From positions 62,001-126,000 of the forward strand of contig NC_015474.1 in assembly GCF_000211475.1 (NCBI RefSeq): a stretch of 64,000 nt of DNA. Reading direction: 5' to 3'. Source of the DNA: Pyrococcus sp. NA2 (GTDB taxonomy: Archaea; Methanobacteriota_B; Thermococci; Thermococcales; Thermococcaceae). Positions 1-64,000 of the stretch are shown here, piece by piece; the first letter of the stretch is position 1; the number at the start of each line of letters is the position of its first letter. The notes under the pieces were generated by a model. It saw nothing but the letters and a program-made list of their open reading frames with translations. It was not told the origin of the DNA and made no database searches. The position numbers were made by a program, and so were the translations under genes.

Positions 1-1
1 G

Positions 2-634
2 CCAAGTTCAGTGACAATAGGAAGATTCCAGAGCATTAGACATGATGTAAACTTGGAGAAGACAAAAGAATTGGGCATTCCAGTAGTGAGAAGGATAACT
101 GGAGGAGGAAGCGTATTCCATGACGAATTTGGTGAGATAACGTATTCAGTCGTAATAGGAGAGGACTACCACCCAGCTTTAAAGAACATTCAAGAAAGCT
201 ATAGATTCCTTGCAGCACCACTGGTAGATGCACTAAAGGAGGATCTCGGCTTAAAAGCTGAGTTTTCGGGACTAAATGATATTCTTGTTAATGGAAAGAA
301 GATAAGTGGTTCCGCTCAAACCAGGAGGAAAGGGGTTATCCTCCAGCATGGAACTCTGATGTACGCTACAAGGCTTGAGATTTTGGCCAGTGTTCTTAAA
401 GTTTCAAAGGAGAAGCTTAAAGATAAAGGTGTCAAGAGCTTGCTCGAAAGGGTAACAACCTTGGAAAGGGAGGGAATAAAGATAAGTAGGAATGAAATGT
501 ATGAGATCCTAAAGAATTCATTCTTCAGAGCATTCCCACTAGAAGAGGGAGAACTAACAGAATACGAGCTTAAGTTAGCGGAAAAGCTTGTTGAGGAAAG
601 ATACGGAAACGAAAAGTGGAACTTTTCTAGATGA
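2..634 (+). CDS. lplA: lipoate-protein ligase A family protein, 5'-truncated by window edge
   Basis: Probable lipoate (or octanoate) protein ligase, which attaches lipoyl groups to lysines of acceptor proteins such as glycine cleavage H protein. The visible part has the family's GRFQS and RRITGGGSVFHDEFGEITYS segments; the RRxTGGGxVxH block forms the lipoyl-AMP site, and 'GxKISGSAQ' follows around residue 100. The reading frame is open to the first base of the window (codons for P-S-S-V-T-I-G), so the true start lies upstream and the GTG at 11 is internal. The family is usually about 250 residues, so roughly 40-50 N-terminal residues are missing. The C-terminal extension of bacterial LplA is absent; in archaea it is commonly a separate LplB protein, not seen here. 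Confidence 0.85.
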   Translation, partial: PSSVTIGRFQSIRHDVNLEKTKELGIPVVRRITGGGSVFHDEFGEITYSVVIGEDYHPALKNIQESYRFLAAPLVDALKEDLGLKAEFSGLNDILVNGKKISGSAQTRRKGVILQHGTLMYATRLEILASVLKVSKEKLKDKGVKSLLERVTTLEREGIKISRNEMYEILKNSFFRAFPLEEGELTEYELKLAEKLVEERYGNEKWNFSR

Positions 635-660
635 TTCTCAATTTTTTCCTTTGATAGGGC

Positions 661-689
661 TCACCAGCCCACGACCTATGAACTGGTGA
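661..689 (+). repeat. 7-bp inverted repeat after lplA
   Basis: TCACCAG (661-667) and CTGGTGA (683-689) form a perfect 7-bp stem with a 15-nt loop. A T-rich run follows at about 692-704, so this may be a 3'-end structure for the lipoate ligase transcript. It could equally be a regulatory element of the downstream operon. No conserved RNA family is recognised. Confidence 0.3.
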
Positions 690-720
690 TAGATTTTACT
701 CTTTTTATGGAGAGTCAAAG

Positions 721-729
721 TTTTATATG
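721..729 (+). promoter_or_regulatory. box A (TATA) of the first ABC operon
   Basis: TTTTATATG lies about 45 bases upstream of the ATG at 770. This predicts transcription start near 748-752 and a leader of about 20 bases carrying the GGGTGAT ribosome site. Confidence 0.5.
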
Positions 730-769
730 TTAGTTTTTGATAATTATTCAATTGATGGGTGATAAAGTC

Positions 770-1786
770 ATGAAAAAGATGCTTTGCATCCTGATAATTT
801 TAAGCCTTACTGGATTTTCACTTGGAACTCCCTATTGGATCGAACCTGGGGTCTACATGAAATATGTTGCATATCAAACTAAGTCAATAGACCCCACCTC
901 TTCAGGATTTGGAGATGCAACTTTGCAAGTGGTCTACAACTATTCGGGAAAACTGTTCAAGATAGGGGCATTTGGCAATTCAACAGTAACCTTCAGAGTC
1001 GAGTCAATAGTTAACGATACCGCGATAGTATCGGTGGAAATCTCAATGGAGTATCCTAAAATCTTATACTCAACCGAAGGGAAAACTTTAGATTTCTCAC
1101 CATTCTGGGACAACAACTCAGTTATATGGATGGTGCATAATAAGTCCAAGACTACGGGAAAGTACATCTTAGAGATTGTGCTTAGGAACTTAACGCTTAA
1201 AGGGAAATATAAAATCGATTTAAAGACGGGCGATGTATACGATCTACGGGGAAGATATCACGGAAAAACAATTCTCTGGTACGATGTGGCAAATCCATTT
1301 AAGATCAATGAAACAATATGTGTCGATAGTGAAGGTAGGGAGGTAAAAATAGATAGAATTACAGTATCAAATATTTCTTTTCTGACATATTATAAAACAT
1401 TCAAACCACCTATAATCACAATAAAGACGACGATTGGAGTTCTAAAAACTCCCACAAGTAAAGTCATTGGAAGGAACGTCATGATATACGATGGATCATC
1501 GGGGATCTTGATAAGCTTTTTAGCCCCAAATTTTCCGGATGCCAAGGCTGCAGGTTTTCCAGTTTTATATGGCTTTGACATGAAAGGGTTCGAATTAAGT
1601 AGGAAGGAATGGAAAAGGGAAGATATTCAAATTGGAGGGGGACTAGTTCTGCTGGATACAAATGCTGATTTAATCAAAACGAGATTGATTAATTATTCCG
1701 AGAAAACATCAAAGCTCAATTACATCTACTTATTACTCCTCCTACTTTTCATCCTAAGTTTGTTAGTTAAGAGAGGTGAGAGGTAA
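770..1786 (+). CDS. exported, membrane-anchored protein of an ABC operon (unknown function)
   Basis: Not recognised as a named family. The 338-residue protein has a signal peptide-like N-terminus (KKMLCILIILSLTGFSLG), a large beta-rich extracellular-type region with several N-x-S/T sequons, and one C-terminal transmembrane segment (YIYLLLLLLFILSLLV) followed by KRGER. It therefore probably faces outside and is anchored at its C-terminus. The start is the ATG at 770 because GGGTGAT lies 6 bases before it; upstream in-frame codons would cover that site. It is the first gene of an operon with a permease, a small two-helix protein and an ATPase, and its TAA stop overlaps the next ATG (TAATG). It may be an accessory or ligand-sensing part of that transporter. 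Confidence 0.65.
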   Translation: MKKMLCILIILSLTGFSLGTPYWIEPGVYMKYVAYQTKSIDPTSSGFGDATLQVVYNYSGKLFKIGAFGNSTVTFRVESIVNDTAIVSVEISMEYPKILYSTEGKTLDFSPFWDNNSVIWMVHNKSKTTGKYILEIVLRNLTLKGKYKIDLKTGDVYDLRGRYHGKTILWYDVANPFKINETICVDSEGREVKIDRITVSNISFLTYYKTFKPPIITIKTTIGVLKTPTSKVIGRNVMIYDGSSGILISFLAPNFPDAKAAGFPVLYGFDMKGFELSRKEWKREDIQIGGGLVLLDTNADLIKTRLINYSEKTSKLNYIYLLLLLLFILSLLVKRGER

Positions 1787-2523
1787 TGTTGAGAAGATGG
1801 GAGCTTAACGAGCCTACTCGAGTAATGACCCTCCTAATTGGGATGATCCTTAATACGTTTATCTTACATTCTGCGTACCTACGTTTCTTCGTGACCCTTG
1901 GAAGTTATATCTCAACAATTGTGACAACTCCATCTTTTTCTTCACTGTTCCTCGTCAACAAGATGATAGCTGACCTATTGAGCAATGGAAACTTTTGGAT
2001 AACATCAACTCTTTTCATCTCACTCCTTGGAGCAATAATCTTTAGAATGGACAGAGATATTGGCTATGCAAATTTGATATACTCCCTTCCGTATAGAAAG
2101 TGGGAGATCATCGGAATAAAGTACATAGTGCTCTTCCTTTACTCTTTAATGTTAACTTTTATCCCCTTCTTTTCGGTTGCAATACTCTCAAATCTCTCAA
2201 TAGCGGAACACTTGCCCGGAATTCTATTCTCTAGATTGACGATGCTTAAGATGTTGCTAACCCTATACATTATTCTATACATGACGACCTTGGTTACCCT
2301 TGTATCCTTACTAAGCCCAAGCACATTAATGGCCTTTGTTGCATCAATTTCTCTACTCTTCCTCCCATTTTTCATTCACATATCAGAAGTTCCTCCTCTG
2401 ATCTTCTTAGAAAGTAGTGTTAAGGAGGTTTTCACGCCTAAATGCACAATATGGGGGGTGATAGTTCCACTAGCGTTGCTCACAACATCCATAATAACTT
2501 CAGAGCGGAGGGATGTCAGGTGA
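1786..2523 (+). CDS. ABC-2-type transporter permease
   Basis: Integral membrane protein of 245 residues with about six hydrophobic helices (roughly residues 12-35, 65-85, 105-130, 140-175, 180-200, 222-240). It lacks strong sequence signatures but has ABC-2 permease character: an 'IGYANLIYSLPYRKWEIIGIKY' coupling-type segment precedes the third helix, as in export permeases. It is translationally coupled to the preceding gene (TAATG) with GAGAGGTGAG as ribosome site, and its TGA overlaps the GTG of the next gene. The ATPase two genes downstream is the likely partner. The substrate cannot be read from sequence. Confidence 0.65.
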   Translation: MLRRWELNEPTRVMTLLIGMILNTFILHSAYLRFFVTLGSYISTIVTTPSFSSLFLVNKMIADLLSNGNFWITSTLFISLLGAIIFRMDRDIGYANLIYSLPYRKWEIIGIKYIVLFLYSLMLTFIPFFSVAILSNLSIAEHLPGILFSRLTMLKMLLTLYIILYMTTLVTLVSLLSPSTLMAFVASISLLFLPFFIHISEVPPLIFLESSVKEVFTPKCTIWGVIVPLALLTTSIITSERRDVR

Positions 2524-2969
2524 GGCTCCTAAGGGCCCTGGCACTATTCTTCTTCCTACTCCCAGGGATCATGATGGCGAATTACATAAGGTACTCCGAT
2601 GATATTCTGTCGACACAGCCCTATCCTCTTGTCTCAGAGGAAGCAGAATCAGAACTACACTTTATAGACATCTTCGTCCCAACCTCTTCCCTAGCTGAGA
2701 TTGAATGTGTCGGAGGTGGAAAGATAATAATAATCGACGAGTCAAAAAGGGAAGTCGTATTTTATGAGACATTTTCCAATAAGCTAGCTTCCCAACTCAT
2801 GTTTCCTCATGAGGGAGAATACATTCTCTATTCAGAGAACACCAAAAGGGGGACATCTTGCATTATTAGGGTTGTGAGAAATCGTCCCACCGTAGCTGTT
2901 CAAAGAGGGATTTATCTCGTTGGGATAATTTCCGGTGTCCTCCTGTTGTTATGGAGGTGGAGGAAGTGA
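2520..2969 (+). CDS. small membrane-anchored protein of ABC operon
   Basis: Not recognised. The 149-residue protein has one hydrophobic helix near each end (about residues 4-22 and 127-142) and a hydrophilic, probably extracytoplasmic middle. I start it at GTG 2520, inside the stop of the permease (GTGA overlap) and preceded by GGAGGG at 2508-2513. The longer open frame from 2442 would run within the permease and has no ribosome site. It too ends in a GTGA overlap with the ATPase gene, so all four genes of the operon are coupled. The topology resembles a small accessory subunit. Confidence 0.6.
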   Translation: MRLLRALALFFFLLPGIMMANYIRYSDDILSTQPYPLVSEEAESELHFIDIFVPTSSLAEIECVGGGKIIIIDESKREVVFYETFSNKLASQLMFPHEGEYILYSENTKRGTSCIIRVVRNRPTVAVQRGIYLVGIISGVLLLLWRWRK

Positions 2970-3646
2970 TAATTGCCAAGAACTTAACTAAAAGATTCGG
3001 TCCAATATACGCGTTAAGGGACGTATCCGTTAAGATAGGTGAGGGAACGACGCTCATAGTTGGCCCCAATGGTGGAGGGAAATCAACATTTTTGAGGCTT
3101 ATAGTTGGAATATACAGACCAACTAGAGGAGAAATAAGGGTGTTTGGGAGAGATCCCTGGAAAGATAAAGAAATAAAGAAAATGATCGGATTTTCCAGCG
3201 ATCCTCCTGCATTTCCAAACTTTATAACAGGTAGAGAGTGGCTTCTCCTGTTATCTGAAGAGAAAGAGGGAGGAGAAGAGGAAGTTGAAAAGGTCGCTGA
3301 TCTATTCAACATTGACTTCCTAGACTTAAGAATTGAGAAATACTCCTCTGGAATGAGGAAACTCCTTGCAATATCCCAAGCATTCATAGGCAATCCAAAA
3401 TTGATAATCCTTGATGAACCATTTTCAGGCCTAGATTTCAAGAATGTTAGGAAAGTTATCAAGGTGATCATGGAATTCAAGGAGCTTGACGTTAACTTCC
3501 TGATAGTCAGCCACATATGGGAACCTTTAATTCCACTCGCGGACTGGATGATAATGATTTCCGAGGGAAGAATTGTCGTGAATGGACCTACCGAAACTGC
3601 CAAAGGCGAAATCAAGAGAATATTCAAGGAGATGTTAGTCCTTTAA
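2966..3646 (+). CDS. ABC transporter ATP-binding protein
   Basis: Nucleotide-binding subunit of about 226 residues. Walker A is GPNGGGKST, the signature motif is YSSGMRKLLA (SSGM variant of LSGGQ), Walker B is LIILDEP followed by FSGLD, and the switch histidine is in IVSHIWEP. This is the short CcmA/NatA-like type that pairs with ABC-2 permeases. GTG 2966 overlaps the preceding stop, repeating the coupling seen upstream, and GGAGGTGG lies about 7 bases before it; ATG 2951 is the alternative start. The C-terminal half is a close relative of the pseudogene at 8658-9011. The 3' end overlaps the convergent CDF gene by 23 bases. Confidence 0.85.
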   Translation: MIIAKNLTKRFGPIYALRDVSVKIGEGTTLIVGPNGGGKSTFLRLIVGIYRPTRGEIRVFGRDPWKDKEIKKMIGFSSDPPAFPNFITGREWLLLLSEEKEGGEEEVEKVADLFNIDFLDLRIEKYSSGMRKLLAISQAFIGNPKLIILDEPFSGLDFKNVRKVIKVIMEFKELDVNFLIVSHIWEPLIPLADWMIMISEGRIVVNGPTETAKGEIKRIFKEMLVL

Positions 3647-4487
3647 TGTCGACATGAACGAATGCAACATCAACCTCAGGCAACATCTCAACCCTCCTCT
3701 TAACTTCCTCACTAACGTCATGAGCCTCTAAGAGCGTTAGATTCGGAGGAACCTCAATGTGAAGCTCGACATGAAGCTTGCTTCCTACGTAGTGGGCCCT
3801 AAGATCATGGACTCCCAGAACGTTTTTGACACTTAACGCGGCCTCTTCAATCTTCCTGTAAACTTCCGAAGGGGGGGATCTTCCCGTCAGATAATTGACA
3901 TTTTCAAGGATAATCTCAATCGCAACCTTAGCGATGAACAGGGAAACTATTACACCAGCAACACCGTCTCCCCACTTTATCCCCACTTTTTCAAAGAGAA
4001 GACCGACTAAAACAGCGATAGTGCTTAAAACATCACTCCTATGATGGTAAGCATCGGCTATCAGAATTGCATTATTAAGTCTTCTGCCAACAATTAGGGC
4101 ATACTGGGTCATCGCCTCCTTGGCAAATATCGAAAGGAGGGCAACTCCAATCATCATTGAGGTGACCTCTATGATGACTCCGTGTATAATTCTTTCAAGG
4201 GAATCCCTGAATATTTCATAGGCAACGATGAGCAGTAGCTCGCCCATGAAGAACGCGAAGAGTGGTTCAAACCTTGAGTGGCCAAATGGATGAGTACTAT
4301 CCGGAGGCCTCTTGGCTATTTTAACACCAACAAATCCTATAATGCTGGTAACAAGATCACTGAGAGAGTGAATTCCATCCGAAATCAGGGCAATGCTCGA
4401 TGACATAACACCAATGGTTATCTTCAAGACTGCAAGGAGGAGATTACCAACTATACTCACGATGATTGGTCTGTAAGCCTCATCCAT
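3624..4487 (-). CDS. cation diffusion facilitator (CDF) family metal transporter
   Basis: Proton-coupled exporter of divalent metals (Zn, Mn, Fe or Co) in the cytoplasmic membrane. Six transmembrane helices fill about residues 8-205. The two metal-site motifs are SDGIHSLSDLVTS in helix 2 and ADAYHHRSDVLST in helix 5 (HxxxD and DxxxD patterns), followed by a cytoplasmic ferredoxin-like domain (LHVELHIEVPPNLTLLEAHDVSEEV). ATG 4487 is chosen because GGGGTGAT precedes it by four bases and overlaps the alternative GTG at 4496. That ribosome site abuts the 3' flank of a box C/D RNA gene, so the mRNA probably shares a transcript with the two sRNAs just upstream. Confidence 0.9.
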   Translation of the reverse strand: MDEAYRPIIVSIVGNLLLAVLKITIGVMSSSIALISDGIHSLSDLVTSIIGFVGVKIAKRPPDSTHPFGHSRFEPLFAFFMGELLLIVAYEIFRDSLERIIHGVIIEVTSMMIGVALLSIFAKEAMTQYALIVGRRLNNAILIADAYHHRSDVLSTIAVLVGLLFEKVGIKWGDGVAGVIVSLFIAKVAIEIILENVNYLTGRSPPSEVYRKIEEAALSVKNVLGVHDLRAHYVGSKLHVELHIEVPPNLTLLEAHDVSEEVKRRVEMLPEVDVAFVHVDIKGLTSP

Positions 4488-4496
4488 TTTTATCAC

Positions 4497-4556
4497 CCCG
4501 GTCAGTCCGTCACTCCCTCGTCACACCTCAGCCTAGGCTGAAATCATCATCCCGAC
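4497..4556 (-). ncRNA. box C/D guide RNA (sRNA B)
   Basis: Read on the minus strand, this stretch has all four boxes with archaeal spacing: box C ATGATGA (4544-4550), 12-nt guide, D' CTGA (4528-4531), 3-nt spacer, C' GTGACGA (4518-4524, one change from consensus), 12-nt guide, D CTGA (4502-4505). Such RNAs bind L7Ae, Nop5 and fibrillarin and direct 2'-O-methylation opposite the fifth base upstream of D or D'. The D guide GGGAGUGACGGA is complementary over 10 bases to the universal 16S sequence CCGUCACUCC, pointing to U1406 (E. coli numbering); the base next to D does not pair. No target is recognised for the D' guide UUUCAGCCUAGG. The terminal stem is weak. Confidence 0.8.
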
Positions 4557-4568
4557 CTAATTCGAGTT

Positions 4569-4631
4569 TAAAGCTCAGAGATCACCTACCCTCATCACTC
4601 CTCAGTTCGCCCATCACTCATCATCGCCTTT
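4569..4631 (-). ncRNA. box C/D guide RNA (sRNA A)
   Basis: On the minus strand: box C ATGATGA (4618-4624), 12-nt guide, D' CTGA (4602-4605), 3-nt spacer, C' GTGATGA (4592-4598), 13-nt guide, D CTGA (4575-4578). All boxes match consensus and flanks AAAGG/GCTTT can form a short terminal stem. The D' guide GUGAUGGGCGAA can pair with the 23S A-loop helix (UUCGCCCAUUA, from memory of archaeal sequences, one G-U), predicting modification near position 2558. The D guide GGGUAGGUGAUCU pairs with the 16S 3' end GGAUCACCU over about 9 bases; this second target is tentative. It lies 18 bases from sRNA B in tandem and overlaps the promoter region of the JAMM gene on the other strand. Confidence 0.82.
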
Positions 4632-4658
4632 TTAAGTTTCTTTGCAAATCAAGATGAG

Positions 4659-5081
4659 ATGATGCTCAAACTACCTAAAAGCATTGTCGAAGAAATAGGG
4701 GAGAAAGCAAAGCATAGTGACATCGAGATCTGCGGTTTCATATTCGGAATCAAGGAAGGTGAAACTTTCATTGGAAAGAAGTTAACCTTCATTCGGAACA
4801 GACTGAACTCAAGCGTTGAATTTGAGATGGAGCCCGAGGAAATGCTAATTGCCCTAGAAGAAGCTGAAAGAAAGGGGTTGGAGGTTGTTGCCATATTCCA
4901 CTCCCACGTAAACTGCCCTCCACATCCAAGCGAGAAGGATATGAAGGGAATGAGGAACTGGAGAGTACCTTGGCTAATAGTGAGTTCAAGAGGAGAGATG
5001 AAAGCGTTCATACTTTCGTCAGAGGATGACATCAAAGAAGTTAAGATAGAGATCACACATCCCAGCCAAACTCCTCCCTGA
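4659..5081 (+). CDS. JAMM (MPN+) metalloprotease, archaeal desampylase-like
   Basis: Zinc isopeptidase of the JAB1/MPN/Mov34 fold, 140 residues. The motif is complete: FHSHVNCPPHPSEKDM gives HxH, then S and D with JAMM spacing, and an upstream glutamate lies in the EICGFIFG strand near residue 25. Archaeal single-domain members of this kind remove ubiquitin-like SAMP proteins from targets or process small sulfur-carrier proteins; that role is inferred from the family. Two ATGs (4659, 4662) are possible. A box A-like CTTTTTAAG at 4627-4635 would give a nearly leaderless mRNA. The gene's 3' end overlaps the convergent small gene at 5053 by 29 bases. Confidence 0.88.
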   Translation: MMLKLPKSIVEEIGEKAKHSDIEICGFIFGIKEGETFIGKKLTFIRNRLNSSVEFEMEPEEMLIALEEAERKGLEVVAIFHSHVNCPPHPSEKDMKGMRNWRVPWLIVSSRGEMKAFILSSEDDIKEVKIEITHPSQTPP

Positions 5082-5286
5082 CCAGCTTAACAAGCTCTTT
5101 AAATTCCTCCTTCTTTATGTTGACGCTACTGGTAGCTCCAACGAGTGCTATTATTCCGTGAACCTCTTCCTGGATTTGAATAACATCATCGCTGACCTTT
5201 GCAACTCTAAGTTCCCTTCTAGCAACTTCATCCTCGCTGATCCTAAATCTGTCTTCTCCTATCTTGTAGTACCTTATCTCTGTCAC
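5053..5286 (-). CDS. small conserved-type hypothetical protein
   Basis: Not recognised; 77 residues, charged, no membrane segment, with alternating strands and a C-terminal helix (KKEEFKELVKLVREEFGW). GTG 5286 is the likely start because GGGGGTGAT sits just upstream, whereas the longer frame to 5313 would include that site. Its promoter appears to be CTTATAATC (complement of 5334-5342), flanked by a 7-bp inverted repeat (separate entry). It converges on and overlaps the JAMM gene. Confidence 0.6.
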   Translation of the reverse strand: MTEIRYYKIGEDRFRISEDEVARRELRVAKVSDDVIQIQEEVHGIIALVGATSSVNIKKEEFKELVKLVREEFGWDV

Positions 5287-5323
5287 TGAAATCACCCCCT
5301 TCTCATTTCTCAAATTTTAGTTA

Positions 5324-5349
5324 CGAAATGGAAGATTATAAGCATTTCG
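5324..5349. promoter_or_regulatory. inverted repeat flanking a box A, candidate operator
   Basis: CGAAATG (5324-5330) and CATTTCG (5343-5349) are perfect 7-bp arms around 12 bases that contain the minus-strand box A-like CTTATAATC of the 77-residue gene. A protein bound here would block TBP. No regulator is identified. Confidence 0.4.
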
Positions 5350-5365
5350 GGAAATGACCGTAATA

Positions 5366-5373
5366 TTTATAAA
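5366..5373 (+). promoter_or_regulatory. box A of the tRNA pair
   Basis: TTTATAAA lies 29-36 bases upstream of the tRNA-Asn 5' end. This fits a start a few bases before the mature tRNA and co-transcription of both tRNAs. Confidence 0.6.
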
Positions 5374-5401
5374 CTAAGGATTATGCTTATCTTTTGGGCG
5401 C

Positions 5402-5477
5402 GCCGCCGTAGCTTAGCTGGTGGAGCGCCGGACTGTTAATCCGGCGGTCCCCGGTTCGAATCCGGGCGGCGGCGCCA
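5402..5477 (+). tRNA. tRNA-Asn (GTT)
   Basis: Cloverleaf with acceptor GCCGCCG/CGGCGGC, anticodon stem CCGGA/TCCGG, loop CTGTTAA with anticodon GTT at 5435-5437, T arm CCCGG-TTCGAAT-CCGGG, discriminator G and encoded CCA. No intron. Confidence 0.97.
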
Positions 5478-5486
5478 GAGAGGAAT

Positions 5487-5564
5487 GGGCCCGTAGCTCA
5501 GCCTGGTCAGAGCGCGCGGCTCATAACCGCGTGGTCCGGGGTTCAAATCCCCGCGGGCCCACCA
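5487..5564 (+). tRNA. tRNA with CAT anticodon (elongator Met or Ile2)
   Basis: Acceptor GGGCCCG/CGGGCCC, anticodon stem CGCGG/CCGCG, loop CTCATAA with CAT at 5522-5524, T arm CGGGG-TTCAAAT-CCCCG, discriminator A, encoded CCA. It lacks the GGG/CCC anticodon-stem pairs of initiators, so it is not the initiator. The GGGCCCG acceptor is the kind seen in archaeal tRNA-Ile, so this may be tRNA-Ile2, read as AUA after agmatidine modification by TiaS; sequence alone does not decide. Its last 22 bases are overlapped by the 3' end of the opposing transporter gene. Confidence 0.93.
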
Positions 5565-6400
5565 CCTCTTCTTGATAGAAAAACGCCAGAGAGAATTAAT
5601 CCGAGGCCCACAACCGTTGACGCCATTATCTTCTCCCCCACTGTCAAGGATATTATCCCCAGGGATATTACGGGGGTTAGATAGATAAGGGAAGCTACTT
5701 TCCCAGCCCTATCAGTCTCGAGGGCCTTGAGCCAGAGAAGATACGTAACGCCCATCTCAAAGATTCCTATGTACACAGCTCCAAGAATTCCAAGGGGATC
5801 AAGCTTTACTCCTCCAAGCCCAATCGCATACAGGGAGATGTAAACTGAACCGAAGAGGAAGTTCCAGAACATCTTGACCTCAGCTCTCCTATCATCCTGA
5901 AGGTTGAGGATCCAGTACATTGCGAATAGCATTGCACTGCTAAGAGCTAAACCATCTCCAACCGGATCCTTAAAGCTTAGGGAGGATATGTCTCCCCTAG
6001 TCCCAATGATAACTATACCAAGGAAGCCCAAAAGAACACCAAAGACTTCATTTAGGGTTACTGGCTGACGAAGGAGGTAAGAAGAAAAGAGAACCAGCAT
6101 TATGGGCCAGGTGTAGTTGAGGGCTTGAGCTTCTTGAGCTGGCAACCTCGAGTAAGCGGTGAAAAGAACTAGGTAGTAGAAAAAGGGATTCACAAAGCCC
6201 AGAAGTATTGAGTTGTAGTTGGCCCTTATTGATGACCAATTTCCCGGTTTTCTAATCATGTTGACGAGTAGAAATACGAGGGTTGAAGTTATGGAAGAGT
6301 AGAGGAGCATGCTTACGGGATCTATCCTTGATAGTGTCAATTTGAAGACCGAGGCTACAGTTGACCAAAACAATATGGAGAGCACGGCATAGATGTTCAT
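5543..6400 (-). CDS. DMT superfamily (EamA-type) transporter
   Basis: Ten-helix drug/metabolite transporter of 285 residues made of two EamA repeats (about residues 3-135 and 145-280). The first ends in FGVLLGFLGIVIIGTRG and the second in TVVGLGLILSGVFLSRR, the usual helix 5/10 pattern. The substrate is unknown; relatives export amino acids or metabolites. A TATATAAAT box (about 6423-6431) is only about 25 bases above the ATG, so the mRNA is probably leaderless, and no ribosome site is evident. The last seven codons and the stop lie in the complement of the tRNA acceptor end, giving the unusual GGGPAGI tail. Confidence 0.88.
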   Translation of the reverse strand: MNIYAVLSILFWSTVASVFKLTLSRIDPVSMLLYSSITSTLVFLLVNMIRKPGNWSSIRANYNSILLGFVNPFFYYLVLFTAYSRLPAQEAQALNYTWPIMLVLFSSYLLRQPVTLNEVFGVLLGFLGIVIIGTRGDISSLSFKDPVGDGLALSSAMLFAMYWILNLQDDRRAEVKMFWNFLFGSVYISLYAIGLGGVKLDPLGILGAVYIGIFEMGVTYLLWLKALETDRAGKVASLIYLTPVISLGIISLTVGEKIMASTVVGLGLILSGVFLSRRGGGPAGI

Positions 6401-6433
6401 GTCCGGGAATATCCGCGACTCCTATATAAATTT

Positions 6434-8569
6434 TCACTTGTAAATGCTCTCCAGTTGAATCTGCCTTAACTTCCCAATGATACCTTTTTTCGGCACAAAG
6501 TCCTCTCTGAGTATTTTCCCAGTTCTCGTATCAATCCTTGCATAGTAGTACCTTTCCTCTCCTGCCACTTTAATGTGAACGTATCCATTTTCCTTGTAGT
6601 GAGCTAGCCTTTCAGTTTTGAGCCTTTTCTCCCCAAAGGACTTTCTAATATGCTCATGGTACATCTCTTCCAAGGCTATCTCCGTGTACAATACATCTCT
6701 ATTTAGAACCTTGCCGTCTGCCTTGTCAAGTTCGATAACGCCGACTTTGCTCTTTCCTATGAACCTTATGATCCAGTTGTCTTTTAGCGTTATCGACTCA
6801 ATGCTTGCATCTGGATCAATCTCCTTCACTATTTCCTCAGCAATCTTTCTCGCGTATTCCTCCTTTAACGTGCGATCGATCTCCCTAATTATCTTCCCAT
6901 CCTTGCTCAGCTTTGTGGTTATAACGTGAGTTTCACTTTCGAGCCTTGCGAGGTATTCGCTTCCCTCCTCCTCCAGCGATGATATCGAGAATTCAGGGTA
7001 CTTCTCCTTAATTAGTTCCATCACCTTCTCCCTGGAGAGTTCCACCTTATAATCCAGAAGATCACCACTTGTCCCCTCAACTTTAGCCACGACCTTCCCA
7101 TCTTCACTCTCCATAAATAGTTCGAGGTATTTGTGCTCAATTACCCTATATGAGGACAAGGATAGATTTCCTAAGGGAAAGCTTTTCTCTATTATTGTTT
7201 TAACTCTTTTAAAGGCATCCTCAGGTCTCAACAATTTTCTAACTTCCCTATGGCTTCCCGAACTTAAATCAATTTCAACGACTATTATCGAGTCCCTCGA
7301 GAGTACATCGGCAGTTGCTATCCTCTTTCCTTTATCAATCGATATCACCTCATCATTGGGATAGAGATCCCTGAGAAGATCCCTGAGAGCTTCGTCACTC
7401 ATGGTTATGTCAATGCCAAGCACTTCACCCGTGTATTTGTTAAAGTTCACCTCAAACAGGAATCTCTTGGTGTGGCCCTTAACGCCAACTCTTCCTCCCT
7501 TTTCCTCGAGTTTTATTTCAACGGCCTCTTCCTTAACCCTTTCGCGCACGATCCTTCTTGCCTTGTCCTCTAGGTACTCCCTGGTGAGTGGTTCAATTTT
7601 AAAATTGATACTTCCCGTCTCCAGGTCTATAAATGCATTTGCCCTGTTCTCTCCAATTTTTAGTTCCATTTCCGCTGACTTTGGAACGTAAACCTTTTTT
7701 CTTTCTGTTATCTCTATCTCTCCCTCGGGAACTCCAAGTTCCTTTGACAAGGCCTCTTTTAACACAACAACAGCCTCACTTGGAGTTACCTTTACATCTA
7801 TTTCTCTCTCAGAGGCTTGGATAATTGATCTATCATTTATCAAGGCCTTTTTAATTGAGGCCTCCAGCTTCTTATCTTCGGAAGTTCTCAAGATCATGTT
7901 CTCCTTTGAAAGAACTAGGGCTCTGTCCCTCCTCTTGTTTACCCGTTCCGACCAAGAGAAGATGTAAGCTGTCGAAAGTTTTAGAGAAAGGGACACCAAT
8001 GATACCTCTTCGGGCCTTATTGGGTATCTGGAGGATATGAAGGATCGAACCTTCCCTAGCAAGTCGTTGACTGAGAGATCATGGAGAAGGGGAGCATCAA
8101 GTTCGAATTCCTGGAGAGTTGTTTTTTCTTCCTTCTTCTGTTGTGAAACTTCAATACCTTTTGGAACTTCAACATTGTAGTTTGTGAACAAGTTTATCAA
8201 TTTCTTCCCATCCCAGGGAACTATCTTTCCCCTGTACTCCTTTGAGATGAGAACTCTCGCATCTTTGGTGAATCCAAGGGGAGAAATCAATATTCCCTTG
8301 TCAGCCTTGTACTTATCTATAAGCTCGGCGAAGATGTTAACATCCCTCGAGGAAGCAAGACCCCTCCTATGAAGTAGGATCACGACCTTTTCAGATCCCA
8401 TTATGGGATCATCCCTTATCGCCATGATGTCGATACCCCATTCCTTTCTATTTGACACCCTTTCGTGCTCTCTAAAGCCCATTCGTTTCAATAACTCGAT
8501 TATCGTATCAATCAGTGTATCTTCGGGAATCAATGAAAGTAACTCTCCCCTCCATTCCATACTACTCAC
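6434..8569 (-). CDS. Mrr-type restriction-endonuclease-fold protein with PepSY-like repeats
   Basis: A 711-residue protein. Residues about 10-130 look like a PD-(D/E)xK (Mrr_cat-like) domain: helix, GIDIMAI strand with the conserved Asp, then KVVILLHRRG where the usual QxK would be, and a KADKGILIS strand as in Mrr. The second acidic/Lys positions look altered. The remainder (about 185-700) carries about seven imperfect units, each ending in a strand-turn-strand such as FEVNFNKYTGEVLG, VIELDKADGKVLN or ARIDTRTGKILRE, resembling PepSY/YpeB repeats. No transmembrane segment or methylase partner is present, so a restriction role is not supported by context. GGGTGAG precedes the ATG and box A is at 8609-8616. 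Confidence 0.6.
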   Translation of the reverse strand: MSSMEWRGELLSLIPEDTLIDTIIELLKRMGFREHERVSNRKEWGIDIMAIRDDPIMGSEKVVILLHRRGLASSRDVNIFAELIDKYKADKGILISPLGFTKDARVLISKEYRGKIVPWDGKKLINLFTNYNVEVPKGIEVSQQKKEEKTTLQEFELDAPLLHDLSVNDLLGKVRSFISSRYPIRPEEVSLVSLSLKLSTAYIFSWSERVNKRRDRALVLSKENMILRTSEDKKLEASIKKALINDRSIIQASEREIDVKVTPSEAVVVLKEALSKELGVPEGEIEITERKKVYVPKSAEMELKIGENRANAFIDLETGSINFKIEPLTREYLEDKARRIVRERVKEEAVEIKLEEKGGRVGVKGHTKRFLFEVNFNKYTGEVLGIDITMSDEALRDLLRDLYPNDEVISIDKGKRIATADVLSRDSIIVVEIDLSSGSHREVRKLLRPEDAFKRVKTIIEKSFPLGNLSLSSYRVIEHKYLELFMESEDGKVVAKVEGTSGDLLDYKVELSREKVMELIKEKYPEFSISSLEEEGSEYLARLESETHVITTKLSKDGKIIREIDRTLKEEYARKIAEEIVKEIDPDASIESITLKDNWIIRFIGKSKVGVIELDKADGKVLNRDVLYTEIALEEMYHEHIRKSFGEKRLKTERLAHYKENGYVHIKVAGEERYYYARIDTRTGKILREDFVPKKGIIGKLRQIQLESIYK

Positions 8570-8608
8570 CCAAGTGAAGGAATTACAAAAATCTTTTCCA
8601 CATGAATT

Positions 8609-8616
8609 TTTATAAA
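8609..8616 (-). promoter_or_regulatory. box A of the Mrr-like gene
   Basis: TTTATAAA, about 40 bases upstream of the ATG at 8569. It predicts a leader of about 15 bases containing GGGTGAG. Confidence 0.5.
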
Positions 8617-8657
8617 TTTCTCCATGAACTGGCCAGGTTAGGAGATCCTAGTTTAGG

Positions 8658-9011
8658 TTAGATTCCCATCTTCTCCAGGAATTCAAACCCCTCCTCCTTA
8701 TTACCAACAAAAGAAACCTATCCACCAGTTAGAACAACAACCTCATCCACTATTTCATGGAGAAGTTTCCAAATGTGAGAAACAACAACTATGTTTATTC
8801 CAGCTTCAGCTTTCTCCTTGATAATCCTCGAGACCTCTGAAATTCCGATGATATCGAGGCCTGAGAAAGGTTCATCCAAAATTAGAACATCATTTTCGCC
8901 AAGTAAAGCCAAGAGTAAGCTTAACCTTTTCCTCATGCCAGCTGAGTACTCAAGTAGGATTAGATTTGAACAAAGTTCCAGGAAGCTAAAAAGATCAATA
9001 ATATTACAGCT
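8658..9011 (-). pseudogene. ABC transporter ATP-binding protein, remnant
   Basis: The minus-strand frame reads IIDLFSFLELC, then the signature EYSAGMRKRLS, Walker B VLILDEPFSGLD and switch VVVSHIWKL, ending in VVVLTGG. A TAG at 8718-8720 interrupts it, but the same frame continues with VSFVGNKEEGFEFLEKMGI before TAA at 8658-8660, as expected for an intact C-terminus. The N-terminal half with Walker A is missing; a stop (TAA at 9012-9014) lies directly upstream. The closest relative in the window is the ATPase at 2966-3646 (IDLF, YSsGMRK, FSGLD and VSHIW in the same order). It is a decayed paralogue without its permease genes. Confidence 0.85.
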
Positions 9012-9167
9012 TTAACTCTAGCATGCTACTCACCGTAATAAACTTCGTAACTTACAAATCTGACACTTAGAAATATTGTTACTACAAGATATATTAAACT
9101 TTCAATTTTATCAAGAACAAGAAAATTTAAAAATTATTACTTAGTAACAAAATAAGAACGGGAGAAA
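9012..9167. other. AT-rich spacer, no gene seen
   Basis: Very AT-rich 156-base stretch between the ABC remnant and L24e. It holds no open frame, RNA fold or repeat that I can support. It probably carries the eroded N-terminal half of the pseudogene and the L24e transcript end. Confidence 0.4.
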
Positions 9168-9368
9168 TCACTTCTTGGCCCTCTGAAGTCTAGCCTCTTG
9201 ATAGGCCTTGGTCCACTTGAGCTTCCTTGGATTTCTGCCCATGAAGTAGTACCTTTCACACTTTCTAGAGCAGAAGAATAAAACCCTACCATCGTTCCTT
9301 ACGAACATCTTACCCGTTCCGGGCTCGAAGGGCTTTCCACAGTAGGAGCAGATGTTCCATCTTGCCAA
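9168..9368 (-). CDS. rpl24e: large ribosomal subunit protein eL24
   Basis: Zinc-ribbon ribosomal protein with [13 protein letters not shown] and CSRKC (C-x2-C...C-x3-C), 66 residues. The TTG at 9368 gives the usual start (L)[18 protein letters not shown] lies 8 bases before it and overlaps both the upstream GTG at 9377 and the S28e stop. It is the last gene of the L7Ae-S28e-L24e operon. The ndk and infB genes that follow in many archaea are absent here and replaced by the ABC remnant. Confidence 0.93.
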
Positions 9369-9373
9369 CAAAT

Positions 9374-9589
9374 TCACCTCCTACTCTTAATCTCCCTTGC
9401 CTCTCTTTCTGTCTCTCTGAGGATCAATATGTCTCCAACCCTAACGGGACCTCTAACGTTCCTCCTTATCACCCTTCCCTTATCCCTTCCCTCAAGTATC
9501 CTAACCTTTACCTGAGTAACATCACCAGTTGTCCCCGTTCTCCCTATTATCTCAATAACCTCAGCTGGATAGCCCTCCTCCTCACTCAT
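9374..9589 (-). CDS. rps28e: small ribosomal subunit protein eS28
   Basis: OB-fold protein of 71 residues near the mRNA exit of the 30S subunit. It has the family core [32 protein letters not shown] and ends in [13 protein letters not shown]. It follows L7Ae after a 47-base gap containing a strong hairpin, and its stop region overlaps the eL24 ribosome site. Confidence 0.96.
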
Positions 9590-9630
9590 ACCTTACACCC
9601 CCATATGAGCGTGATAAGGAAAGGAAAGAG

Positions 9631-9653
9631 GGGAGCTCACTTCATGAGCTCCC
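9631..9653 (-). terminator. 9-bp perfect hairpin spanning the L7Ae stop codon
   Basis: GGGAGCTCA/TGAGCTCCC arms with a 5-base loop; the TGA stop of L7Ae is in the 3' arm, followed on the mRNA by CTCTTTCCTTTCC. It may attenuate or process the transcript between L7Ae and S28e, or protect an mRNA 3' end. It is not a classic terminator because S28e must still be expressed. Confidence 0.45.
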
Positions 9654-10008
9654 TAACTTTCATTGCAATCTCTTCAACTAAATCTCTCGCCTTGCCAGGG
9701 TCAATTATAGCAACGCTTGCAGCTGCAACCTCAATTCCAGCAGCTGCACCGAGCTCCTTCTTGCTTGGAACGTAGATGTAGGGAATCTCCTTCTCCTCAC
9801 AGAGCGGTGGAAGGTGTGCAACGATCTCCTCTGGATCGACATCCTCAGCTATTATGACGAGCTTCGCTTGACCTCTCTCGACGGCCTTCGTTGTCTCGTT
9901 CGTACCCTTCCTTATCTTCCCTGTATCTCTTGCTATCTCTACAGCCTGAAGAGCCTTTTCAGCGAGCTCCTTTGGAACTTCAAACTTCACATAGCTTGGC
10001 TTCGCCAT
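9637..10008 (-). CDS. rpl7ae: large ribosomal subunit protein eL8 / L7Ae, K-turn binding
   Basis: K-turn RNA-binding protein with three jobs in archaea: ribosomal protein, core of box C/D and H/ACA ribonucleoproteins, and RNase P subunit. The 123-residue protein has the family motifs [28 protein letters not shown] and [23 protein letters not shown] 10008 gives MAKPSY; a second ATG at 10011 is possible, with GGGAGGGATGG upstream. Box A on this strand is AATTTAAAAG (10062-10072). The presence of L7Ae in the same window as two C/D RNAs is consistent but not unusual. Confidence 0.96.
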
Positions 10009-10061
10009 CATCCATCCCTCCCGTTAGTCATCGTTCATCTGTCGAGCTTGGTTGAATGGGA

Positions 10062-10086
10062 GAATTTAAAAGGGTTGTGGTCACAA
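10062..10086. promoter_or_regulatory. shared divergent promoter with TTGTG-GT-CACAA palindrome
   Basis: AATTTAAAAG reads as a box A on both strands, serving L7Ae (minus) and rhomboid (plus). Directly downstream on the plus side is TTGTGGTCACAA (10075-10086), a 5-bp-arm palindrome covering the expected rhomboid initiation region. It is a possible operator. Confidence 0.4.
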
Positions 10087-10102
10087 AATTGAAGGGTTCA
10101 AG

Positions 10103-10681
10103 ATGATGAAGATTCATAGGTATTTCCCCGGGGTTTTCGCGCTTATAGTGCTCATGACGTTGACATTCATATATGAGCTGATAGTCGGTTTCGACACTGC
10201 TCTGTATCAGCTCGGCCAGATAAACTATTTTGTCTTGACGGGAGAGTGGTGGAGGCTCATCACGGCCATATTTACACATGTCGGCTTTATACACTTTGGA
10301 CTTAACATTTTCTGGTTATTCTATCTTGGAATGGATCTCGAAGGATTAGTTGGGACGAAGAGATTTCTAATCGTGTTCTTCGCATCAGCCCTCGTGGGAA
10401 ACTTGCTGTCTCTCTTCACTTTACCCCCAAACGTCATCTCAGCTGGAGCTAGTGGGGGATTATTTGGAGTAGTTGGAGCCCTCCTTTCAATAGAGGGAAT
10501 TTTAAGAAGAAACCTTCAGAAGGCCTTGATAAATGCTGTAATCCTGTTCCTTATAAACAGCATATTCCCTGGAGTGAATGCCATAGCCCACTTTGGAGGG
10601 TTAATTACTGGGTTACTAATTGGTTACAACTACGGTAAATGGTTGAGGAGGAGAATGCTCGACTTCACATATTGGTTTTAA
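10103..10681 (+). CDS. rhomboid family intramembrane serine protease
   Basis: Six-helix membrane protease of 192 residues. The catalytic serine is in AGASGGLFGVVGA (GxSG, about residue 118) and the histidine in NAIAHFGGLITGLLIGY (about 157). The HFGLNIFWLFYLGMDLE segment in helix 2 matches the HxxxN region of rhomboids. Substrates are unknown; archaeal rhomboids cleave helices of membrane proteins. ATG at 10103 or 10106. It is transcribed divergently from L7Ae with a shared box A, and its end overlaps endonuclease III by 17 bases. Confidence 0.93.
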   Translation: MMKIHRYFPGVFALIVLMTLTFIYELIVGFDTALYQLGQINYFVLTGEWWRLITAIFTHVGFIHFGLNIFWLFYLGMDLEGLVGTKRFLIVFFASALVGNLLSLFTLPPNVISAGASGGLFGVVGALLSIEGILRRNLQKALINAVILFLINSIFPGVNAIAHFGGLITGLLIGYNYGKWLRRRMLDFTYWF

Positions 10682-11327
10682 CTCCTATCCTAGGGCATAG
10701 ATCCCTCAACGGACATTCGTTGCACCTCGGCTCTACCGGTCTGCAGATCCTCTTTCCATGATCTACCATCGCATGATTAACGTATATCCACTCTTCCCTC
10801 GGAATTAAGCTTTTCAGCCTTTCTTCGACTTCTTCCGGAGAAGCATCCCAGGGAGCTAAGCCGAGCCTCCTTGATATTCTGTACACGTGAGTATCAACTG
10901 GAATAGCTGGGATCCCGAATCCATATGCTAGAACTATGTTTGCACATTTCCTCCCTATTCCAGGGAGCTTTAAAAGCTCATCAAATTTATCGGGAACCTT
11001 ACCATCGTACTTCTCCAGCAGAATCCTTGAAACTTCGACTATCCACTTGCCCTTGTTCTTCCACAACCCCACCTTGAGACTCCTAAGAAACTCCCTCATC
11101 TCATCAATTGAGGCATTCGCTATGTCACGAATGGTTGGGTACCTCTTGAACAGCTCCTCGGAGACCCTGTCCGTAACTTCATCCCTGTTCCTCTGGGATA
11201 TTATGCACTTTATTAAGGTTTTATATGGATCTCCAGATACGTGCTTATCCCTGGGGTAAGTTGATTTAAGTATCCTTATTATCCTCTCTGCCCTTTCACG
11301 TTCTGATAAGTTTGAGCTTATTTCCAT
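10665..11327 (-). CDS. nth: endonuclease III, DNA glycosylase/AP lyase
   Basis: Base-excision repair enzyme that removes oxidised pyrimidines and cleaves the abasic site. The helix-hairpin-helix LPGIGRKCAN holds the catalytic lysine and PVDTHVYR the aspartate. The [4Fe-4S] loop at the C-terminus is C-x6-C-x2-C-x5-C (CRPVEPRCNECPLRDLC). Length 220 residues is normal. Its 5' end overlaps the 3' end of the Cdc48-N-like gene by 32 bases, so the two are one operon. Confidence 0.95.
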   Translation of the reverse strand: MEISSNLSERERAERIIRILKSTYPRDKHVSGDPYKTLIKCIISQRNRDEVTDRVSEELFKRYPTIRDIANASIDEMREFLRSLKVGLWKNKGKWIVEVSRILLEKYDGKVPDKFDELLKLPGIGRKCANIVLAYGFGIPAIPVDTHVYRISRRLGLAPWDASPEEVEERLKSLIPREEWIYVNHAMVDHGKRICRPVEPRCNECPLRDLCPRIGVKTNM

Positions 11328-11727
11328 CAGCTATCACCACGAAGTCTTTGCCAATGACAACGTTCTTTAACTTTTCGAACTTTCCTCTGTAGATTTCCTC
11401 TAAATTTTGGTTCAATATTATAACCTCATTCTCAACTATCACAACTATCAAGTTCGAGCTGACGATTACATCTCTTATTTCCCCATCAAATTTCCTCTCA
11501 AGGATATCAACCGAGAACTTGGAGAACTCTATTCTCGTTCTGTCATCAACCCTCAGCGGAGAAGGATCGGCTTGAACGACCTTAAATTCTATGACCTTCC
11601 CTAGTATTGTTATTCCCACTGTTTCCCCGGTCCTCACGACTCTACCCCTAAGTTTGCTCCTAATTACTTCAACGAAATCACTTGGAAGATCTTCCCCAAT
11701 CAGGGGCTTCAGCTTTAGTAATGCCAT
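11296..11727 (-). CDS. stand-alone Cdc48/VAT N-domain-like protein
   Basis: A 143-residue protein whose first about 80 residues (LRGRVVRTGETVGITILGKVIEFKVVQADPSPLRVDDRTRIEF) resemble the N-terminal double-psi barrel plus second half of Cdc48/VAT, but with no AAA+ domain. The rest is beta-rich (short repeated strands such as VIVSSNLIVVIVENEVIILNQNLEEIYRG), resembling two beta-propeller-like blades. ATG 11727 is chosen because GGTGAT lies 4 bases upstream; the frame to 11778 overruns a box A (CTTATAGG). It may be an adaptor or substrate-recognition protein, which is inference. It is co-transcribed with nth. Confidence 0.55.
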   Translation of the reverse strand: MALLKLKPLIGEDLPSDFVEVIRSKLRGRVVRTGETVGITILGKVIEFKVVQADPSPLRVDDRTRIEFSKFSVDILERKFDGEIRDVIVSSNLIVVIVENEVIILNQNLEEIYRGKFEKLKNVVIGKDFVVIADGNKLKLIRT

Positions 11728-11849
11728 TTGAATCACCAATCCTAGTCTCTCATGCACCCTATAAGAATGTATTGTCAAAACGTCAAAATTTTTGTGAAAA
11801 TCTTTTATTTGATCCTAATTAAACGTAAAGTTCGCGAGAGGTGTTCAAT

Positions 11850-13181
11850 ATGGATCCATGGGAAGTTGTTGAGAGGTATTCAAAGGTGATAGCCCCGGCA
11901 AACAGGACAACGTACTTCCCCCTCGTTCCAGTTAGAGCTGAAAACGCCAAAGTCTGGGATGTAAATGGAAGGGAATATATAGATTTCTTGAGTGATGCTG
12001 CAGTTCAAAACGTCGGTCACAACAATCCAAGAGTGATTAAGGCTGTTGAGGAGCAGATAAAGAGGCTCATGCATGCAACTTTCATCTATGCCTTTCCGCT
12101 TGAACCCTTATTATTAGCTGAGAAGCTCGTTGAGATAGTTCCAATAGAGAACGCGAAGGTGGCATTTGGACTCAGCGGTTCTGATGCAAACGATGGTGCC
12201 ATAAAATTTGCGAGGGCTTACACTGAGAGACAGATAATCCTGAGTTACATAAGGAGCTTTTATGGAGCGACATACGGATCAATGAGCATAACGGGACTTG
12301 ACCCAAAGGTAAAGGCTATGGTTGGAGAACTCAGTGGAGTTCATTTCATACCGTATCCAAACTGCTATCGCTGTCCATTTGGCAAAGACCCAAAGACGTG
12401 CAACATGGAGTGCGTAGAGTACATAAAAGAGAAGTTTGAAGGGGAGATCTACGCAGATGGAGTTGCCGCACTCTTTGCTGAACCAATCCAGGGAGATGCA
12501 GGAATGGTCGTCCCACCCAAGGATTACTTTAAGAAGGTAAAAAGAATACTCGACGATCATGGAATACTGCTCGTCGTTGATGAAATCCAGAGCGGTTTTG
12601 GAAGAACTGGGAGGTGGTTCGCAATAGAGCACTTCGGCGTTGAGCCTGATATAATAACTGTGGCGAAGCCACTCGGTGGAGGTTTACCGATAAGTGCCAT
12701 AATAGGTAGGAGCGAAATAATGGATTCTCTACCACCATTGAGCCATGCATTTACACTCTCTGGAAATCCAACAGCTGCAAAAGCAGCTTTAGCCGTCATT
12801 GAGGAGATAGAGGAGAAGAATTTACTCAAGAGGGCTGAAAGGTTAGGAGAGCATGCAATGAAAAGGCTAAGGGGGATGATGAGGAGACATGAACTCATAG
12901 GAGATGTTAGAGGCTTGGGCCTAATGATTGGTGTTGAGCTGGTTAAGGATAGAGAAACAAAGGAGAGGGCATATGAGGAAACCAAAAAAGTTGTTTGGAG
13001 GGCCTTTGAGCTTGGCCTAATAGTCACTTTCCTCCAGGGAAACGTTCTAAGAATCCAGCCACCCCTAACAATTGAAGAGGAACTTTTAGATGAGGGATTG
13101 GATAGATTGAAGGAAGCAATTGAAGATGTTGAGGAGGGAAAGGTTCCCGATAGCGTTCTAGACAAGGTTCAAGGATGGTAG
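11850..13181 (+). CDS. class III PLP-dependent aminotransferase-fold enzyme (aminotransferase or amino-acid racemase)
   Basis: Fold-type I pyridoxal phosphate enzyme of 443 residues. It has [18 protein letters not shown] (phosphate site), [15 protein letters not shown] (PLP-nitrogen aspartate) and [14 protein letters not shown] with the Schiff-base lysine. It resembles 4-aminobutyrate/ornithine aminotransferases. In Thermococcales, relatives have been shown to be omega-aminotransferases or amino-acid racemases, so the exact reaction cannot be assigned. A cysteine-rich insert ([17 protein letters not shown], about residues 170-190) is typical of the archaeal branch. ATG 11850 follows GAGAGGTG. 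Monocistronic. Confidence 0.88.
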
Positions 13182-13194
13182 CTCTTGAATCTAA

Positions 13195-13218
13195 ATTTTT
13201 ATAAATCGATATATCGAT
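13195..13218 (+). promoter_or_regulatory. box A plus perfect palindrome, likely PadR operator
   Basis: TTTTTATAA (about 13195-13203) is followed at once by the perfect 14-bp palindrome ATCGATATATCGAT (13205-13218). This is immediately upstream of the PadR gene, between box A and the start codon. Binding here would block polymerase recruitment, the usual archaeal repression layout. Autoregulation by the adjacent PadR protein is the natural inference. Confidence 0.6.
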
Positions 13219-13238
13219 AGATATGTCGGGTGAAATAT

Positions 13239-13691
13239 TTGGAGAGACCCAACATTAGGGGGCACTTAAAATTCCTAGTCCTCCATATCCTCAAGGAAAA
13301 GCCCCTTCATGGATACGGGATAATTAAAGAGTTGGAGGAAAGATTTGGCATCCCTAGCCCCAGTCCAGGGGCAATCTATCCAGTCCTAGCATCACTCAGG
13401 AGAACGGGCCTAATTGAAAGCTCAGGGAAAGGAAAGAAGGAGAAAACTGTATACAGGATCACCAAAAAAGGGGAAAAATATCTAGAGGAACATAGAGATG
13501 AGCTAGAGAGGATTTTAAGCATTATGAAGAACTTCAAGGAGTTTCGAGAACTCGGAGGAGACAAGCTTGTTGAGGCCATTAGAGAATTATTGCTCTCACT
13601 TGATTCCCTAAATGAAGAGCAGAAACGAGCAATATCTTCGGAGATTTCGAGCTTCGTTAAGAGAATAAAGCTCATACTTCTTGGGAGGTGA
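13239..13691 (+). CDS. PadR family transcriptional regulator
   Basis: Winged-helix regulator of about 150 residues. The N-terminal domain has the PadR hallmark LKFLVLHILKEKPLHGYGIIKELEERFG ... PSPGAIYPVLASLRRTGLIES, with wing residues KKEKTVYRITKKGEKYLEE. A C-terminal helical dimerisation region follows. Two starts compete: TTG 13239, 6 bases after GGGTG, and GTG 13230, which lies inside that ribosome site; I prefer TTG. It is the first gene of an operon with a DrrA/DrrB-type exporter and probably represses it in the absence of a toxic ligand. The 14-bp palindrome upstream is the probable site. Confidence 0.88.
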   Translation: MERPNIRGHLKFLVLHILKEKPLHGYGIIKELEERFGIPSPSPGAIYPVLASLRRTGLIESSGKGKKEKTVYRITKKGEKYLEEHRDELERILSIMKNFKEFRELGGDKLVEAIRELLLSLDSLNEEQKRAISSEISSFVKRIKLILLGR

Positions 13692-13695
13692 TAAA

Positions 13696-14685
13696 ATGAA
13701 TGCAAATGCAATTGAAGTTGACAAACTCGTTAAAAAGTATGGAGACTTTGAAGCTGTAAAGGGAATATCCTTCAAGGTGAAGAAAGGAGAAATATTTGCC
13801 TTCCTTGGACCGAACGGCGCTGGAAAGACAACAACCGTCCACGTCCTAACGACTCTTCTAAAGCCAACGAGTGGGAAGGCGATTGTTGCAGGATACGATG
13901 TTGTAGAGGAGCCTCAGGAGGTAAGGAAGAGAATCGGAATAGTCTTCCAGGATCCAAGCCTTGATAGGGAGCTAACGGCCTACGAAAACATGTACATCCA
14001 CGGAAGGATATATGGATTAGGAGGAAAGGAGCTCAGGGAAAAGATCGAAGAACTCCTAAAGTTCGTTGAGTTATGGAAATTTAAGGACAAGCCAGTTAAG
14101 TACTTTTCAGGAGGTATGCAGAGGAGGCTTGAAATTGCAAGAGCATTGATACATGAACCAGAGATTCTCTTTTTAGACGAACCCACAATTGGTCTGGATC
14201 CCCAGACGAGGGCCCACATATGGGACTACATTAGGACAATGAAGGAAGAGCATGACATGACGATATTCCTGACGACGCACTACATGGATGAGGCCGAGCA
14301 GTTGGCCGATAGAATAGCGATAATAGATCATGGAAGGATAATAGCCGAGGGAACTGCTGAAGAGCTCAAGAAGCTCGTTGGAAACGACATTATCTACTTA
14401 AGGCTTGAGAGTCCTAAAGAGGAACTAAAATGCCTGAAGGCAGAGTTCATCCGGGGGTGTAAGGTACTCCCTGACGGAAGGGTTAGATTGGATGTTGGAA
14501 ACGCTGCCGAGGCCTTACCAAAACTGTTCGAACTTGCTCAAAGAAATGGAATCAGGATTCTTGAGGTAACCTACCACAGGCCGACGCTCAATGATGTATT
14601 CCTCCACCTCACAGGGAGGGAAATTAGAGAGGAAAGTGGAGAATCCTTTGCCAGGATCATGATGAGGGCAAGAATGAGGAGGTGA
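13696..14685 (+). CDS. ABC transporter ATP-binding protein, DrrA-like (drug/antibiotic exporter)
   Basis: ATPase of 329 residues. Walker A is GPNGAGKTTT, the signature YFSGGMQRRLEIARAL, Walker B EILFLDEP with TIGLDPQTR, and the switch LTTHYMDEAEQ. The C-terminal extension after residue 225 (RLESPKEELKCLKAEF ... ILEVTYHRPTLNDVFLHLTGREIRE) is the DUF4162-type tail of daunorubicin-resistance ATPases. ATG 13696 is preceded by GGGAGGTGAT; the ribosome site lies inside the end of padR, giving tight coupling. It energises the permease four bases downstream. Confidence 0.93.
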   Translation: MNANAIEVDKLVKKYGDFEAVKGISFKVKKGEIFAFLGPNGAGKTTTVHVLTTLLKPTSGKAIVAGYDVVEEPQEVRKRIGIVFQDPSLDRELTAYENMYIHGRIYGLGGKELREKIEELLKFVELWKFKDKPVKYFSGGMQRRLEIARALIHEPEILFLDEPTIGLDPQTRAHIWDYIRTMKEEHDMTIFLTTHYMDEAEQLADRIAIIDHGRIIAEGTAEELKKLVGNDIIYLRLESPKEELKCLKAEFIRGCKVLPDGRVRLDVGNAAEALPKLFELAQRNGIRILEVTYHRPTLNDVFLHLTGREIREESGESFARIMMRARMRR

Positions 14686-14689
14686 GAGA

Positions 14690-15454
14690 ATGAAGGTTCT
14701 AACGACGATGGTATATAGGGAGCTCAAGAGGTTCATAAGGTCGAGGGCAAGAGTTCTTGGCTCACTCTTAAACCCGTTAATATGGTTAATATTCTTCGGA
14801 AAAGGATGGGCTGGAGCTTTTAACTTCCCTGGAGCTAGAATGATCTTTGGAGGAGTTGACTACATGACCTACCTAGTTCCAGGAATAGTCGCAATGACCG
14901 TCTTCAATATGAGCTTCATGCAGGGAATAACCCTAATTTGGGACAGACAGTTTGGATTCCTTAAAGAGCTTCTAGTTGCCCCAGCTTCAAGGGTCGAAGC
15001 GATAATTGGAAGGAGTATAGGAGGGGCCTTAATGGCACTAATCCAGGGAGCAATAATATTGGCATTGAGCTTTACAATGACGGATCTAAAAATTTCTGGA
15101 GTAGTGCCAACTTTAATCCTTGGATTCCTGGTGGGTCTTGCAATTTCAGGCTTGGGAATGGCAATAGCTATGAAAATGACATCAATGGAGGGATTCCAGA
15201 TAATAGTCACGATGCTGATGCTCCCAATGACGTTCCTCAGCGGTGCTTTTTACCCTATAAAGACGATGCCAACGTGGATGCAATGGTTAGCTAAAATCAA
15301 TCCCTTGACGTACGCTGTCGATGGAGCAAGATACTACCTAGCTGGAATAAGCCCAACTTTCAGCATAACCACCGACTGGATTGTGCTATCTGGGTTAGCG
15401 GTGATATTCGTCGGAATAGCGGCACTTGAGTTTAGAAAGGCCACAATCGATTAA
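14690..15454 (+). CDS. ABC-2 type permease, DrrB-like
   Basis: Membrane subunit of 254 residues with six helices. The ABC-2 signature is around residues 95-200: GFLKELLVAPASRVEAIIGRSIGGALMALIQG, followed by LMLPMTFLSGAFYPIKTMPTWMQWLAKINPLTYAVDGARY, the typical DrrB/NodJ block. It begins 4 bases after the ATPase stop and forms the exporter with it. The substrate is unknown; PadR control suggests lipophilic toxic compounds. Confidence 0.92.
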   Translation: MKVLTTMVYRELKRFIRSRARVLGSLLNPLIWLIFFGKGWAGAFNFPGARMIFGGVDYMTYLVPGIVAMTVFNMSFMQGITLIWDRQFGFLKELLVAPASRVEAIIGRSIGGALMALIQGAIILALSFTMTDLKISGVVPTLILGFLVGLAISGLGMAIAMKMTSMEGFQIIVTMLMLPMTFLSGAFYPIKTMPTWMQWLAKINPLTYAVDGARYYLAGISPTFSITTDWIVLSGLAVIFVGIAALEFRKATID

Positions 15455-15486
15455 CTTTTTAAATCTTTTATTCCAGGGAGAAGAGC

Positions 15487-16302
<816 letters not shown>

Positions 16303-16303
<1 letters not shown>

Positions 16304-16659
16304 TGAAAGTCGAAGAAGTCAAATTCGGACTTGTAAAGATAGATGGGAAGGAATTCACCCATGACATAGTCATATATCCCTCAGGGAGGATTAAAAGAAG
16401 GAAAAAGGAGATAAGCAAAAGGAAACACGGAACTAGCCACAAACTCGATCCAGAAGAACTTAAGGAGTATCTTTCTGAGGATTTTGACGTTCTTCTCGTT
16501 GGAACAGGTATATATGGAATGTTATCCTTACTTCCAGAGAGCAGAGAGCTAGTTAAGGAAAAAGAGATTATAGAAAGGCCAACGAAAGAAGCTCTCAAGC
16601 TATTGGAAAACCTAAGGAAAGAGAAGAGGGTACTCGCGATAATTCATGTAACATGTTAG
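16303..16659 (+). CDS. Mth938-like (DUF498) domain protein
   Basis: A 118-residue single-domain protein of the Mth938/AAMDC family: FGLVKIDGKEFTHDIVIYPSGRI, then the DVLLVGTGIYGMLSLLPESRELVKEK core and an ERPTKEALKLLENLRKEKRVLAIIHVTC C-terminus. Function is unknown in archaea. ATG 16303 has GGTGGAGG 9 bases upstream. It is followed by the COG2401-type fusion gene, 47 bases from the stop. Confidence 0.88.
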
Positions 16660-16706
16660 AAACTTTTATTACCAAATAAATTCACAATATTCTGGTGATA
16701 ACTTTT

Positions 16707-18611
16707 ATGATAATAAGGGGTAAAGTTAGGGAAAGCAAGATACCAAAATTCAAGCACAGATGGTTTGGAGTTCTCGAGGTTGAGAGTAAGGAAGGAGAGA
16801 TCTATAGGCTATACATGAGCGGAATAGCACAGTGGTTCATCGAAGGGGATGAAGTTGAAATTAAGGTATTGAAGGAGCCAAAGGAAAGGGACGGAGTTAA
16901 GGTACTTGAGTTCAACGACTACGAGCTGTACAAGTTATACGAAGGAGAAAAGATAAAGATCTGGCCCCTCTGGGAGAAGATATACAAGGCAAAGAGATAT
17001 TCACCCTTAACAGGGGAACTTCTATATGAATACGAGATAAGGGCCAGGGAGGCGATGTACGAGAGGGACTTTGAGTACATAGCTGAACTTGAGCAATACC
17101 ATTATGCAAGTCAAAAGGAGAAGGTGGCCCTGTGGAGATGTGAGAAGTGTGGAACGATTATAGAGGCAAACACAAAGCCAATATGTCCCAAATGTAAGAC
17201 CGATAAGCATGTTCATATCCTCGAGATTAAGGGTTCAACCCCGGCTTCAAGATTCCTCATACTTGAGCTCGTGAAGAGGGAGGAGTATGAGCCAAGGATA
17301 CTTGCTTACGTCAGAATAGACCCGCCAATTCCCCTAATGCATAGAAAGCTACCGAATGGAGAGATAGAGAGGAACATAAGGGAGAAGGTATTTCCAGAAG
17401 ATTGGCTAAAACCGAGTTTTTGGCCAGAGAAGATAATGCATGAGCTGTTCATGGAACTAAGGAAGAAGTATCCAAAGAAGATAGCTAGATCCCTACTTTG
17501 GGAGAAGGCCAAGGAAAAAGCATTGAGAGAGAGCAACACAGCTGGAGCTAGAATAGCAAGGGTTGTAGTTCATCCAGACTATAGATCTGACGGTTTAGGG
17601 CAACTAAGCGTTAAAGCTGCACTGGAATGGGTCAAAGAGAGGAGAATCCCTGAGATGAGAAAGAAGAAACACTTCGTTGAAACGATAGCTCAGATGGCGA
17701 GATACAACCCGTTCTTTGAGAAGGTTGGCTTCAAGTTCGTTTGGGAAACTGCAAGCGGAAGACCCGTGCTAATCTATCCCCTAACCCAGGAAGCCAAGGA
17801 ATACCTAGATAGGTACTTCAAGGAAGACCCTCACGCTCCAAAGGAGCCACTTTGGAAGCCGAGCTATGGGAAGGTTGAAATGCTGGAAGGACCCATAGTA
17901 TTCAAGAATGTTACGAAGGTTTTTGAGAGTGAACTCGACATAAAGGGTTTACCAGAGGAGATTCAAGATCTATTGAAGGCCTTCGGGGTTAGACATAGGG
18001 TAATCCAAAGGCCCGTCTTGAGAAATCTAAACTTCAGGATAGAACCAGGGGAAATCGTTGTTGTAGTTGGGGCAAGTGGGGCCGGAAAAACAACGCTATT
18101 AAGACTGATACTTGGTGCAATAAAAGGATTCTGGGAGGAGAAATATAGGCCAACATCTGGGAAGATAGAAGTTCCAAAGAATGCCAAGGTTGCCGTGATG
18201 ATCCCTGGGGAGATAGAGCCGAACTTCGGTTCAGAAACCATCCTGGAGCATGTGTACAGAAAGATAAAGGATCTTAGGGCTGCAGTTGAAGTTCTCAATA
18301 GGGCTGGACTAAGCGATGCCGTCCTCTACAGGGCTAAATTCTCCGAACTCTCGACAGGTCAAAAGGAGAGGGCCAAGATAGCATCTTTACTCGCAGAGAA
18401 GCCAAACATTCTACTCGTCGATGAGTTTGCCGCCCACTTAGATACTCTAACGGCCATGAGAGTTGCGAGAAAAGTTAGCGAGATACTAAGAGAAGCCGGG
18501 ATAACTGGAATAATAATCACCCATAGGCCCGAAGTCGTTAAAGCCCTAGATCCCGATAAGATACTCTTCGTTGGTTATGGTACCGTTATCGTGAAGAAAT
18601 CCCTCTCCTAA
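16707..18611 (+). CDS. zinc ribbon / GNAT acetyltransferase / ABC ATPase fusion (COG2401-like)
   Basis: A 634-residue three-part protein. Residues about 140-175 carry a zinc ribbon (CEKCGTIIEANTKPICPKC). Residues about 200-370 look like a GNAT acetyltransferase (ARIARVVVHPDYRSDGLGQLSVKAALEWV with the acetyl-CoA loop, ending FFEKVGFKFVWE). Residues about 400-630 form an ABC-type ATPase: Walker A VGASGAGKTT, signature FSELSTGQKERAKIASLL, Walker B NILLVDEFAAHLD, switch ITHRPE. No membrane segment or permease is nearby, so it is a soluble ATPase, not a transporter. The substrate is unknown; an RNA or protein modification role is plausible. ATG 16707 follows GGTGAT. Confidence 0.87.
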   Translation: MIIRGKVRESKIPKFKHRWFGVLEVESKEGEIYRLYMSGIAQWFIEGDEVEIKVLKEPKERDGVKVLEFNDYELYKLYEGEKIKIWPLWEKIYKAKRYSPLTGELLYEYEIRAREAMYERDFEYIAELEQYHYASQKEKVALWRCEKCGTIIEANTKPICPKCKTDKHVHILEIKGSTPASRFLILELVKREEYEPRILAYVRIDPPIPLMHRKLPNGEIERNIREKVFPEDWLKPSFWPEKIMHELFMELRKKYPKKIARSLLWEKAKEKALRESNTAGARIARVVVHPDYRSDGLGQLSVKAALEWVKERRIPEMRKKKHFVETIAQMARYNPFFEKVGFKFVWETASGRPVLIYPLTQEAKEYLDRYFKEDPHAPKEPLWKPSYGKVEMLEGPIVFKNVTKVFESELDIKGLPEEIQDLLKAFGVRHRVIQRPVLRNLNFRIEPGEIVVVVGASGAGKTTLLRLILGAIKGFWEEKYRPTSGKIEVPKNAKVAVMIPGEIEPNFGSETILEHVYRKIKDLRAAVEVLNRAGLSDAVLYRAKFSELSTGQKERAKIASLLAEKPNILLVDEFAAHLDTLTAMRVARKVSEILREAGITGIIITHRPEVVKALDPDKILFVGYGTVIVKKSLS

Positions 18612-18673
18612 GGATAATATTTTTTAAATGATTTAATTACTTGGTTTTGGATGCTAATAACGAGGTGATTAAA

Positions 18674-19960
18674 ATGACCCAGATTGAGGATGCAAAAAGA
18701 GGTGTCATAACAGAGGAGATGAAGTTCATTGCCGAAAGGGAGGGAATCGATCCAGAGAAACTCAGAAAGTTAGTTGCCAAGGGATACACCGTGATATTTA
18801 GGAACAAAGTTCATGACTGGGTTAAACCCGTTGCCGTTGGAAAGGGAGTTAGGGTTAAGATCAACGCTAACATAGGCACTTCCAGGGATATAATAAACGT
18901 TAAGGAAGAGATAGAGAAGGCAAAAGTCGCCGTGAAGTATGGAGCCGACACAATAATGGATCTATCAACGGGTGGAGATTTAGATGAGATAAGGAGGAGG
19001 ATAATGAAGGCCGTAGACGTTCCAGTTGGAACGGTTCCCATATATCAGGCGGCTGAAGAAATGTTGGCAAAAGGAAAGGCGATAATAGAGATGAGCGAAG
19101 ATGACATGTGGAATGCCGTTGAAAAGCACTTCAAAGATGGAGTGGACTTTGCAACGATCCACGTGGGAGTCACCAAGGAAGTAGTTGAAAAGATGAAGAG
19201 GGTGAAAAGGATTGTCGGAATGGTCTCAAGGGGAGGAACATTCCTAGCTGCATGGATTCTTCATTGGGGAAAGGAGAACCCATTTTACAAGGATTATGAG
19301 TACTTGCTGGAATTGGCAAAGGAATATGACGTTGTTCTAAGCCTGGGAGATGGGCTAAGGCCGGGAGGCTTGCCTGATTCTGGAGATGAGCTACAGATAT
19401 CCGAGCTATACACCCTTGGAAGACTCGTGAAGAAAGCTAGAGAATTCGGCGTTCAAACGATGGTGGAAGGTCCAGGACATGTTCCCATAGACCAGATCCC
19501 AGCTCAAATAAGGCTCATGAAAATTGCAACGGATAACGCTCCAGTTTACGTTTTAGGCCCCATAGTCACGGACATATTCCCTGGATATGATCACATAGCT
19601 GCGGCAATTGGAGGGGCCATTGCGGCATTAAATGGAGCTGATTTCTTGTGCTATGTAACTCCAGCCGAACACCTCGGACTTCCAACCGTGGAACACGTGA
19701 AAGAGGGAGTGATTGCAACGAAGATTGCTGCCCACGCAGTGAATCTCACAAGATTTGAAGATGATTATAAGTGGGACTATGAAATGAGCCTCGCAAGGGG
19801 AGCGTTGAACTGGGGAAGGCAGTATGAACTGGCATTTGATAAAGAGAAGTTCCTGGAGATAAGGAAGAAGAGACCAACAAAGAGTGAGGGCTGTTCCATG
19901 TGTGGTGAACTCTGTGCAATAAAGATAATCCAAGGGATGCTAAGGATGACGAATAAGTGA
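18674..19960 (+). CDS. thiC: phosphomethylpyrimidine synthase ThiC
   Basis: Radical SAM enzyme converting aminoimidazole ribotide to HMP phosphate in thiamine synthesis. Seen: KINANIGTSRDI, ADTIMDLSTGGDL, RGGTFLAAWILH, VEGPGHVPIDQI, GPIVTDIFPGYDHIAAAIGGA and the C-terminal cluster GCSMCGELCAIK. The cysteine spacing is C-x2-C-x3-C, shorter than C-x2-C-x4-C of bacterial ThiC, as I recall for archaeal forms. The 428-residue length matches archaeal ThiC. ATG 18674 follows GAGGTGAT. No TPP riboswitch is present in the 62-base upstream gap. Confidence 0.95.
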   Translation: MTQIEDAKRGVITEEMKFIAEREGIDPEKLRKLVAKGYTVIFRNKVHDWVKPVAVGKGVRVKINANIGTSRDIINVKEEIEKAKVAVKYGADTIMDLSTGGDLDEIRRRIMKAVDVPVGTVPIYQAAEEMLAKGKAIIEMSEDDMWNAVEKHFKDGVDFATIHVGVTKEVVEKMKRVKRIVGMVSRGGTFLAAWILHWGKENPFYKDYEYLLELAKEYDVVLSLGDGLRPGGLPDSGDELQISELYTLGRLVKKAREFGVQTMVEGPGHVPIDQIPAQIRLMKIATDNAPVYVLGPIVTDIFPGYDHIAAAIGGAIAALNGADFLCYVTPAEHLGLPTVEHVKEGVIATKIAAHAVNLTRFEDDYKWDYEMSLARGALNWGRQYELAFDKEKFLEIRKKRPTKSEGCSMCGELCAIKIIQGMLRMTNK

Positions 19961-20007
19961 GGAACATCCACAAGGTACTTTAGAGGAACATTTGAACAAA
20001 TGCTCTA

Positions 20008-20021
20008 AATGTAAGCCCAAC
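20008..20021. repeat. 14-bp palindrome upstream of the disulfide reductase
   Basis: CATTTG-AA-CAAATG lies upstream of the box A-like CCTTTTAATAA. Placement upstream of box A would suit an activator. It does not match the SurR consensus GTTn3AAC. Confidence 0.35.
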
Positions 20022-20062
20022 CTTTTAATAATTCCACAACTTTTCATCTGTGGGTGGAGAGG

Positions 20063-21382
20063 ATGAGAATCGTCGTCATAGGATCTGGAACCGCAGGGAG
20101 CAATTTTGCACTGTTCATGAGAAAGCTCGACAGGAAGGCCGAGATAATAGTTATAGGGAAGGAACCAACGATGCAGTACTCTCCCTGTGCCCTTCCTCAC
20201 GTTATAAGTGGAACTATAGAGAAGCCAGAAGATGTGATAGTGTTCCCAAATGAGTTCTATGAGAAGCAGAAAATAAAGATGATGCTTGGAGTTGAGGCGA
20301 AGAAGATCGACAGGGAAAGGAAAGTGGTGATAACCGATAAGGGGGAGGTTCCATACGATAAGCTTGTAATCGCAACCGGTTCAAAGGCCTTCGTCCCCCC
20401 AATAAAAGGTGTGGAGAATGAAGGCGTGTTTACACTGAAGAGCCTCGATGACGTTAGGAAAATTAAGAGGTACATAGAGGAAAGGAAGCCAAAGAAAGCA
20501 GTTGTTATTGGAGCTGGTCTCATAGGTCTAGAGGGCGCTGAAGCGTTTGCAAAGCTCGGAATGGAGGTTCTAGTCGTTGAGTTACTAGAGCATCTACTAC
20601 CAACGATGCTCGACAAGGACATGGCAAAGATAGTCCAGGAGGAGATGGAGAAGCATGGAGTTAAGTTCAGATTCGGAATTGGAGTCAGTGAGATCATCGG
20701 GAGTCCAGTAGAGGCTGTAAAGATTGGAGAGGAAACGGTTGGCGCTGACATTGTTCTCGTTGCCACGGGAGTTAGGGCAAACGTCGACCTTGCAAAGGAT
20801 GCTGGGTTAGAAGTTAACAGGGGAATCGTAGTCAATGAGCACCTTCAGACAAGCGATCCAGATATCTACGCAATAGGTGATTGTGCTGAAGTCTTCGATG
20901 CCGTAACTGGGAAGAGAACTCTAAGCCAACTTGGCACTTCAGCTGTGAGAATGGCCAAGGTTGCAGCTGAGCATATAGCTGGAAAGGATGTTAAGTTTAG
21001 ACCCGTCTTCAACACGGCCATTACAGAGCTGTTTGGCATTGAGATAGGAACGTTTGGAATGACCGAAGAGAGGGCAAAGAGAGAGGGAATAGATGTCGTC
21101 GTTGGAAAGTTCAAGGGCTCAACAAAGCCTGAATACTACCCAGGTGGAAAGCCGATAACGGTAAAGCTCATCTTCAGGAAGGAAGACAGAAGATTAATTG
21201 GAGCCCAGATAGTCGGAGGAGAGCGTGTCTGGGGTAGAATAATGACACTATCGGCACTGGCACAAAAAGGAGCTACAGTGGAAGATGTAGCTTACCTCGA
21301 AACTGCGTACGCTCCACCAATAAGCCCAACCATAGATCCAATAACCGTTGCCGCAGAGATGGCGATGAGGAAGTTCAAGTAA
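20063..21382 (+). CDS. FAD-dependent pyridine nucleotide-disulfide oxidoreductase (CoA-disulfide reductase/NADH oxidase type)
   Basis: Flavoprotein of 439 residues. It has an N-terminal FAD Rossmann motif VVIGSGTAGSNFA, a single redox cysteine in YSPCALPHVISG (about residue 41), a central NAD(P)H motif AVVIGAGLIGLEGAEAF, the second FAD site DIYAIGDCAE and a C-terminal dimerisation domain. Single-cysteine members reduce CoA disulfide, sulfur/polysulfide or O2; Pyrococcus has several, and this one cannot be assigned a unique substrate. ATG 20063 puts the Rossmann strand at the N-terminus. A CATTTG-AA-CAAATG palindrome (20008-20021) lies upstream of TTTTAATAA. Confidence 0.87.
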   Translation: MRIVVIGSGTAGSNFALFMRKLDRKAEIIVIGKEPTMQYSPCALPHVISGTIEKPEDVIVFPNEFYEKQKIKMMLGVEAKKIDRERKVVITDKGEVPYDKLVIATGSKAFVPPIKGVENEGVFTLKSLDDVRKIKRYIEERKPKKAVVIGAGLIGLEGAEAFAKLGMEVLVVELLEHLLPTMLDKDMAKIVQEEMEKHGVKFRFGIGVSEIIGSPVEAVKIGEETVGADIVLVATGVRANVDLAKDAGLEVNRGIVVNEHLQTSDPDIYAIGDCAEVFDAVTGKRTLSQLGTSAVRMAKVAAEHIAGKDVKFRPVFNTAITELFGIEIGTFGMTEERAKREGIDVVVGKFKGSTKPEYYPGGKPITVKLIFRKEDRRLIGAQIVGGERVWGRIMTLSALAQKGATVEDVAYLETAYAPPISPTIDPITVAAEMAMRKFK

Positions 21383-21651
21383 TTCCCCTTCATCTCGTCT
21401 TTTCTTATTCTTTGCTTGTATGTTAAAATTGAAAAATCTCAAGAACTGGAAAATACAACCCAATTATGAGAAGGGTTTTGAGATTGAAAAAGAAGAATAA
21501 TGCAGGTTAGCGTTTAATTTTGTTTAGTTTTGCAATAAAAGGTTTTATAAATTAGAGTTTTCATTGTCACAAGCCAGGCTTTTATCTTGCTCTTTGAAAC
21601 TTGAAAAATTTTAAGTAGGATGAACACACAATTCTAATTAGCGTGGTAGAT
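21383..21651. other. longest gap; structured, AT-rich, no gene
   Basis: The gap holds inverted repeats AATCTCAA (21435-21442)/TTGAGATT (21478-21485) with nested AACCC/GGGTT. A good box A (TTTTATAAAT, about 21542-21551) lies about 100 bases upstream of the nfeD start. No ORF with a ribosome site and no tRNA or C/D boxes are seen. Confidence 0.4.
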
Positions 21652-22971
21652 ATGGGAAAGAAAATTCTCCTGTTCATTGTTCTCTTAACCCTTGTGGCCT
21701 CCCCAAGTTTAGCCTCCAATGTTGTCTACGTTGCTCAAATTAGGGGCCAAATAACCTCCTACACATACGACCAGTTCGACAGGTACATAACTATAGCCGA
21801 GGAGAACAACGCTAGGGCAATAATAATTGAGCTGGACACTCCAGGAGGAAGAGCTGATGCAATGATGAACATAATCCAGAGGATTCAGCAGGCAAAAGTT
21901 CCCGTAATAGTCTTCGTTTACCCTCCAGGAGCAATAGCAGCATCTGCCGGAACTTACATAGCCCTCGGTTCTCATCTAATAGCCATGGCCCCAGGAACGA
22001 GCATTGGGGCATGCAGACCAATTCTAGGTTACGCCCAGAACGGTTCAATAATCCAGGCTCCTCCCAAGATAGTGAACCACTACATAGCTTACATAAAGAG
22101 CCTCGCCCAGGAAAGTGGAAGAAACGTGACGATAGCAGAGAAATTCATAACCGAGGATTTGAGCTTAACCCCGGAGGAAGCGTTGAAGTATGGGGTCATC
22201 GAGGTTATAGCTAGAGACGTCAACGAGCTATTGGAGAAGGCCAACGGAATGAAGACTAAAATCCCCGTCAACGGAAAATACGTGACCCTCAACTTTACCA
22301 ACGTTGAGGTAAAGTACATAAATCCATCCTTTAAGGACAAGTTGATAACCTACATCACAGATCCAAACGTTGCTTACCTCCTCCTCACTCTCGGAATATG
22401 GGCCCTGATAATTGGTTTCCTAACTCCAGGATGGCATGTTCCAGAGACTATTGGGGCGATAATGGTAATACTAGCGATAATAGGCTTCGGATACTTTGGC
22501 TATAATTCGGCGGGAATACTGCTCATAATAGTTGCGATGCTGTTCTTCGTAGCGGAAGCACTAACACCCACTTTTGGCCTCTTCACTGTTGCTGGGCTTA
22601 TAACATTCATTATAGGTGGCATATTACTCTTTGGAGGTGGTGAAGAGTACCTCGTGAGGAGTGAAGTCTTCTCCCAGCTGAGGATCCTCATAGTTGTTGT
22701 AGGAATAATACTAGCTGCATTCTTCGCATTTGGTATGGCAGCCGTCATAAGGGCACACAGAAGAAAGGCCAGAACAGGAAAAGAGGAGATGATAGGATTA
22801 GTTGGAACTGTTGTTGAAGATTTGAACCCGGAAGGGATGATTAAGGTTAGGGGGGAGCTCTGGAAGGCTAGAAGTAAATACGGTAGAAAGATTGAAAAGG
22901 GGGAAAAGGTTAGGGTTGTTGATATGGACGGGCTTACCCTCATAGTTGTTAAGGAAGGTGGTGAAAGATGA
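21652..22971 (+). CDS. nfeD: NfeD-family membrane serine protease (stomatin-specific type)
   Basis: Membrane-bound ClpP-class protease of 439 residues. A signal/anchor ([17 protein letters not shown]) is followed by the protease domain with the serine in [12 protein letters not shown] (about residue 97) and the lysine in [18 protein letters not shown] (about 138), forming a Ser-Lys dyad. Four transmembrane helices follow (about 235-355), then a C-terminal OB-fold NfeD domain ([27 protein letters not shown]). It is the counterpart of P. horikoshii 1510, which cleaves the C-terminus of the stomatin encoded next door. ATG 21652 is chosen for the signal peptide start. Its stop overlaps the stomatin ATG. 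Confidence 0.95.
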
Positions 22972-23765
22972 TACTTCCAACGAACTTTTTCGTTACCGCA
23001 ATAATTTTATTATTTATCCTTATCTTCCTGGCTAGTGCCATTAAGATCGTTAAAGAGTACGAGAGGGCAGTGATCTTTAGACTTGGAAGAGTGGTAGGAG
23101 CTAGAGGTCCTGGATTGTTCTTCATAATCCCAATCTTCGAGAAAGCCGTGATCGTTGACTTAAGAACTCAAGTCTTAGATGTGCCAGTTCAGGAAACGAT
23201 AACCAAGGATAACGTTCCAGTTAGAGTCAACGCCGTCGTCTACTTCAGGGTAGTTGATCCCGTAAAGGCCGTTACCCAGGTTAAGAACTACATAATGGCA
23301 ACATCTCAGATATCTCAGACAACACTGAGAAGCGTCATCGGTCAAGCACATCTCGATGAGCTACTCAGTGAGAGAGACAAATTGAACATGCAACTTCAGA
23401 GGATAATAGATGAGGCAACTGATCCTTGGGGGATCAAGGTTACGGCGGTTGAGATCAAGGATGTAGAGTTGCCAGCAGGAATGCAGAGAGCAATGGCAAA
23501 GCAGGCCGAGGCCGAAAGAGAGAGAAGGGCAAGAATTACCCTGGCCGAAGCTGAGAGACAGGCTGCAGAGAAGCTCAGGGAAGCTGCTGAGATAATAAGC
23601 GAGCATCCGATGGCACTACAGCTCAGAACACTACAAACTATAAGTGACGTTGCAAGCGATAAGAGCAATGTTATAGTTCTAATGCTACCTATGGAGATGC
23701 TAAAGCTGTTTAAGAGTTTGGCAGATGCTGCTGAAGCTTATGTAAAGAAAGAGAAGGAGAGCTAG
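22968..23765 (+). CDS. stomatin/prohibitin (SPFH) membrane protein
   Basis: Membrane scaffold protein of 265 residues. One N-terminal helix ([19 protein letters not shown]) is followed by the SPFH domain: [39 protein letters not shown] ... [19 protein letters not shown] long alanine/glutamate coiled coil ([32 protein letters not shown]) and a hydrophobic tail ([14 protein letters not shown]) complete it; in the P. horikoshii homologue the tail is the cleavage site for the NfeD protease. It overlaps nfeD by ATGA. Its TAG stop and that of the convergent glgP gene share the palindrome CTAG (23762-23765). Confidence 0.95.
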
Positions 23766-26272
23766 CCCTCTTTTATATCTTTCCACTTTATGTACCCACC
23801 CAACAGGAACTTCCCTGGAATCATTGGATGATATGCGTAGACCCTTATTGAATAGTGCCAACATCCATTGTTCAAGTACTTTAACGCTTTCCCGGAATAT
23901 ATGTAAAGGTATCTTCCATCTTCAAGTTTCGCGACACTTCTAAGCTCAACGGTGTAGGGTTCAGCTATCTTCCCATCTCCCTTAACGCCATAGTAAAGCT
24001 CCACCCTCACATCATCCGGGCTTAAGTTACCTAGTCTTATTGTTACATTTACAGTCCCGTTCTCAACTTTTACCTCCTCTATCTCAACGTTGCTCCACTC
24101 TTTTCTGATTTTCTCTTTCCATTTGGCAAGCTCCTTGGCCCACTTAAATCCATCCCTTGATAAGTAGATTCCCATCTCCATTGCCCTAGAGTAGAACTTT
24201 GTCATATATTCCTTGAGCATTCTATAAGTGCTGAACCTTGGAGCTATGCTCTTTATGCTCTCCTTCATTAACCTTATCCATGCCTCTCTATTTTCATAAT
24301 ATGTTGGAATAACGACGTTCTCGAGGAGATCATACAGGCTCATTGCATCCAAGTAGTCGTCTTCCTCACTCTCTGGCTCTAAGGTTGCATCCCCGATTAC
24401 CCAGCCATTCCTTCCGTTGTATCCTTCAACCCACCAGCCGTCAAACGTGCTTAAGTTCACAACCCCATTCAATCCAGCCTTCATTCCACTGGTTCCACTT
24501 GCTTCTAAGGGTCTTCTTGGAGTGTTAAGCCACACATCAACTCCAGAAATTAAAATCCTTGCCGATCCGAGGTCATAATTCTCTATCAAAATTATCTTCC
24601 CTTTGAACTCCGGCATCTGAGACACTTCATACACTCTTCTCAGATACTCTTTTCCCTCAGCATCCATTGGATGCGCCTTTCCTCCAAAGATTATGTACAC
24701 TGGCCTTTCGGGATTGTTGATTATTCTCTTTAATCTCTCCAGGTCTGTGAATAATAGTATCGCTCTCTTGTACGTGGCAAATCTTCTCGCGAATCCAATT
24801 ATTAGTGCATTTTCATCAATATCGGGAAGTGGCTCATCAATTCCAAGTCTTTCATTCCTCTTCATGATCTTCCTTCTAATCAACTCTATGAGTTCCCTCT
24901 TAGCTTTCAGATGGGCTTCCCAGAGCTCATCGTCTGGAATTCTCTCAATGGCATACCATATTCCTTCAAGGTTTACATGCTCTCTCCACATCTTTCCAAG
25001 GTATATGTCGTACAGCTTCGCGAGATTTTCATTCACCCAGGTTGGCGTGTGAACACCATTTGTTATCGCCTCTATTGGTATTTCATCCTGGGGCACTCCT
25101 GGCCATAAGTTCTTCCACATTTCTCTTGTTACCTTTGCATGCAATTTACTAACGGCATTGACAAAATTCGACGTTCTTATAGCTAATACAGTCATATTAA
25201 AGTTTGGATCAGTCTCATTGACTCTACCTAGGCTTAAGAACTCCTCTTCGGGTAAACCATTTAAGAAGGCTCTCAACTTTTCGCGGACAAAATCTATTGG
25301 AAACACGTCGTGACCAGCCGGGACTGGAGTGTGGGTTGTGAATACACTTGTTCCTCTAACGACCTCCAGTGCCTCACTGAATGACAATCCTCTCTCAAGG
25401 AACCATCTTATCCTCTCAAAATTGGCAAAGGCTGGATGTCCCTCATTCAGGTGAATAACTCCAGGTTCAATTTCCAATTTCTTTAATAATCTCATTCCCC
25501 CAATTCCCAACAGTATCTCCTGTTTTATCCTCTTCTCTGGTTCGGCATTGTATAGGTAGTCACATATCTTTCTGTCCTCCTCGGAATTCTCGGGAACATC
25601 GGTATCGAGGAGATAGAGTTTTACCCTTCCAACATCGACAAGGAATACTCTCGCCTTAACAATCCTATCCTCTATTGGAACATCAACGAGGAGAGGAGAA
25701 CCATCATTGTCAAGTACTTGTCTCAAGGGCATTTCCCTTATGTTGTATTCCGGGAATTTCTCTATCTGCCGACCTTCCCTATCTATTTCTTGCTTAAAAT
25801 AACCATGCTTGTACAATAGGCCTATAGCTATTAGGGGCAAACCAAGGTCACTTGCCGTCTTTAAGTGGTCTCCAGCGAGTATTCCCAATCCACCAGAGTA
25901 TATCGGTAAGCTCTTTCCAATCCCATATTCCATACAGAGGTATATTATTGGCTTGTCCCAACCCGGATAGTTAGTTGAAAACCATGTTGAGCTCTCCTTC
26001 ATGTAATCTTCGAATCGCTCGATAACCAATTCGTACAAGTCAAGGAAACTATCATCTCTTGCAAGGCTCCTTAACCTTGACTCTGGAGTTTCGAGTAGTA
26101 ATTTTACTGGGTTCTTGTACTCCCTCCAGTGTTCCTCATCTATCTTTTGCCACAGCTTCATGGCTTTAGGATCCCAACTCCACCAGTAATTGTATGCTAA
26201 ATCAGCGAGCTTTGTCAAATTTTCAGGCAACTTGCTGAGTATTTTCTCTTTTATTGAGTTGTCAACTTTCAT
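23762..26272 (-). CDS. glgP: alpha-glucan (maltodextrin) phosphorylase
   Basis: GT35 enzyme of 836 residues that phosphorolyses alpha-1,4-glucans to glucose 1-phosphate. It has the short archaeal/bacterial form without the regulatory N-terminus of glycogen phosphorylase. Seen: [16 protein letters not shown], the [28 protein letters not shown] block, [22 protein letters not shown], and the PLP-lysine region [25 protein letters not shown] (about residue 600). A beta-sandwich C-terminal extension (about 720-836) is typical of this subfamily. ATG overlaps the stop of the macrodomain gene (TAATG). Confidence 0.95.
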
Positions 26273-26823
26273 TAGCTTCCACCTTCTTCAAGGGCTTCGA
26301 GAGCTGCCCTGTAATCTCTCTCCGAATATAAAACTAAATAGACGTCCTTCAAATTTTTAGACATTTTTAGGAATTCCTCAACAACTTCCTTAAATGTTTT
26401 GACGACTTCCCTTAAGGGACAACCATAAATACCAGCACTAATCGCTGGAAATGCTATACTTTTAGCTCCAAGTTCATCGGCTTTTTTCAGAGCTCCAAGT
26501 ATTGCAAGTCTCAGTTTTTCCTTTTTATCTTCATCCCAGATGCCACCACAGTAAGGACCAACCGTGTGTATAACGTGTTTAACTCCATTCTCAGCTAATC
26601 TCAAGGGAGGAGTCACAACAACTTCCCCATGATCTATCCAGTCTTTTCCTACCTGTTTTTTCATTTCCTCTTTACTTATTCTTATGTATTCAGAAACATC
26701 GCCAGCTGCTGCCTTCGCTATTGCATATGCGACTCCTCCTCCGTGTTCAAGGTATTTGTTCGCAGCATTAACTATGACGTCAGCCCTAAATTTTGTTATG
26801 TCTCCCTTTACAACCTCAAACAT
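26272..26823 (-). CDS. macrodomain protein (ADP-ribose/O-acetyl-ADP-ribose hydrolase type)
   Basis: Single macrodomain of 183 residues. It binds ADP-ribose and may hydrolyse ADP-ribosyl esters or O-acetyl-ADP-ribose. Motifs: [37 protein letters not shown]-type adenine and phosphate loops, and [14 protein letters not shown] distal-ribose loop. ATG 26823 is preceded by GGGTGAGG; the GTG at 26832 is within the ribosome site. It is coupled to glgP downstream and overlaps the DUF835 gene upstream, forming a four-gene operon with the deaminase. Confidence 0.93.
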   Translation of the reverse strand: [183 protein letters not shown]

Positions 26824-27742
26824 TTTCCTCACCCAAGCTTCTCTTTAGTAGTGCCACCTCCCTCTTAGAGAGCCCCTCAAGGTTCCCCACTATTATTACG
26901 GTGGAATTGTTAAGTATTGCGTGATCCCTTAACTGGGCTAAAAACCTTAACACTGCCTCAAACCCGTTTTCAATGATTAAATACTCGAGACAATCAATCA
27001 CCACAACTCCACCCTTCTTCATATATCTTATTGCTAGATCAAGTATCTTTGGCAAGTTAGTTGGTTCTATTGTGTTAGATTTCTCCTCCTTAACCTTTGT
27101 TATCCAAAACCACCTCTTCCCCTTACCAGGATTTTTCGAAAACACTAACGCTACATCAAGGATCTCTTTTGGAGATGTAGGGAGGAACATAACTCCAGGC
27201 TTCAATTCAAATCTCTCCCTAATATCGACGGGAACCCTAATCAAGTCTATATTGAACGTTGTAATTAATAAATACCCCAAACCAACCATAAAAGGAGAAA
27301 GCATATACAACATCAGGGAGACATAATTGCCAAGGATTATTAGGATAGAGGCAATTATCGTCAAGTAACCAATAATTCTGAGGTTTCTCTTCAATGTCAA
27401 AAGCAGTCCAGAGAGTATAAGGGTTGCAGAAATAGTCAAGAGTACTAGAACCTCATTATGGATGAAAAAGATGTATGTTGCCAATGGAACTGGAGAAACG
27501 TAGACTAATATCCTCATTTTTTGGTCATTAAGTGATCTAACAGTCGCAATTAGGTAAGTGGAAGAGAAGAAGGCTAAACTTGCTAGATATGCTCCTTTGA
27601 TCATCACTCCAATCCCAAAGGCCAGAAATGAAAGAGCATAGTAGAGTAAAGGTTCAAAATCATACACATAATAATGATAAAAGAGGATCACGTACACGAC
27701 AAGGAGAGGAGTTCCAAGAAGCAATTGAGTCCAAATACTCAT
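26816..27742 (-). CDS. multi-helix membrane protein with C-terminal DUF835 domain
   Basis: A 308-residue protein with six hydrophobic helices in residues about 5-170. A cytoplasmic DUF835 domain follows (LKPGVMFLPTSPKEILDVALVFSKNPGKGKRWFWITKVK ... GGVVVIDCLEYLIIENGFEAVLRFLAQLRDHAILNNSTVIIVGNLEGLSKREVALLKRSLG), a RecA-like fold lacking Walker A. DUF835 proteins are abundant in Thermococcales and their function is unknown; a signalling or sensory role is often suggested. ATG overlaps the stop of the deaminase gene. Confidence 0.8.
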   Translation of the reverse strand: MSIWTQLLLGTPLLVVYVILFYHYYVYDFEPLLYYALSFLAFGIGVMIKGAYLASLAFFSSTYLIATVRSLNDQKMRILVYVSPVPLATYIFFIHNEVLVLLTISATLILSGLLLTLKRNLRIIGYLTIIASILIILGNYVSLMLYMLSPFMVGLGYLLITTFNIDLIRVPVDIRERFELKPGVMFLPTSPKEILDVALVFSKNPGKGKRWFWITKVKEEKSNTIEPTNLPKILDLAIRYMKKGGVVVIDCLEYLIIENGFEAVLRFLAQLRDHAILNNSTVIIVGNLEGLSKREVALLKRSLGEENV

Positions 27743-29007
27743 TCAATGTTCACCCCTAGAAACCTATCCACAACTTTCTCCTCATCCACAGTCAACACTT
27801 CTCCATCTAGCATTATGATCTTACCATTCACAATCAGTGTATCAACGTCACCACTCTTTGCACTGAAGAGTATAGCCGAGAGAGGAGAGTTTAGAGGAAC
27901 TAAATGGGGTTTTTTTAGATTTATTATCGCTAAATCAGCTAGATATCCTTCTTCTATCAACCCGGCTTTTAATCCTAGGGCTTTTGCACCGTTCCATGTT
28001 GCCATCTTGAATATCTCCTCTGACTTAATTATTGCGGGATTCAGTGTGTGAACTTTTTGTAAGAGTGATGCAAGTCTCATTTCTCTAATCATGTCAAGAG
28101 TATTGTTGCTAGCTGCACCATCAGTGCCAAGGGCGACATTTATTCCATTGTCCAATAAGTCTCTCAGTCTAATAATGCCACTTCCAAGTTTCATGTTACT
28201 TGCAGGACAATGAACTATAGTCGTGCCTGAAGAGGATAACAGATCAATATCCCTCTCCGTTAACCAAATCCCATGAGCAGCTATCAGTCTCTCATTAAGT
28301 AGACCAACAGTCTTAAGAACTTCGACGGGCGTTTGTCCATACTTTTCCTTGGTTATCCTCACTTCCTCCTTCGTTTCAGACAGGTGGATTGTTATTAGGG
28401 AATTCCACTCCTTCGACTTCTCAGCAACCCATTTAAGACACTCGAGAGAGCATGTATAGGGGGCGTGAGGAGCTAGTATAAAATTAATGAGAGGTGAATT
28501 CAAGCCACTTATGAATTTGTACAGCTTTTCCGTCTCTTTAACCTCAGCTTTCATCTTTTCTTCATCACCAAGATCTATCATTCCATATCCCAGGAATCCC
28601 CGAAGACCTACCTCCAATGTGGCCTTAGCCACTTCCTCCATGTGAAAGTACATGTCAACGAAAGTTGAAATCCCAGAATGTGCCATCTCGAGAAGAGCAA
28701 GCTTGGCACCCCAATATATATCTTTAGCCTTTAACTTTCTCTCAACAGGCCATATATAATTTTGTAACCACTCCATTAGAGGAACATCCTCAGCTAATCC
28801 CCTTAAGATGACCATGGGAGAATGAGTGTGTGAATTTACAAAGGCCGGAATAATGAGAGAATTTGATGCATCAATAACTGTATCCGCCGACTTATTGATG
28901 TTCTTCTTAATCTCCATAATCTTATTCCCATCTATAAGGATGTCTGCCCTGATTAATTTATAGTCTGATCCATAAAGAACTAGCCCATTTTTTAGCAATA
29001 TCGACAA
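27739..29007 (-). CDS. mtaD: 5'-methylthioadenosine/S-adenosylhomocysteine deaminase
   Basis: Amidohydrolase of 422 residues that deaminates MTA/SAH to the inosine derivatives, part of methionine salvage. Metal ligands are visible in order: NSHTHSPM (HxH), HLSETKEE (His), AHGIWL (His) and LGTDGAASNN (Asp). LAPHAPYTCS and the C-terminal ADLAIINLKKP beta strand are also typical. The start is TTG 29007 because GGTGATC precedes it; the GTG at 29016 lies within that site. Some homologues act on guanine or other purines, so substrate scope is approximate. Confidence 0.9.
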   Translation of the reverse strand: MSILLKNGLVLYGSDYKLIRADILIDGNKIMEIKKNINKSADTVIDASNSLIIPAFVNSHTHSPMVILRGLAEDVPLMEWLQNYIWPVERKLKAKDIYWGAKLALLEMAHSGISTFVDMYFHMEEVAKATLEVGLRGFLGYGMIDLGDEEKMKAEVKETEKLYKFISGLNSPLINFILAPHAPYTCSLECLKWVAEKSKEWNSLITIHLSETKEEVRITKEKYGQTPVEVLKTVGLLNERLIAAHGIWLTERDIDLLSSSGTTIVHCPASNMKLGSGIIRLRDLLDNGINVALGTDGAASNNTLDMIREMRLASLLQKVHTLNPAIIKSEEIFKMATWNGAKALGLKAGLIEEGYLADLAIINLKKPHLVPLNSPLSAILFSAKSGDVDTLIVNGKIIMLDGEVLTVDEEKVVDRFLGVNIE

Positions 29008-29082
29008 GTAGATCACCTAAACATTAAACCATCCATGGAATATAAAAACATTATTTTTTGGATTATACTCTGGTGAATGAAA

Positions 29083-29982
29083 ATGCTAAAGATAGAGCTC
29101 CTAGGATTAGAGTTCGAAAATCCGTTGATACTTGCCTCAGGAGTCGTTGACATGACACCTGAATTGCTAAGAAGAGCTCATAGAGAGGGAGCTGGAGGTG
29201 TGGTTACCAAGTCAATTGGCATTGAACCAAGGAAAGGTTATGAAAACCCGACGATAGTCGAGTTGCCATATGGACTTATAAACGCAATGGGACTTCCAAA
29301 TCCTGGATGGGAAGCATTTTTAGAGGAGTTCAAGGGACAAAAATTTGAATTTCCAGTCATAGTTTCAGTTTTTGGGGGAAATCCTGACGAATTTGCCTTT
29401 CTTGTTGAAAGGCTTGATGAGGTTGCAGATGCCTTTGAGTTGAACCTTAGTTGCCCACATGCAAAAGGCTATGGAATGGAGATCGGACAAGATCCTGAGA
29501 ATGTGTATAGAATTGTTAAGGTAACTAAGGAAATTACTGATAAACCAATCATAGCAAAGCTTACACCAAACACCAACGATATAGTTAAACTAGGCCTAGC
29601 AGCTGAAAGAGCAGAAGCCGATGCCGTTTCGGCAATAAACACAGTAAAAGCAATAGCCATAGATATTTACGCAAAGAGGCCAATCCTAAGCAATAAGGTT
29701 GGGGGATATTCAGGCCCAGGTATTAAGCCAATAGCTCTAAGGGCCGTATATGACTTGGCAAAGTCCCTAGATATACCGATAATTGGAATTGGAGGAATAA
29801 CATCATGGGAAGATGCTGTCGAGTTCTTCTTAGCTGGGGCCTCTGCAGTTCAAATAGGAACTGCAGTCTATCTAAAAGGGCTCTCGGTCTTTAAGGAAAT
29901 TGCCAATGGATTAGAAAACTACCTTAGAACTGAGGGGTTCTCCAGTATTAGAGAGATAATAGGGCTCGCCCTGAAAGTTTGA
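29083..29982 (+). CDS. pyrD: dihydroorotate dehydrogenase, catalytic subunit
   Basis: FMN enzyme of pyrimidine synthesis, 299 residues. The catalytic base is the cysteine in ELNLSCPHAKGYGMEIGQ, the class 1 mark; IPIIGIGGITSWEDAVEFFLAGASAVQIGTA is the FMN phosphate site. Class 1B enzymes use a PyrK electron-transfer subunit, which is not in the window. ATG 29083 is 6 bases after GGTGA; the ATG at 29077 abuts the ribosome site. Confidence 0.95.
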   Translation: MLKIELLGLEFENPLILASGVVDMTPELLRRAHREGAGGVVTKSIGIEPRKGYENPTIVELPYGLINAMGLPNPGWEAFLEEFKGQKFEFPVIVSVFGGNPDEFAFLVERLDEVADAFELNLSCPHAKGYGMEIGQDPENVYRIVKVTKEITDKPIIAKLTPNTNDIVKLGLAAERAEADAVSAINTVKAIAIDIYAKRPILSNKVGGYSGPGIKPIALRAVYDLAKSLDIPIIGIGGITSWEDAVEFFLAGASAVQIGTAVYLKGLSVFKEIANGLENYLRTEGFSSIREIIGLALKV

Positions 29983-30000
29983 CAAATGTCGAAGTTGCTC

Positions 30001-30039
30001 TCGACAAGACAAGATAAGAAAAGTTATAACATTTGTCGA
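30001..30039. promoter_or_regulatory. acdA promoter flanked by TCGACAA/TTGTCGA inverted repeat
   Basis: A box A-like AGTTATAA (30022-30029) is flanked by TCGACAA (30001-30007) and TTGTCGA (30033-30039). A second overlapping pair, ACAAATGT (29982-29989)/ACATTTGT (30029-30036), is also perfect. This is a candidate operator for acetate/energy metabolism; the regulator is not known to me. Confidence 0.45.
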
Positions 30040-30076
30040 AAATCGATAATTGAAAGGGCATTCAGGAGGGATAAAA

Positions 30077-31462
30077 ATGGGATTAGAGGCTCTTTTTAAT
30101 CCAAAGAGCATCGCTGTTATAGGAGCTTCTTCAAAACCAGGGAAAATAGGGTATGCAATTATGAAGAACTTGATCGAATATGGCTACAAAGGCAAAATAT
30201 ACCCTGTGAACATAAAAGGTGGAGAAATGGAAATTAGCGGTAGGAAGTTCAAGGTATACAAGAGCATTCTGGAAATTCCAGACGAAGTTGATATGGCCGT
30301 AATTGTTGTTCCAGCTAAGTTCGTTCCAGGGGTTTTAGAGGAATGTGGAAAGAAGGGTGTCAAGGTTGTTCCAATAATATCATCAGGGTTTGGAGAACTT
30401 GGAGAAGAAGGTAAGAAAGTTGAGCAACAATTAGTTGAAACTGCAAAGAAATATGGAATGAGGATTCTAGGACCAAACATATTTGGAGTTGTTTACACTC
30501 CCGCAAATCTCAACGCAACGTTCGGCCCTAAAGATGTTCTCCCTGGACCATTAGCCCTGATAAGTCAGAGTGGAGCCCTGGGAATAGCCTTAATGGGATG
30601 GACGATTCTCGAGAAGATAGGACTCTCAGCAGTTGTCAGCGTTGGTAATAAGGCAGATATAGATGACGCTGACTTGTTGGAGTTCTTCAAAGATGACGAG
30701 AACACGAAGGCAATTCTAATCTATATGGAAGGAGTCAAAGATGGAAGAAGGTTCATGGAAGTCGCCAAGGAAGTTAGCAAGAAGAAGCCAATAATAGTCA
30801 TTAAAGCAGGAAGGAGCGAGAGAGGAGCTAAAGCCGCTGCTAGCCATACAGGTTCCCTAGCGGGAAGTGACACCATCTACAGTGCAGCATTCAAGCAGAG
30901 TGGAGTTTTGAGAGCTCTAACAATTGGGGAGGCCTTTGACTGGGCTAGGGCATTAAGCAACCTTCCAGAGCCCCAGGGAGATAACGTAGTTATAATAACG
31001 AATGGTGGAGGAATTGGAGTGATGGCTACTGATGCTGCGGAGGAAGAGGGACTACATCTCTATGATAATCTTGAGGAGCTAAAGATATTTGCAAATCACA
31101 TGCCTCCCTTCGGTAGCTACAAGAATCCCGTTGACTTAACTGGTATGGCAGATGCTAAAAGCTATGAAGGAGCTATTAGGGATGCTCTTGCCCATCCAGA
31201 GATGCACTCAATAGTTGTGCTTTATTGCCAGACGGCAGTTCTCGATCCAAGGGAGCTAGCTGAGATTATAATAAGGGAATACAACAATAGTGGTAGAAAG
31301 AAGCCTCTCGTTGTAGCAATAGTCGGAGGTAGTGAGGCAAAGGAGGCAATAAACAAGCTGAATGAAAATGGAATTCCAGCATATCCAGAACCAGAAAGAG
31401 CAATTAAGTCACTCTCAGCATTGTACAAATGGAGTAAGTGGAAGGAGAAGCATAGAGATTAA
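30077..31462 (+). CDS. acdA: ADP-forming acetyl-CoA synthetase, alpha subunit
   Basis: Alpha subunit (461 residues) of the archaeal acetyl-CoA synthetase that makes ATP from acyl-CoA during sugar and peptide fermentation. A CoA-binding domain ([22 protein letters not shown]) is followed by two succinyl-CoA-synthetase-like domains. [16 protein letters not shown] and the phospho-histidine [11 protein letters not shown] (about residue 257) are diagnostic. The beta subunit gene is not in this window. Strong ribosome site GGAGGGAT before ATG 30077. The stop shares TTAA with the convergent L37e stop. Confidence 0.96.
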
Positions 31463-31647
31463 TGGACGTTCTTCTTTTTCTTCCACTTCTTGCTCCACCT
31501 ATATTTCCTAAGTCTTCTGCTTCTACCAAATCCACAAGCAGCGCAATAACCCTTCTTTACATTAAAAGCTTTCCTTCCACACCTCCTACATCTAATGTGA
31601 GTTGGAGTCTTGTTTCTTTTTCCAAATGATGGTGTTCCCTTGCTCAT
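31459..31647 (-). CDS. rpl37e: large ribosomal subunit protein eL37
   Basis: Small basic zinc protein of 62 residues with [24 protein letters not shown] (two CxxC pairs) and a lysine-rich tail. It is paired downstream of the Sm gene, the usual archaeal Lsm-L37e operon. Ribosome site GAGGTGATGATG near the start. Confidence 0.97.
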
Positions 31648-31658
31648 ACATCATCACC

Positions 31659-31886
31659 TCACTCTTCGCTAGGTGATATGGCAAGAACATTATCTCCCCT
31701 TATGACGATTTTTCCATACTTCTTTACAACTTCCCCATCCTGAATCATTTCAGCATCAGCGAGAACAACGTTCAAATGAATGTCATATCCAATGAGCCTG
31801 CCTCTGAATTCAAATCCCTTCTTGAGTATCACAAGTACGTCCTTATCCAATGACCTGTGGATAACATCAAGTGGTCTCTCGGCCAT
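31659..31886 (-). CDS. Sm-like archaeal protein (SmAP/Lsm)
   Basis: RNA-binding Sm-fold protein of 75 residues that forms heptameric rings. The Sm1 motif is KDVLVILKKGFEFRGRLIGYDIHLNVVLADAEMI and Sm2 is GKIVIRGDNVLAIS. Archaeal Lsm proteins bind U-rich RNA and tRNA precursors and may take part in RNA processing. Box A is GTTATAAAG (about 31934-31942, minus). It is divergent from the FL11-like regulator. Confidence 0.96.
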   Translation of the reverse strand: MAERPLDVIHRSLDKDVLVILKKGFEFRGRLIGYDIHLNVVLADAEMIQDGEVVKKYGKIVIRGDNVLAISPSEE

Positions 31887-31984
31887 TTTCTTCCTCCCCC
31901 CAGGTCTGTTTCACACACATAAATTGGTAGTTACTTTATAACTCTTTCCGTAGACTAGGTAAGAGGCTTCTCCATTCCATCAAG

Positions 31985-32013
31985 TTTATATGCAATTTAC
32001 TGAAAAATTTTCT
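31985..32013 (+). promoter_or_regulatory. promoter and FL11-type operator of the Lrp-like gene
   Basis: Box A TTTATATG (31985-31992) is followed by TGAAAAATTTTCT (32001-32013). This matches 12 of 13 positions of the FL11 site TGAAANNNTTTCA. It lies between box A and the start codon, in repression position. Confidence 0.65.
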
Positions 32014-32023
32014 GAGGGGAATC

Positions 32024-32482
32024 ATGGTGAGAGCCCAACTTGACGAAATTGACAAGAAGATAATAGAGATTCTTCAGAGAGATGGCAAAGCGCCTTTAAG
32101 GGAGATATCAAAAATCACCGGGCTCGCAGAGTCAACAATTCATGAGAGAATAAAGAAATTGAAGGACAGTGGGGTTATCAAGAAGTTTACCGCAATAATT
32201 GATCCAGAGGCCCTAGGATATTCAATGTTGGCATTTATCTTAGTTAAAGTAAAAGCTGGAAAATACCCAGAGGTCGCTTCAAAGTTAGCCGAATATCCAG
32301 AAATAATGGAGGTATATGAAACAACAGGGGACTACGACATGGTCGTCAAAATAAGAACAAGGAACAGTGAAGAGCTAAATAACTTCTTAGATGCAATAGG
32401 GAGTATTCCTGGGGTTGAGGGTACACATACGATGATCGTTTTAAAGACCCATAAAGAGACTACAGAATTGCCCGTGAAGTAG
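32024..32482 (+). CDS. Lrp/AsnC (feast/famine) transcriptional regulator, FL11-like
   Basis: A 152-residue regulator with an N-terminal helix-turn-helix (LDEIDKKIIEILQRDGKAPLREISKITGLAESTIHERIKKLKDSGVI) and a C-terminal RAM domain (YSMLAFILVKVKAGKY ... TGDYDMVVKIRTRNSEELNNFLD). It closely resembles FL11 of P. horikoshii, which changes oligomeric state with lysine/arginine and represses growth-linked genes. The putative site at 32001-32013 indicates autoregulation. It lies upstream of the HEAT-repeat genes, which may or may not be targets. Confidence 0.92.
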   Translation: MVRAQLDEIDKKIIEILQRDGKAPLREISKITGLAESTIHERIKKLKDSGVIKKFTAIIDPEALGYSMLAFILVKVKAGKYPEVASKLAEYPEIMEVYETTGDYDMVVKIRTRNSEELNNFLDAIGSIPGVEGTHTMIVLKTHKETTELPVK

Positions 32483-32536
32483 CCTCCTCTAAACTTAAAT
32501 ATTTTTATTGCAAAAATTAATCTAAGGGGTAAATCC

Positions 32537-33949
32537 ATGAGCCCTGGTTTTTCAATAGTCAACGTAGAACAACTTAGAGACGATTTAAAGAAGTGGAAGA
32601 TAAAAGAAGCCATTGAAACTTTACAATTGGTTGAAGATAAGGTTCAGGTGATATCAACTCTTCTTAAAGATAGGGATAGGGTAGTTGTAGAAAATACGCT
32701 ATTTGCCCTAGGCAAATTAACGGAGGACAAATCCTTAAGTGTGAGAGAGATTGAAGATTTACTTGACGACATAATACGTCTGACAAAAAGTGCAAATGAG
32801 AAGATAGCTCTGAGTAGCATGAAATGCCTAAGGACAATTTTAGAGAACGTGACACTTCCAGATTCAGCTTATGACAAAGTAATAAATGCGCTTACAAGTA
32901 CAATGACATCCAAAAGTACAATACTCCAGGAATATGCAGCGGAAAATCTCGGAATACTTGGAGCCAAGATCGTTAACCTTGTTAAAAAAATAGTGAATAT
33001 CCTGTTCTCAATCATTAGGGAAAGCAAGGATAAACACGTCAAGGCAGCGGCCTTAAGCGCATTGACAGAGATTGCAAGCAGGAGCGAAGATAAGGAGATA
33101 GTGATGAACATTACAGAAGGAATAAAGGAGTTTTTAAATGTGGAACAAGATTCAGAGTTAAGAAAAAAGGCAATCTCCTCTCTTGAGGTGATATTGAGCA
33201 AGAAAGGGGATAAAATAGAAAGTGAGACTTTGGAGGAAATACAGAACGAGATCTCTACCCTCCCCACGATGAAATTTGAGGAAATAGATGAAGGGGAGAT
33301 AGAGAGGCTTTTTGAGCAAGAAAAGCATGAACTAGTAGCAGAAATAGCAAAGGAAAACGAAAATGTCCTCAAGATCTTAATAAACATGCTAAGGGGAAAA
33401 GATCCGATTAAAATCGCAGATGCGCTCTTTGTAATTTCAAAGATAATAGGCAATATTGAAACACCAAAAGTAGAGGAAACTCTGAGAATTCTTGAGAATC
33501 TATCTCATGCAAGGAACCCCTGGATTAGGAATACTTCAATAAAGGCAATCGCCAAGATTTACGTATTACATCCTGAAATGAGAGAAGAAATCATAAGAAT
33601 GCTCGATAAACTTTTAAGGTCACAAAACGCGAGAGATTTTGAACTTGGATTAGAAATAGTGAAGGAGATTCTCGCATATGGTCAAGAAGAGGAACTATTT
33701 AAAGCTACGGTGATAATGACACTGAAGAGGATTAACGATAAAGAACTTAGACAAAAGATACTTGGATTCTATGCATCTCTCGCTGAACACTTCTTAAACA
33801 TTGAGAAGGAGATTGTAAAGGTTGTGGTAGAAAAGCTACATGAAGTTTACAAGACAGCCACTCAAAAGGAGAGAGCCATAATCTCATCATTAATTGATCT
33901 ACTATCAACGATTCTTGAGAAAGAGGGGGAGAATTATGGAAATTTATGA
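32537..33949 (+). CDS. HEAT-repeat protein, first of a tandem pair
   Basis: An alpha-solenoid protein of 470 residues composed of HEAT/ARM-type helical pairs; no enzyme motif, signal or membrane segment. It shares a common architecture with the next gene: an N-terminal LKKWKIKEAIETL segment, the middle block QEYAAENLGILGAKI, and a C-terminal unit with HELVAEIAKEN and ARNPWIRNTSIKAIAKI. Such solenoids usually act as protein-protein scaffolds. ATG 32537 follows AAGGGGT. Function unknown. Start and stop overlap the paralogue by 14 bases. Confidence 0.75.
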   Translation: MSPGFSIVNVEQLRDDLKKWKIKEAIETLQLVEDKVQVISTLLKDRDRVVVENTLFALGKLTEDKSLSVREIEDLLDDIIRLTKSANEKIALSSMKCLRTILENVTLPDSAYDKVINALTSTMTSKSTILQEYAAENLGILGAKIVNLVKKIVNILFSIIRESKDKHVKAAALSALTEIASRSEDKEIVMNITEGIKEFLNVEQDSELRKKAISSLEVILSKKGDKIESETLEEIQNEISTLPTMKFEEIDEGEIERLFEQEKHELVAEIAKENENVLKILINMLRGKDPIKIADALFVISKIIGNIETPKVEETLRILENLSHARNPWIRNTSIKAIAKIYVLHPEMREEIIRMLDKLLRSQNARDFELGLEIVKEILAYGQEEELFKATVIMTLKRINDKELRQKILGFYASLAEHFLNIEKEIVKVVVEKLHEVYKTATQKERAIISSLIDLLSTILEKEGENYGNL

Positions 33950-35312
33950 AGAATATCTGGACAACCTAAAAGGATGGAGAATAAGAAAGGCCCTTGAGAT
34001 TGTTAAAGAGAGGCAAGAAGAAAGGACAAAGATAATTGCAAGGGCGCTCAAAGAAAAGGATCCACTAGTAAAGAAGGGGACACTTTACATAGTCAAGAAG
34101 TTGGTTATGAAGGGGGAATTAAACGTTGAAGAGATAAGGATTCTCATTCCAGATCTCGTTAGACTCTTGGATGACAAGGATGATAGTGTTGTTTTACAGG
34201 CTATAGAAACCATTAATGCGATAGTAACATTTGTAGATCTTCCAGAGGATTTGAGCACAATGCTCTCAGATGTATTGATTAATTTAGTTGAAAACAAACC
34301 TGCTCCAATAAATGAATATGCCGCCGAAGGCGTTGCAACGCTTGGTGCAAAGATATTGCTAATAGCCAGAAGGATATTCTCTTGGATCAAGAGGATATTA
34401 AGTGGAGAGTCAAGAAGGAAGAAGATTCCGGCTCTTAGAGTGTTAAAGGAGATAGTAATAAGGACAAAGGATCCAACCATAATGGAGGAGGCCTTTAACC
34501 TAGCTTTGGATGTTCTAAACGATGAAGATCCAATAGTCAGAAAGGCTGCCCTCAGTATTGTAGAGGTCGCAATAGACAAGAAAGAGTACTTATCCAGGGA
34601 AGCATTGGAGAAGGCATCACAGAAACTTGAGGAAAAGGAACTTAAAGAGAGCGCTCGCATAGCAAAAGATAAAATTGATGAAGCGCTAAAAGAAAGAACA
34701 ACGAAACCTACCGCTAAAGAAGAAATTACAGTTGAAGCAAAAGATTATACAATAGATCTCATAAAGCAGATGTTCGAGAGAGAACAGCACCCAGCCGTTT
34801 TAGAACTTGCAAAATCAGACTATAGGATTCTCCAGCTTGTTATAAGGATATTCCTCTCCGAAGATTTGCTAACAAAGCTTGATGCTCTTTGGGTAATTTC
34901 GAACGCGGTTAATTATATAAAGATAGATGACGCCTTGAAGATAGTACCTCAGCTAAAGGCATTTCTCACGCATTACAATCCATGGATTAGGTCAACTTCC
35001 GCAAAGATATTAGCTGAGCTTGCCGTGACTTATTCCTCCCTATTAGATGAGGCAGTCAAAACGGCACTGGATCTGCTAGAAAAAGGAGATGAAAGTTCAG
35101 TCAGGGGAGGCGTTGAACTCGCCGATGCACTACTCTCCAGATTGGAGAACATTGGGTTCCTGAGAGAAGTCATAAAGAGACTTTTAATGCTTGAGAAATT
35201 GCCCAAGGAGGCTGTAGATTTCATTAAAAAGTATGAGAAGTACATTGAGGAACTTGAACCCGAACTAAAAAAGGAGATTTCAATAAAATTATTGGAGAGT
35301 TTCACCGGTTAG
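33936..35312 (+). CDS. HEAT-repeat protein, second of a tandem pair
   Basis: A 458-residue HEAT-repeat solenoid paralogous to the preceding gene ([58 protein letters not shown] in the same order). ATG 33936 is preceded by GAGGGGGAG; the upstream open frame to 33894 has no ribosome site. A Lys/Glu-rich linker (about residues 240-270) splits it into two solenoid halves. Convergent overlap of 24 bases with the NAC gene. Confidence 0.75.
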
Positions 35313-35627
35313 CTTTAATATCGCCTCAGCCAAATCTCCCCCCGTTTCCTCTAAAGCCTTTTTAGCGGTGTCATAATCAACACCGGTTTGTTCCATTACA
35401 AGCTTTATATCTTCGTCAGAAATCTTTACTATAGTCTTTTCCTCCTCATGTCCTCCGGCAATCTGATACATCTTTTCCCCCATTGCCCTAATTACAGTGA
35501 CGACAGGCTCCTTTATTATTATCTCCTTGTTCTCCATCCTAATTATTACCTCTTTAACACCTTCAAGTTGCTTCATGTCAAGTTGCTTCATTAGCTTTCT
35601 CAACTGCTTTGGATTCATCGGCATCAT
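35289..35627 (-). CDS. nascent polypeptide-associated complex protein (archaeal NAC)
   Basis: Ribosome-associated chaperone of 112 residues. It has a NAC domain ([35 protein letters not shown]) and a C-terminal UBA domain ([34 protein letters not shown]). Archaea have a homodimeric NAC. An [16 protein letters not shown] start is typical. The gene starts 22 bases after the tRNA-Leu 3' end on the same strand, so the two may share a transcript. Confidence 0.95.
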
Positions 35628-35648
35628 CTCTTACCACCCAGAAAAAGC

Positions 35649-35736
35649 TGGTGCGGGGGGCGGGATTCGAACCCGCGCAGCCCTACGGCACCGGATCTTA
35701 AGTCCGGCCCCTTTGGCCAGGCTCGGGCACCCCCGC
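35649..35736 (-). tRNA. tRNA-Leu (TAA)
   Basis: Class II tRNA of 88 bases with a long variable arm. Acceptor GCGGGGG/CCCCCGC, anticodon stem CCGGA/TCCGG with loop CTTAAGA (anticodon TAA, complement of 35698-35700), T arm GCGGG-TTCGAAT-CCCGC, discriminator A and encoded CCA. No intron. Confidence 0.96.
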
Positions 35737-35771
35737 TCACAAAAAGGTGATGAAGATAGGATTTAAAAATA

Positions 35772-36116
35772 TTATTCTTCTCCCTCAATCTCCTCAATTT
35801 CCTCAAGGATATGCTCAAGCTTCTTGAAGTCTTCCGTTTTTGCCAACAGAGTTAAGAATTCGTCAATCTCTTCCTTCTCCAGGAATGCTCCTGCCAAAAT
35901 TCTTCCCGTATACTTGTTATCTTTGATCTCCCAGAACAAATAGAATTCCGGAAAGCTTTGCTTAATCTTTCTATAAGCTTCACCATACTTAGAGGGCTTT
36001 AATGGATTCTGTTCAAGGAAGAAGTGGCCTGGTCTCAGTTCGATCATGTGTAGAATTGCTCCCCTCTTTGTCCTAACAAGCCTTACTTTTACATTCCACT
36101 CCTTTATGACTTTCAC
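35772..36116 (-). CDS. conserved-type hypothetical protein
   Basis: Not recognised. The 114-residue protein begins with beta strands (VIKEWNVKVRLVRTKRGAILHMIELRPGHFFLEQNP), continues with a mixed region, and ends in a strongly acidic tail (EHILEEIEEIEGEE). No membrane segments. GTG 36116 is the only start compatible with the frame. It is the gene just before tRNA-Leu on the same strand. Confidence 0.65.
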   Translation of the reverse strand: MKVIKEWNVKVRLVRTKRGAILHMIELRPGHFFLEQNPLKPSKYGEAYRKIKQSFPEFYLFWEIKDNKYTGRILAGAFLEKEEIDEFLTLLAKTEDFKKLEHILEEIEEIEGEE

Positions 36117-36158
36117 ACGTCCCCACCAAAAATAAATGGAAAAAGAAACTATAAATGT

Positions 36159-37260
<1,102 letters not shown>

Positions 37261-37305
37261 GGATTTTGTCAAAACTATTTAAATTAGAAAAGCAAATTCT
37301 AGAAA

Positions 37306-40007
<2,702 letters not shown>

Positions 40008-40021
<14 letters not shown>

Positions 40022-41276
40022 CTTTCCTGAATTTTATTTTTGCCGTCAGTAACTTTTCTGTTGTGAAGAACTTAGCCGTGATGTAGAGGGTTATCACGGA
40101 TATCAAGGCAAGGTAAATTATGCTCTTGTAGAGCTGACCGTATTCGCCAAATATCATGGCCCTTGAAGCTATCACAGGATGACTGAATGGTATTGCGTAG
40201 AGGATGTACTTGATTAATGCTGGAAGGGAATCCACATCAACTATCATGAAAGCGAAAGTTGGAAAGAGTAAGGGCATCATAACCATGCTGACCAAAGTTC
40301 CAGCGCTTTTCGTGTCTTCAGCAAAGATTCCAAGAAGCATGGAGAGGGAAATTGCAAAGATTATCGACAGGAAGATTATAAGTCCAAACATTAACAAGGC
40401 CTGGGGACTTATGCTTAATCCTATGTCCTCAAGCTTTATATTGGATCCTCCAAAGCTTCCAAGATATCTTTTCATTCCTATCATGTAAGCCACCGCAGCT
40501 ATCAGTCCCATTATTCCAGTTCCAAGCATCTTTCCAGCAACAATTGAAGTCCTTGACACTGGAAGGGTTAGCAGGGTCTCAAGTGTCTTGTTCTCCTTCT
40601 CACTTGCTATACTGCTTGCAGCCATTTGAGAGACGAATGTAAACATTATGAATATAACAATTGGAATTGAAAATGCTTGAGAAGCTAATATTCCTGAAAC
40701 TATTGAAGGAGGCAGATTAACGATTCTCCCTTTAATTACTGAGTATCCCTTAACATCTATTGGATGAAGAACTGCCCCTGGGTTGTTGAACTTTCCCCTT
40801 ATCTTAAGCTTTGCCAACTCCTCACTTATAACGTTAACAACAGCATTAACCCTTGATTCACTGATGCTCTCTCTCATTCCAAGACTCATTCCTCTGAATA
40901 TACCGTACACCTCAACGGTTGCCCTCTTATCTTCTAAGATGCATTTTGTGAAATTCTTCGGTATGACAAGTAGGATGTTGTAGTTTCTGCTCTCAGCAAT
41001 CCTTAACGCTTCCTCCACACTATTTGCCTCTACCTTAATCACGGTAACATTTGGAGCAACCTCAAGTCCCTTAATTAATAGCCTTGCATACTCTCCTTCG
41101 TCAAAATTCGCTATGACAACTTTGGTCTCCTTCTTGGCTTCTTCCATTCCCACCTGTATCATTTGACCAAGAGCCGGGTATAGAACTAAAGGAACTATTA
41201 TAAGACCCACTATCAACCCTTTATCCCTAAACATATCCTTTAACTCCTTCTGAAGGACAATTAGGAAATCAGACAT
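40008..41276 (-). CDS. ABC-2 permease, NatB-like exporter
   Basis: Membrane subunit of 422 residues: an N-terminal helix (LIVGLIIVPLVLYPALGQ), a large extracytoplasmic domain (about 40-185), and five C-terminal helices. The ABC-2 block is SSIASEKENKTLETLLTLPVSRTSIVAGKMLG. It belongs to the Na+/drug-exporter-like NatB type. ATG overlaps the end of the ATPase gene, with GGAGGTC as ribosome site. It is the last gene of the XRE-controlled operon. Confidence 0.9.
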
Positions 41277-41994
41277 TTGAAACGACCTCCATAAATACTT
41301 CTTCTAAGTTTTCTGCTTTGTACGATTCCTTAAGCTCCTCAGGAGTTCCAATGGCTACTATCCTCCCTTTGTGAATCAAGGCCACTCTATCGCAAAGGTA
41401 CTCAACTTCGAGCATGTTGTGACTTGAAATGAGGAATGTTATTCCCTCTTTTGCAAATTTCTTTATTATCTTCCTTATTTCAAAGGCGTTCATAACATCC
41501 AAACCACTTGTAGGCTCATCGAGAATTGCAAACTTTGGCTTAACCATGAGGGCCCTTGCAAGTAAAAGTCTCCTTGTCATACCTTTTGAATAAGTTGAAA
41601 TCTTATCCATAAGCCTCTCTCCTAAACCGCTAAGTTCTATTCCCAGCTTCACCATCTTTTCTGCCTTATTCTCGTTCTTAGCATAAAGTCTTGCCATGAA
41701 CTCCAAATATTCAAGCCCAGTTAATCTCTTATAAGCTCCAGCCTCCTCTGGGAGATAACTTATCAACTTTCTAACTTCATTTGCCTCTTTAACCACGTCA
41801 TGTCCAAAGACCTCAGCCCTTCCCCCAGTGGGAAGGAGGAGGGTTGCTAAGATCTTCAAGGTGGTTGACTTTCCCGCTCCATTGGGGCCAATGAGCCCAA
41901 ATATTTCCCCTTCCTCTATCTGGAAGCTTATTCCCTTAAGGGCCTTAACCTTCCCGTAGTCCTTCTCAAGGTTTGAAACGATTACCGCGGTCAT
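41269..41994 (-). CDS. ABC transporter ATP-binding protein, NatA-like
   Basis: ATPase of 241 residues with Walker A GPNGAGKST, signature YSKGMTRRLLLARAL (SKGM variant), Walker B FAILDEPTSGLD and switch ISSHNMLE. The variant signature and partner NatB-like permease point to export. ATG 41994 follows GAGGTGG; the upstream in-frame ATG at 42003 lies inside that site. It overlaps the small membrane gene upstream by four bases. Confidence 0.93.
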   Translation of the reverse strand: MTAVIVSNLEKDYGKVKALKGISFQIEEGEIFGLIGPNGAGKSTTLKILATLLLPTGGRAEVFGHDVVKEANEVRKLISYLPEEAGAYKRLTGLEYLEFMARLYAKNENKAEKMVKLGIELSGLGERLMDKISTYSKGMTRRLLLARALMVKPKFAILDEPTSGLDVMNAFEIRKIIKKFAKEGITFLISSHNMLEVEYLCDRVALIHKGRIVAIGTPEELKESYKAENLEEVFMEVVSNV

Positions 41995-42338
41995 GAAAAC
42001 CACCTCGAAAACTTGTAAAGAATCAAACCTAGTGCGGCCAACACTATTCCAAATAACGAGATCACCAAGCTGTTGGCAGACAATCCAATTAGAGCTGCAC
42101 CAACACCACTAGCTAAGCTCATAAAGCTACTCATCGCATGAGCATTCTTGAATTTGTGAGTTGATGCCATTAGATATGAGCCGATAAAGATTAACCCGAG
42201 CTCTAAGAGAAGGAGCGGATAATTAATGCCCATCATGACTTTACCCGTGCTTAAATCCATGCAAGCCAACCGCTCAACAGGAGGCTTAACTATCGACACT
42301 CCCAATCCTATGAAGTATAGGAGTAACCCTTTTCTCAT
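41991..42338 (-). CDS. small four-helix membrane protein of the XRE operon
   Basis: Not recognised. About 115 residues with four hydrophobic helices (KGLLLYFIGLGVSIV; YPLLLLELGLIFIGSYL; SFMSLASGVGAALIGL; VISLFGIVLAALGLILY). ATG 42338 is 4 bases after GGTGAG. It lies between the XRE regulator and the ABC pair, and could be an accessory or immunity-like subunit of the exporter. Confidence 0.65.
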   Translation of the reverse strand: MRKGLLLYFIGLGVSIVKPPVERLACMDLSTGKVMMGINYPLLLLELGLIFIGSYLMASTHKFKNAHAMSSFMSLASGVGAALIGLSANSLVISLFGIVLAALGLILYKFSRWFS

Positions 42339-42353
42339 TCGACTCACCATTCA

Positions 42354-42554
42354 TTACTCTTCATCATCATATATGAATATATCCTCGATCTTAACACCAA
42401 AGAACTTTGCTATTTTAAAAGCCAATCTGAGGGATGGGTCATACTTCCCCTTCTCTATCGCTATGATGGTTTGCCTCGTCACGCCCAACTTCTTTGCCAG
42501 TTCCTCCTGCGTTAATCCATACATCTCTCTAAGTTCCCTTAGCCTGTTTTTCAA
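42354..42554 (-). CDS. XRE-family helix-turn-helix regulator
   Basis: A 66-residue Cro/C1-type HTH protein: LRELREMYGLTQEELAKKLGVTRQTIIAIEKGKYDPSLRLAFKIAKFFGVKIEDIF, the short YozG-like class often encoded beside DUF2178 membrane proteins. Start is TTG 42554, one base after the DUF2178 stop, with GGGTGATG as ribosome site. It probably binds the double inverted repeat at 43024-43055 and controls its own operon. Confidence 0.92.
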   Translation of the reverse strand: MKNRLRELREMYGLTQEELAKKLGVTRQTIIAIEKGKYDPSLRLAFKIAKFFGVKIEDIFIYDDEE

Positions 42555-42555
42555 G

Positions 42556-43011
42556 CTACATCACCCTTCCATAGTACCTTCTGAATGCGATGTGAAGGAG
42601 CATTGTGAACACTAATACGAACTCTGCAAGAATGAATGCATACCTAAGCTCTGGACTCTTCTTCTGCACTATTGAAAGGTAAACCACGAGGAACGCAAGG
42701 GTGATCATGAGAACTTGAAGGGTTCTCCTTGCCGATATCTCCTCAATCCTAAGGGTCCTCTCGTCCTCCAATATGTATCCTTTCCTTCTCAGGGAAGCGT
42801 AGTAGAGGTTAACTACCAAGGCACCAACTATCAACGTTGCAAAGGCCAGTGCTAGATCACCATTACTAACTGCCCATCCAAGGACGTAGCCCATAGTTAG
42901 GATTACAATTACTGCTGGGATCAGGACCTTTTTCTCCTCCTCTTTTGATAGATGGAGGAGTATAGCCGTGAATGTTATAACTATCAATGTCCAGATTAGT
43001 AGCCCATTCAT
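42556..43011 (-). CDS. DUF2178 family membrane protein
   Basis: A 151-residue protein of four helices (residues about 4-22, 30-48, 54-72 and 95-145 as two), with EDERTLRIEEISARRTLQ in the middle, the DUF2178 hallmark. The family usually neighbours small XRE regulators. ATG 43011 is 5 bases after GGTGAG; the longer frame to 43023 runs into the operator. First gene of the five-gene operon. Confidence 0.85.
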   Translation of the reverse strand: MNGLLIWTLIVITFTAILLHLSKEEEKKVLIPAVIVILTMGYVLGWAVSNGDLALAFATLIVGALVVNLYYASLRRKGYILEDERTLRIEEISARRTLQVLMITLAFLVVYLSIVQKKSPELRYAFILAEFVLVFTMLLHIAFRRYYGRVM

Positions 43012-43023
43012 AAATCTCACCAT

Positions 43024-43063
43024 GTAAAGTTTTCTTTACGTAAAGGAAACTTTACATTTATAA
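43024..43063 (-). promoter_or_regulatory. XRE operon promoter with two abutting 16-bp inverted repeats
   Basis: GTAAAG-TTTT-CTTTAC (43024-43039) and GTAAAG-GAAA-CTTTAC (43040-43055) lie end to end. The minus-strand box A TTATAAAT is the complement of 43056-43063. The two sites cover the expected initiation region and reach the ribosome site of the first gene. Four GTAAAG half-sites in this position strongly suggest a cooperative repressor operator. Confidence 0.75.
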
Positions 43064-43074
43064 GGCTTTCGATC

Positions 43075-44340
43075 TCACAGGTTCCTTAGAAAGCTCAAGA
43101 GACTAAGCTGTTTGGGCTTAACAACCTCTCCAGAAGGAACATTAACGTCGATGCTCTCGAGGTCTTCCACCCTCGCATTTAAAATCTCCTCAGGAATTTT
43201 GATTTCACCATACTTCCCTCCCCCACCAGGGATTATTATCAGCTTTTCATTCCTGTAGGCCCAGATTGCCTTAGCAACGTTCTCATGAACCTTTGCAAGG
43301 GTCTCTATGGAAACATCTACTAGAACATTTATCTCACTTCCAAACTCCCTCAGAAATCTTTCCCATACTAACCTAACGGCCTTACTTTCGATCCCCTTTC
43401 TCAGGACAAGGGAAATTATCTCGGCCAATGGGGCCAACCTAAGATAGGGAGGCCTGTCCTTAGGCCTCTCATTGGTGTCTGCAAGCTCGAGTATCCTATC
43501 CCTCACCCCCTTCTTTATGGTTCCTCCACACTTGGGACATCTCCACCTTAGGGATATCGCATCCTGGAGGGTGTATTTAGAATAGCAACGTGAGCATGCC
43601 GTCAAGTGGTACTTCCCTAGCCTGGGATCTAAACCTGCATTCAAGACTATCCTTCTCCCTCCACGCCTCAGAATTGCCTTTCTTATTTCTTCAAAGGTTA
43701 CGTCTTTGACTTCAAATCTGTTGAATTCCCTACCCAAGCGGTGAGGCTGGGGTGAATGGGCATCGCTGTTGCTTAAGTATGTGAGCTTGTGGTGAGCCTT
43801 AATCATGTCGGCCATTTCAGAATCTGCCGAAAGACCCAGCTCAAGGAAATCTACTTTTGCATCGCAATATGCTTCTCTTAAAGAATCGTACTCCTTATAG
43901 AGAGATGTCCATGGGGTAAATGCATGGGCTGGCCCAATTAAAATTCCCAAATCATTTGCAATTGTAGCTAACTCCTCTGCACTCAAATTGACATGAGGCC
44001 TACCTTCTCTTTCCATGTCTCCAGAATGCCCCTTTAGGATTTCCCTCAATTCATGAACCTGAGCTAAGCTTGGAAATATGAGGAGATGATGAACTTTCCT
44101 AACATCCTCAACCTCAGCCGTCAGGATAAAACGGACATCACTTATCTCAAAAGTCCCCTCATCAACCTTAACAGAGGATTTAATTAGTTCCTCTTCCCAC
44201 CTATGATTAAGGATATCACCAGTTCCAACCAAGCCAAGACCCTTTAGCTTTGCGTTCTCCGCTATTATAGGGAATATCATCGTCTTTGAGACTGCTTTAG
44301 AGTAATGAGAGTGAATGTGAAGATCCCCATCAACAAGCAT
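43075..44340 (-). CDS. PHP-domain phosphoesterase with zinc ribbon (TIGR00375-like)
   Basis: A 421-residue protein. The N-terminal PHP metal-dependent phosphoesterase domain has DGDLHIHSHYSKA (HxH), a TAEVEDVRKVHHL block and YLSNSDAHSPQPHRLG. A zinc ribbon follows (CSRCYSKYTLQDAISLRWRCPKCGG, about 245-275) and a helical C-terminus. This architecture is conserved among archaea with unknown substrate; nucleic acid involvement is often inferred. Divergent from archease, with a 59-base gap. Confidence 0.85.
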   Translation of the reverse strand: MLVDGDLHIHSHYSKAVSKTMIFPIIAENAKLKGLGLVGTGDILNHRWEEELIKSSVKVDEGTFEISDVRFILTAEVEDVRKVHHLLIFPSLAQVHELREILKGHSGDMEREGRPHVNLSAEELATIANDLGILIGPAHAFTPWTSLYKEYDSLREAYCDAKVDFLELGLSADSEMADMIKAHHKLTYLSNSDAHSPQPHRLGREFNRFEVKDVTFEEIRKAILRRGGRRIVLNAGLDPRLGKYHLTACSRCYSKYTLQDAISLRWRCPKCGGTIKKGVRDRILELADTNERPKDRPPYLRLAPLAEIISLVLRKGIESKAVRLVWERFLREFGSEINVLVDVSIETLAKVHENVAKAIWAYRNEKLIIIPGGGGKYGEIKIPEEILNARVEDLESIDVNVPSGEVVKPKQLSLLSFLRNL

Positions 44341-44399
44341 GGGTTAACATAGCTCACTGAATTTAAAAATGATTGCATAAGTTAATCTAGGGGATTATC

Positions 44400-44828
44400 A
44401 TGAAGAAGTGGGAGCATTATGAGCACACCGCTGATATAGGAATTAGGGGTTATGGAGATTCACTTGAGGAGGCCTTTGAAGCTGTTGCCATAGCGTTATT
44501 TGACGTGATTGTCAATGTGAATAAGGTTGAGAAAAAGGAAGTTAGAGAAGTTGAGGTCGAAGGGGATGATCTAGAGTCTCTCCTCTACAACTTTCTCGAA
44601 GAGCTACTAGTTCTTCACGACATGGAACACCTTGTCTTTAGGGATTTTGACGTCAAGATCGAGAAGGTTAATGGCAGGTACAAGCTCAAAGCGAAGGCCT
44701 ATGGAGAGAAGCTAGATCTTGAAAAGCATGAACCAAAGGAGGAAGTTAAGGCGATAACTTATCACGACATGAAGATCGAAAAACTTCCAGATGGTAGATG
44801 GATGGCTCAGCTAGTTCCCGACATATGA
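44400..44828 (+). CDS. archease
   Basis: A 142-residue chaperone-like protein: [36 protein letters not shown] and [14 protein letters not shown], with a calcium-binding acidic cluster and the C-terminal [18 protein letters not shown]. In Pyrococcus it prevents aggregation and controls specificity of the tRNA m5C methyltransferase encoded next door; elsewhere it activates RtcB ligase. The ribosome site is weak. Gap to the next gene is 9 bases. Confidence 0.95.
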
Positions 44829-44837
44829 GGTGATCAA

Positions 44838-45773
44838 ATGAACTACAGGGAGGAATTCAAAAAGATAAATAGAAAGCTCGTCGAAAGGTATTCAAAGCTG
44901 GACGAGAGTGAAGACTTCTGGGCCTACCTTTACAAGCCCCTTAGACCAAGCATAAGAATTAACACACTTAAAGGAAACTTAAAAGACATAAAATCTTTAT
45001 TGGAGGAAAAATTTGAACTGGAAAGAATTCCCTGGACCAAGGGAGAGGGATTCTACATAAACTCATATGACGTAAACTTCGGAGAGCTCATAGAATACTC
45101 CCTTGGACTCATAATTCCCCAGGAAGCAAGTTCAATGATACCCCCCGTTGTTCTCGATCCAAAGCCTGGAGAGTTAGTGCTAGATATGGCAGCTGCACCA
45201 GGGAGTAAGACAACACAAATAGCACAATACATGGAAAATGAGGGATGTATAATAGCGAATGATGCAAAAAGAGACAGGGCAAACATACTCATAGCGAACC
45301 TAACCAGGGCTGGAGTTCTCATAGCCAAGGTTACCGTGAAGGATGGAGCATACTACGCTAAATACGAGAACGTGTTTGACAAAGTTCTCCTGGACGCTCC
45401 ATGCTCTTCCGTTGGCATGATAAGAAAGAACTTCAAATTCGCAAAGACTTGGAGCCTTGGAAAGGTTTACTATCACTCCAGACTTCAGAAGAGACTTATA
45501 TTAGCGGCCTATAAAGCATTGAAGCCAGGAGGAACCCTTGTGTATTCAACGTGTACGGTCGATCCTCTGGAGAATGAGGAGGTTGTCGACTTCCTTCTTC
45601 AAAGGACAGATGCAAAAGTTGAAAAGATAGATCTACCAATAAGGAAAAGCGAGCCGATCTTGGAATGGGAGGGAAGGAGATATTCAGAAGAGATCAAGAA
45701 GACGGTAAGACTTCATCCACAAGACAACGACACGGAGGCCTTCTACATAGCGAAGATCGTGAAGCCGAGGTGA
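44838..45773 (+). CDS. tRNA (cytosine-5) methyltransferase, NSUN type
   Basis: SAM-dependent RNA m5C methyltransferase of 311 residues. Motif I is VLDMAAAPGSKTTQIAQYM, motif IV LLDAPCSSVGMIRKN and motif VI YSTCTVDPLENEEVV; the PC and TC cysteines are the RNA nucleophile and release cysteines. In P. abyssi the archease-linked enzyme methylates several tRNA cytosines, mainly C49. GAGGTGATC precedes ATG 44838. Followed 5 bases after its stop by a small gene in the same direction. Confidence 0.94.
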   Translation: MNYREEFKKINRKLVERYSKLDESEDFWAYLYKPLRPSIRINTLKGNLKDIKSLLEEKFELERIPWTKGEGFYINSYDVNFGELIEYSLGLIIPQEASSMIPPVVLDPKPGELVLDMAAAPGSKTTQIAQYMENEGCIIANDAKRDRANILIANLTRAGVLIAKVTVKDGAYYAKYENVFDKVLLDAPCSSVGMIRKNFKFAKTWSLGKVYYHSRLQKRLILAAYKALKPGGTLVYSTCTVDPLENEEVVDFLLQRTDAKVEKIDLPIRKSEPILEWEGRRYSEEIKKTVRLHPQDNDTEAFYIAKIVKPR

Positions 45774-45778
45774 GGAAA

Positions 45779-46030
45779 ATGCTTGTAAAGAAGAAGGGGA
45801 TATTCACGGAAGAAGACGCCTTGAAGGTTATTGAGATGGCGAATGAGAGGCTTGAAAGGGAGATAATTGTGATGGCCTATAAAGTGACAGATGCAGCAAA
45901 GAGGAGACTGTGGGACTATCAAAAGGCCCTTGCCCTGATGTCTGATTTGACAGGAGAAAAAAGGGAAGTTAGAATAGAAATACTTGAAGGGTATGTTAGC
46001 GATAAGGTCAAGGGAATAGAGCTCAAGTGA
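45779..46030 (+). CDS. small conserved-type hypothetical protein
   Basis: Not recognised. The 83-residue basic protein is mostly helical (EEDALKVIEMANERLEREIIVMAYKVTDAAKRRLWDYQKALALMSDL) with a beta C-terminus. ATG 45779 is preceded by GAGG only 4-5 bases away, in the end of the methyltransferase gene; the long upstream frame to 45665 is an overlap artefact. Its operon position suggests a role with tRNA modification. Confidence 0.65.
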   Translation: MLVKKKGIFTEEDALKVIEMANERLEREIIVMAYKVTDAAKRRLWDYQKALALMSDLTGEKREVRIEILEGYVSDKVKGIELK

Positions 46031-47245
46031 TTAAGGCTTAATGATCTCCCTAAGGACACTTGTAGCATAGACCCCCTTTGGGAGAAAGAATCTGAAGAGA
46101 ACGTCCTTCCCCTCAATTTTATAGGCGAATCTCTTTGGCTTTATCAAGAGCTCTCTTCTTCCTCCTGGTTCCCTCATGGGTTTTGGCAACCTTTTGAACC
46201 TCTCTATCTCAATGCCATGCTCCTCAAGAATCTCCTTCTCAATTTTCCCTGGGATTCCATCGGCTTTTCTATAGCTGTAACCAAAGATTGGACCCGAGAC
46301 CATGGCTTCTCCTTCCCTTATCTTTTCATTGACGAAATCAACGTTAGTCTCCGTCACCCTGTAAGTTCTATTTCTCAGGGGAATTCCCCTTTTGACTTGA
46401 ACTATTATATCTCCTGGAAGGGCCTCATCCAAAGGTAGGCCCTCCTCAATTCTTCTCGAGAGGTACAAGTTAAAGAGGTAAGCTTGAAAGGCGTGAATGA
46501 ATATTCTTAGGATTGGCCTTGGTAGAACAAGGAAGGCTCTCTTCCAACTTCCAGTCTCCCTATATTTGTAGAGCATTGCCCTCTCATATCTTAGAAATTT
46601 TGGAAATTCCTTCAGAGCCAACTCGACATCTTTGGTTTCCATGAATCTTTTTCTCGCATCATCACCTTCCATTCCATTCCCAGGATATCCCAGGAAAACC
46701 TCTGCAGCCTCTTCATACTTCCCTTCAAGCAATAACTTCCCAACTATATGATTCACACTTCTCCTCTCTCCAAATCTCTGAATTCCAAAGTAGTTTGGGA
46801 ATCCCCCTTTCTCCTTCAATTCTCCTATTATTTCTGGAAGAAGTTCTGGTCTTTTGGCTTCCCTAACCCTTATGAGGAACTTATTGCCGAGTAGGTACCC
46901 TAACTTCAACCTCTTCCCATAACCAACAAACTTAAGCTCAATGTCCCTTATCTTCAAATCCTCAACTTCAACATCCTTGCATATGCTTATATACTGATAA
47001 GTTAAGGCATGTCTATCTTTAGTTCCAGCAAATCCTATTTCAGAATAGTGCATTCCTAACCTTTTAGCTATCTCTTTGATTGCAGCCATTGTTTCCCAGT
47101 TCCTCTTCTTGAGTAGATATATCCGACAATTGCCTCTAAAAATCGATTTTGGTAGAACTTCCTTAACGATAAAATCCTCCGGTTTCTCCTTAATTTTTCC
47201 CCCAATTCCAGGAGTTTCACTTAAATAATTGAGGTCTTCAAGCAT
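46031..47245 (-). CDS. truD: tRNA pseudouridine synthase D
   Basis: Makes pseudouridine 13 in tRNA. The 404-residue protein has [16 protein letters not shown] near the start, [14 protein letters not shown] with the catalytic aspartate (about residue 83), [22 protein letters not shown], and an insertion domain. ATG 47245 is 6 bases after AGGTG; the GTG at 47254 lies in the ribosome site. Follows pth2 with an 9-base gap. Confidence 0.95.
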
Positions 47246-47254
47246 TCCTGGCAC

Positions 47255-47611
47255 CTATAAAAGTTTAAGCTCACCAGTCACCTTATCAACCAATTCCTCA
47301 GGAGCCGGACCTATTGCAAGAACAGTTATCGTTCCAGGGGGTATTTCGGTTAAACCTGCATCTTGAATGAGGGCCGTTGGAAGGCCCAACTTTTCGGCTT
47401 CAGCTTTGAGGTTGAACAATTCATCAAGGGTATCAACTTTCACAACGACCTTCTTTTGCCCCTCATGAAACCACTTTTCAAACCACTCTCTTCTCTCTTT
47501 ATAAGCCTTAAAAGCTGCTGTTACAGCCCCATGTGCAACTTGAACTGCTAACTTTCCCTTACTAAGCTTTAGATCCTTCCTAACCACGATAACCTGTTTG
47601 TACTTAAACAT
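47255..47611 (-). CDS. pth2: peptidyl-tRNA hydrolase, Pth2 type
   Basis: Releases tRNA from stalled peptidyl-tRNA. The 118-residue protein has [22 protein letters not shown] (catalytic His and Lys) and [31 protein letters not shown], the Pth2 signature. It sits 30 bases after S7 on the same strand and is probably transcribed with the ribosomal genes or with truD. Confidence 0.96.
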
Positions 47612-47641
47612 AAAGCATCACATATAGAATAAGGAAGGGGA

Positions 47642-48289
47642 TCAACGTGAGGACTCTGCAATCCTCTCAATTTCAAGCTTCTTGCTGTAGGCGTAGCTCT
47701 TTGGATCCTTGTTTGCCGCCAAGATTATCTCCTCAGCTAGAGCCTCTGCAAAGCTCATCTTGGTTCTGTAACACTTTGCTGAGGCTCCAAGTGCTATGTT
47801 TCTCAAAGCAACGTCAAGTCTTCTCATTGGGGATATATCAACAGCGACGTGATACCTTATTCCACCGAACATGACAGTGGTCGTATCTTCCCTGGGGGCC
47901 GCATTTTCTATGGCCCAAACTAGCACTTGAATTGGGTTCTTCCCTGTTCTCTTCTCTATTATCTTGAAGGCCTCCTTAACTATCTCGTAAGCCTTAACCT
48001 TTTTGCTGTTGAGTGACCTGTGCTCTCTCCTCATGAAGTGGCCAGCGACCTTGTAGTGGCTTCCACCGCTCCTCATTATCTTGTTAATCAACCTCTCAAC
48101 TATATGAACGTTAGCTTTTCCGAAGTGCTTCTTTGCATGCCTTCCATGGGTGTGAGGGAGCAATCTTGGCTCAAGGTTTATGTAGGGCTTTAGAGATGGA
48201 TCCTTAACCTCCACATCCTCAGTGCTCCATCTTCCCATGACCTTGATCTCGTGGGGAATGAAGAATCTCTCTTGAAGTGGCTTTGCCAT
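47642..48289 (-). CDS. rps7: small ribosomal subunit protein uS7
   Basis: Head protein of the 30S subunit, 215 residues; archaeal type with an N-terminal extension. Seen: [62 protein letters not shown], and the core [48 protein letters not shown] 48289 gives MAKPLQ and follows GGAGGTGAAGGAC; the ATG at 48298 overlaps the S12 stop. Here the polymerase operon ends without EF-2/EF-1A. Confidence 0.97.
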
Positions 48290-48294
48290 GTCCT

Positions 48295-48738
48295 TCACCT
48301 CCTTGGCTTCTCTTTCCTACCCTTAACAAGCTCCTTGAGTGAGACCCTGTTGACCTTAACTACCTTGTACCTGATTCCAGGGATGTCACCCATTGAACCT
48401 CCCTTTGGACCACCGATACCCTCGATGATAACCTCATCGTGCTCATCTATGAAGTTTATTGCACCATCACCTGGACAGAATGCTGTAACAACTCTACCGT
48501 TCTTGATTAGCTGAACTCTCACAGCTTTTCTCATTCCTGAGTTGGGCTGCTTAGCTTCCACTGCTATCTTCTCTAACACTATCCCTCTCGCCTGTGGAGC
48601 ACCTTCAAGTGGATCACTCTTCTCCTTTAGCCTTAGCACCCTTCTCTTATACCTTATATCGCTCCACCTGAACTTCTTCCTCTTTAACTTCAACTTTCTC
48701 CCAGCGAATTCACCATTTGGAGCCTTCTTTCCTGGCAT
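48295..48738 (-). CDS. rps12: small ribosomal subunit protein uS12
   Basis: Decoding-centre protein of 147 residues. Seen: [90 protein letters not shown]; the KQPNSGMRK loop contacts the A site. ATG 48738 gives MPGKKAPNG and follows GGGTGATGCTC. Normal length and position in the archaeal polymerase operon. Confidence 0.97.
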
Positions 48739-48748
48739 GAGCATCACC

Positions 48749-49186
48749 CTAAATTATTATCACATCTTCAATCCCATGATGTCTCTCCATGAGTTGCTTA
48801 ACAATATTAATGTTATGGCCACCCCTACCTATGGCCCTTGGCTTATCCCTTGGATTGACATCGAGCAATGCAACCTTTTTACCGTCCTTCTTTTCAGTTA
48901 TGTGAACTCTTTTAACCTTTACGCCCATGGTCTTGTAGATGTTCTTTATGAATTCTTCGGGATTGTCTGAGTGTTCCACAAGATCTATCTCCTTCCCTAT
49001 CAGATTCTCGACTCTTCTAACATTTATTCCCCTCTTTCCCAATGCTAGTCCCATTTCTCCCTTCTTGATGACGTAGATTAACCTGTTTCTCTCCTGATCT
49101 ATCAGACAGTCAAGAACCGTCGCACCTGTAAAGCTCTCGAACAATGCTATGTACTTTATCTGATCAGTGTTTAGCTTGAGTGGCAT
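48749..49186 (-). CDS. nusA: NusA-like transcription factor (KH domains)
   Basis: Archaeal short NusA of 145 residues with two KH domains: [35 protein letters not shown] and [28 protein letters not shown] (GxxG loops). It lacks the N-terminal and S1 domains of bacterial NusA. It binds RNA and is presumed to aid transcription or rRNA synthesis. It is positioned between L30e and S12 in the polymerase operon. Confidence 0.94.
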
Positions 49187-49194
49187 TTCCTACC

Positions 49195-49494
49195 TCACCT
49201 CTTTGCCAATGCTAATATCCTGCTCTCCCCGGGATCAACTATGGCTAGAGAGGCAACCACGAATGGCTTACCGAGCAGGGTCCCAAGTTCAACGCTTGTT
49301 CCCTCAAATTCATACACGGGTATGTTGCTGAGCTTTGCATAGTAGTATATGTCGTCCTTAATTTCCTTTGGAGCATTCTTTGCAACTATTATTAGCTTGG
49401 CACCACCGGTCTTAGCTAACCTTATGGTTTCATTAGACCCAAGGACAACCTTACCAGTTTCTAAAGCTTTTCTAAGCTCGAACGCTAGATCCAT
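49195..49494 (-). CDS. rpl30e: large ribosomal subunit protein eL30
   Basis: A 99-residue protein of the L7Ae/L30e fold: [39 protein letters not shown] and [28 protein letters not shown]. Conserved directly after rpoA2 in archaeal operons. Ends 8 bases before nusA. Confidence 0.96.
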
Positions 49495-49497
49495 TCA

Positions 49498-50691
49498 CTA
49501 CACCTCCTCCTTCTCTTTCTGAGGCCTCAATGGTAACCTCATAGTTAACTTAACCATGCCCGTTCCCACTGGAACGGGCTGGCCTATGAGAACGTTTTCA
49601 ATGACTCCATTAAGATTGTCAACTTCACCTCTTTCAGCGGCCTCAAATAGATGCTGAACCGTAATCTCGAAGGCAGCCCTTGCAAGCACACTTGCCTTTT
49701 CACCCACGACACCATGTCTTCCTATTGGCCTTACAACTCCATCAAGCGTCATTATATCGGCAACAAGCATTATATGCCTTATATCAACTTCAAGACCCTG
49801 TTCGCGCATCGTGTTAACGATTTCCTCTATTATAGCATTTCTTGCGGCCTCAATTCCAAGGACTTCAGCTATTTCATGGATGTTATTTGTTCTCGTTCTA
49901 GTAGGATCAACCCCAGGAACTTTCAATACCTGTTTGAAGTTGGAGCCCTCTGTATATATCACGTACTCATCTCCCTCTTTCCTAACTATTGTCTTCCCAA
50001 CGCCCGAGAGACCCTTAAGGCGGTGCTTTTTAACTTTTTCGGCAAGTCTTCTTAGATCAGAAATCTTCTCCACCTTCTTTGGCCTAACTATGAGGGTGTA
50101 TCCATCGGCCTCAAACTCAGCGCTCTTGAAGGAGCTCTGTAATTTCTTGAGTATCTTCTCCATAGTTAGACCACTCTTCTCAAGTCTCTCTGGATCAATC
50201 TCAACTATGAATTCCATGTTAATTAGGTCCAAGGTCGTCGTTCTTGCTAGGTTTTCTAAGGTGGTACCTTCAATTCTCCTTGCAACTTCCTCTGCTTTTG
50301 CTCTATCGTAACGATGTTCCTCATCTAAGTAAACTGTCATCATTGGAGTAGAGGGATTCTTTCTGGCGTCAACTATCTCTATGATTCTTGGTAGACCCAA
50401 CGTTACGTTTATCTCAGCTACACCTGCATAGTGGAACGTGTTGAGGGTCATCTGCGTTGATGGCTCACCAATGGACTGAGCTGCAACAGTTCCAACAGCT
50501 TCACCTGGCTCAACAAGTGCTCTCTCGTATTCTTTAACGACTTCCTCTATGATCTTTTCAACCTCAGCTTTAGTGAGCTTGTACTTCTCATTATATTTAA
50601 TTAGCTTCTCGTAAAGCTCCTGTTTAACACTTTCCGGGAGATCCTTACCCTTCTTCTCAACTAAAGATTTAATAGTGGAGGAAGAGACCAT
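49498..50691 (-). CDS. rpoA2: DNA-directed RNA polymerase subunit A'' (Rpo1C)
   Basis: C-terminal part of the split largest subunit, 397 residues, including the trigger loop region [30 protein letters not shown] and the jaw/clamp C-terminus ([29 protein letters not shown]). No intein interrupts it. ATG 50691 is preceded by GAGGTGATTTAT; the GTG at 50700 lies in the ribosome site. It follows rpoA1 with a 5-base gap. Confidence 0.97.
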
Positions 50692-50696
50692 ATAAA

Positions 50697-53417
50697 TCAC
50701 CTCGCAAATCTCATCTTAATTAACGTTCTCATTATCACCCTATCAACATCAACGGTCTTCCCGCCCCAACTCTTCATTGGATCTACTCCATCCTCACCGT
50801 AGCGGAACTGTACTATCACTCCAGTTGGATCTCTGACCGTTCCATCGTAGTCAACTTTGAGATCCTGCAATGCATTGATAAGTCTCCTCTGCATGTAACC
50901 GCTCTGTGCCGTTCTAACTGCCGTATCGACTAAACCTTCTCTACCACCCATTGCATGGAAGAAGTACTCCTGAGGACTAAGGCCACTCTTGTATGAGTTT
51001 ACGACGAAACCTCTAGCCCTAGCTCCTAAGTCTCCAGGCTTAAAGTGACTTAAGACCCTACCTCTGAACCCTCTGTAGAGTCTCTTTCCTCTAATGGACT
51101 GTTGGCCAAGTAGAGCCGCCATCTGGGTTATGTTAAGTATCTTACCTCTTGCTCCCGTCTTTGCCATTATAACAGTGTGATTATCCATACCTAGGTACTT
51201 CTCAGCCACAGCACCAGCGTTATCTCTGGCCTCAGCAAGAACTGCCATTATTTTGCTCTCAAGAGTTTCTTCAAGCGTCTTTCCTGGGAGGGGTTCAAGC
51301 TCTCCTCTCTTGTAAGCTTCAATCAGTTTCTCAACTCTTTCCTCAGCTTCTCTAATGATCTCCCTTATCCTGTCCTTAGCCTCTTCTGGCAGATCTTCAT
51401 CATCTATTCCAGTCGTGAAGCCCTTGTGTGTTATGACCCATATCGTGAGTTTTGTGACCTGGTCGAGGAATTGCCTTGCTCTCTCAACGCCATACTCCCT
51501 GACTATTAAATCCAGGATTATCCCATCTTCCCTACCGTAGGCCTTCTTGTCTATGGCACCGCTCAGTAGCTTACCGTTTTGTATGTAGACGAATCCATCA
51601 TAGGCAAGTTTTCTGACTTCCTCTGGATCTGGCATTAGCTTCTCTTCAATGAGCCTTTCTAAGGCCTCACATCTCTCTGGCTCATCACAGAGCTTGTTTC
51701 TGTACCAAACAGTCAGATCATCAGGCAATAAGAGTGAGAAGATCGTCTTACCACTCCACAAGGGCCTTCCATTTTCATCGTATTTATCGGGCTCTGGCAA
51801 CTCCTTTATGTCTAGACCAGCAAACATAAGCATCTGCTCGACTTCTTCCCTGGTGAAGTATGCACCTTCTCTGGTTAATAGGTATCCACCAGATATGTGA
51901 TCCTGAATCCCTCCAATGATTGGTCCTCCATACCTAGGAGAGAGAATGTGATTTTGAACCTCCATCAGAATCTTTGCCTCTGCCTGAGCCTCCTCAGTTT
52001 GTGGAACGTGGAGATTCATTTCATCTCCATCGAAGTCAGCGTTATATGGAGGACAAACGGCCAGGTTCAATCTGAAGGTCTTGTAAGGCATTACCCTAAC
52101 TCTGTGGGCCATTATACTCATCCTGTGAAGAGAGGGTTGTCTGTTGAACAGAACGATATCTCCATCAACTAAGTGCCTCTCAACGGTCCATCCTATGTCG
52201 ATCATTCTCGCCAAGTTCTCCTTGTTGCTCTCCATTATCCTGATTCTCCTCCCTTCGGGGTCTATTACATAATTGGCTCCAGGATACTTATCGGGCCCAT
52301 TGAGGATCATCTTCCTTAGCTTCTCAATGTTAAATTCAGTTACCTTCTCTGGAACAGTTAACTCCATCGCTATCTCTATTGGAACACCAACCTCGTTAAT
52401 GCTTATCATTGGATCAGGACTTATCACAGTTCTAGCAGAGAAGTTGACTCTCTTACCACTCAGGTTTCCTCTAAATCTACCCTCCTTACCTTTAAGTCTC
52501 TGAGCCAACGTCTTTAGCGGCCTACCACTCTTATGCTTAGCTGGAGGAACTCCAGAAGTCTCGTTGTTTATATAGGTCGTCACATGATACTGGAGAAGAT
52601 CCCAGAGATCCTCAATGATAAGCTGGGGAGCTCCAGCCTCGATGTTCTGCTTTAGCCTATTGTTTATCCTAATGATATCCACAAGCTTGTGAGTCAGATC
52701 ATCCTCAGCTCTAATTCCTGTTTCAAGTGTAATTGAAGGTCTAGCCGTTACAGGAGGAACGGGTAGAACTGTTAGAACCATCCATTCTGGCCTTGATTTT
52801 TCGGGATGGAGACCTAGAAGGGGCAGATCTTTGTCTGGAATCTTCTCAAGTCTGTCCCTTATCTCAGTTGGCATCATCCTATGCTTATACTCATTACCTT
52901 GCTCGTCCTTCCTAAGCTCCCAGTAAATGGTAGGCTTCTCGAACTTTATTGGATACTGGGGAGCTCCACAATGGGGACATACCATTCTCTCCCTGGCCTT
53001 CTTGTGAATCTCCTTCAATATCTTGTTGACCTCGCTCCTTCTATTCTTTGCCAACTCAAGCTTCTTCATGTACTCCTCGATTTCCTCATCGGTAAGCTTT
53101 ATTCTTCCACACTCCCTGCATGTACTCTCTAAAATCCTGTGGATGGTCTTGGCGAATCCAACATGAATAACTGGTCTTGCAAGTTCAATGTGACCAAAGT
53201 GACCAGGACATTCACCTGCTTTAGCACCACAGGTCTCACATCTAAGTCCTGGGTCAATAACACCCATCCTCTTGTCCATTACTCCTCCTTCTATTGGGTA
53301 ACCGTCATCATCGTACGTATCTGGGACGGTTACTTCAACTGCGCTCATCTTTCTAATTTCTTGAGGAGAAAGGATTCCAAACTCAATACTACCGATAACC
53401 TTCTTAACTGAGTGCAT
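50697..53417 (-). CDS. rpoA1: DNA-directed RNA polymerase subunit A' (Rpo1N)
   Basis: Catalytic subunit of 906 residues. The metal A site is [14 protein letters not shown] (about residue 455). Zinc sites are [17 protein letters not shown] and CRECG/CPHCG near the N-terminus; the bridge-helix region is [28 protein letters not shown] near the C-terminus. Split from A'' as in most archaea. No intein. ATG follows GGGTGTGAG; the gap to rpoB is 3 bases. Confidence 0.98.
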
Positions 53418-53420
53418 GGC

Positions 53421-56400
53421 TCACACCCTCTCCGTGAGGTTTAACTTTGGCCTAATACACATTGCTTTAAGCTCATCAAGGAGTAACTTAAACGCATAGC
53501 TCATCTCAACCTTACTAATCCTCTCCTCTTCTCCACATACTGGACAGTAGACCTTGTGCCTCCTCTTATCCTCTAATGCTATGTGACCACAGTTCTCACA
53601 GACCCATACCTCTGTCTTATCGCTCTCCTCAAGTAGCCTTTCGATTAATAACATTGCTGCTCCATGACCAACGAGGACGTCTCTCTCCATCTCTCCAAAT
53701 CTGAGACCACCCTCTCTTGCTCTACCCTCGGTTGGCTGCTTGGTGAGAACCTGAACCGGACCTCTGCTCCTTGCGTGTATCTTATCTGCAACCATGTGGT
53801 GCAATCTTTGGTAGTATATGACTCCAATGAAGATGTCTGCCTCGAACCTCTTACCGGTTATTCCATCGTACATTATCTCCCTTCCAGTGTGCTTGAAGCC
53901 GAGCTCTTCCAACTCTTTCCTCAGTTTCTCCTCTGGTTCACCAATGAATGCTGTACCATCAACCCTCCTTCCCTTTAAAGCAGCTACCTTGCCACCGATG
54001 GCCTCAAGTAACTGTCCAACGGTCATTCTCGATGGTATACCGTGAGGATTAACTATTAAGTCTGGAACTATTCCACTCTCAGTCCATGGCATGTCTTCCT
54101 GGGGGACTATCAGTCCTATGACACCTTTCTGCCCATGTCTTGAGGCGAACTTGTCTCCTATCTCCGGAATTCTCAAGTCCCTAACCGTTACCTTGACTAA
54201 TTTTGTTCCATCTCCAGTTTCAGTTATTATGACCTTATCAACGATACCCTTCTCACTCGGTCTCACGGCAACACTTGTTTCTCTCCTCTCCTGTAGGCTG
54301 ACGGCTCCTAGCCCTCTCTCCTCGAGGAATCTTGGTGGTGATGTTCTTCCAATTAGGACGTCCTTACCCTCAACCTTTGACTCTGGGAATATTAAACCGT
54401 CCTCATCCAAATGCCTGTAGTACTTCTCTCCTCTGTACCCTCTAACAGTCGGTGATGGTATCTCGAATTTATCAGTTTGACCACCAAGATACTTCTTCTC
54501 CTCAGCCTCGTAAGTTCTGAAGAACGTTGATCTTGCAAGACCCCTCTCAATTGAGGCCTTGTTTATTATTATTGCATCCTCCATGTTGTAACCTTGGTAA
54601 GCGAGAACTGCAACGACGAAGTTCTGACCCGCAGGCCTATCTTCATAACCAACGGCCTTCATTATCCTGGAGTTAACTAGTGGAATTTGGGGATAGTGGA
54701 GTAGATGACCTCTCGTATCAACCCTAATTCTGAAGTTTGCCCAGCCAATACCGAGACTCTGCTTGGCCATACCTGCCCCATAGGTATTTCTTGGAGCAGC
54801 ATTGTGCTCTGGATATGGAATTAATGAAGCTGGTAATCCTAGAATTGCAGCTGGCATGAGTTCAAGGTGAGTGTGTTCCTTAGTAACTTCCCAAGGCCAC
54901 ATTGCAACGTAAGCGTTCTCCTCTTCCTCAGCATCAAGGTACTCAATGACGCCCATCTTAATAAGATCACTCCACTTAAGTCTTCCCTCTTTGATCGCCT
55001 GGACATGCTCCTTAGTTAGCTTTGGTTTTCCATTCTCAACTATTATTAAAGGTCTCCTAACTCTTCCATCATCGCTGTTTACGTAAACCTCCTTAACGTC
55101 TTCGTAGTACGCAACGTTTATTATGTCGCTAATCTTTCCACTTCTCCTATCGCTCCTTATCTTCTCAACTAACGCCTTTCCATCTTCGACAGTTCCTATG
55201 AGAACTCCGTTTAAATAGACCCTCCATAGTTCTGGACTTGGCCTTCTAACCTCTATTGGGACTATTCCCAGGCTCATCAAGTATTCTCTAACCTCTTCCT
55301 CTGGAACTGCCGTTGTTATCTGAGCCATCAACGCTAGATTCTTTACGAGCCCACAGTTGGGACCTTCGGGTGTTTCAGTTGGGCATATCCTACCCCAGTG
55401 GGTTCCATGTAAGTCTCTTGCCTCGAAGTGTGGTTGTTCTCTGTCTAGGGGTGAGGTTACTCTTCTAAGGTGAGACATCGTCGAGACGTAGTTCGTTCTA
55501 TCCAAGAGCTGACTTACACCCGTTCTTCCACCTGGCCAAGCTCCAGTAGCTAAGGCGTGCTCAATTCTCTCAGTTAGAACATCTGGCCTTATCGAGTTCC
55601 TTATGAACCTGTGTATGTTCCCGAAAACGTACTTCTCTCCTCTTCTCTGGTAAGTTTTGGTCATCTGGTATTGTATGTCCTTAACGAGTTGGTTAAACGC
55701 AACCCTGAATAGATCCTTTAGAAGATCTCCAGCTAACCTGAGCCTCTTATTTGCATAGTGATCCTTATCATCTTCACCTCTCTTCCCAAGGGAGAGCTCG
55801 ATGACCTTTAGAGCCATCATGCCAAGGTAATAAGCCTTCCTGATTCTGTCCTCTGGATTAACTCCCATATGGGGTAGAAGGTTGTTGTCTATAACGTACT
55901 CGGCCCTCTTTAGTCTGTATTCCCTTGCCTGGCCAGGAGCAACTAATTTCCCAATGTATTCGAGGGCTTCTTGCTGGGTGGTTATATCGCTTGCATCCTC
56001 AAGGTTATCAAATAGTATCTGTTGCACCTCAGGATCATTTCCAACCGCATCAACGATGTCCTTATCCCTCTCAAGGCCTAGGGCTCTCATCACATAGACG
56101 AATTTGACTGGCCTTGGAACATTTGGAATGCCAACGTAGAGTATTCCATCCTTCTTTCTTTCAACAGTTACCAAAGCCCTGTAACCATGTCTATAGGAGA
56201 ATACCTTTGCTATGTATCTCTCTTGTCTCTCATCCTTCTCGACAAGGGTTCTATTAGGTGCAATGTCCTCAATAGAAACTATAACCCTTTCAGAGCCATT
56301 GATTATGAAGTATCCTCCAGGATCCTTTGGATCTTCACCAAGCTTTATTAACTCCTCATCGCTTAAACCATAAAGCCTACAGACCTTAGACTTTAGCATT

Positions 56401-56774
56401 ATTGGGAGCTCGCCTATTCTAACCTCCACAGGATCCTGCTCCACACCCCTTATAACTGGAATCATCTCTAGGTATAGGGGAGCTGAATACGTGAGGTTCC
56501 TTATCCTTGCATCCATTGGATATAGAGGCTTTCTTTGGCCATGAGGTTCCTGGAATTCTGGTTCTCCAACTCTTATCTTTCCGAACTTAACTTCAAAATC
56601 TGGAATGTCTGGCTTTATCCCTCCAACCTCATCAACAACCTCTTGGAGGCCCCTCTCAATGAAGGCGTTGTAAGAATCAAGGTGCTGTCTAACAAGTCCT
56701 TTCTCCTGCCAGTAACTCTCCATAACAATCCAAAGATCGTCGGGAGTAACCTCTACAACCGTTGGTCCTCTCAT
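53421..56774 (-). CDS. rpoB: DNA-directed RNA polymerase subunit B (Rpo2)
   Basis: Second largest subunit, 1117 residues, in one piece rather than split B'/B'' as in methanogens. Seen: [100 protein letters not shown] and the C-terminal zinc ribbon [23 protein letters not shown]. No intein. ATG 56774 follows GGGGTGAG. The 17-base gap to rpoH holds that ribosome site. Confidence 0.98.
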
Positions 56775-56791
56775 ATTCTCACCCCAGGAGT

Positions 56792-57040
56792 TTAATCTTC
56801 AACAACAACCCTATAATAATAATAAACTCCAGCCGTTGGGCTCTTTCTCTTTATTTCAATAATGTCACCAGGCTTTGCTCCTAGTGCCTTAACAACAGGA
56901 TCACTAGCTTTTATCTGTGGCAATTGAGCCGGAGTTATCCTGTATTTCTTCAAGAGGGCTTCTTTTTCTTCCTCACTTAATACTCTATGCTCTGGCACTA
57001 AGACATGGTCAAATATATTAAATTCGTTTTTCCCCGCCAC
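56792..57040 (-). CDS. rpoH: DNA-directed RNA polymerase subunit H (Rpo5)
   Basis: Small assembly subunit of 82 residues: [76 protein letters not shown] 57040 ((M)AGKNEF) gives the usual length; the ATG at 57079 would add 13 unconserved residues upstream. First gene of the polymerase operon. Box A is TTATATAT (complement of 57103-57110), predicting a leader of about 40 bases. Confidence 0.95.
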
Positions 57041-57102
57041 GGAGAATTGCCCCCCAAAAGTTTTTAGTATGAACATCATCTACGTCGGGGCTTTCAATTC
57101 TG

Positions 57103-57110
57103 ATATATAA
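57103..57110 (-). promoter_or_regulatory. box A of the RNA polymerase operon
   Basis: TTATATAT on the minus strand, preceded by AAAGC as a BRE-like element, about 63-70 bases above the rpoH start. No other box A is apparent before rpoB. Confidence 0.6.
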
Positions 57111-57153
57111 GCTTTACTCAGGCCTTATATTGATTGCGAAAGCTTTATTAGAA

Positions 57154-57230
57154 TGGAGCCCCGGCCGGGCTTTGAACCCGGGACCTGCCGCTTACCAAGC
57201 GGCCGCTCTACCAGGCTGAGCCACCGGGGC
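57154..57230 (-). tRNA. tRNA-Thr (GGT)
   Basis: Acceptor GCCCCGG/CCGGGGC, anticodon stem GCCGC/GCGGC, loop TTGGTAA (anticodon GGT, complement of 57194-57196), T arm CCGGG-TTCAAAG-CCCGG, discriminator T, encoded CCA. No intron. Box A TATATAAG/CTTATATA at 57262-57269 lies about 32 bases upstream. Confidence 0.95.
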
Positions 57231-57261
57231 ACCTTGTCGAAAATTCCTCGAAAGTAGATAG

Positions 57262-57269
57262 TATATAAG
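57262..57269 (-). promoter_or_regulatory. box A of tRNA-Thr (GGT)
   Basis: CTTATATA on the minus strand, 32-39 bases before the mature 5' end of the tRNA. Confidence 0.55.
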
Positions 57270-57300
57270 GTTTTCGGTTCCGCTTATTCAGTTTTTTCTT

Positions 57301-57921
57301 TCAGGCTACACCTCCTCCGCTTCCCCATAAGAACATTGTGAATTCAAAATCATAAGCCCTAGTAAGCAATGTTCCAGGATTGTATGGATAATAAATGTAG
57401 AATTTTCTGAGACCAATTATCTTATGACTTTCCCTTGGATCAACTTCGTAACTCCAAACCTCTGTTATCGGAAGGGGAAAGAGGCTCCTGATGATCACAA
57501 CGGCATTGACAACATCATACCTCCACTTTAACTTATTGTATTTTTTATCAACAAGCCTATAAGCCTGCATTATTCCAAATCTTGGCATGCCATACTTCCT
57601 TATTCCAGTGATGTTAAACTTATACTCCTCGTTTTCTTTCATTTTCTCCACAAGACATGAGTTAGTCAGGCAGATTCCAGTCTTTGTTAGGGAATAAACG
57701 TACAAATAGTCTCCAGTGAGCTTAAATTGAACTAGGGAGGTTAGTGGAAGGACAATTAGCAGGGTTATTAAGAATGCCCTGATGACACTCCTCCAATATC
57801 TCCTAACTATGTAATCCCACTTAGCCCTAAGAGCAATTAGGATTCCTAAGGGTATCAACGAATAATATAGCATCATTCCAAAGATGTAGCTTCCAAAACT
57901 TGGGAAATGGTCAAAATACAT
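57301..57921 (-). CDS. membrane-anchored hypothetical protein
   Basis: Not recognised. The 206-residue protein has two N-terminal hydrophobic segments (about residues 9-30 and 45-66) and a hydrophilic beta-rich remainder with a Cys pair (CLTNSCLVE). ATG 57921 follows GGGAGG; the longer open frame runs through tRNA-Pro and is not coding. It lies 21 bases after tRNA-Pro on the same strand and appears to share the tRNA promoter. A small extracytoplasmic domain anchored in the membrane is likely. Confidence 0.6.
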   Translation of the reverse strand: MYFDHFPSFGSYIFGMMLYYSLIPLGILIALRAKWDYIVRRYWRSVIRAFLITLLIVLPLTSLVQFKLTGDYLYVYSLTKTGICLTNSCLVEKMKENEEYKFNITGIRKYGMPRFGIMQAYRLVDKKYNKLKWRYDVVNAVVIIRSLFPLPITEVWSYEVDPRESHKIIGLRKFYIYYPYNPGTLLTRAYDFEFTMFLWGSGGGVA

Positions 57922-57942
57922 TATTGGAGCCTCCCAAACTTT

Positions 57943-58020
57943 TGGTGGGGCCGCCGGGATTTGAACCCGGGTCACGGGCTCCCAAAGCCCGCAGGATGGA
58001 CCAAGCTACCCTACGGCCCC
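57943..58020 (-). tRNA. tRNA-Pro (TGG)
   Basis: Acceptor GGGGCCG/CGGCCCC, anticodon arm GGGC-TTTGGGA-GCCC with TGG (complement of 57982-57984), T arm CCGGG-TTCAAAT-CCCGG, discriminator A, encoded CCA. Two bases separate it from tRNA-Thr (TGT). Confidence 0.95.
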
Positions 58021-58022
58021 GC

Positions 58023-58099
58023 TGGAGCCCCGGGCGGGATTTGAACCCGCGACCTGGGGATTACAAGTCCCCCGCCCCACCAGGCTAGGCTACCGGGGC
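58023..58099 (-). tRNA. tRNA-Thr (TGT)
   Basis: Acceptor GCCCCGG/CCGGGGC, anticodon stem GGGGA/TCCCC, loop CTTGTAA (anticodon TGT, complement of 58063-58065), T arm GCGGG-TTCAAAT-CCCGC, discriminator T, encoded CCA. Box A TATATAAA (58124-58131, TTTATATA on the minus strand) serves it and the following tRNA-Pro. Confidence 0.95.
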
Positions 58100-58123
58100 T
58101 CGAGAGATGGAAAAAAGAGTTAA

Positions 58124-58131
58124 TATATAAA
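58124..58131 (-). promoter_or_regulatory. box A of the tRNA-Thr/tRNA-Pro transcript
   Basis: TTTATATA on the minus strand, 25-32 bases above tRNA-Thr (TGT). It lies in the 42-base gap after Rrp42. Confidence 0.55.
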
Positions 58132-58141
58132 CCTTTCGCTC

Positions 58142-58966
58142 CTAAGACTCAGTTCCTTTAACGGCCTCTATTATCATTTTCCTGATTTCTTCAGCCTTTT
58201 TGAATGCAACATCTACAGCATACATAACTTCTTCAAGTTTGAAGGCTCCTCCCTCGCTTTTCTGAACTGCAGATATATGTCCCGTCTCGTCCGTCGTTAT
58301 GGTAAGTCTTCCCTCCATGACGAGTTCCTCATCAAGGCTCGGATCAACGACAAGTATATTGCCTATCTTGGCAAATGTTACCGGTACTGGAATCTTCTCC
58401 ACTGGTAATGGCTCCTTTTCCTCTAGTACCTCAACTTCCCCTGTTTCCTCGTTGTATCTAACTTTTGGAACTCTTGCATTTAGAAGAGCCGCTATGGCGG
58501 CTATTCCTATTGCGTCCATTAAATTTCCGTCATGGTCAAGTACGTGAACATCTATGAACACTACCCTTACTATCTTTCCAGGGACTATCACCATTTTCTC
58601 CAAATTTAAAGCCCTGCTCTCTCTGATCCCCCTATCGATAACCCTTGCTAACTCAATTGCCCTCTCGTCGGGGGGTCCTGGCTCGAAGGTTGGCGAGGCA
58701 AGAGGAACTAGCTCAACATTTGTAGTCATCACACCCATATTAGGGGTATCTGGGAAAGGTTCTCCCAGTGTTGTCTTTATGCCGACAAGAACTTGAGTGT
58801 TTCCAATTTTAACTAGGGCAGAACCTTCAGCCTTCTCTATTATCCCTACTTCAATGGAGATTGGTCTATAATCTTCAAACCCCCTATCATCTATTCTCTT
58901 CCCTTCTTTAAGGAGGTTTATTATGTGATCCCTCATTATGCCTGCAACTATCTCGTTGTCACTCAC
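58142..58966 (-). CDS. rrp42: exosome complex subunit Rrp42
   Basis: Non-catalytic RNase PH-fold subunit of the hexameric exosome ring, 274 residues. Seen: [64 protein letters not shown] and [31 protein letters not shown] 58966 gives MSDNEIVAG, preceded by GAGGTTGAGG; the longer frame to 58975 is unneeded. It overlaps the end of Rrp41 by eight bases. Last gene of the superoperon here. Confidence 0.96.
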
Positions 58967-59708
58967 TTTCCTCAACCTCCTGGGCTATCTTAAGATACTT
59001 ATCCTTTAGGGCCTCTCTTTGCTTTTGATAAACGGCCTTGGCTCCCTTTATGGCGAGTTTGACGGCCTCAATGAACTCTTCTTTTGTTAAATATCCATCC
59101 ATCTGAAGTAGCGTTATGTCATTCCTTAGGGGCATTATAGCCACAGGCACATCTGCCTCTCCATAGTTATCTTCTTCCTTGTTCAAGTCAAGTACTATCT
59201 CACCCTCAATCTTTCCAGCTGCACACGCTGCAACGAGATCTCGCATCGGTATTCCTGCATCCGCTAAGGCCAAGGAAGCAGCCGTTATACCTGCAACTCT
59301 TGTTCCGGCATCTGCTTGGAGAACCTCTATGAAAACATCTATGGCCGTTCTGGGGAACATCTCCAAGATCAAAGCCGGCTCCAATGCTCCTTTGATAACC
59401 TTACTAATCTCAATGCTTCTCCTGTCAGGACCAGGTTTTTTTCTTTCTTCAACGCTAAAGGGAGCCATGTTATACCTAACCCTAAGGATAGCCCTGTCTG
59501 GTCTTTGCAAGTGCTTTGGATGTAATTCTTTTGGCCCATAAACGGCAGCAATTATCTTGTTTTTACCCCATTCAATGTAGGCCGAACCATCTGCATTCTT
59601 TAATACACCAACCTCCATCTTAATTGGCCTAAGTTCGTACTTTTTTCTCCCATCTATCCTTCTACCATTTTCATCAATCAGTTTCAGCCCCTCTGGTTTC
59701 TCCATCAT
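58959..59708 (-). CDS. rrp41: exosome complex exonuclease Rrp41
   Basis: Catalytic phosphorolytic 3'-5' RNase PH-fold subunit, 249 residues. Phosphate- and RNA-binding arginines are in [41 protein letters not shown] and [22 protein letters not shown]; the catalytic aspartate region is [23 protein letters not shown] 59708 or 59705. It overlaps the Rrp4 gene by 35 bases at its 5' end. Confidence 0.96.
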
Positions 59709-60480
59709 TTTCAGTCACCTCACTCTCCTCCTGAGGTTCCTCCTCCAACTTTGGAATTTCCTCAATTACACCCTGTTCCTTCAATTCCTGGAGCCTGGAA
59801 AGTAGCAAGTTCTTGATTCTGTCTGTTAAGCCCTTGGTATGGCTTTCTCTATCTATCTTAAGAATAGCCTCAATTGCAAGCTTTTCGAGATATTCATTTT
59901 TTCCATTTATCCAAATCCAACCATTCTGTCCAACTATGATTCTCGTCATTGTCAACTTCTTTATCATGTTTATCATTGAGCCTCCCCTACCTATAACCCT
60001 GGGAACTCTGGATGGGGTTATCTTTACTATTTGCCCTCCTCTGAGAGGTCCACCGTTAAAGGGCATACCCTTTGTTGTTAGGTCTATATTGTTAACCTCA
60101 GTTATCGCCTTGACCTTAGCATAAATTATGTCTCCGATGTCAAAGAACTTCCTGAGATCAGTTCTGAGAAGATCTATTTTCTCATCGGTGAAGTCCTGAA
60201 TTTTTAAGTTTGCAGGATATGGAGCCCCTATATCAACAACCCAACTGGAGAATTTGACGTCAACTACCTTTCCTATAACATTATCTCCAACCTCCGGGAT
60301 ATAGGGGCCTTCGAGAGGAATTACCCTGATTGTATTCCCCTTTATGTCAACGAGACCAATCACCGTTGAGTAAATTCTGGAACCCTCTCTAAACGTTCCC
60401 CTTCCATTCTTATATGGCCCTTGAGCTAGTAGGGTTCCTGGAACCACTAATTCTCTATTCTGAACAAAAATCCTCTTCAT
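59674..60480 (-). CDS. rrp4: exosome complex RNA-binding protein Rrp4
   Basis: RNA-binding cap of the exosome, 268 residues: an N-terminal domain ([20 protein letters not shown]), an S1 domain ([28 protein letters not shown]) and a KH domain ([37 protein letters not shown]), plus an acidic tail. It overlaps the SBDS stop by four bases (ATGA). Confidence 0.96.
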
Positions 60481-61187
60481 AAGCCCTTCCTCTCTATGAG
60501 TTTAGTTTGCACGTTACCCTTTGTAAGGGCATTGAGTTTTTCATAAAACTCCTCCTCAACGCCACCAGGAATCTCTATTAAGAACATCCAAGAACCATCA
60601 CTCCCCCATTCTTCTCTCTTTATCTTACCAAACTTTCTCACTTCACCGTATGCCCTTCCCACGTACTCACTTGGTATCTTGACAGCTATTACCTTAGTCT
60701 CAACCCTTAGTGGAAGAACCCTTCTTATTGCCTTTATGACATCCTGAACTTGAGCCTCAGCATCCTTGAAAATATCCACTCTCACTCCCACCTCTTCCAT
60801 GGCCTTTAGAATTCTCTCCACTGGATGTGGATACCCTGTCCTCGGATCAACGGCGTGTCTATGAATTATTGTTGCTATCTGCCTTTTCTTCTCCTCGAGC
60901 ATTTCCCTTCTCTGCTGGGCTGTCAATTGAACTTCTCCTTTCCTGAGGATTATCTTGGCAACCTCGTACGGGTCACTTGTCCCAAAGATCTTTTCCATTT
61001 CCTTTTCACTGGCCTTATCTCCTTTGTGTGCATCCTTAAAGACGTAAGGAGTTGCTAAAATTTCCTCAATTGGAACATCCTTTCCCTCCTTGAAGTCCCT
61101 TGCAAGATAGGGATCAACAAGTATTTCAAACGTTTCTCCCTGAATCTTTAACCTTGCAATTACAGCCTTATCAACACTTATCGGCAT
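60477..61187 (-). CDS. ribosome assembly factor SBDS
   Basis: Shwachman-Bodian-Diamond protein homologue, 236 residues with three domains: N-terminal FYSH ([35 protein letters not shown]), helical middle ([39 protein letters not shown]) and a ferredoxin-like C-terminus. It helps release the anti-association factor aIF6 from 50S. ATG 61187 follows GGGGTGAT; the GTG at 61196 lies in the ribosome site. Confidence 0.96.
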
Positions 61188-61211
61188 GGAAATCACCCCA
61201 AAAAGAAGAAA

Positions 61212-61994
61212 TTAATAGTGGCTATCCAGTTCAGAGTAATCCTCTTCCTTCTCCTTCACCTCCTCCTCTTCCACCTCTTTCATGACCTCATTAAGGTACC
61301 TCTCTATCTCATCCCTTGACAACTTCCTAAACTTCTTATCCTTTACCGTTATCACCGCAACCTCTATACTCTCGGCACTTGGCTTTTCGATTGTCTTGGC
61401 CAACGCTAATATTGCCAACTTTATTGCATCTTCAAGCGTCATATCATCTCTATACTTCTCCTCAAATATCGCCATTGCCGTGTTCCTTCCACTTCCTATA
61501 GCAACGGCCTTCCAAGCGAAGTAAGCTCCACTTGGATCAGTTTCATATAACTCTGGCTTCTCATTGACTCCTGCCATCAGCAGAGCAGCTCCAAAGGGTC
61601 TAACTCCACCATACTGGGTATGCATCTGCTTAAGATCACAGATCTTCTTGACTATGACAGCTAGTGGAGCTGGTTCTCCATAGGTTAGCCTGTGAATCTG
61701 AGCCTCAAGTCTTGCCCTATTAACTAGAACTCTAGCATCGGCAATTATACCACTTGAAGCTGCAGCTATGTGATCATCAATCTGAAATATCTTCTCATAG
61801 CTCTCGGGTTCTATCAACCTGCTGGTTATCCTCTTCTCAACGGCCAAAACAACCCCCTCATTGCATTTCACGCCAACAGCCGTCGCTCCTCTTTTAACTG
61901 CCTCCCTTGCATAGTTGACCTGGAACAATCTACCATCAGGACTGAATACCGTTATTGCCCTATCGTATCCTGCCTGTGGTGGAACGAACGCCAT
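61212..61994 (-). CDS. psmA: proteasome alpha subunit
   Basis: Outer-ring subunit of the 20S proteasome, 260 residues. Signature [34 protein letters not shown] and the gate-forming N-terminus [14 protein letters not shown]. The C-terminus is highly acidic ([21 protein letters not shown]). It opens the classic archaeal proteasome-exosome superoperon. The strong promoter is TATATAAG (62027-62034, minus), with a GGAGGTGAG ribosome site and a leader of about 10-15 bases. Confidence 0.97.
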
Positions 61995-62026
61995 CTTCTC
62001 ACCTCCATCTTAAGTAGCCAAGTCCT

Positions 62027-62034
62027 CTTATATA
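62027..62034 (-). promoter_or_regulatory. box A of the proteasome-exosome operon
   Basis: TATATAAG on the minus strand, about 33-40 bases above the psmA ATG. It is the only clear box A before SBDS. Confidence 0.6.
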
Positions 62035-62154
62035 CCTTCCGTGGAGTGAAAGGTTTTTAGCCTATACACTTTAGGTATGGCTGGCATCATGGAAACATTT
62101 TAATATTAATGAACCTGATAGTCTAACGTTGAACTTTAATGAGGGTGATGGATC

Positions 62155-62655
62155 ATGTGGGGTAGGATAGAACACTACTTCGACGAATATCCAGTTAGAA
62201 AGCTCATAGCAAAAACGTTACTCAGATATGGTTTAAGGGTGTCAGAGGACATGAAAATTAAGGCTGGGGAAATTGAAGTCCCGTACACTAAGATAGCAAA
62301 GGCTCTCAACGTTGATAGAAGAGTCGTTAAGGAAACGGTTGCCATGATATTAAAAACACCCGAGCTTAGAGAGATATACATGAATTTAGAACCCACAGTT
62401 CACATGAAGTTCGTCGGAAAGCACGTTGGTTATGGAGTGATAGAGATAGAACCCGAACCAAGGGCAATTGGAATCCTAGCAAAGGTTGCTCAGAAAATAG
62501 CCGACAGAGGAATAAACATAGTCCAAGCAATAGCCGAAGACCCCGAGATATATCCAGAAGCCACCTTAACCATAATAACTGAAAAACCAATTCCAGGAGA
62601 TCTGATAAACGAATTGTCAAAACTTGAGGGGGTTAAAAGAATATCAATATATTAG
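62155..62655 (+). CDS. ACT-domain regulator of amino-acid metabolism (COG2150-like)
   Basis: A 166-residue protein with an N-terminal helix-turn-helix-like region (MKIKAGEIEVPYTKIAKALNVDRRVVKETVAMILKTPELREIY) and a C-terminal ACT domain (YGVIEIEPEPRAIGILAKVAQKIADRGINIVQAIAEDPEIYPEATLTIITEKPIPG). Presumably it senses an amino acid and regulates transcription. GAGGGTGATGG precedes the ATG. It sits opposite psmA across a 160-base gap containing TTTTAATAT (about 62098-62106) as its box A. Confidence 0.88.
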   Translation: MWGRIEHYFDEYPVRKLIAKTLLRYGLRVSEDMKIKAGEIEVPYTKIAKALNVDRRVVKETVAMILKTPELREIYMNLEPTVHMKFVGKHVGYGVIEIEPEPRAIGILAKVAQKIADRGINIVQAIAEDPEIYPEATLTIITEKPIPGDLINELSKLEGVKRISIY

Positions 62656-62659
62656 GGAT

Positions 62660-63244
62660 ATGGCTCACTTCATTTTACAATTTGAGAAGGAAATGGTAAG
62701 TCTCAGCAATGCTCCCTATAGGGGAGGCCTAACGAGAGCTAGGGGCTTTTTCTTTATGCAGGTAGACAAAAACTATAACGGAAATTATAAAGAGGATTGC
62801 AAAAGGTTCGAGGAAGAACATGGACTAGATAACTTCGTAGGCTTCATGACAGCTGTTAACATTGACAAGGTTCTTGCACATGAAAAAGTTAGAGATGTTG
62901 AAGCATATATAACTGCCGGAATAACGAATCCTGCAATAGCTGGAGACGAGCATGAACCAATTCCTAATCCTGGAACGATAAACATCGCAATTGTGATAAA
63001 AGATGGATTAACAATCGGTGCCATGGCAAACGCAATAATGACGGCTACAGAAGCGAAAACTTATACGCTAATGGAACTAGGATACAAGGCTACAGGAACA
63101 ACAAGTGATGGAATAGGGATTTTTGCGTACGAAGGAGATATAGAGTGGGCCGGAACTGCAACCAAAATTGGAATTGCAATTGGAAAGGCAGTCAGAAGAG
63201 CCCTAAAGGAAAGTATAAAGAGATGGGAGAAAATTAGGCCTTAA
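62660..63244 (+). CDS. cbiZ: adenosylcobinamide amidohydrolase CbiZ
   Basis: Cleaves adenosylcobinamide to adenosylcobyric acid for corrinoid salvage. The 194-residue protein has [55 protein letters not shown] and [35 protein letters not shown], the CbiZ domain. ATG 62660, 5 bases after the ACT-gene stop and close to GGGAT; upstream frame to 62624 overlaps that gene. Convergent overlap of 11 bases with the cobT-like gene. Confidence 0.92.
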
Positions 63245-64000
63245 CTAACCTTTCATAGAGCTCCTCAACTTTCCTAAATACGTCTTCAGGCGAGTAACCA
63301 GCCTTAACTGCCAACCAAGTTGCACCTCCAGCTCCAACACCCTCCTTCACGTATCCATTTTCATAGTCCTTTAACCCTTTGTACTTACTTTTAGAAAAAT
63401 CTAGATCTGCTGAATATGTCATTATCCCTATTTCCTTAGCCGTTTTAACGAAAGTTGCACTTTTATCCTCAACAACCCATCTTGTGGTCGCTATCATGAA
63501 TCTTGTTATGTCCTCTCCTAGAGCCTTAAGGACTGCTGCAACTGCAAGCATTTGGGTACCCCCAGCTAAAACTATATCTCCTCTAAAGCCCAAGGATAAT
63601 CCAAGGATAGCTGCCAAAGTGGGATCACCGAATTCCATTAATGCCCTAATTGGATCATCCTTAAGAGAACCCCTATTAATTCCAGCTCTCTTGAATCCTT
63701 CAAGTATAACCCTCTCTTTTAATTCTTGTGGATTTGAGGGAGATGCTGAGGAAGTTCTGGCATCATACCCCAAAGCCCAAAGAACAGCTTGCGCAGTTGT
63801 TGTGCCTCCGGGAGTTGATTCCCCAATTACAAGCTCTTTAACATTGAGCTTATCAAGTTCCATTCCGAGCATCTTTGAGCGTTCTATTATCTCTGAAATC
63901 CCTGGAAGAGCAGGCTCCCCCCTAAAGTCCTTACCGACTTCATTACTTATATGAACATGAGGAATCAGGGGAGCAAGATAGGTGCCTGCCCTTACAACAA
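63234..64000 (-). CDS. nicotinate-nucleotide--dimethylbenzimidazole phosphoribosyltransferase-like (CobT/COG2038), 5'-truncated
   Basis: The minus-strand frame is open to the window edge (…[30 protein letters not shown]…), so the ATG at 63872 is internal and the true start lies beyond. Seen: [75 protein letters not shown] and a C-terminal [17 protein letters not shown]. This is the archaeal TIGR00303 type, predicted to activate lower-ligand bases for cobamides. Its neighbour cbiZ supports corrinoid salvage. Confidence 0.87.

Follow-up and report, generated by a model that had tools for sequence, protein, structure and literature searches.

Two adjacent box C/D sRNA genes lie on the minus strand of Pyrococcus sp. 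NA2, which has a one-contig genome of 1,861,320 bases, between genes for a CDF transporter and a JAMM protein. These neighbours, so named in a first-pass annotation made from the sequence alone, carry the Pfam domains Cation_efflux and ZT_dimer (CDF) and Prok-JAB (JAMM). The upstream sRNA gene (RNA A; 4573..4628, minus strand) is sR1 (Rfam RF01152, 64.5 bits against a gathering score of 45, E=1.1e-13 in cmscan), and the downstream gene (RNA B; 4500..4554, minus strand) is sR60 (RF01309, 81.9 bits against 50, E=8.9e-19). Read on the minus strand, sR1 begins with GGCG and continues with box C AUGAUGA (4618..4624), the D' guide GUGAUGGGCGAA (4606..4617), box D' CUGA (4602..4605), the spacer GGA, box C' GUGAUGA (4592..4598), the D guide GGGUAGGUGAUCU (4579..4591), box D CUGA (4575..4578) and a closing GC. 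On the same strand, sR60 begins with CGGG and continues with box C AUGAUGA (4544..4550), the D' guide UUUCAGCCUAGG (4532..4543), box D' CUGA (4528..4531), the spacer GGU, box C' GUGACGA (4518..4524), the D guide GGGAGUGACGGA (4506..4517), box D CUGA (4502..4505) and a closing CC. Direct reading confirms the tandem pair of canonical genes that had been proposed, with guide lengths of 12, 13, 12 and 12 nt and D'-C' spacers of 3 and 3 nt exactly as described. In both RNAs the boxes follow the archaeal order C, D', C', D with guides of 10–14 nt between them, and a terminal stem flanks boxes C and D. The strict pattern RTGAYGA-N10..14-CTGA-N2..6-RTGAYGA-N10..14-CTGA occurs at these two places only in the 64-kb window (the whole stretch of DNA analysed); 200 Markov-shuffled windows averaged 0.0 occurrences. 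Single-strand folding of the C/D RNAs returned no significant structure, as is expected for C/D RNAs.

Both sRNAs are members of catalogued families and the pair is already known, as the first-pass annotation suspected. The match to RF01152 is full-length, with the same boxes and guide cores; the NA2 RNA is one nucleotide shorter than the model, and the remaining differences are ordinary sequence variation. The match to RF01309 is likewise full-length, with an identical D guide, and differs from the consensus in box C' (GUGACGA here, UGAUGA-type in the consensus) and in box C (AUGAUGA here, AUGAGGA in the consensus). A search of the open-access literature found no paper naming sR60. A candidate second copy of sR1 at G000:C1:1744525-1744579 (-), which scores slightly below the sR1 cut-off, was discarded, since its guides differ and it is thus another kind of C/D sRNA. 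A complete C/D sRNA resembling the sR44 consensus lies at G000:C1:61762-61816 (-), ~185 bases upstream of the window start.

Conservation among Thermococcaceae

At E<=0.001, 91 of 94 Thermococcaceae genomes contain sR60, 90 of them with a match above the gathering score, and all of its matches outside the family fall under that score. sR1 is found at the same threshold in 93 of the 94, only eight of them above the Rfam gathering score, and a few of its weakest matches may be other C/D sRNAs. The box motifs, whose loss in related Pyrococcus genomes had been named as a point to check, are present in all nine Pyrococcus genomes analysed, each of which carries sR1. Among the 90 genomes with sR60 over the gathering score, sR1 precedes sR60 on the same strand by no more than 60 nt in 67 and lies within 3 kb of it in a further 8; in two genera (g2 and g4) the two genes are unlinked.

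Variation within the genes was read from exact extractions of 40 distinct sR60 and 37 distinct sR1 sequences, with patterns in which parts of the guide cores were already set; the invariance counts therefore describe only homologues matching these patterns, which are related and not independent of one another. Among these pattern-matched homologues the guide cores and D boxes do not vary (core guide positions, 100%), while the D'-C' spacers (10 and 14 variants) and the flanks do. The unvarying elements in the 37 sR1 sequences include box C, the D' core UGAUGGGCGA and the D core GGUGAUC, and in the 40 sR60 sequences positions 4–11 of the D' guide and 2–11 of the D guide. The short terminal kink-turn stem of sR60 is retained in 37–40 of 40 homologues, one of which has AA/TT in place of GG/CC; the terminal stem pairs of sR1 are also kept, the third in only 19 of 37. 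All four 16S targets considered below are identical in the rRNA genes of 31 of 31 relatives, and since they never vary, guide-target covariation cannot be used.

Pairing of the guides with 16S rRNA

The guides were slid along the genome's own 16S and 23S rRNA, taking as the modified nucleotide the one paired to position 5 upstream of box D or D'. The E. coli numbers U1406, G902 and C1533 are those that we take to correspond from universal rRNA sequence. Complementarity placed in this way is present for the sR1 D' and sR60 D guides, moderate for sR60 D' and at chance level for sR1 D.

The D guide of sR60 had been predicted to act on 16S U1406, and it makes 10 contiguous Watson-Crick pairs with the organism's own 16S at CCGUCACUCC, placing nt 1369 (U1406) at the predicted methylation position. 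The fraction of shuffled guides scoring as well on 16S is 0.013, and U1406 is a good candidate target. The D' guide of sR1 forms 10 contiguous pairs, or 11 counting the last base of box C, one of them a G.U, with ACCGCCCGUCACU / CGCCCGUCACU in 16S; position 5 falls on nt 1365, E. coli C1402, in the same strand of h44 as U1406. With a shuffled fraction of 0.02, C1402 is a strong candidate target of this guide.

The D' guide of sR60 makes 9 contiguous pairs at own 16S nt 862 (G902 in h27), with a shuffled fraction of 0.10. The Thermococcus form of the guide makes 11 contiguous pairs at the same site (shuffled fraction 0.013), from which it appears that the target is the same and that the guide has diverged between the two genera at the end next to D'; G902 is accordingly a candidate of moderate strength, judged by pairing. 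The sR60 D' guide and D' box together (4528-4541, minus strand) form a perfect 14-nt palindrome, UCAGCCUAGGCUGA, which is present in several Pyrococcus species and missing from Thermococcus, whose guide pairs better with 16S. For the D guide of sR1, 8 contiguous pairs can be formed at own 16S nt 1491 (C1533) in the 3' tail, extending into the anti-Shine-Dalgarno sequence, and the Thermococcus guide makes 9 pairs with 16S, counted by hand. As the shuffled fraction for the sR1 D guide is 0.37, its assignment to C1533 draws on conservation rather than on score, and C1533 is a weak to moderate candidate.

Proposed action of the pair and its flanking sequence

With the boxes, family membership, conservation and complementarity observed here, the two co-oriented genes are very likely orthologues of sR1 and sR60 that guide 2'-O-methylation of 16S rRNA. 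Expression in NA2, RNP assembly and methylation itself are likely, judging from the sequence, and the support for methylation comes by analogy from a report at the equivalent of C1402 only, in P. abyssi. L7Ae, Nop5 and fibrillarin would assemble on the C/D and C'/D' motifs of each RNA, and each guide would place a 2'-O-methyl group on the 16S nucleotide that pairs with guide position 5, counted upstream from D or D', so that sR1 and sR60 together would decorate the decoding centre of the 30S subunit. The footprints of the sR1 D' guide (16S nt 1363-1373) and the sR60 D guide (nt 1366-1375) have eight nucleotides in common. Because these C1402 and U1406 duplexes overlap, the two RNPs could not bind together and would have to act in turn.

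The same pairings could instead serve mainly to fold the rRNA, with methylation secondary: sR1 would tie the base of h44 to the 3' tail, and sR60 would tie h27 to h44. Such a chaperone role has been proposed for double guides of this kind (PMC7994747), and at three of the four sites, the counterparts of U1406, G902 and C1533, the P. abyssi 30S study lists no modification (PMC7005279), a result that also speaks against methylation guided to these three. We regard this as unlikely, however, since the fourth site, Cm1402, is a reported modification and the target of the sR1 D guide, one end of the proposed tie, is weakly supported. Quite unlikely too is a more specific proposal in which the pair would be a matched set for folding of the decoding centre, the mutually exclusive C1402 and U1406 RNPs acting in a fixed order and one of them also keeping hold of the 16S 3' tail and the anti-Shine-Dalgarno sequence in it up to the maturation of the 30S subunit.

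Downstream, sR60 runs directly into GGGGUGAU (4492..4499, minus strand), a putative Shine-Dalgarno sequence of the CDF gene, and the sR60 end lies 12 nt before the CDF ATG at 4487. This proximity might suggest that the pair serves first and foremost as a leader element for the CDF gene, in which L7Ae-bound kink-turns beside the Shine-Dalgarno site would regulate CDF translation. Jager et al. 2014 (PMC4247193) remark that certain C/D-like elements close to the 5' ends of transcripts might regulate in cis or be bound by L7Ae. The arrangement of sR60, GGGGUGAU and the CDF gene recurs in P. yayanosii, whereas P. abyssi has a longer leader after sR60 and P. horikoshii has other downstream sequence. 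That a leader function is the chief role of the pair is therefore very improbable, as the arrangement is not conserved among the loci read while the guides are unvarying.

For a pair of methylation guides, the same geometry means that excision of sR60 would detach it from the mRNA of the CDF gene. The two sRNAs would be processed from a precursor that possibly includes the CDF leader. T. kodakarensis has 11 potential C/D RNAs inside 5' leaders, from which processing presumably has to free them (PMC4247193). The spacing between sR1 and sR60 is 6–33 nt in Pyrococcus and mostly 31–33 nt in Thermococcus, whose sR60 has a TATA-like TTTTAAG in front of it; one precursor for both sRNAs in Pyrococcus, and a promoter for each in Thermococcus, would be compatible with this pattern. 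The sequence 25 nt upstream of sR1 contains no clear TATA box. On the plus strand, a TATA-like TTTTTAAG at 4629-4636 lies immediately next to the sR1 5' end and ~26 nt ahead of the JAMM start codon at 4659, and the JAMM mRNA may be leaderless.

The C1402 guide and its reported modification

The first-pass annotation had directed RNA A elsewhere, to the A-loop of 23S rRNA (about 2556), and although most letters of the sR1 D' guide agree with the complement of TTCACCCAT at 23S 2673, this reading is hardly credible and the target was ruled out: the organism's own A-loop GTTCACCCATTAAAG has TTCACCC, the remembered TTCGCCC being absent, which leaves a C:A mismatch at guide position 4, beside the methylation position, and the best contiguous score on 23S is 7.0, as against 9.5 for 16S C1402. 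Cm1402 is a near-universal rRNA modification. The C1402 target agrees with the findings in P. abyssi, where a 30S structure (3.2 A, LC-MS) reports Cm1376, aligned to E. coli m4Cm1402, yeast Cm1639 and human Cm1703 (PMC7005279). As a check on numbering, m6,2A1487/1488 of that study fall at local 1475/1476, which places Cm1376 at local nt 1364, the target of the sR1 D' guide; in the output of this check, the entries for C1402, U1406 and C1533 show the base one position ahead of that named. The table of a 2024 review (co-author C. Gaspin) also lists the Cm1402 equivalent for P. abyssi, under different numbering (PMC11542601).

The genomes of 84,980 species were scanned for a C1402 guide between box motifs, and the resulting loci were hand-sorted by title; among the matches listed, the spacing was exactly 12 nt in 37 of 41 archaeal and 1 of 39 bacterial loci. 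The bacterial matches are chance, and by this sequence criterion the C1402 guide is widespread in Archaea among the matches listed. Most archaeal C1402 guides among them have U rather than C opposite 16S G1405, a G.U pair. Beyond Archaea, the U43-type C/D snoRNA AtU43 of Arabidopsis, a eukaryotic gene whose product guides the Cm1402 equivalent (18S Cm1645; PMC11542601), shares its target nucleotide and RNP logic with sR1. In bacteria RsmI/RsmH make m4Cm1402 at the nucleotide predicted for the sR1 D' guide, and, unlike sR1, they are stand-alone protein enzymes without a guide RNA.

Our assignment of the sR1 D' guide would thus link the published Cm1376 of P. abyssi, the counterpart of Cm1402, to a specific guide RNA. 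It would also provide a useful annotation for the locus, in which two adjacent genes are predicted to target nucleotides four positions apart.

Follow-up and report, generated by a model that had tools for sequence, protein, structure and literature searches.

According to a published account (PMC3709268), CylR2 of Enterococcus faecalis represses a promoter, and a small membrane partner is needed for induction. The same account describes CylR1, with three predicted transmembrane helices, and CylR2 as being transcribed divergently from a lantibiotic operon and responding to a peptide.

Here, we describe an archaeal operon found in a 64,000-nucleotide stretch of the Pyrococcus sp. NA2 genome, which was analysed as a whole and is referred to as the window. 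Its promoter carries a 32-bp element that is, in our assessment, very probably a dedicated double operator at which the product of the second gene, a CylR2-like XRE protein, exerts negative autoregulation. The finding reaches beyond the initial annotation of this promoter, since the predicted unit of operator, regulator and membrane partner is common to Archaea and Bacillota. Operators usually drift fast, and it is unusual to find 24 specified bases unchanged from Thermococcales, Thorarchaeota and Woesearchaeota to Bacillus-like bacteria at loci where the regulator class and the partner are nearly always the same too. In the open-access literature searched, we found no paper that deals with this operator or with the function of DUF2178, and we regard the novelty as provisional.

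The operon and its proposed double operator

Reading of the sequence and a pattern search both give two exact copies of GTAAAG-N4-CTTTAC at 43024-43055, abutting without a gap. Positions 43024-43039 read GTAAAGTTTTCTTTAC and positions 43040-43055 read GTAAAGGAAACTTTAC. The operon lies on the minus strand, where the order is the TATA box (43063-43056, TTATAAAT), GTAAAGTTTCCTTTAC and GTAAAGAAAACTTTAC without a gap (43055-43024), and then ATGGTGAGATTTATG. In the transcribed direction, the first, TATA-proximal palindrome (43040-43055) is GTAAAG-TTTC-CTTTAC, which is kept in relatives, and the second (43024-43039) is GTAAAG-AAAA-CTTTAC. The initial annotation had placed a double inverted repeat at 43024-43063, immediately after the minus-strand box A. 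The two exact 16-bp palindromes and their place next to the TATA element are borne out, but the pair ends at 43055, and 43056-43063 is the TATA box itself, preceded by a purine-rich, BRE-like stretch.

The operator is situated between the TATA box and the ribosome-binding site of the operon. Judging from the distance to the TATA box, transcription would start at about 43033, within the second palindrome. The first ATG of the DUF2178 reading frame (43023) adjoins the operator. The true start is more likely Met5 (ATG at 43011-43009), because a ribosome-binding site, GGTGAG (minus strand, 43012-43021), precedes it and close homologues align from about there; the ATGGTG that follows the operator is conserved in relatives.

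A scan of the whole genome for GTAAAGN4CTTTAC, as the initial annotation had proposed, returned exact copies at this promoter only, the operator pair being the only two in 1,861,320 bp; a reversed control pattern gave no exact match in the same genome. Degenerate matches are uninformative, because with up to two mismatches the 64-kb window holds 3 matches versus 3.33 expected by chance. A wider regulon was also sought genome-wide at two mismatches, yielding 80 sites versus 93 control sites and hence no excess, and because such sites are at chance level in this genome we claim no regulon beyond the operon.

The five genes, all on the minus strand, are separated by at most 3 bp or overlap slightly. 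The first (42556-43011) encodes a DUF2178 membrane protein of 151 aa counted from Met5, which matches Pfam PF09946 with an E-value of 1.3e-13 and 51.3 bits, against a gathering score of 22.8. Its AlphaFold model (mean pLDDT 89.9, pTM 0.63) has five long helices (residues 2-21, 31-49, 53-77, 84-115 and 120-150), and a DER motif at residues 83-85 opens the fourth of them. The charged loop and helix bearing this motif probably face the cytoplasm, because the loop is rich in Arg and Lys and would follow the positive-inside rule. A fold search of the PDB with the model gave no match at E < 0.001 (best 1.1).

The second gene (42354-42554, TTG start) encodes the proposed operator binder, an XRE/HTH_3 regulator of 66 aa with the recognition region VTRQTIIAIE, which matches PF01381 (HTH_3) with an E-value of 2e-21 and 76.2 bits, above the cut-off of 23. 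The third (41991-42350) encodes a membrane protein of 119 aa with no family match in Pfam, NCBIfam or PHROG; it had been described as a four-helix protein and shows about three hydrophobic stretches instead. The last two encode an ABC transporter ATPase (41269-42003; PF00005, 3.7e-30) and an ABC-2 type permease (40008-41276; PF12698, 3.1e-41). As ABC_tran and ABC2_membrane_3 proteins, both above the Pfam cut-off, they constitute a predicted ABC-2 exporter. A type II toxin-antitoxin system with a Y4mF/HipB-like XRE antitoxin was considered and rejected, as the match to TIGR03070 (51.2 bits) falls below its cut-off of 71.65; a Pfam search for toxin families among the proteins of the operon returned none.

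Distribution of the operator and its proposed regulator

Among 94 Thermococcaceae genomes, 81 contain the exact site, while the reversed control is at zero in most genomes, and 86 contain an orthologue of the XRE protein (E < 1e-28 in those listed). Both are present in 80 genomes, the XRE gene only in 6, the site only in 1, and neither in 7 (Fisher 1.3e-6, a value that ignores relatedness), so that the site accompanies 80 of the 86 XRE-positive genomes versus 1 of the 8 XRE-negative ones. In four of the six genomes with only the XRE gene (G003, G009, G035 and G052), the sequence upstream is truncated at the end of the contig or stops near the gene, and in the other two (G008 and G059) the sites have decayed. 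In the sole genome with only the site (G085), the operon is interrupted by the end of a contig.

We also counted how well the repeats are conserved at orthologous operons, using the 85 other XRE loci, the locus of G085 and the window stretch, less the loci with no usable upstream region. Five loci whose upstream sequence runs off the contig or ends early on it (L092, L127, L156, L162 and L171) were left out, leaving 82, among them the window (L183) and a locus with the DUF gene and no XRE gene on its contig (L177). The 24 specified bases are perfect at 69 loci, with one mismatch at 9 and two at 1; the repeats proposed as an operator are therefore conserved, with no more than 2 mismatches in 24 bases, at 79 of the 82 loci, whereas the best fit in shuffled upstream regions has 8-11 mismatches. 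The remaining three have an intact XRE gene despite a decayed outer palindrome (L112, 5 mismatches) or a single remaining palindrome (L140 and L174).

The operator stays between the TATA element and the ribosome-binding site, and the gap from it to the XRE gene ranges from about 316 to 2041 bp (median 761). In 79 Thermococcaceae loci, 1-5 membrane-protein reading frames fill this gap, and DER is found in 161 of the 171 frames. The array of small membrane proteins between operator and XRE gene differs among these relatives (L093-L176).

Some Thermococcaceae have further sites or regulators. One locus (L173, in G084) has two complete tandem operators 900 bp apart, as if two unit promoters were repressed in parallel. 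All six genomes of one genus (g5) that have the operon, and a further genome (G093), contain a lone exact third site where a second ABC-2 permease gene begins (L339:3540, L340:3781, L341:3495, L342:3575, L343:3763, L344:3502 and L345:3601). The permease behind it belongs to PF12679 in both cases tested (L339 and L345), and the XRE protein probably has its second target there. Lone sites at G063:C271 and in G022 were considered as targets and rejected; they lie in or beside coding frames and are taken as chance. A second group of small XRE proteins (L178-L181, helix VRRETIVFLE) has no GTAAAG site within 260-300 bp upstream.

The exact 32-mer is present in 70 of the 94 Thermococcaceae genomes and in none of 21 from the rest of the class. 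When about 85,000 species genomes were scanned, at least 120 matches were returned, whereas uniform chance would give about 0.001 matches in 257 Gb. The matches listed are mostly from Bacillota, with Thermococcales, three Thorarchaeota, two Woesearchaeota, one Nanoarchaeota and two other archaea. A homologue of the window XRE protein lies within the stretch examined in 113 of these 120. Five of the seven stretches that lack one are from Thermococcales (L224, L234, L285, L316 and L320) and appear to end before the XRE gene would come; another (L308) has its operator at the stretch end. At the seventh, in Bacillus paralicheniformis (L266:5509-5540), the operator stands before a gene for a DER membrane protein with no XRE homologue in 8 kb, and an XRE protein encoded elsewhere may act in trans.

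Among the matches listed, the bacterial XRE gene usually starts 11-60 bp past the operator, and clustering of the downstream frames at 115 loci gives a small membrane protein at 100, an XRE protein at 100, an ABC ATPase at 32 and an ABC-2 permease at 23. All of 50 sampled operator-linked membrane proteins, including that of the window, have the D and E of the DER motif, and 90% or more have the R; Pfam assigns 17 of the 50 to DUF2178, 9 to DUF3796, 8 to DUF6442 and 2 to DUF6773 (E ≤ 0.01). A third palindrome beside the tandem was seen at the bacterial loci L247, L256, L257 and L309 (28 bp upstream) and L322 (abutting, with one mismatch). A tree of the XRE proteins (69 columns, 151 rows) did not settle whether transfer or descent accounts for the distribution.

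The XRE proteins behind the tandem share, with few exceptions, the motif V[ST]RQ[TS][IV]I; L254, which counts as having no such helix in the tally, has an XRE protein that reads short owing to an in-frame stop. Among the XRE proteins and paralogues of the genomes compared, together with a few further loci, the tandem accompanies 48 of 58 with RQ[TS][IV]I versus 1 of 52 with another helix (RQTIS in this one case), the former figure being inflated in that most bacterial genomes compared were reached via their tandem, and because most genomes entered the comparison for holding it, only the contrast within genomes counts. For nine of the 58, the 260 bp searched contain no GTAAAG site; two of these (L430 and L447) are explained by a gene position further down an operon, and the rest are not.

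Operators of the paralogues were sought as perfect 6-4-6 palindromes starting with G within 260 bp. GGAAAG-N4-CTTTCC was found for 3 of 3 RQT[IV]GSLE paralogues, GCAAAG-N4-CTTTGC for 1 of 2 RQTIT paralogues and GTATAG-N4-CTATAC for one RLTII paralogue, and proteins with RQTINAIE have GTAAAG-ATAT-CTTTAC (4), GTAAAA variants (2), GTCAAA variants (2) or no site (3). In place of the tandem, one RQTIIAIE protein (L470) has the ATAT sites at a distance of 44 bp, which speaks against a strict helix-site rule. As a lead from few cases, the pattern suggests that residue 31 of the XRE protein reads base 2 of the half-site and residue 28 base 4.

The XRE protein had been named as the regulator from its proximity, and this assignment is now supported by co-occurrence across genomes, by the adjacency of site and XRE gene in two domains and by the helix-site differences of the paralogues. 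It is conceivable that another regulator, encoded elsewhere, binds the palindromes and that the XRE gene is simply a member of the operon, since proximity alone names no binder and the B. paralicheniformis locus has the operator with no XRE gene nearby. We regard this as unlikely: the XRE and DER membrane proteins are the chief recurrent neighbours of the site in both domains, seven genomes that have no XRE orthologue have no site either, and paralogues with other helices carry other sites.

Promoter context and proposed mechanism

Among the matches listed, 80 of 94 bacterial loci have a TTGACA-like box (at least 5 of 6 bases) within 45 bp before the operator, and in 68 of the 94 the box starts at -18 or -17 from it. 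With a spacer of 17-18 bp, the bacterial -10 box falls on N4CT in the first palindrome. At these loci the N4 begins with TA in the first palindrome in 74 cases and in the second in 4, and in 52 both the -35 and the -10 box match at least 4 of 6 bases at the exact places. When TATAAT was sought freely over the 45 bp upstream, 36 were found, versus 52 in shuffled sequence, and this lack of an excess is as expected if the -10 box sits inside the operator.

In the Thermococcaceae, a TATA-like element abuts the operator at 79 of 79 loci, and TTGAC occurs at the bacterial place in none of them. By sequence reading, an A/T-rich, TATA-like stretch also abuts it in the eight other archaea among the matches listed. 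The bacterial operator is, on this reading, fused to a predicted promoter of the sigma-70 type and the archaeal one is adjoined by a predicted TATA box. The placements of the TATA, -35 and -10 elements therefore give the site the same functional position under two different polymerases.

We infer binding by the XRE protein, repression and the dimer stoichiometry from the sequence data, and for repression it is the position of the site that guides us. Two XRE dimers would lie side by side, one on each 16-bp palindrome; a Cro/C1-type dimer suits the 10-bp centre-to-centre distance of the half-sites. The bound dimers would cover the DNA from just past the TATA box to about +10, so that the initiation complex would be kept from forming or from leaving. 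The operon would in this way repress itself, and the exporter would be made only once the XRE protein lets go, the signal for release most likely coming via the DUF2178 protein. That this protein is a membrane sensor, and that there is an exported substrate, are guesses on our part.

Position cannot prove the sign of regulation, and the XRE protein might bind the operator as an activator or switch between activation and repression. We think this quite improbable, because in all 79 archaeal relatives the site follows the TATA-like element and overlaps the expected start, and the bacterial site contains the expected -10 region. Sites over the start or containing the -10 box are repressor positions.

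The repeats might also work at the RNA level, as hairpins in the 5' leader that serve as an attenuator or a stability element, and not as a DNA operator, since perfect inverted repeats can fold and the second palindrome is probably transcribed in part. This is very improbable, as the letters of the half-sites are fixed (1.66-2.0 bits per position) and do not covary, the first palindrome lies upstream of the expected start, and identical letters are found in species with unrelated promoters. That the element is a repeat by chance or belongs to a dispersed repeat family would fit the raw palindromes, and copies with two mismatches are indeed at chance level, but this is refuted by an operator locus that is usually single per genome and conserved across 6 genera and two domains.

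Comparison with known systems

Beyond the proposed repression by the operon's own XRE protein there is a wider proposal, which we offer tentatively as possible. A small XRE repressor, a membrane protein with a DER loop and a fixed 32-bp double operator, the operator being the constant part, may form a transferable membrane-signalling unit that works in Bacteria and Archaea and is fitted to two unrelated initiation machineries, with the -10 box inside the first palindrome in one and the operator directly after the TATA box in the other. On membrane perturbation, the cytoplasmic DER helix would remove the XRE protein from the DNA, and a code of residue 31 with base 2 and residue 28 with base 4 would separate paralogous units. 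The analysis provides a binding-site prediction for a large family of unannotated small XRE proteins and gives the DUF2178, DUF3796, DUF6442 and DUF6773 proteins one testable role, that of membrane partners. It also offers one operator that is open to study with two kinds of RNA polymerase.

The window's ATPase and ABC-2 permease form a pair of the same kind as the DrrAB- and NatAB-type ABC-2 exporters. The two proteins score below the NCBIfam cut-offs of the named families listed, such as DrrA and DrrB.

The closest solved relative of the XRE protein is the 65-aa PDB entry 9k3w, with the title ‘Transcriptional regulator, PbsX family’ (E-value 1.1e-19), whose helix is SRQTINALE where the window protein has TRQTIIAIE. 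CylR2 (PDB 1utx), like the window protein, is an XRE protein of 66 aa, and residues 3-63 of the latter align to 4-64 of 1utx with an E-value of 2.7e-13, so that the relation spans almost the full length and takes in the C-terminal part. The corresponding helix of CylR2 is SRQTINGIE, with Asn at residue 31 where the window protein has Ile. A separate group of small XRE paralogues of Bacillota with an RQTIN helix (L416, L424, L426 and L465) have the same GTAAAG and CTTTAC half-sites with N4 as the window; they differ in that the N4 is always ATAT and the sites are single or, at three of the four loci, two copies 44 bp apart rather than abutting. The likeness to the CylR1/CylR2 pair extends to the small integral membrane partner, which in the window is the adjacent DUF2178 protein. 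In the arrangement given in the CylR1/CylR2 account, the pair is divergent from a lantibiotic operon, whereas in the window the regulator pair is encoded inside the predicted ABC-2 exporter operon that it would regulate.
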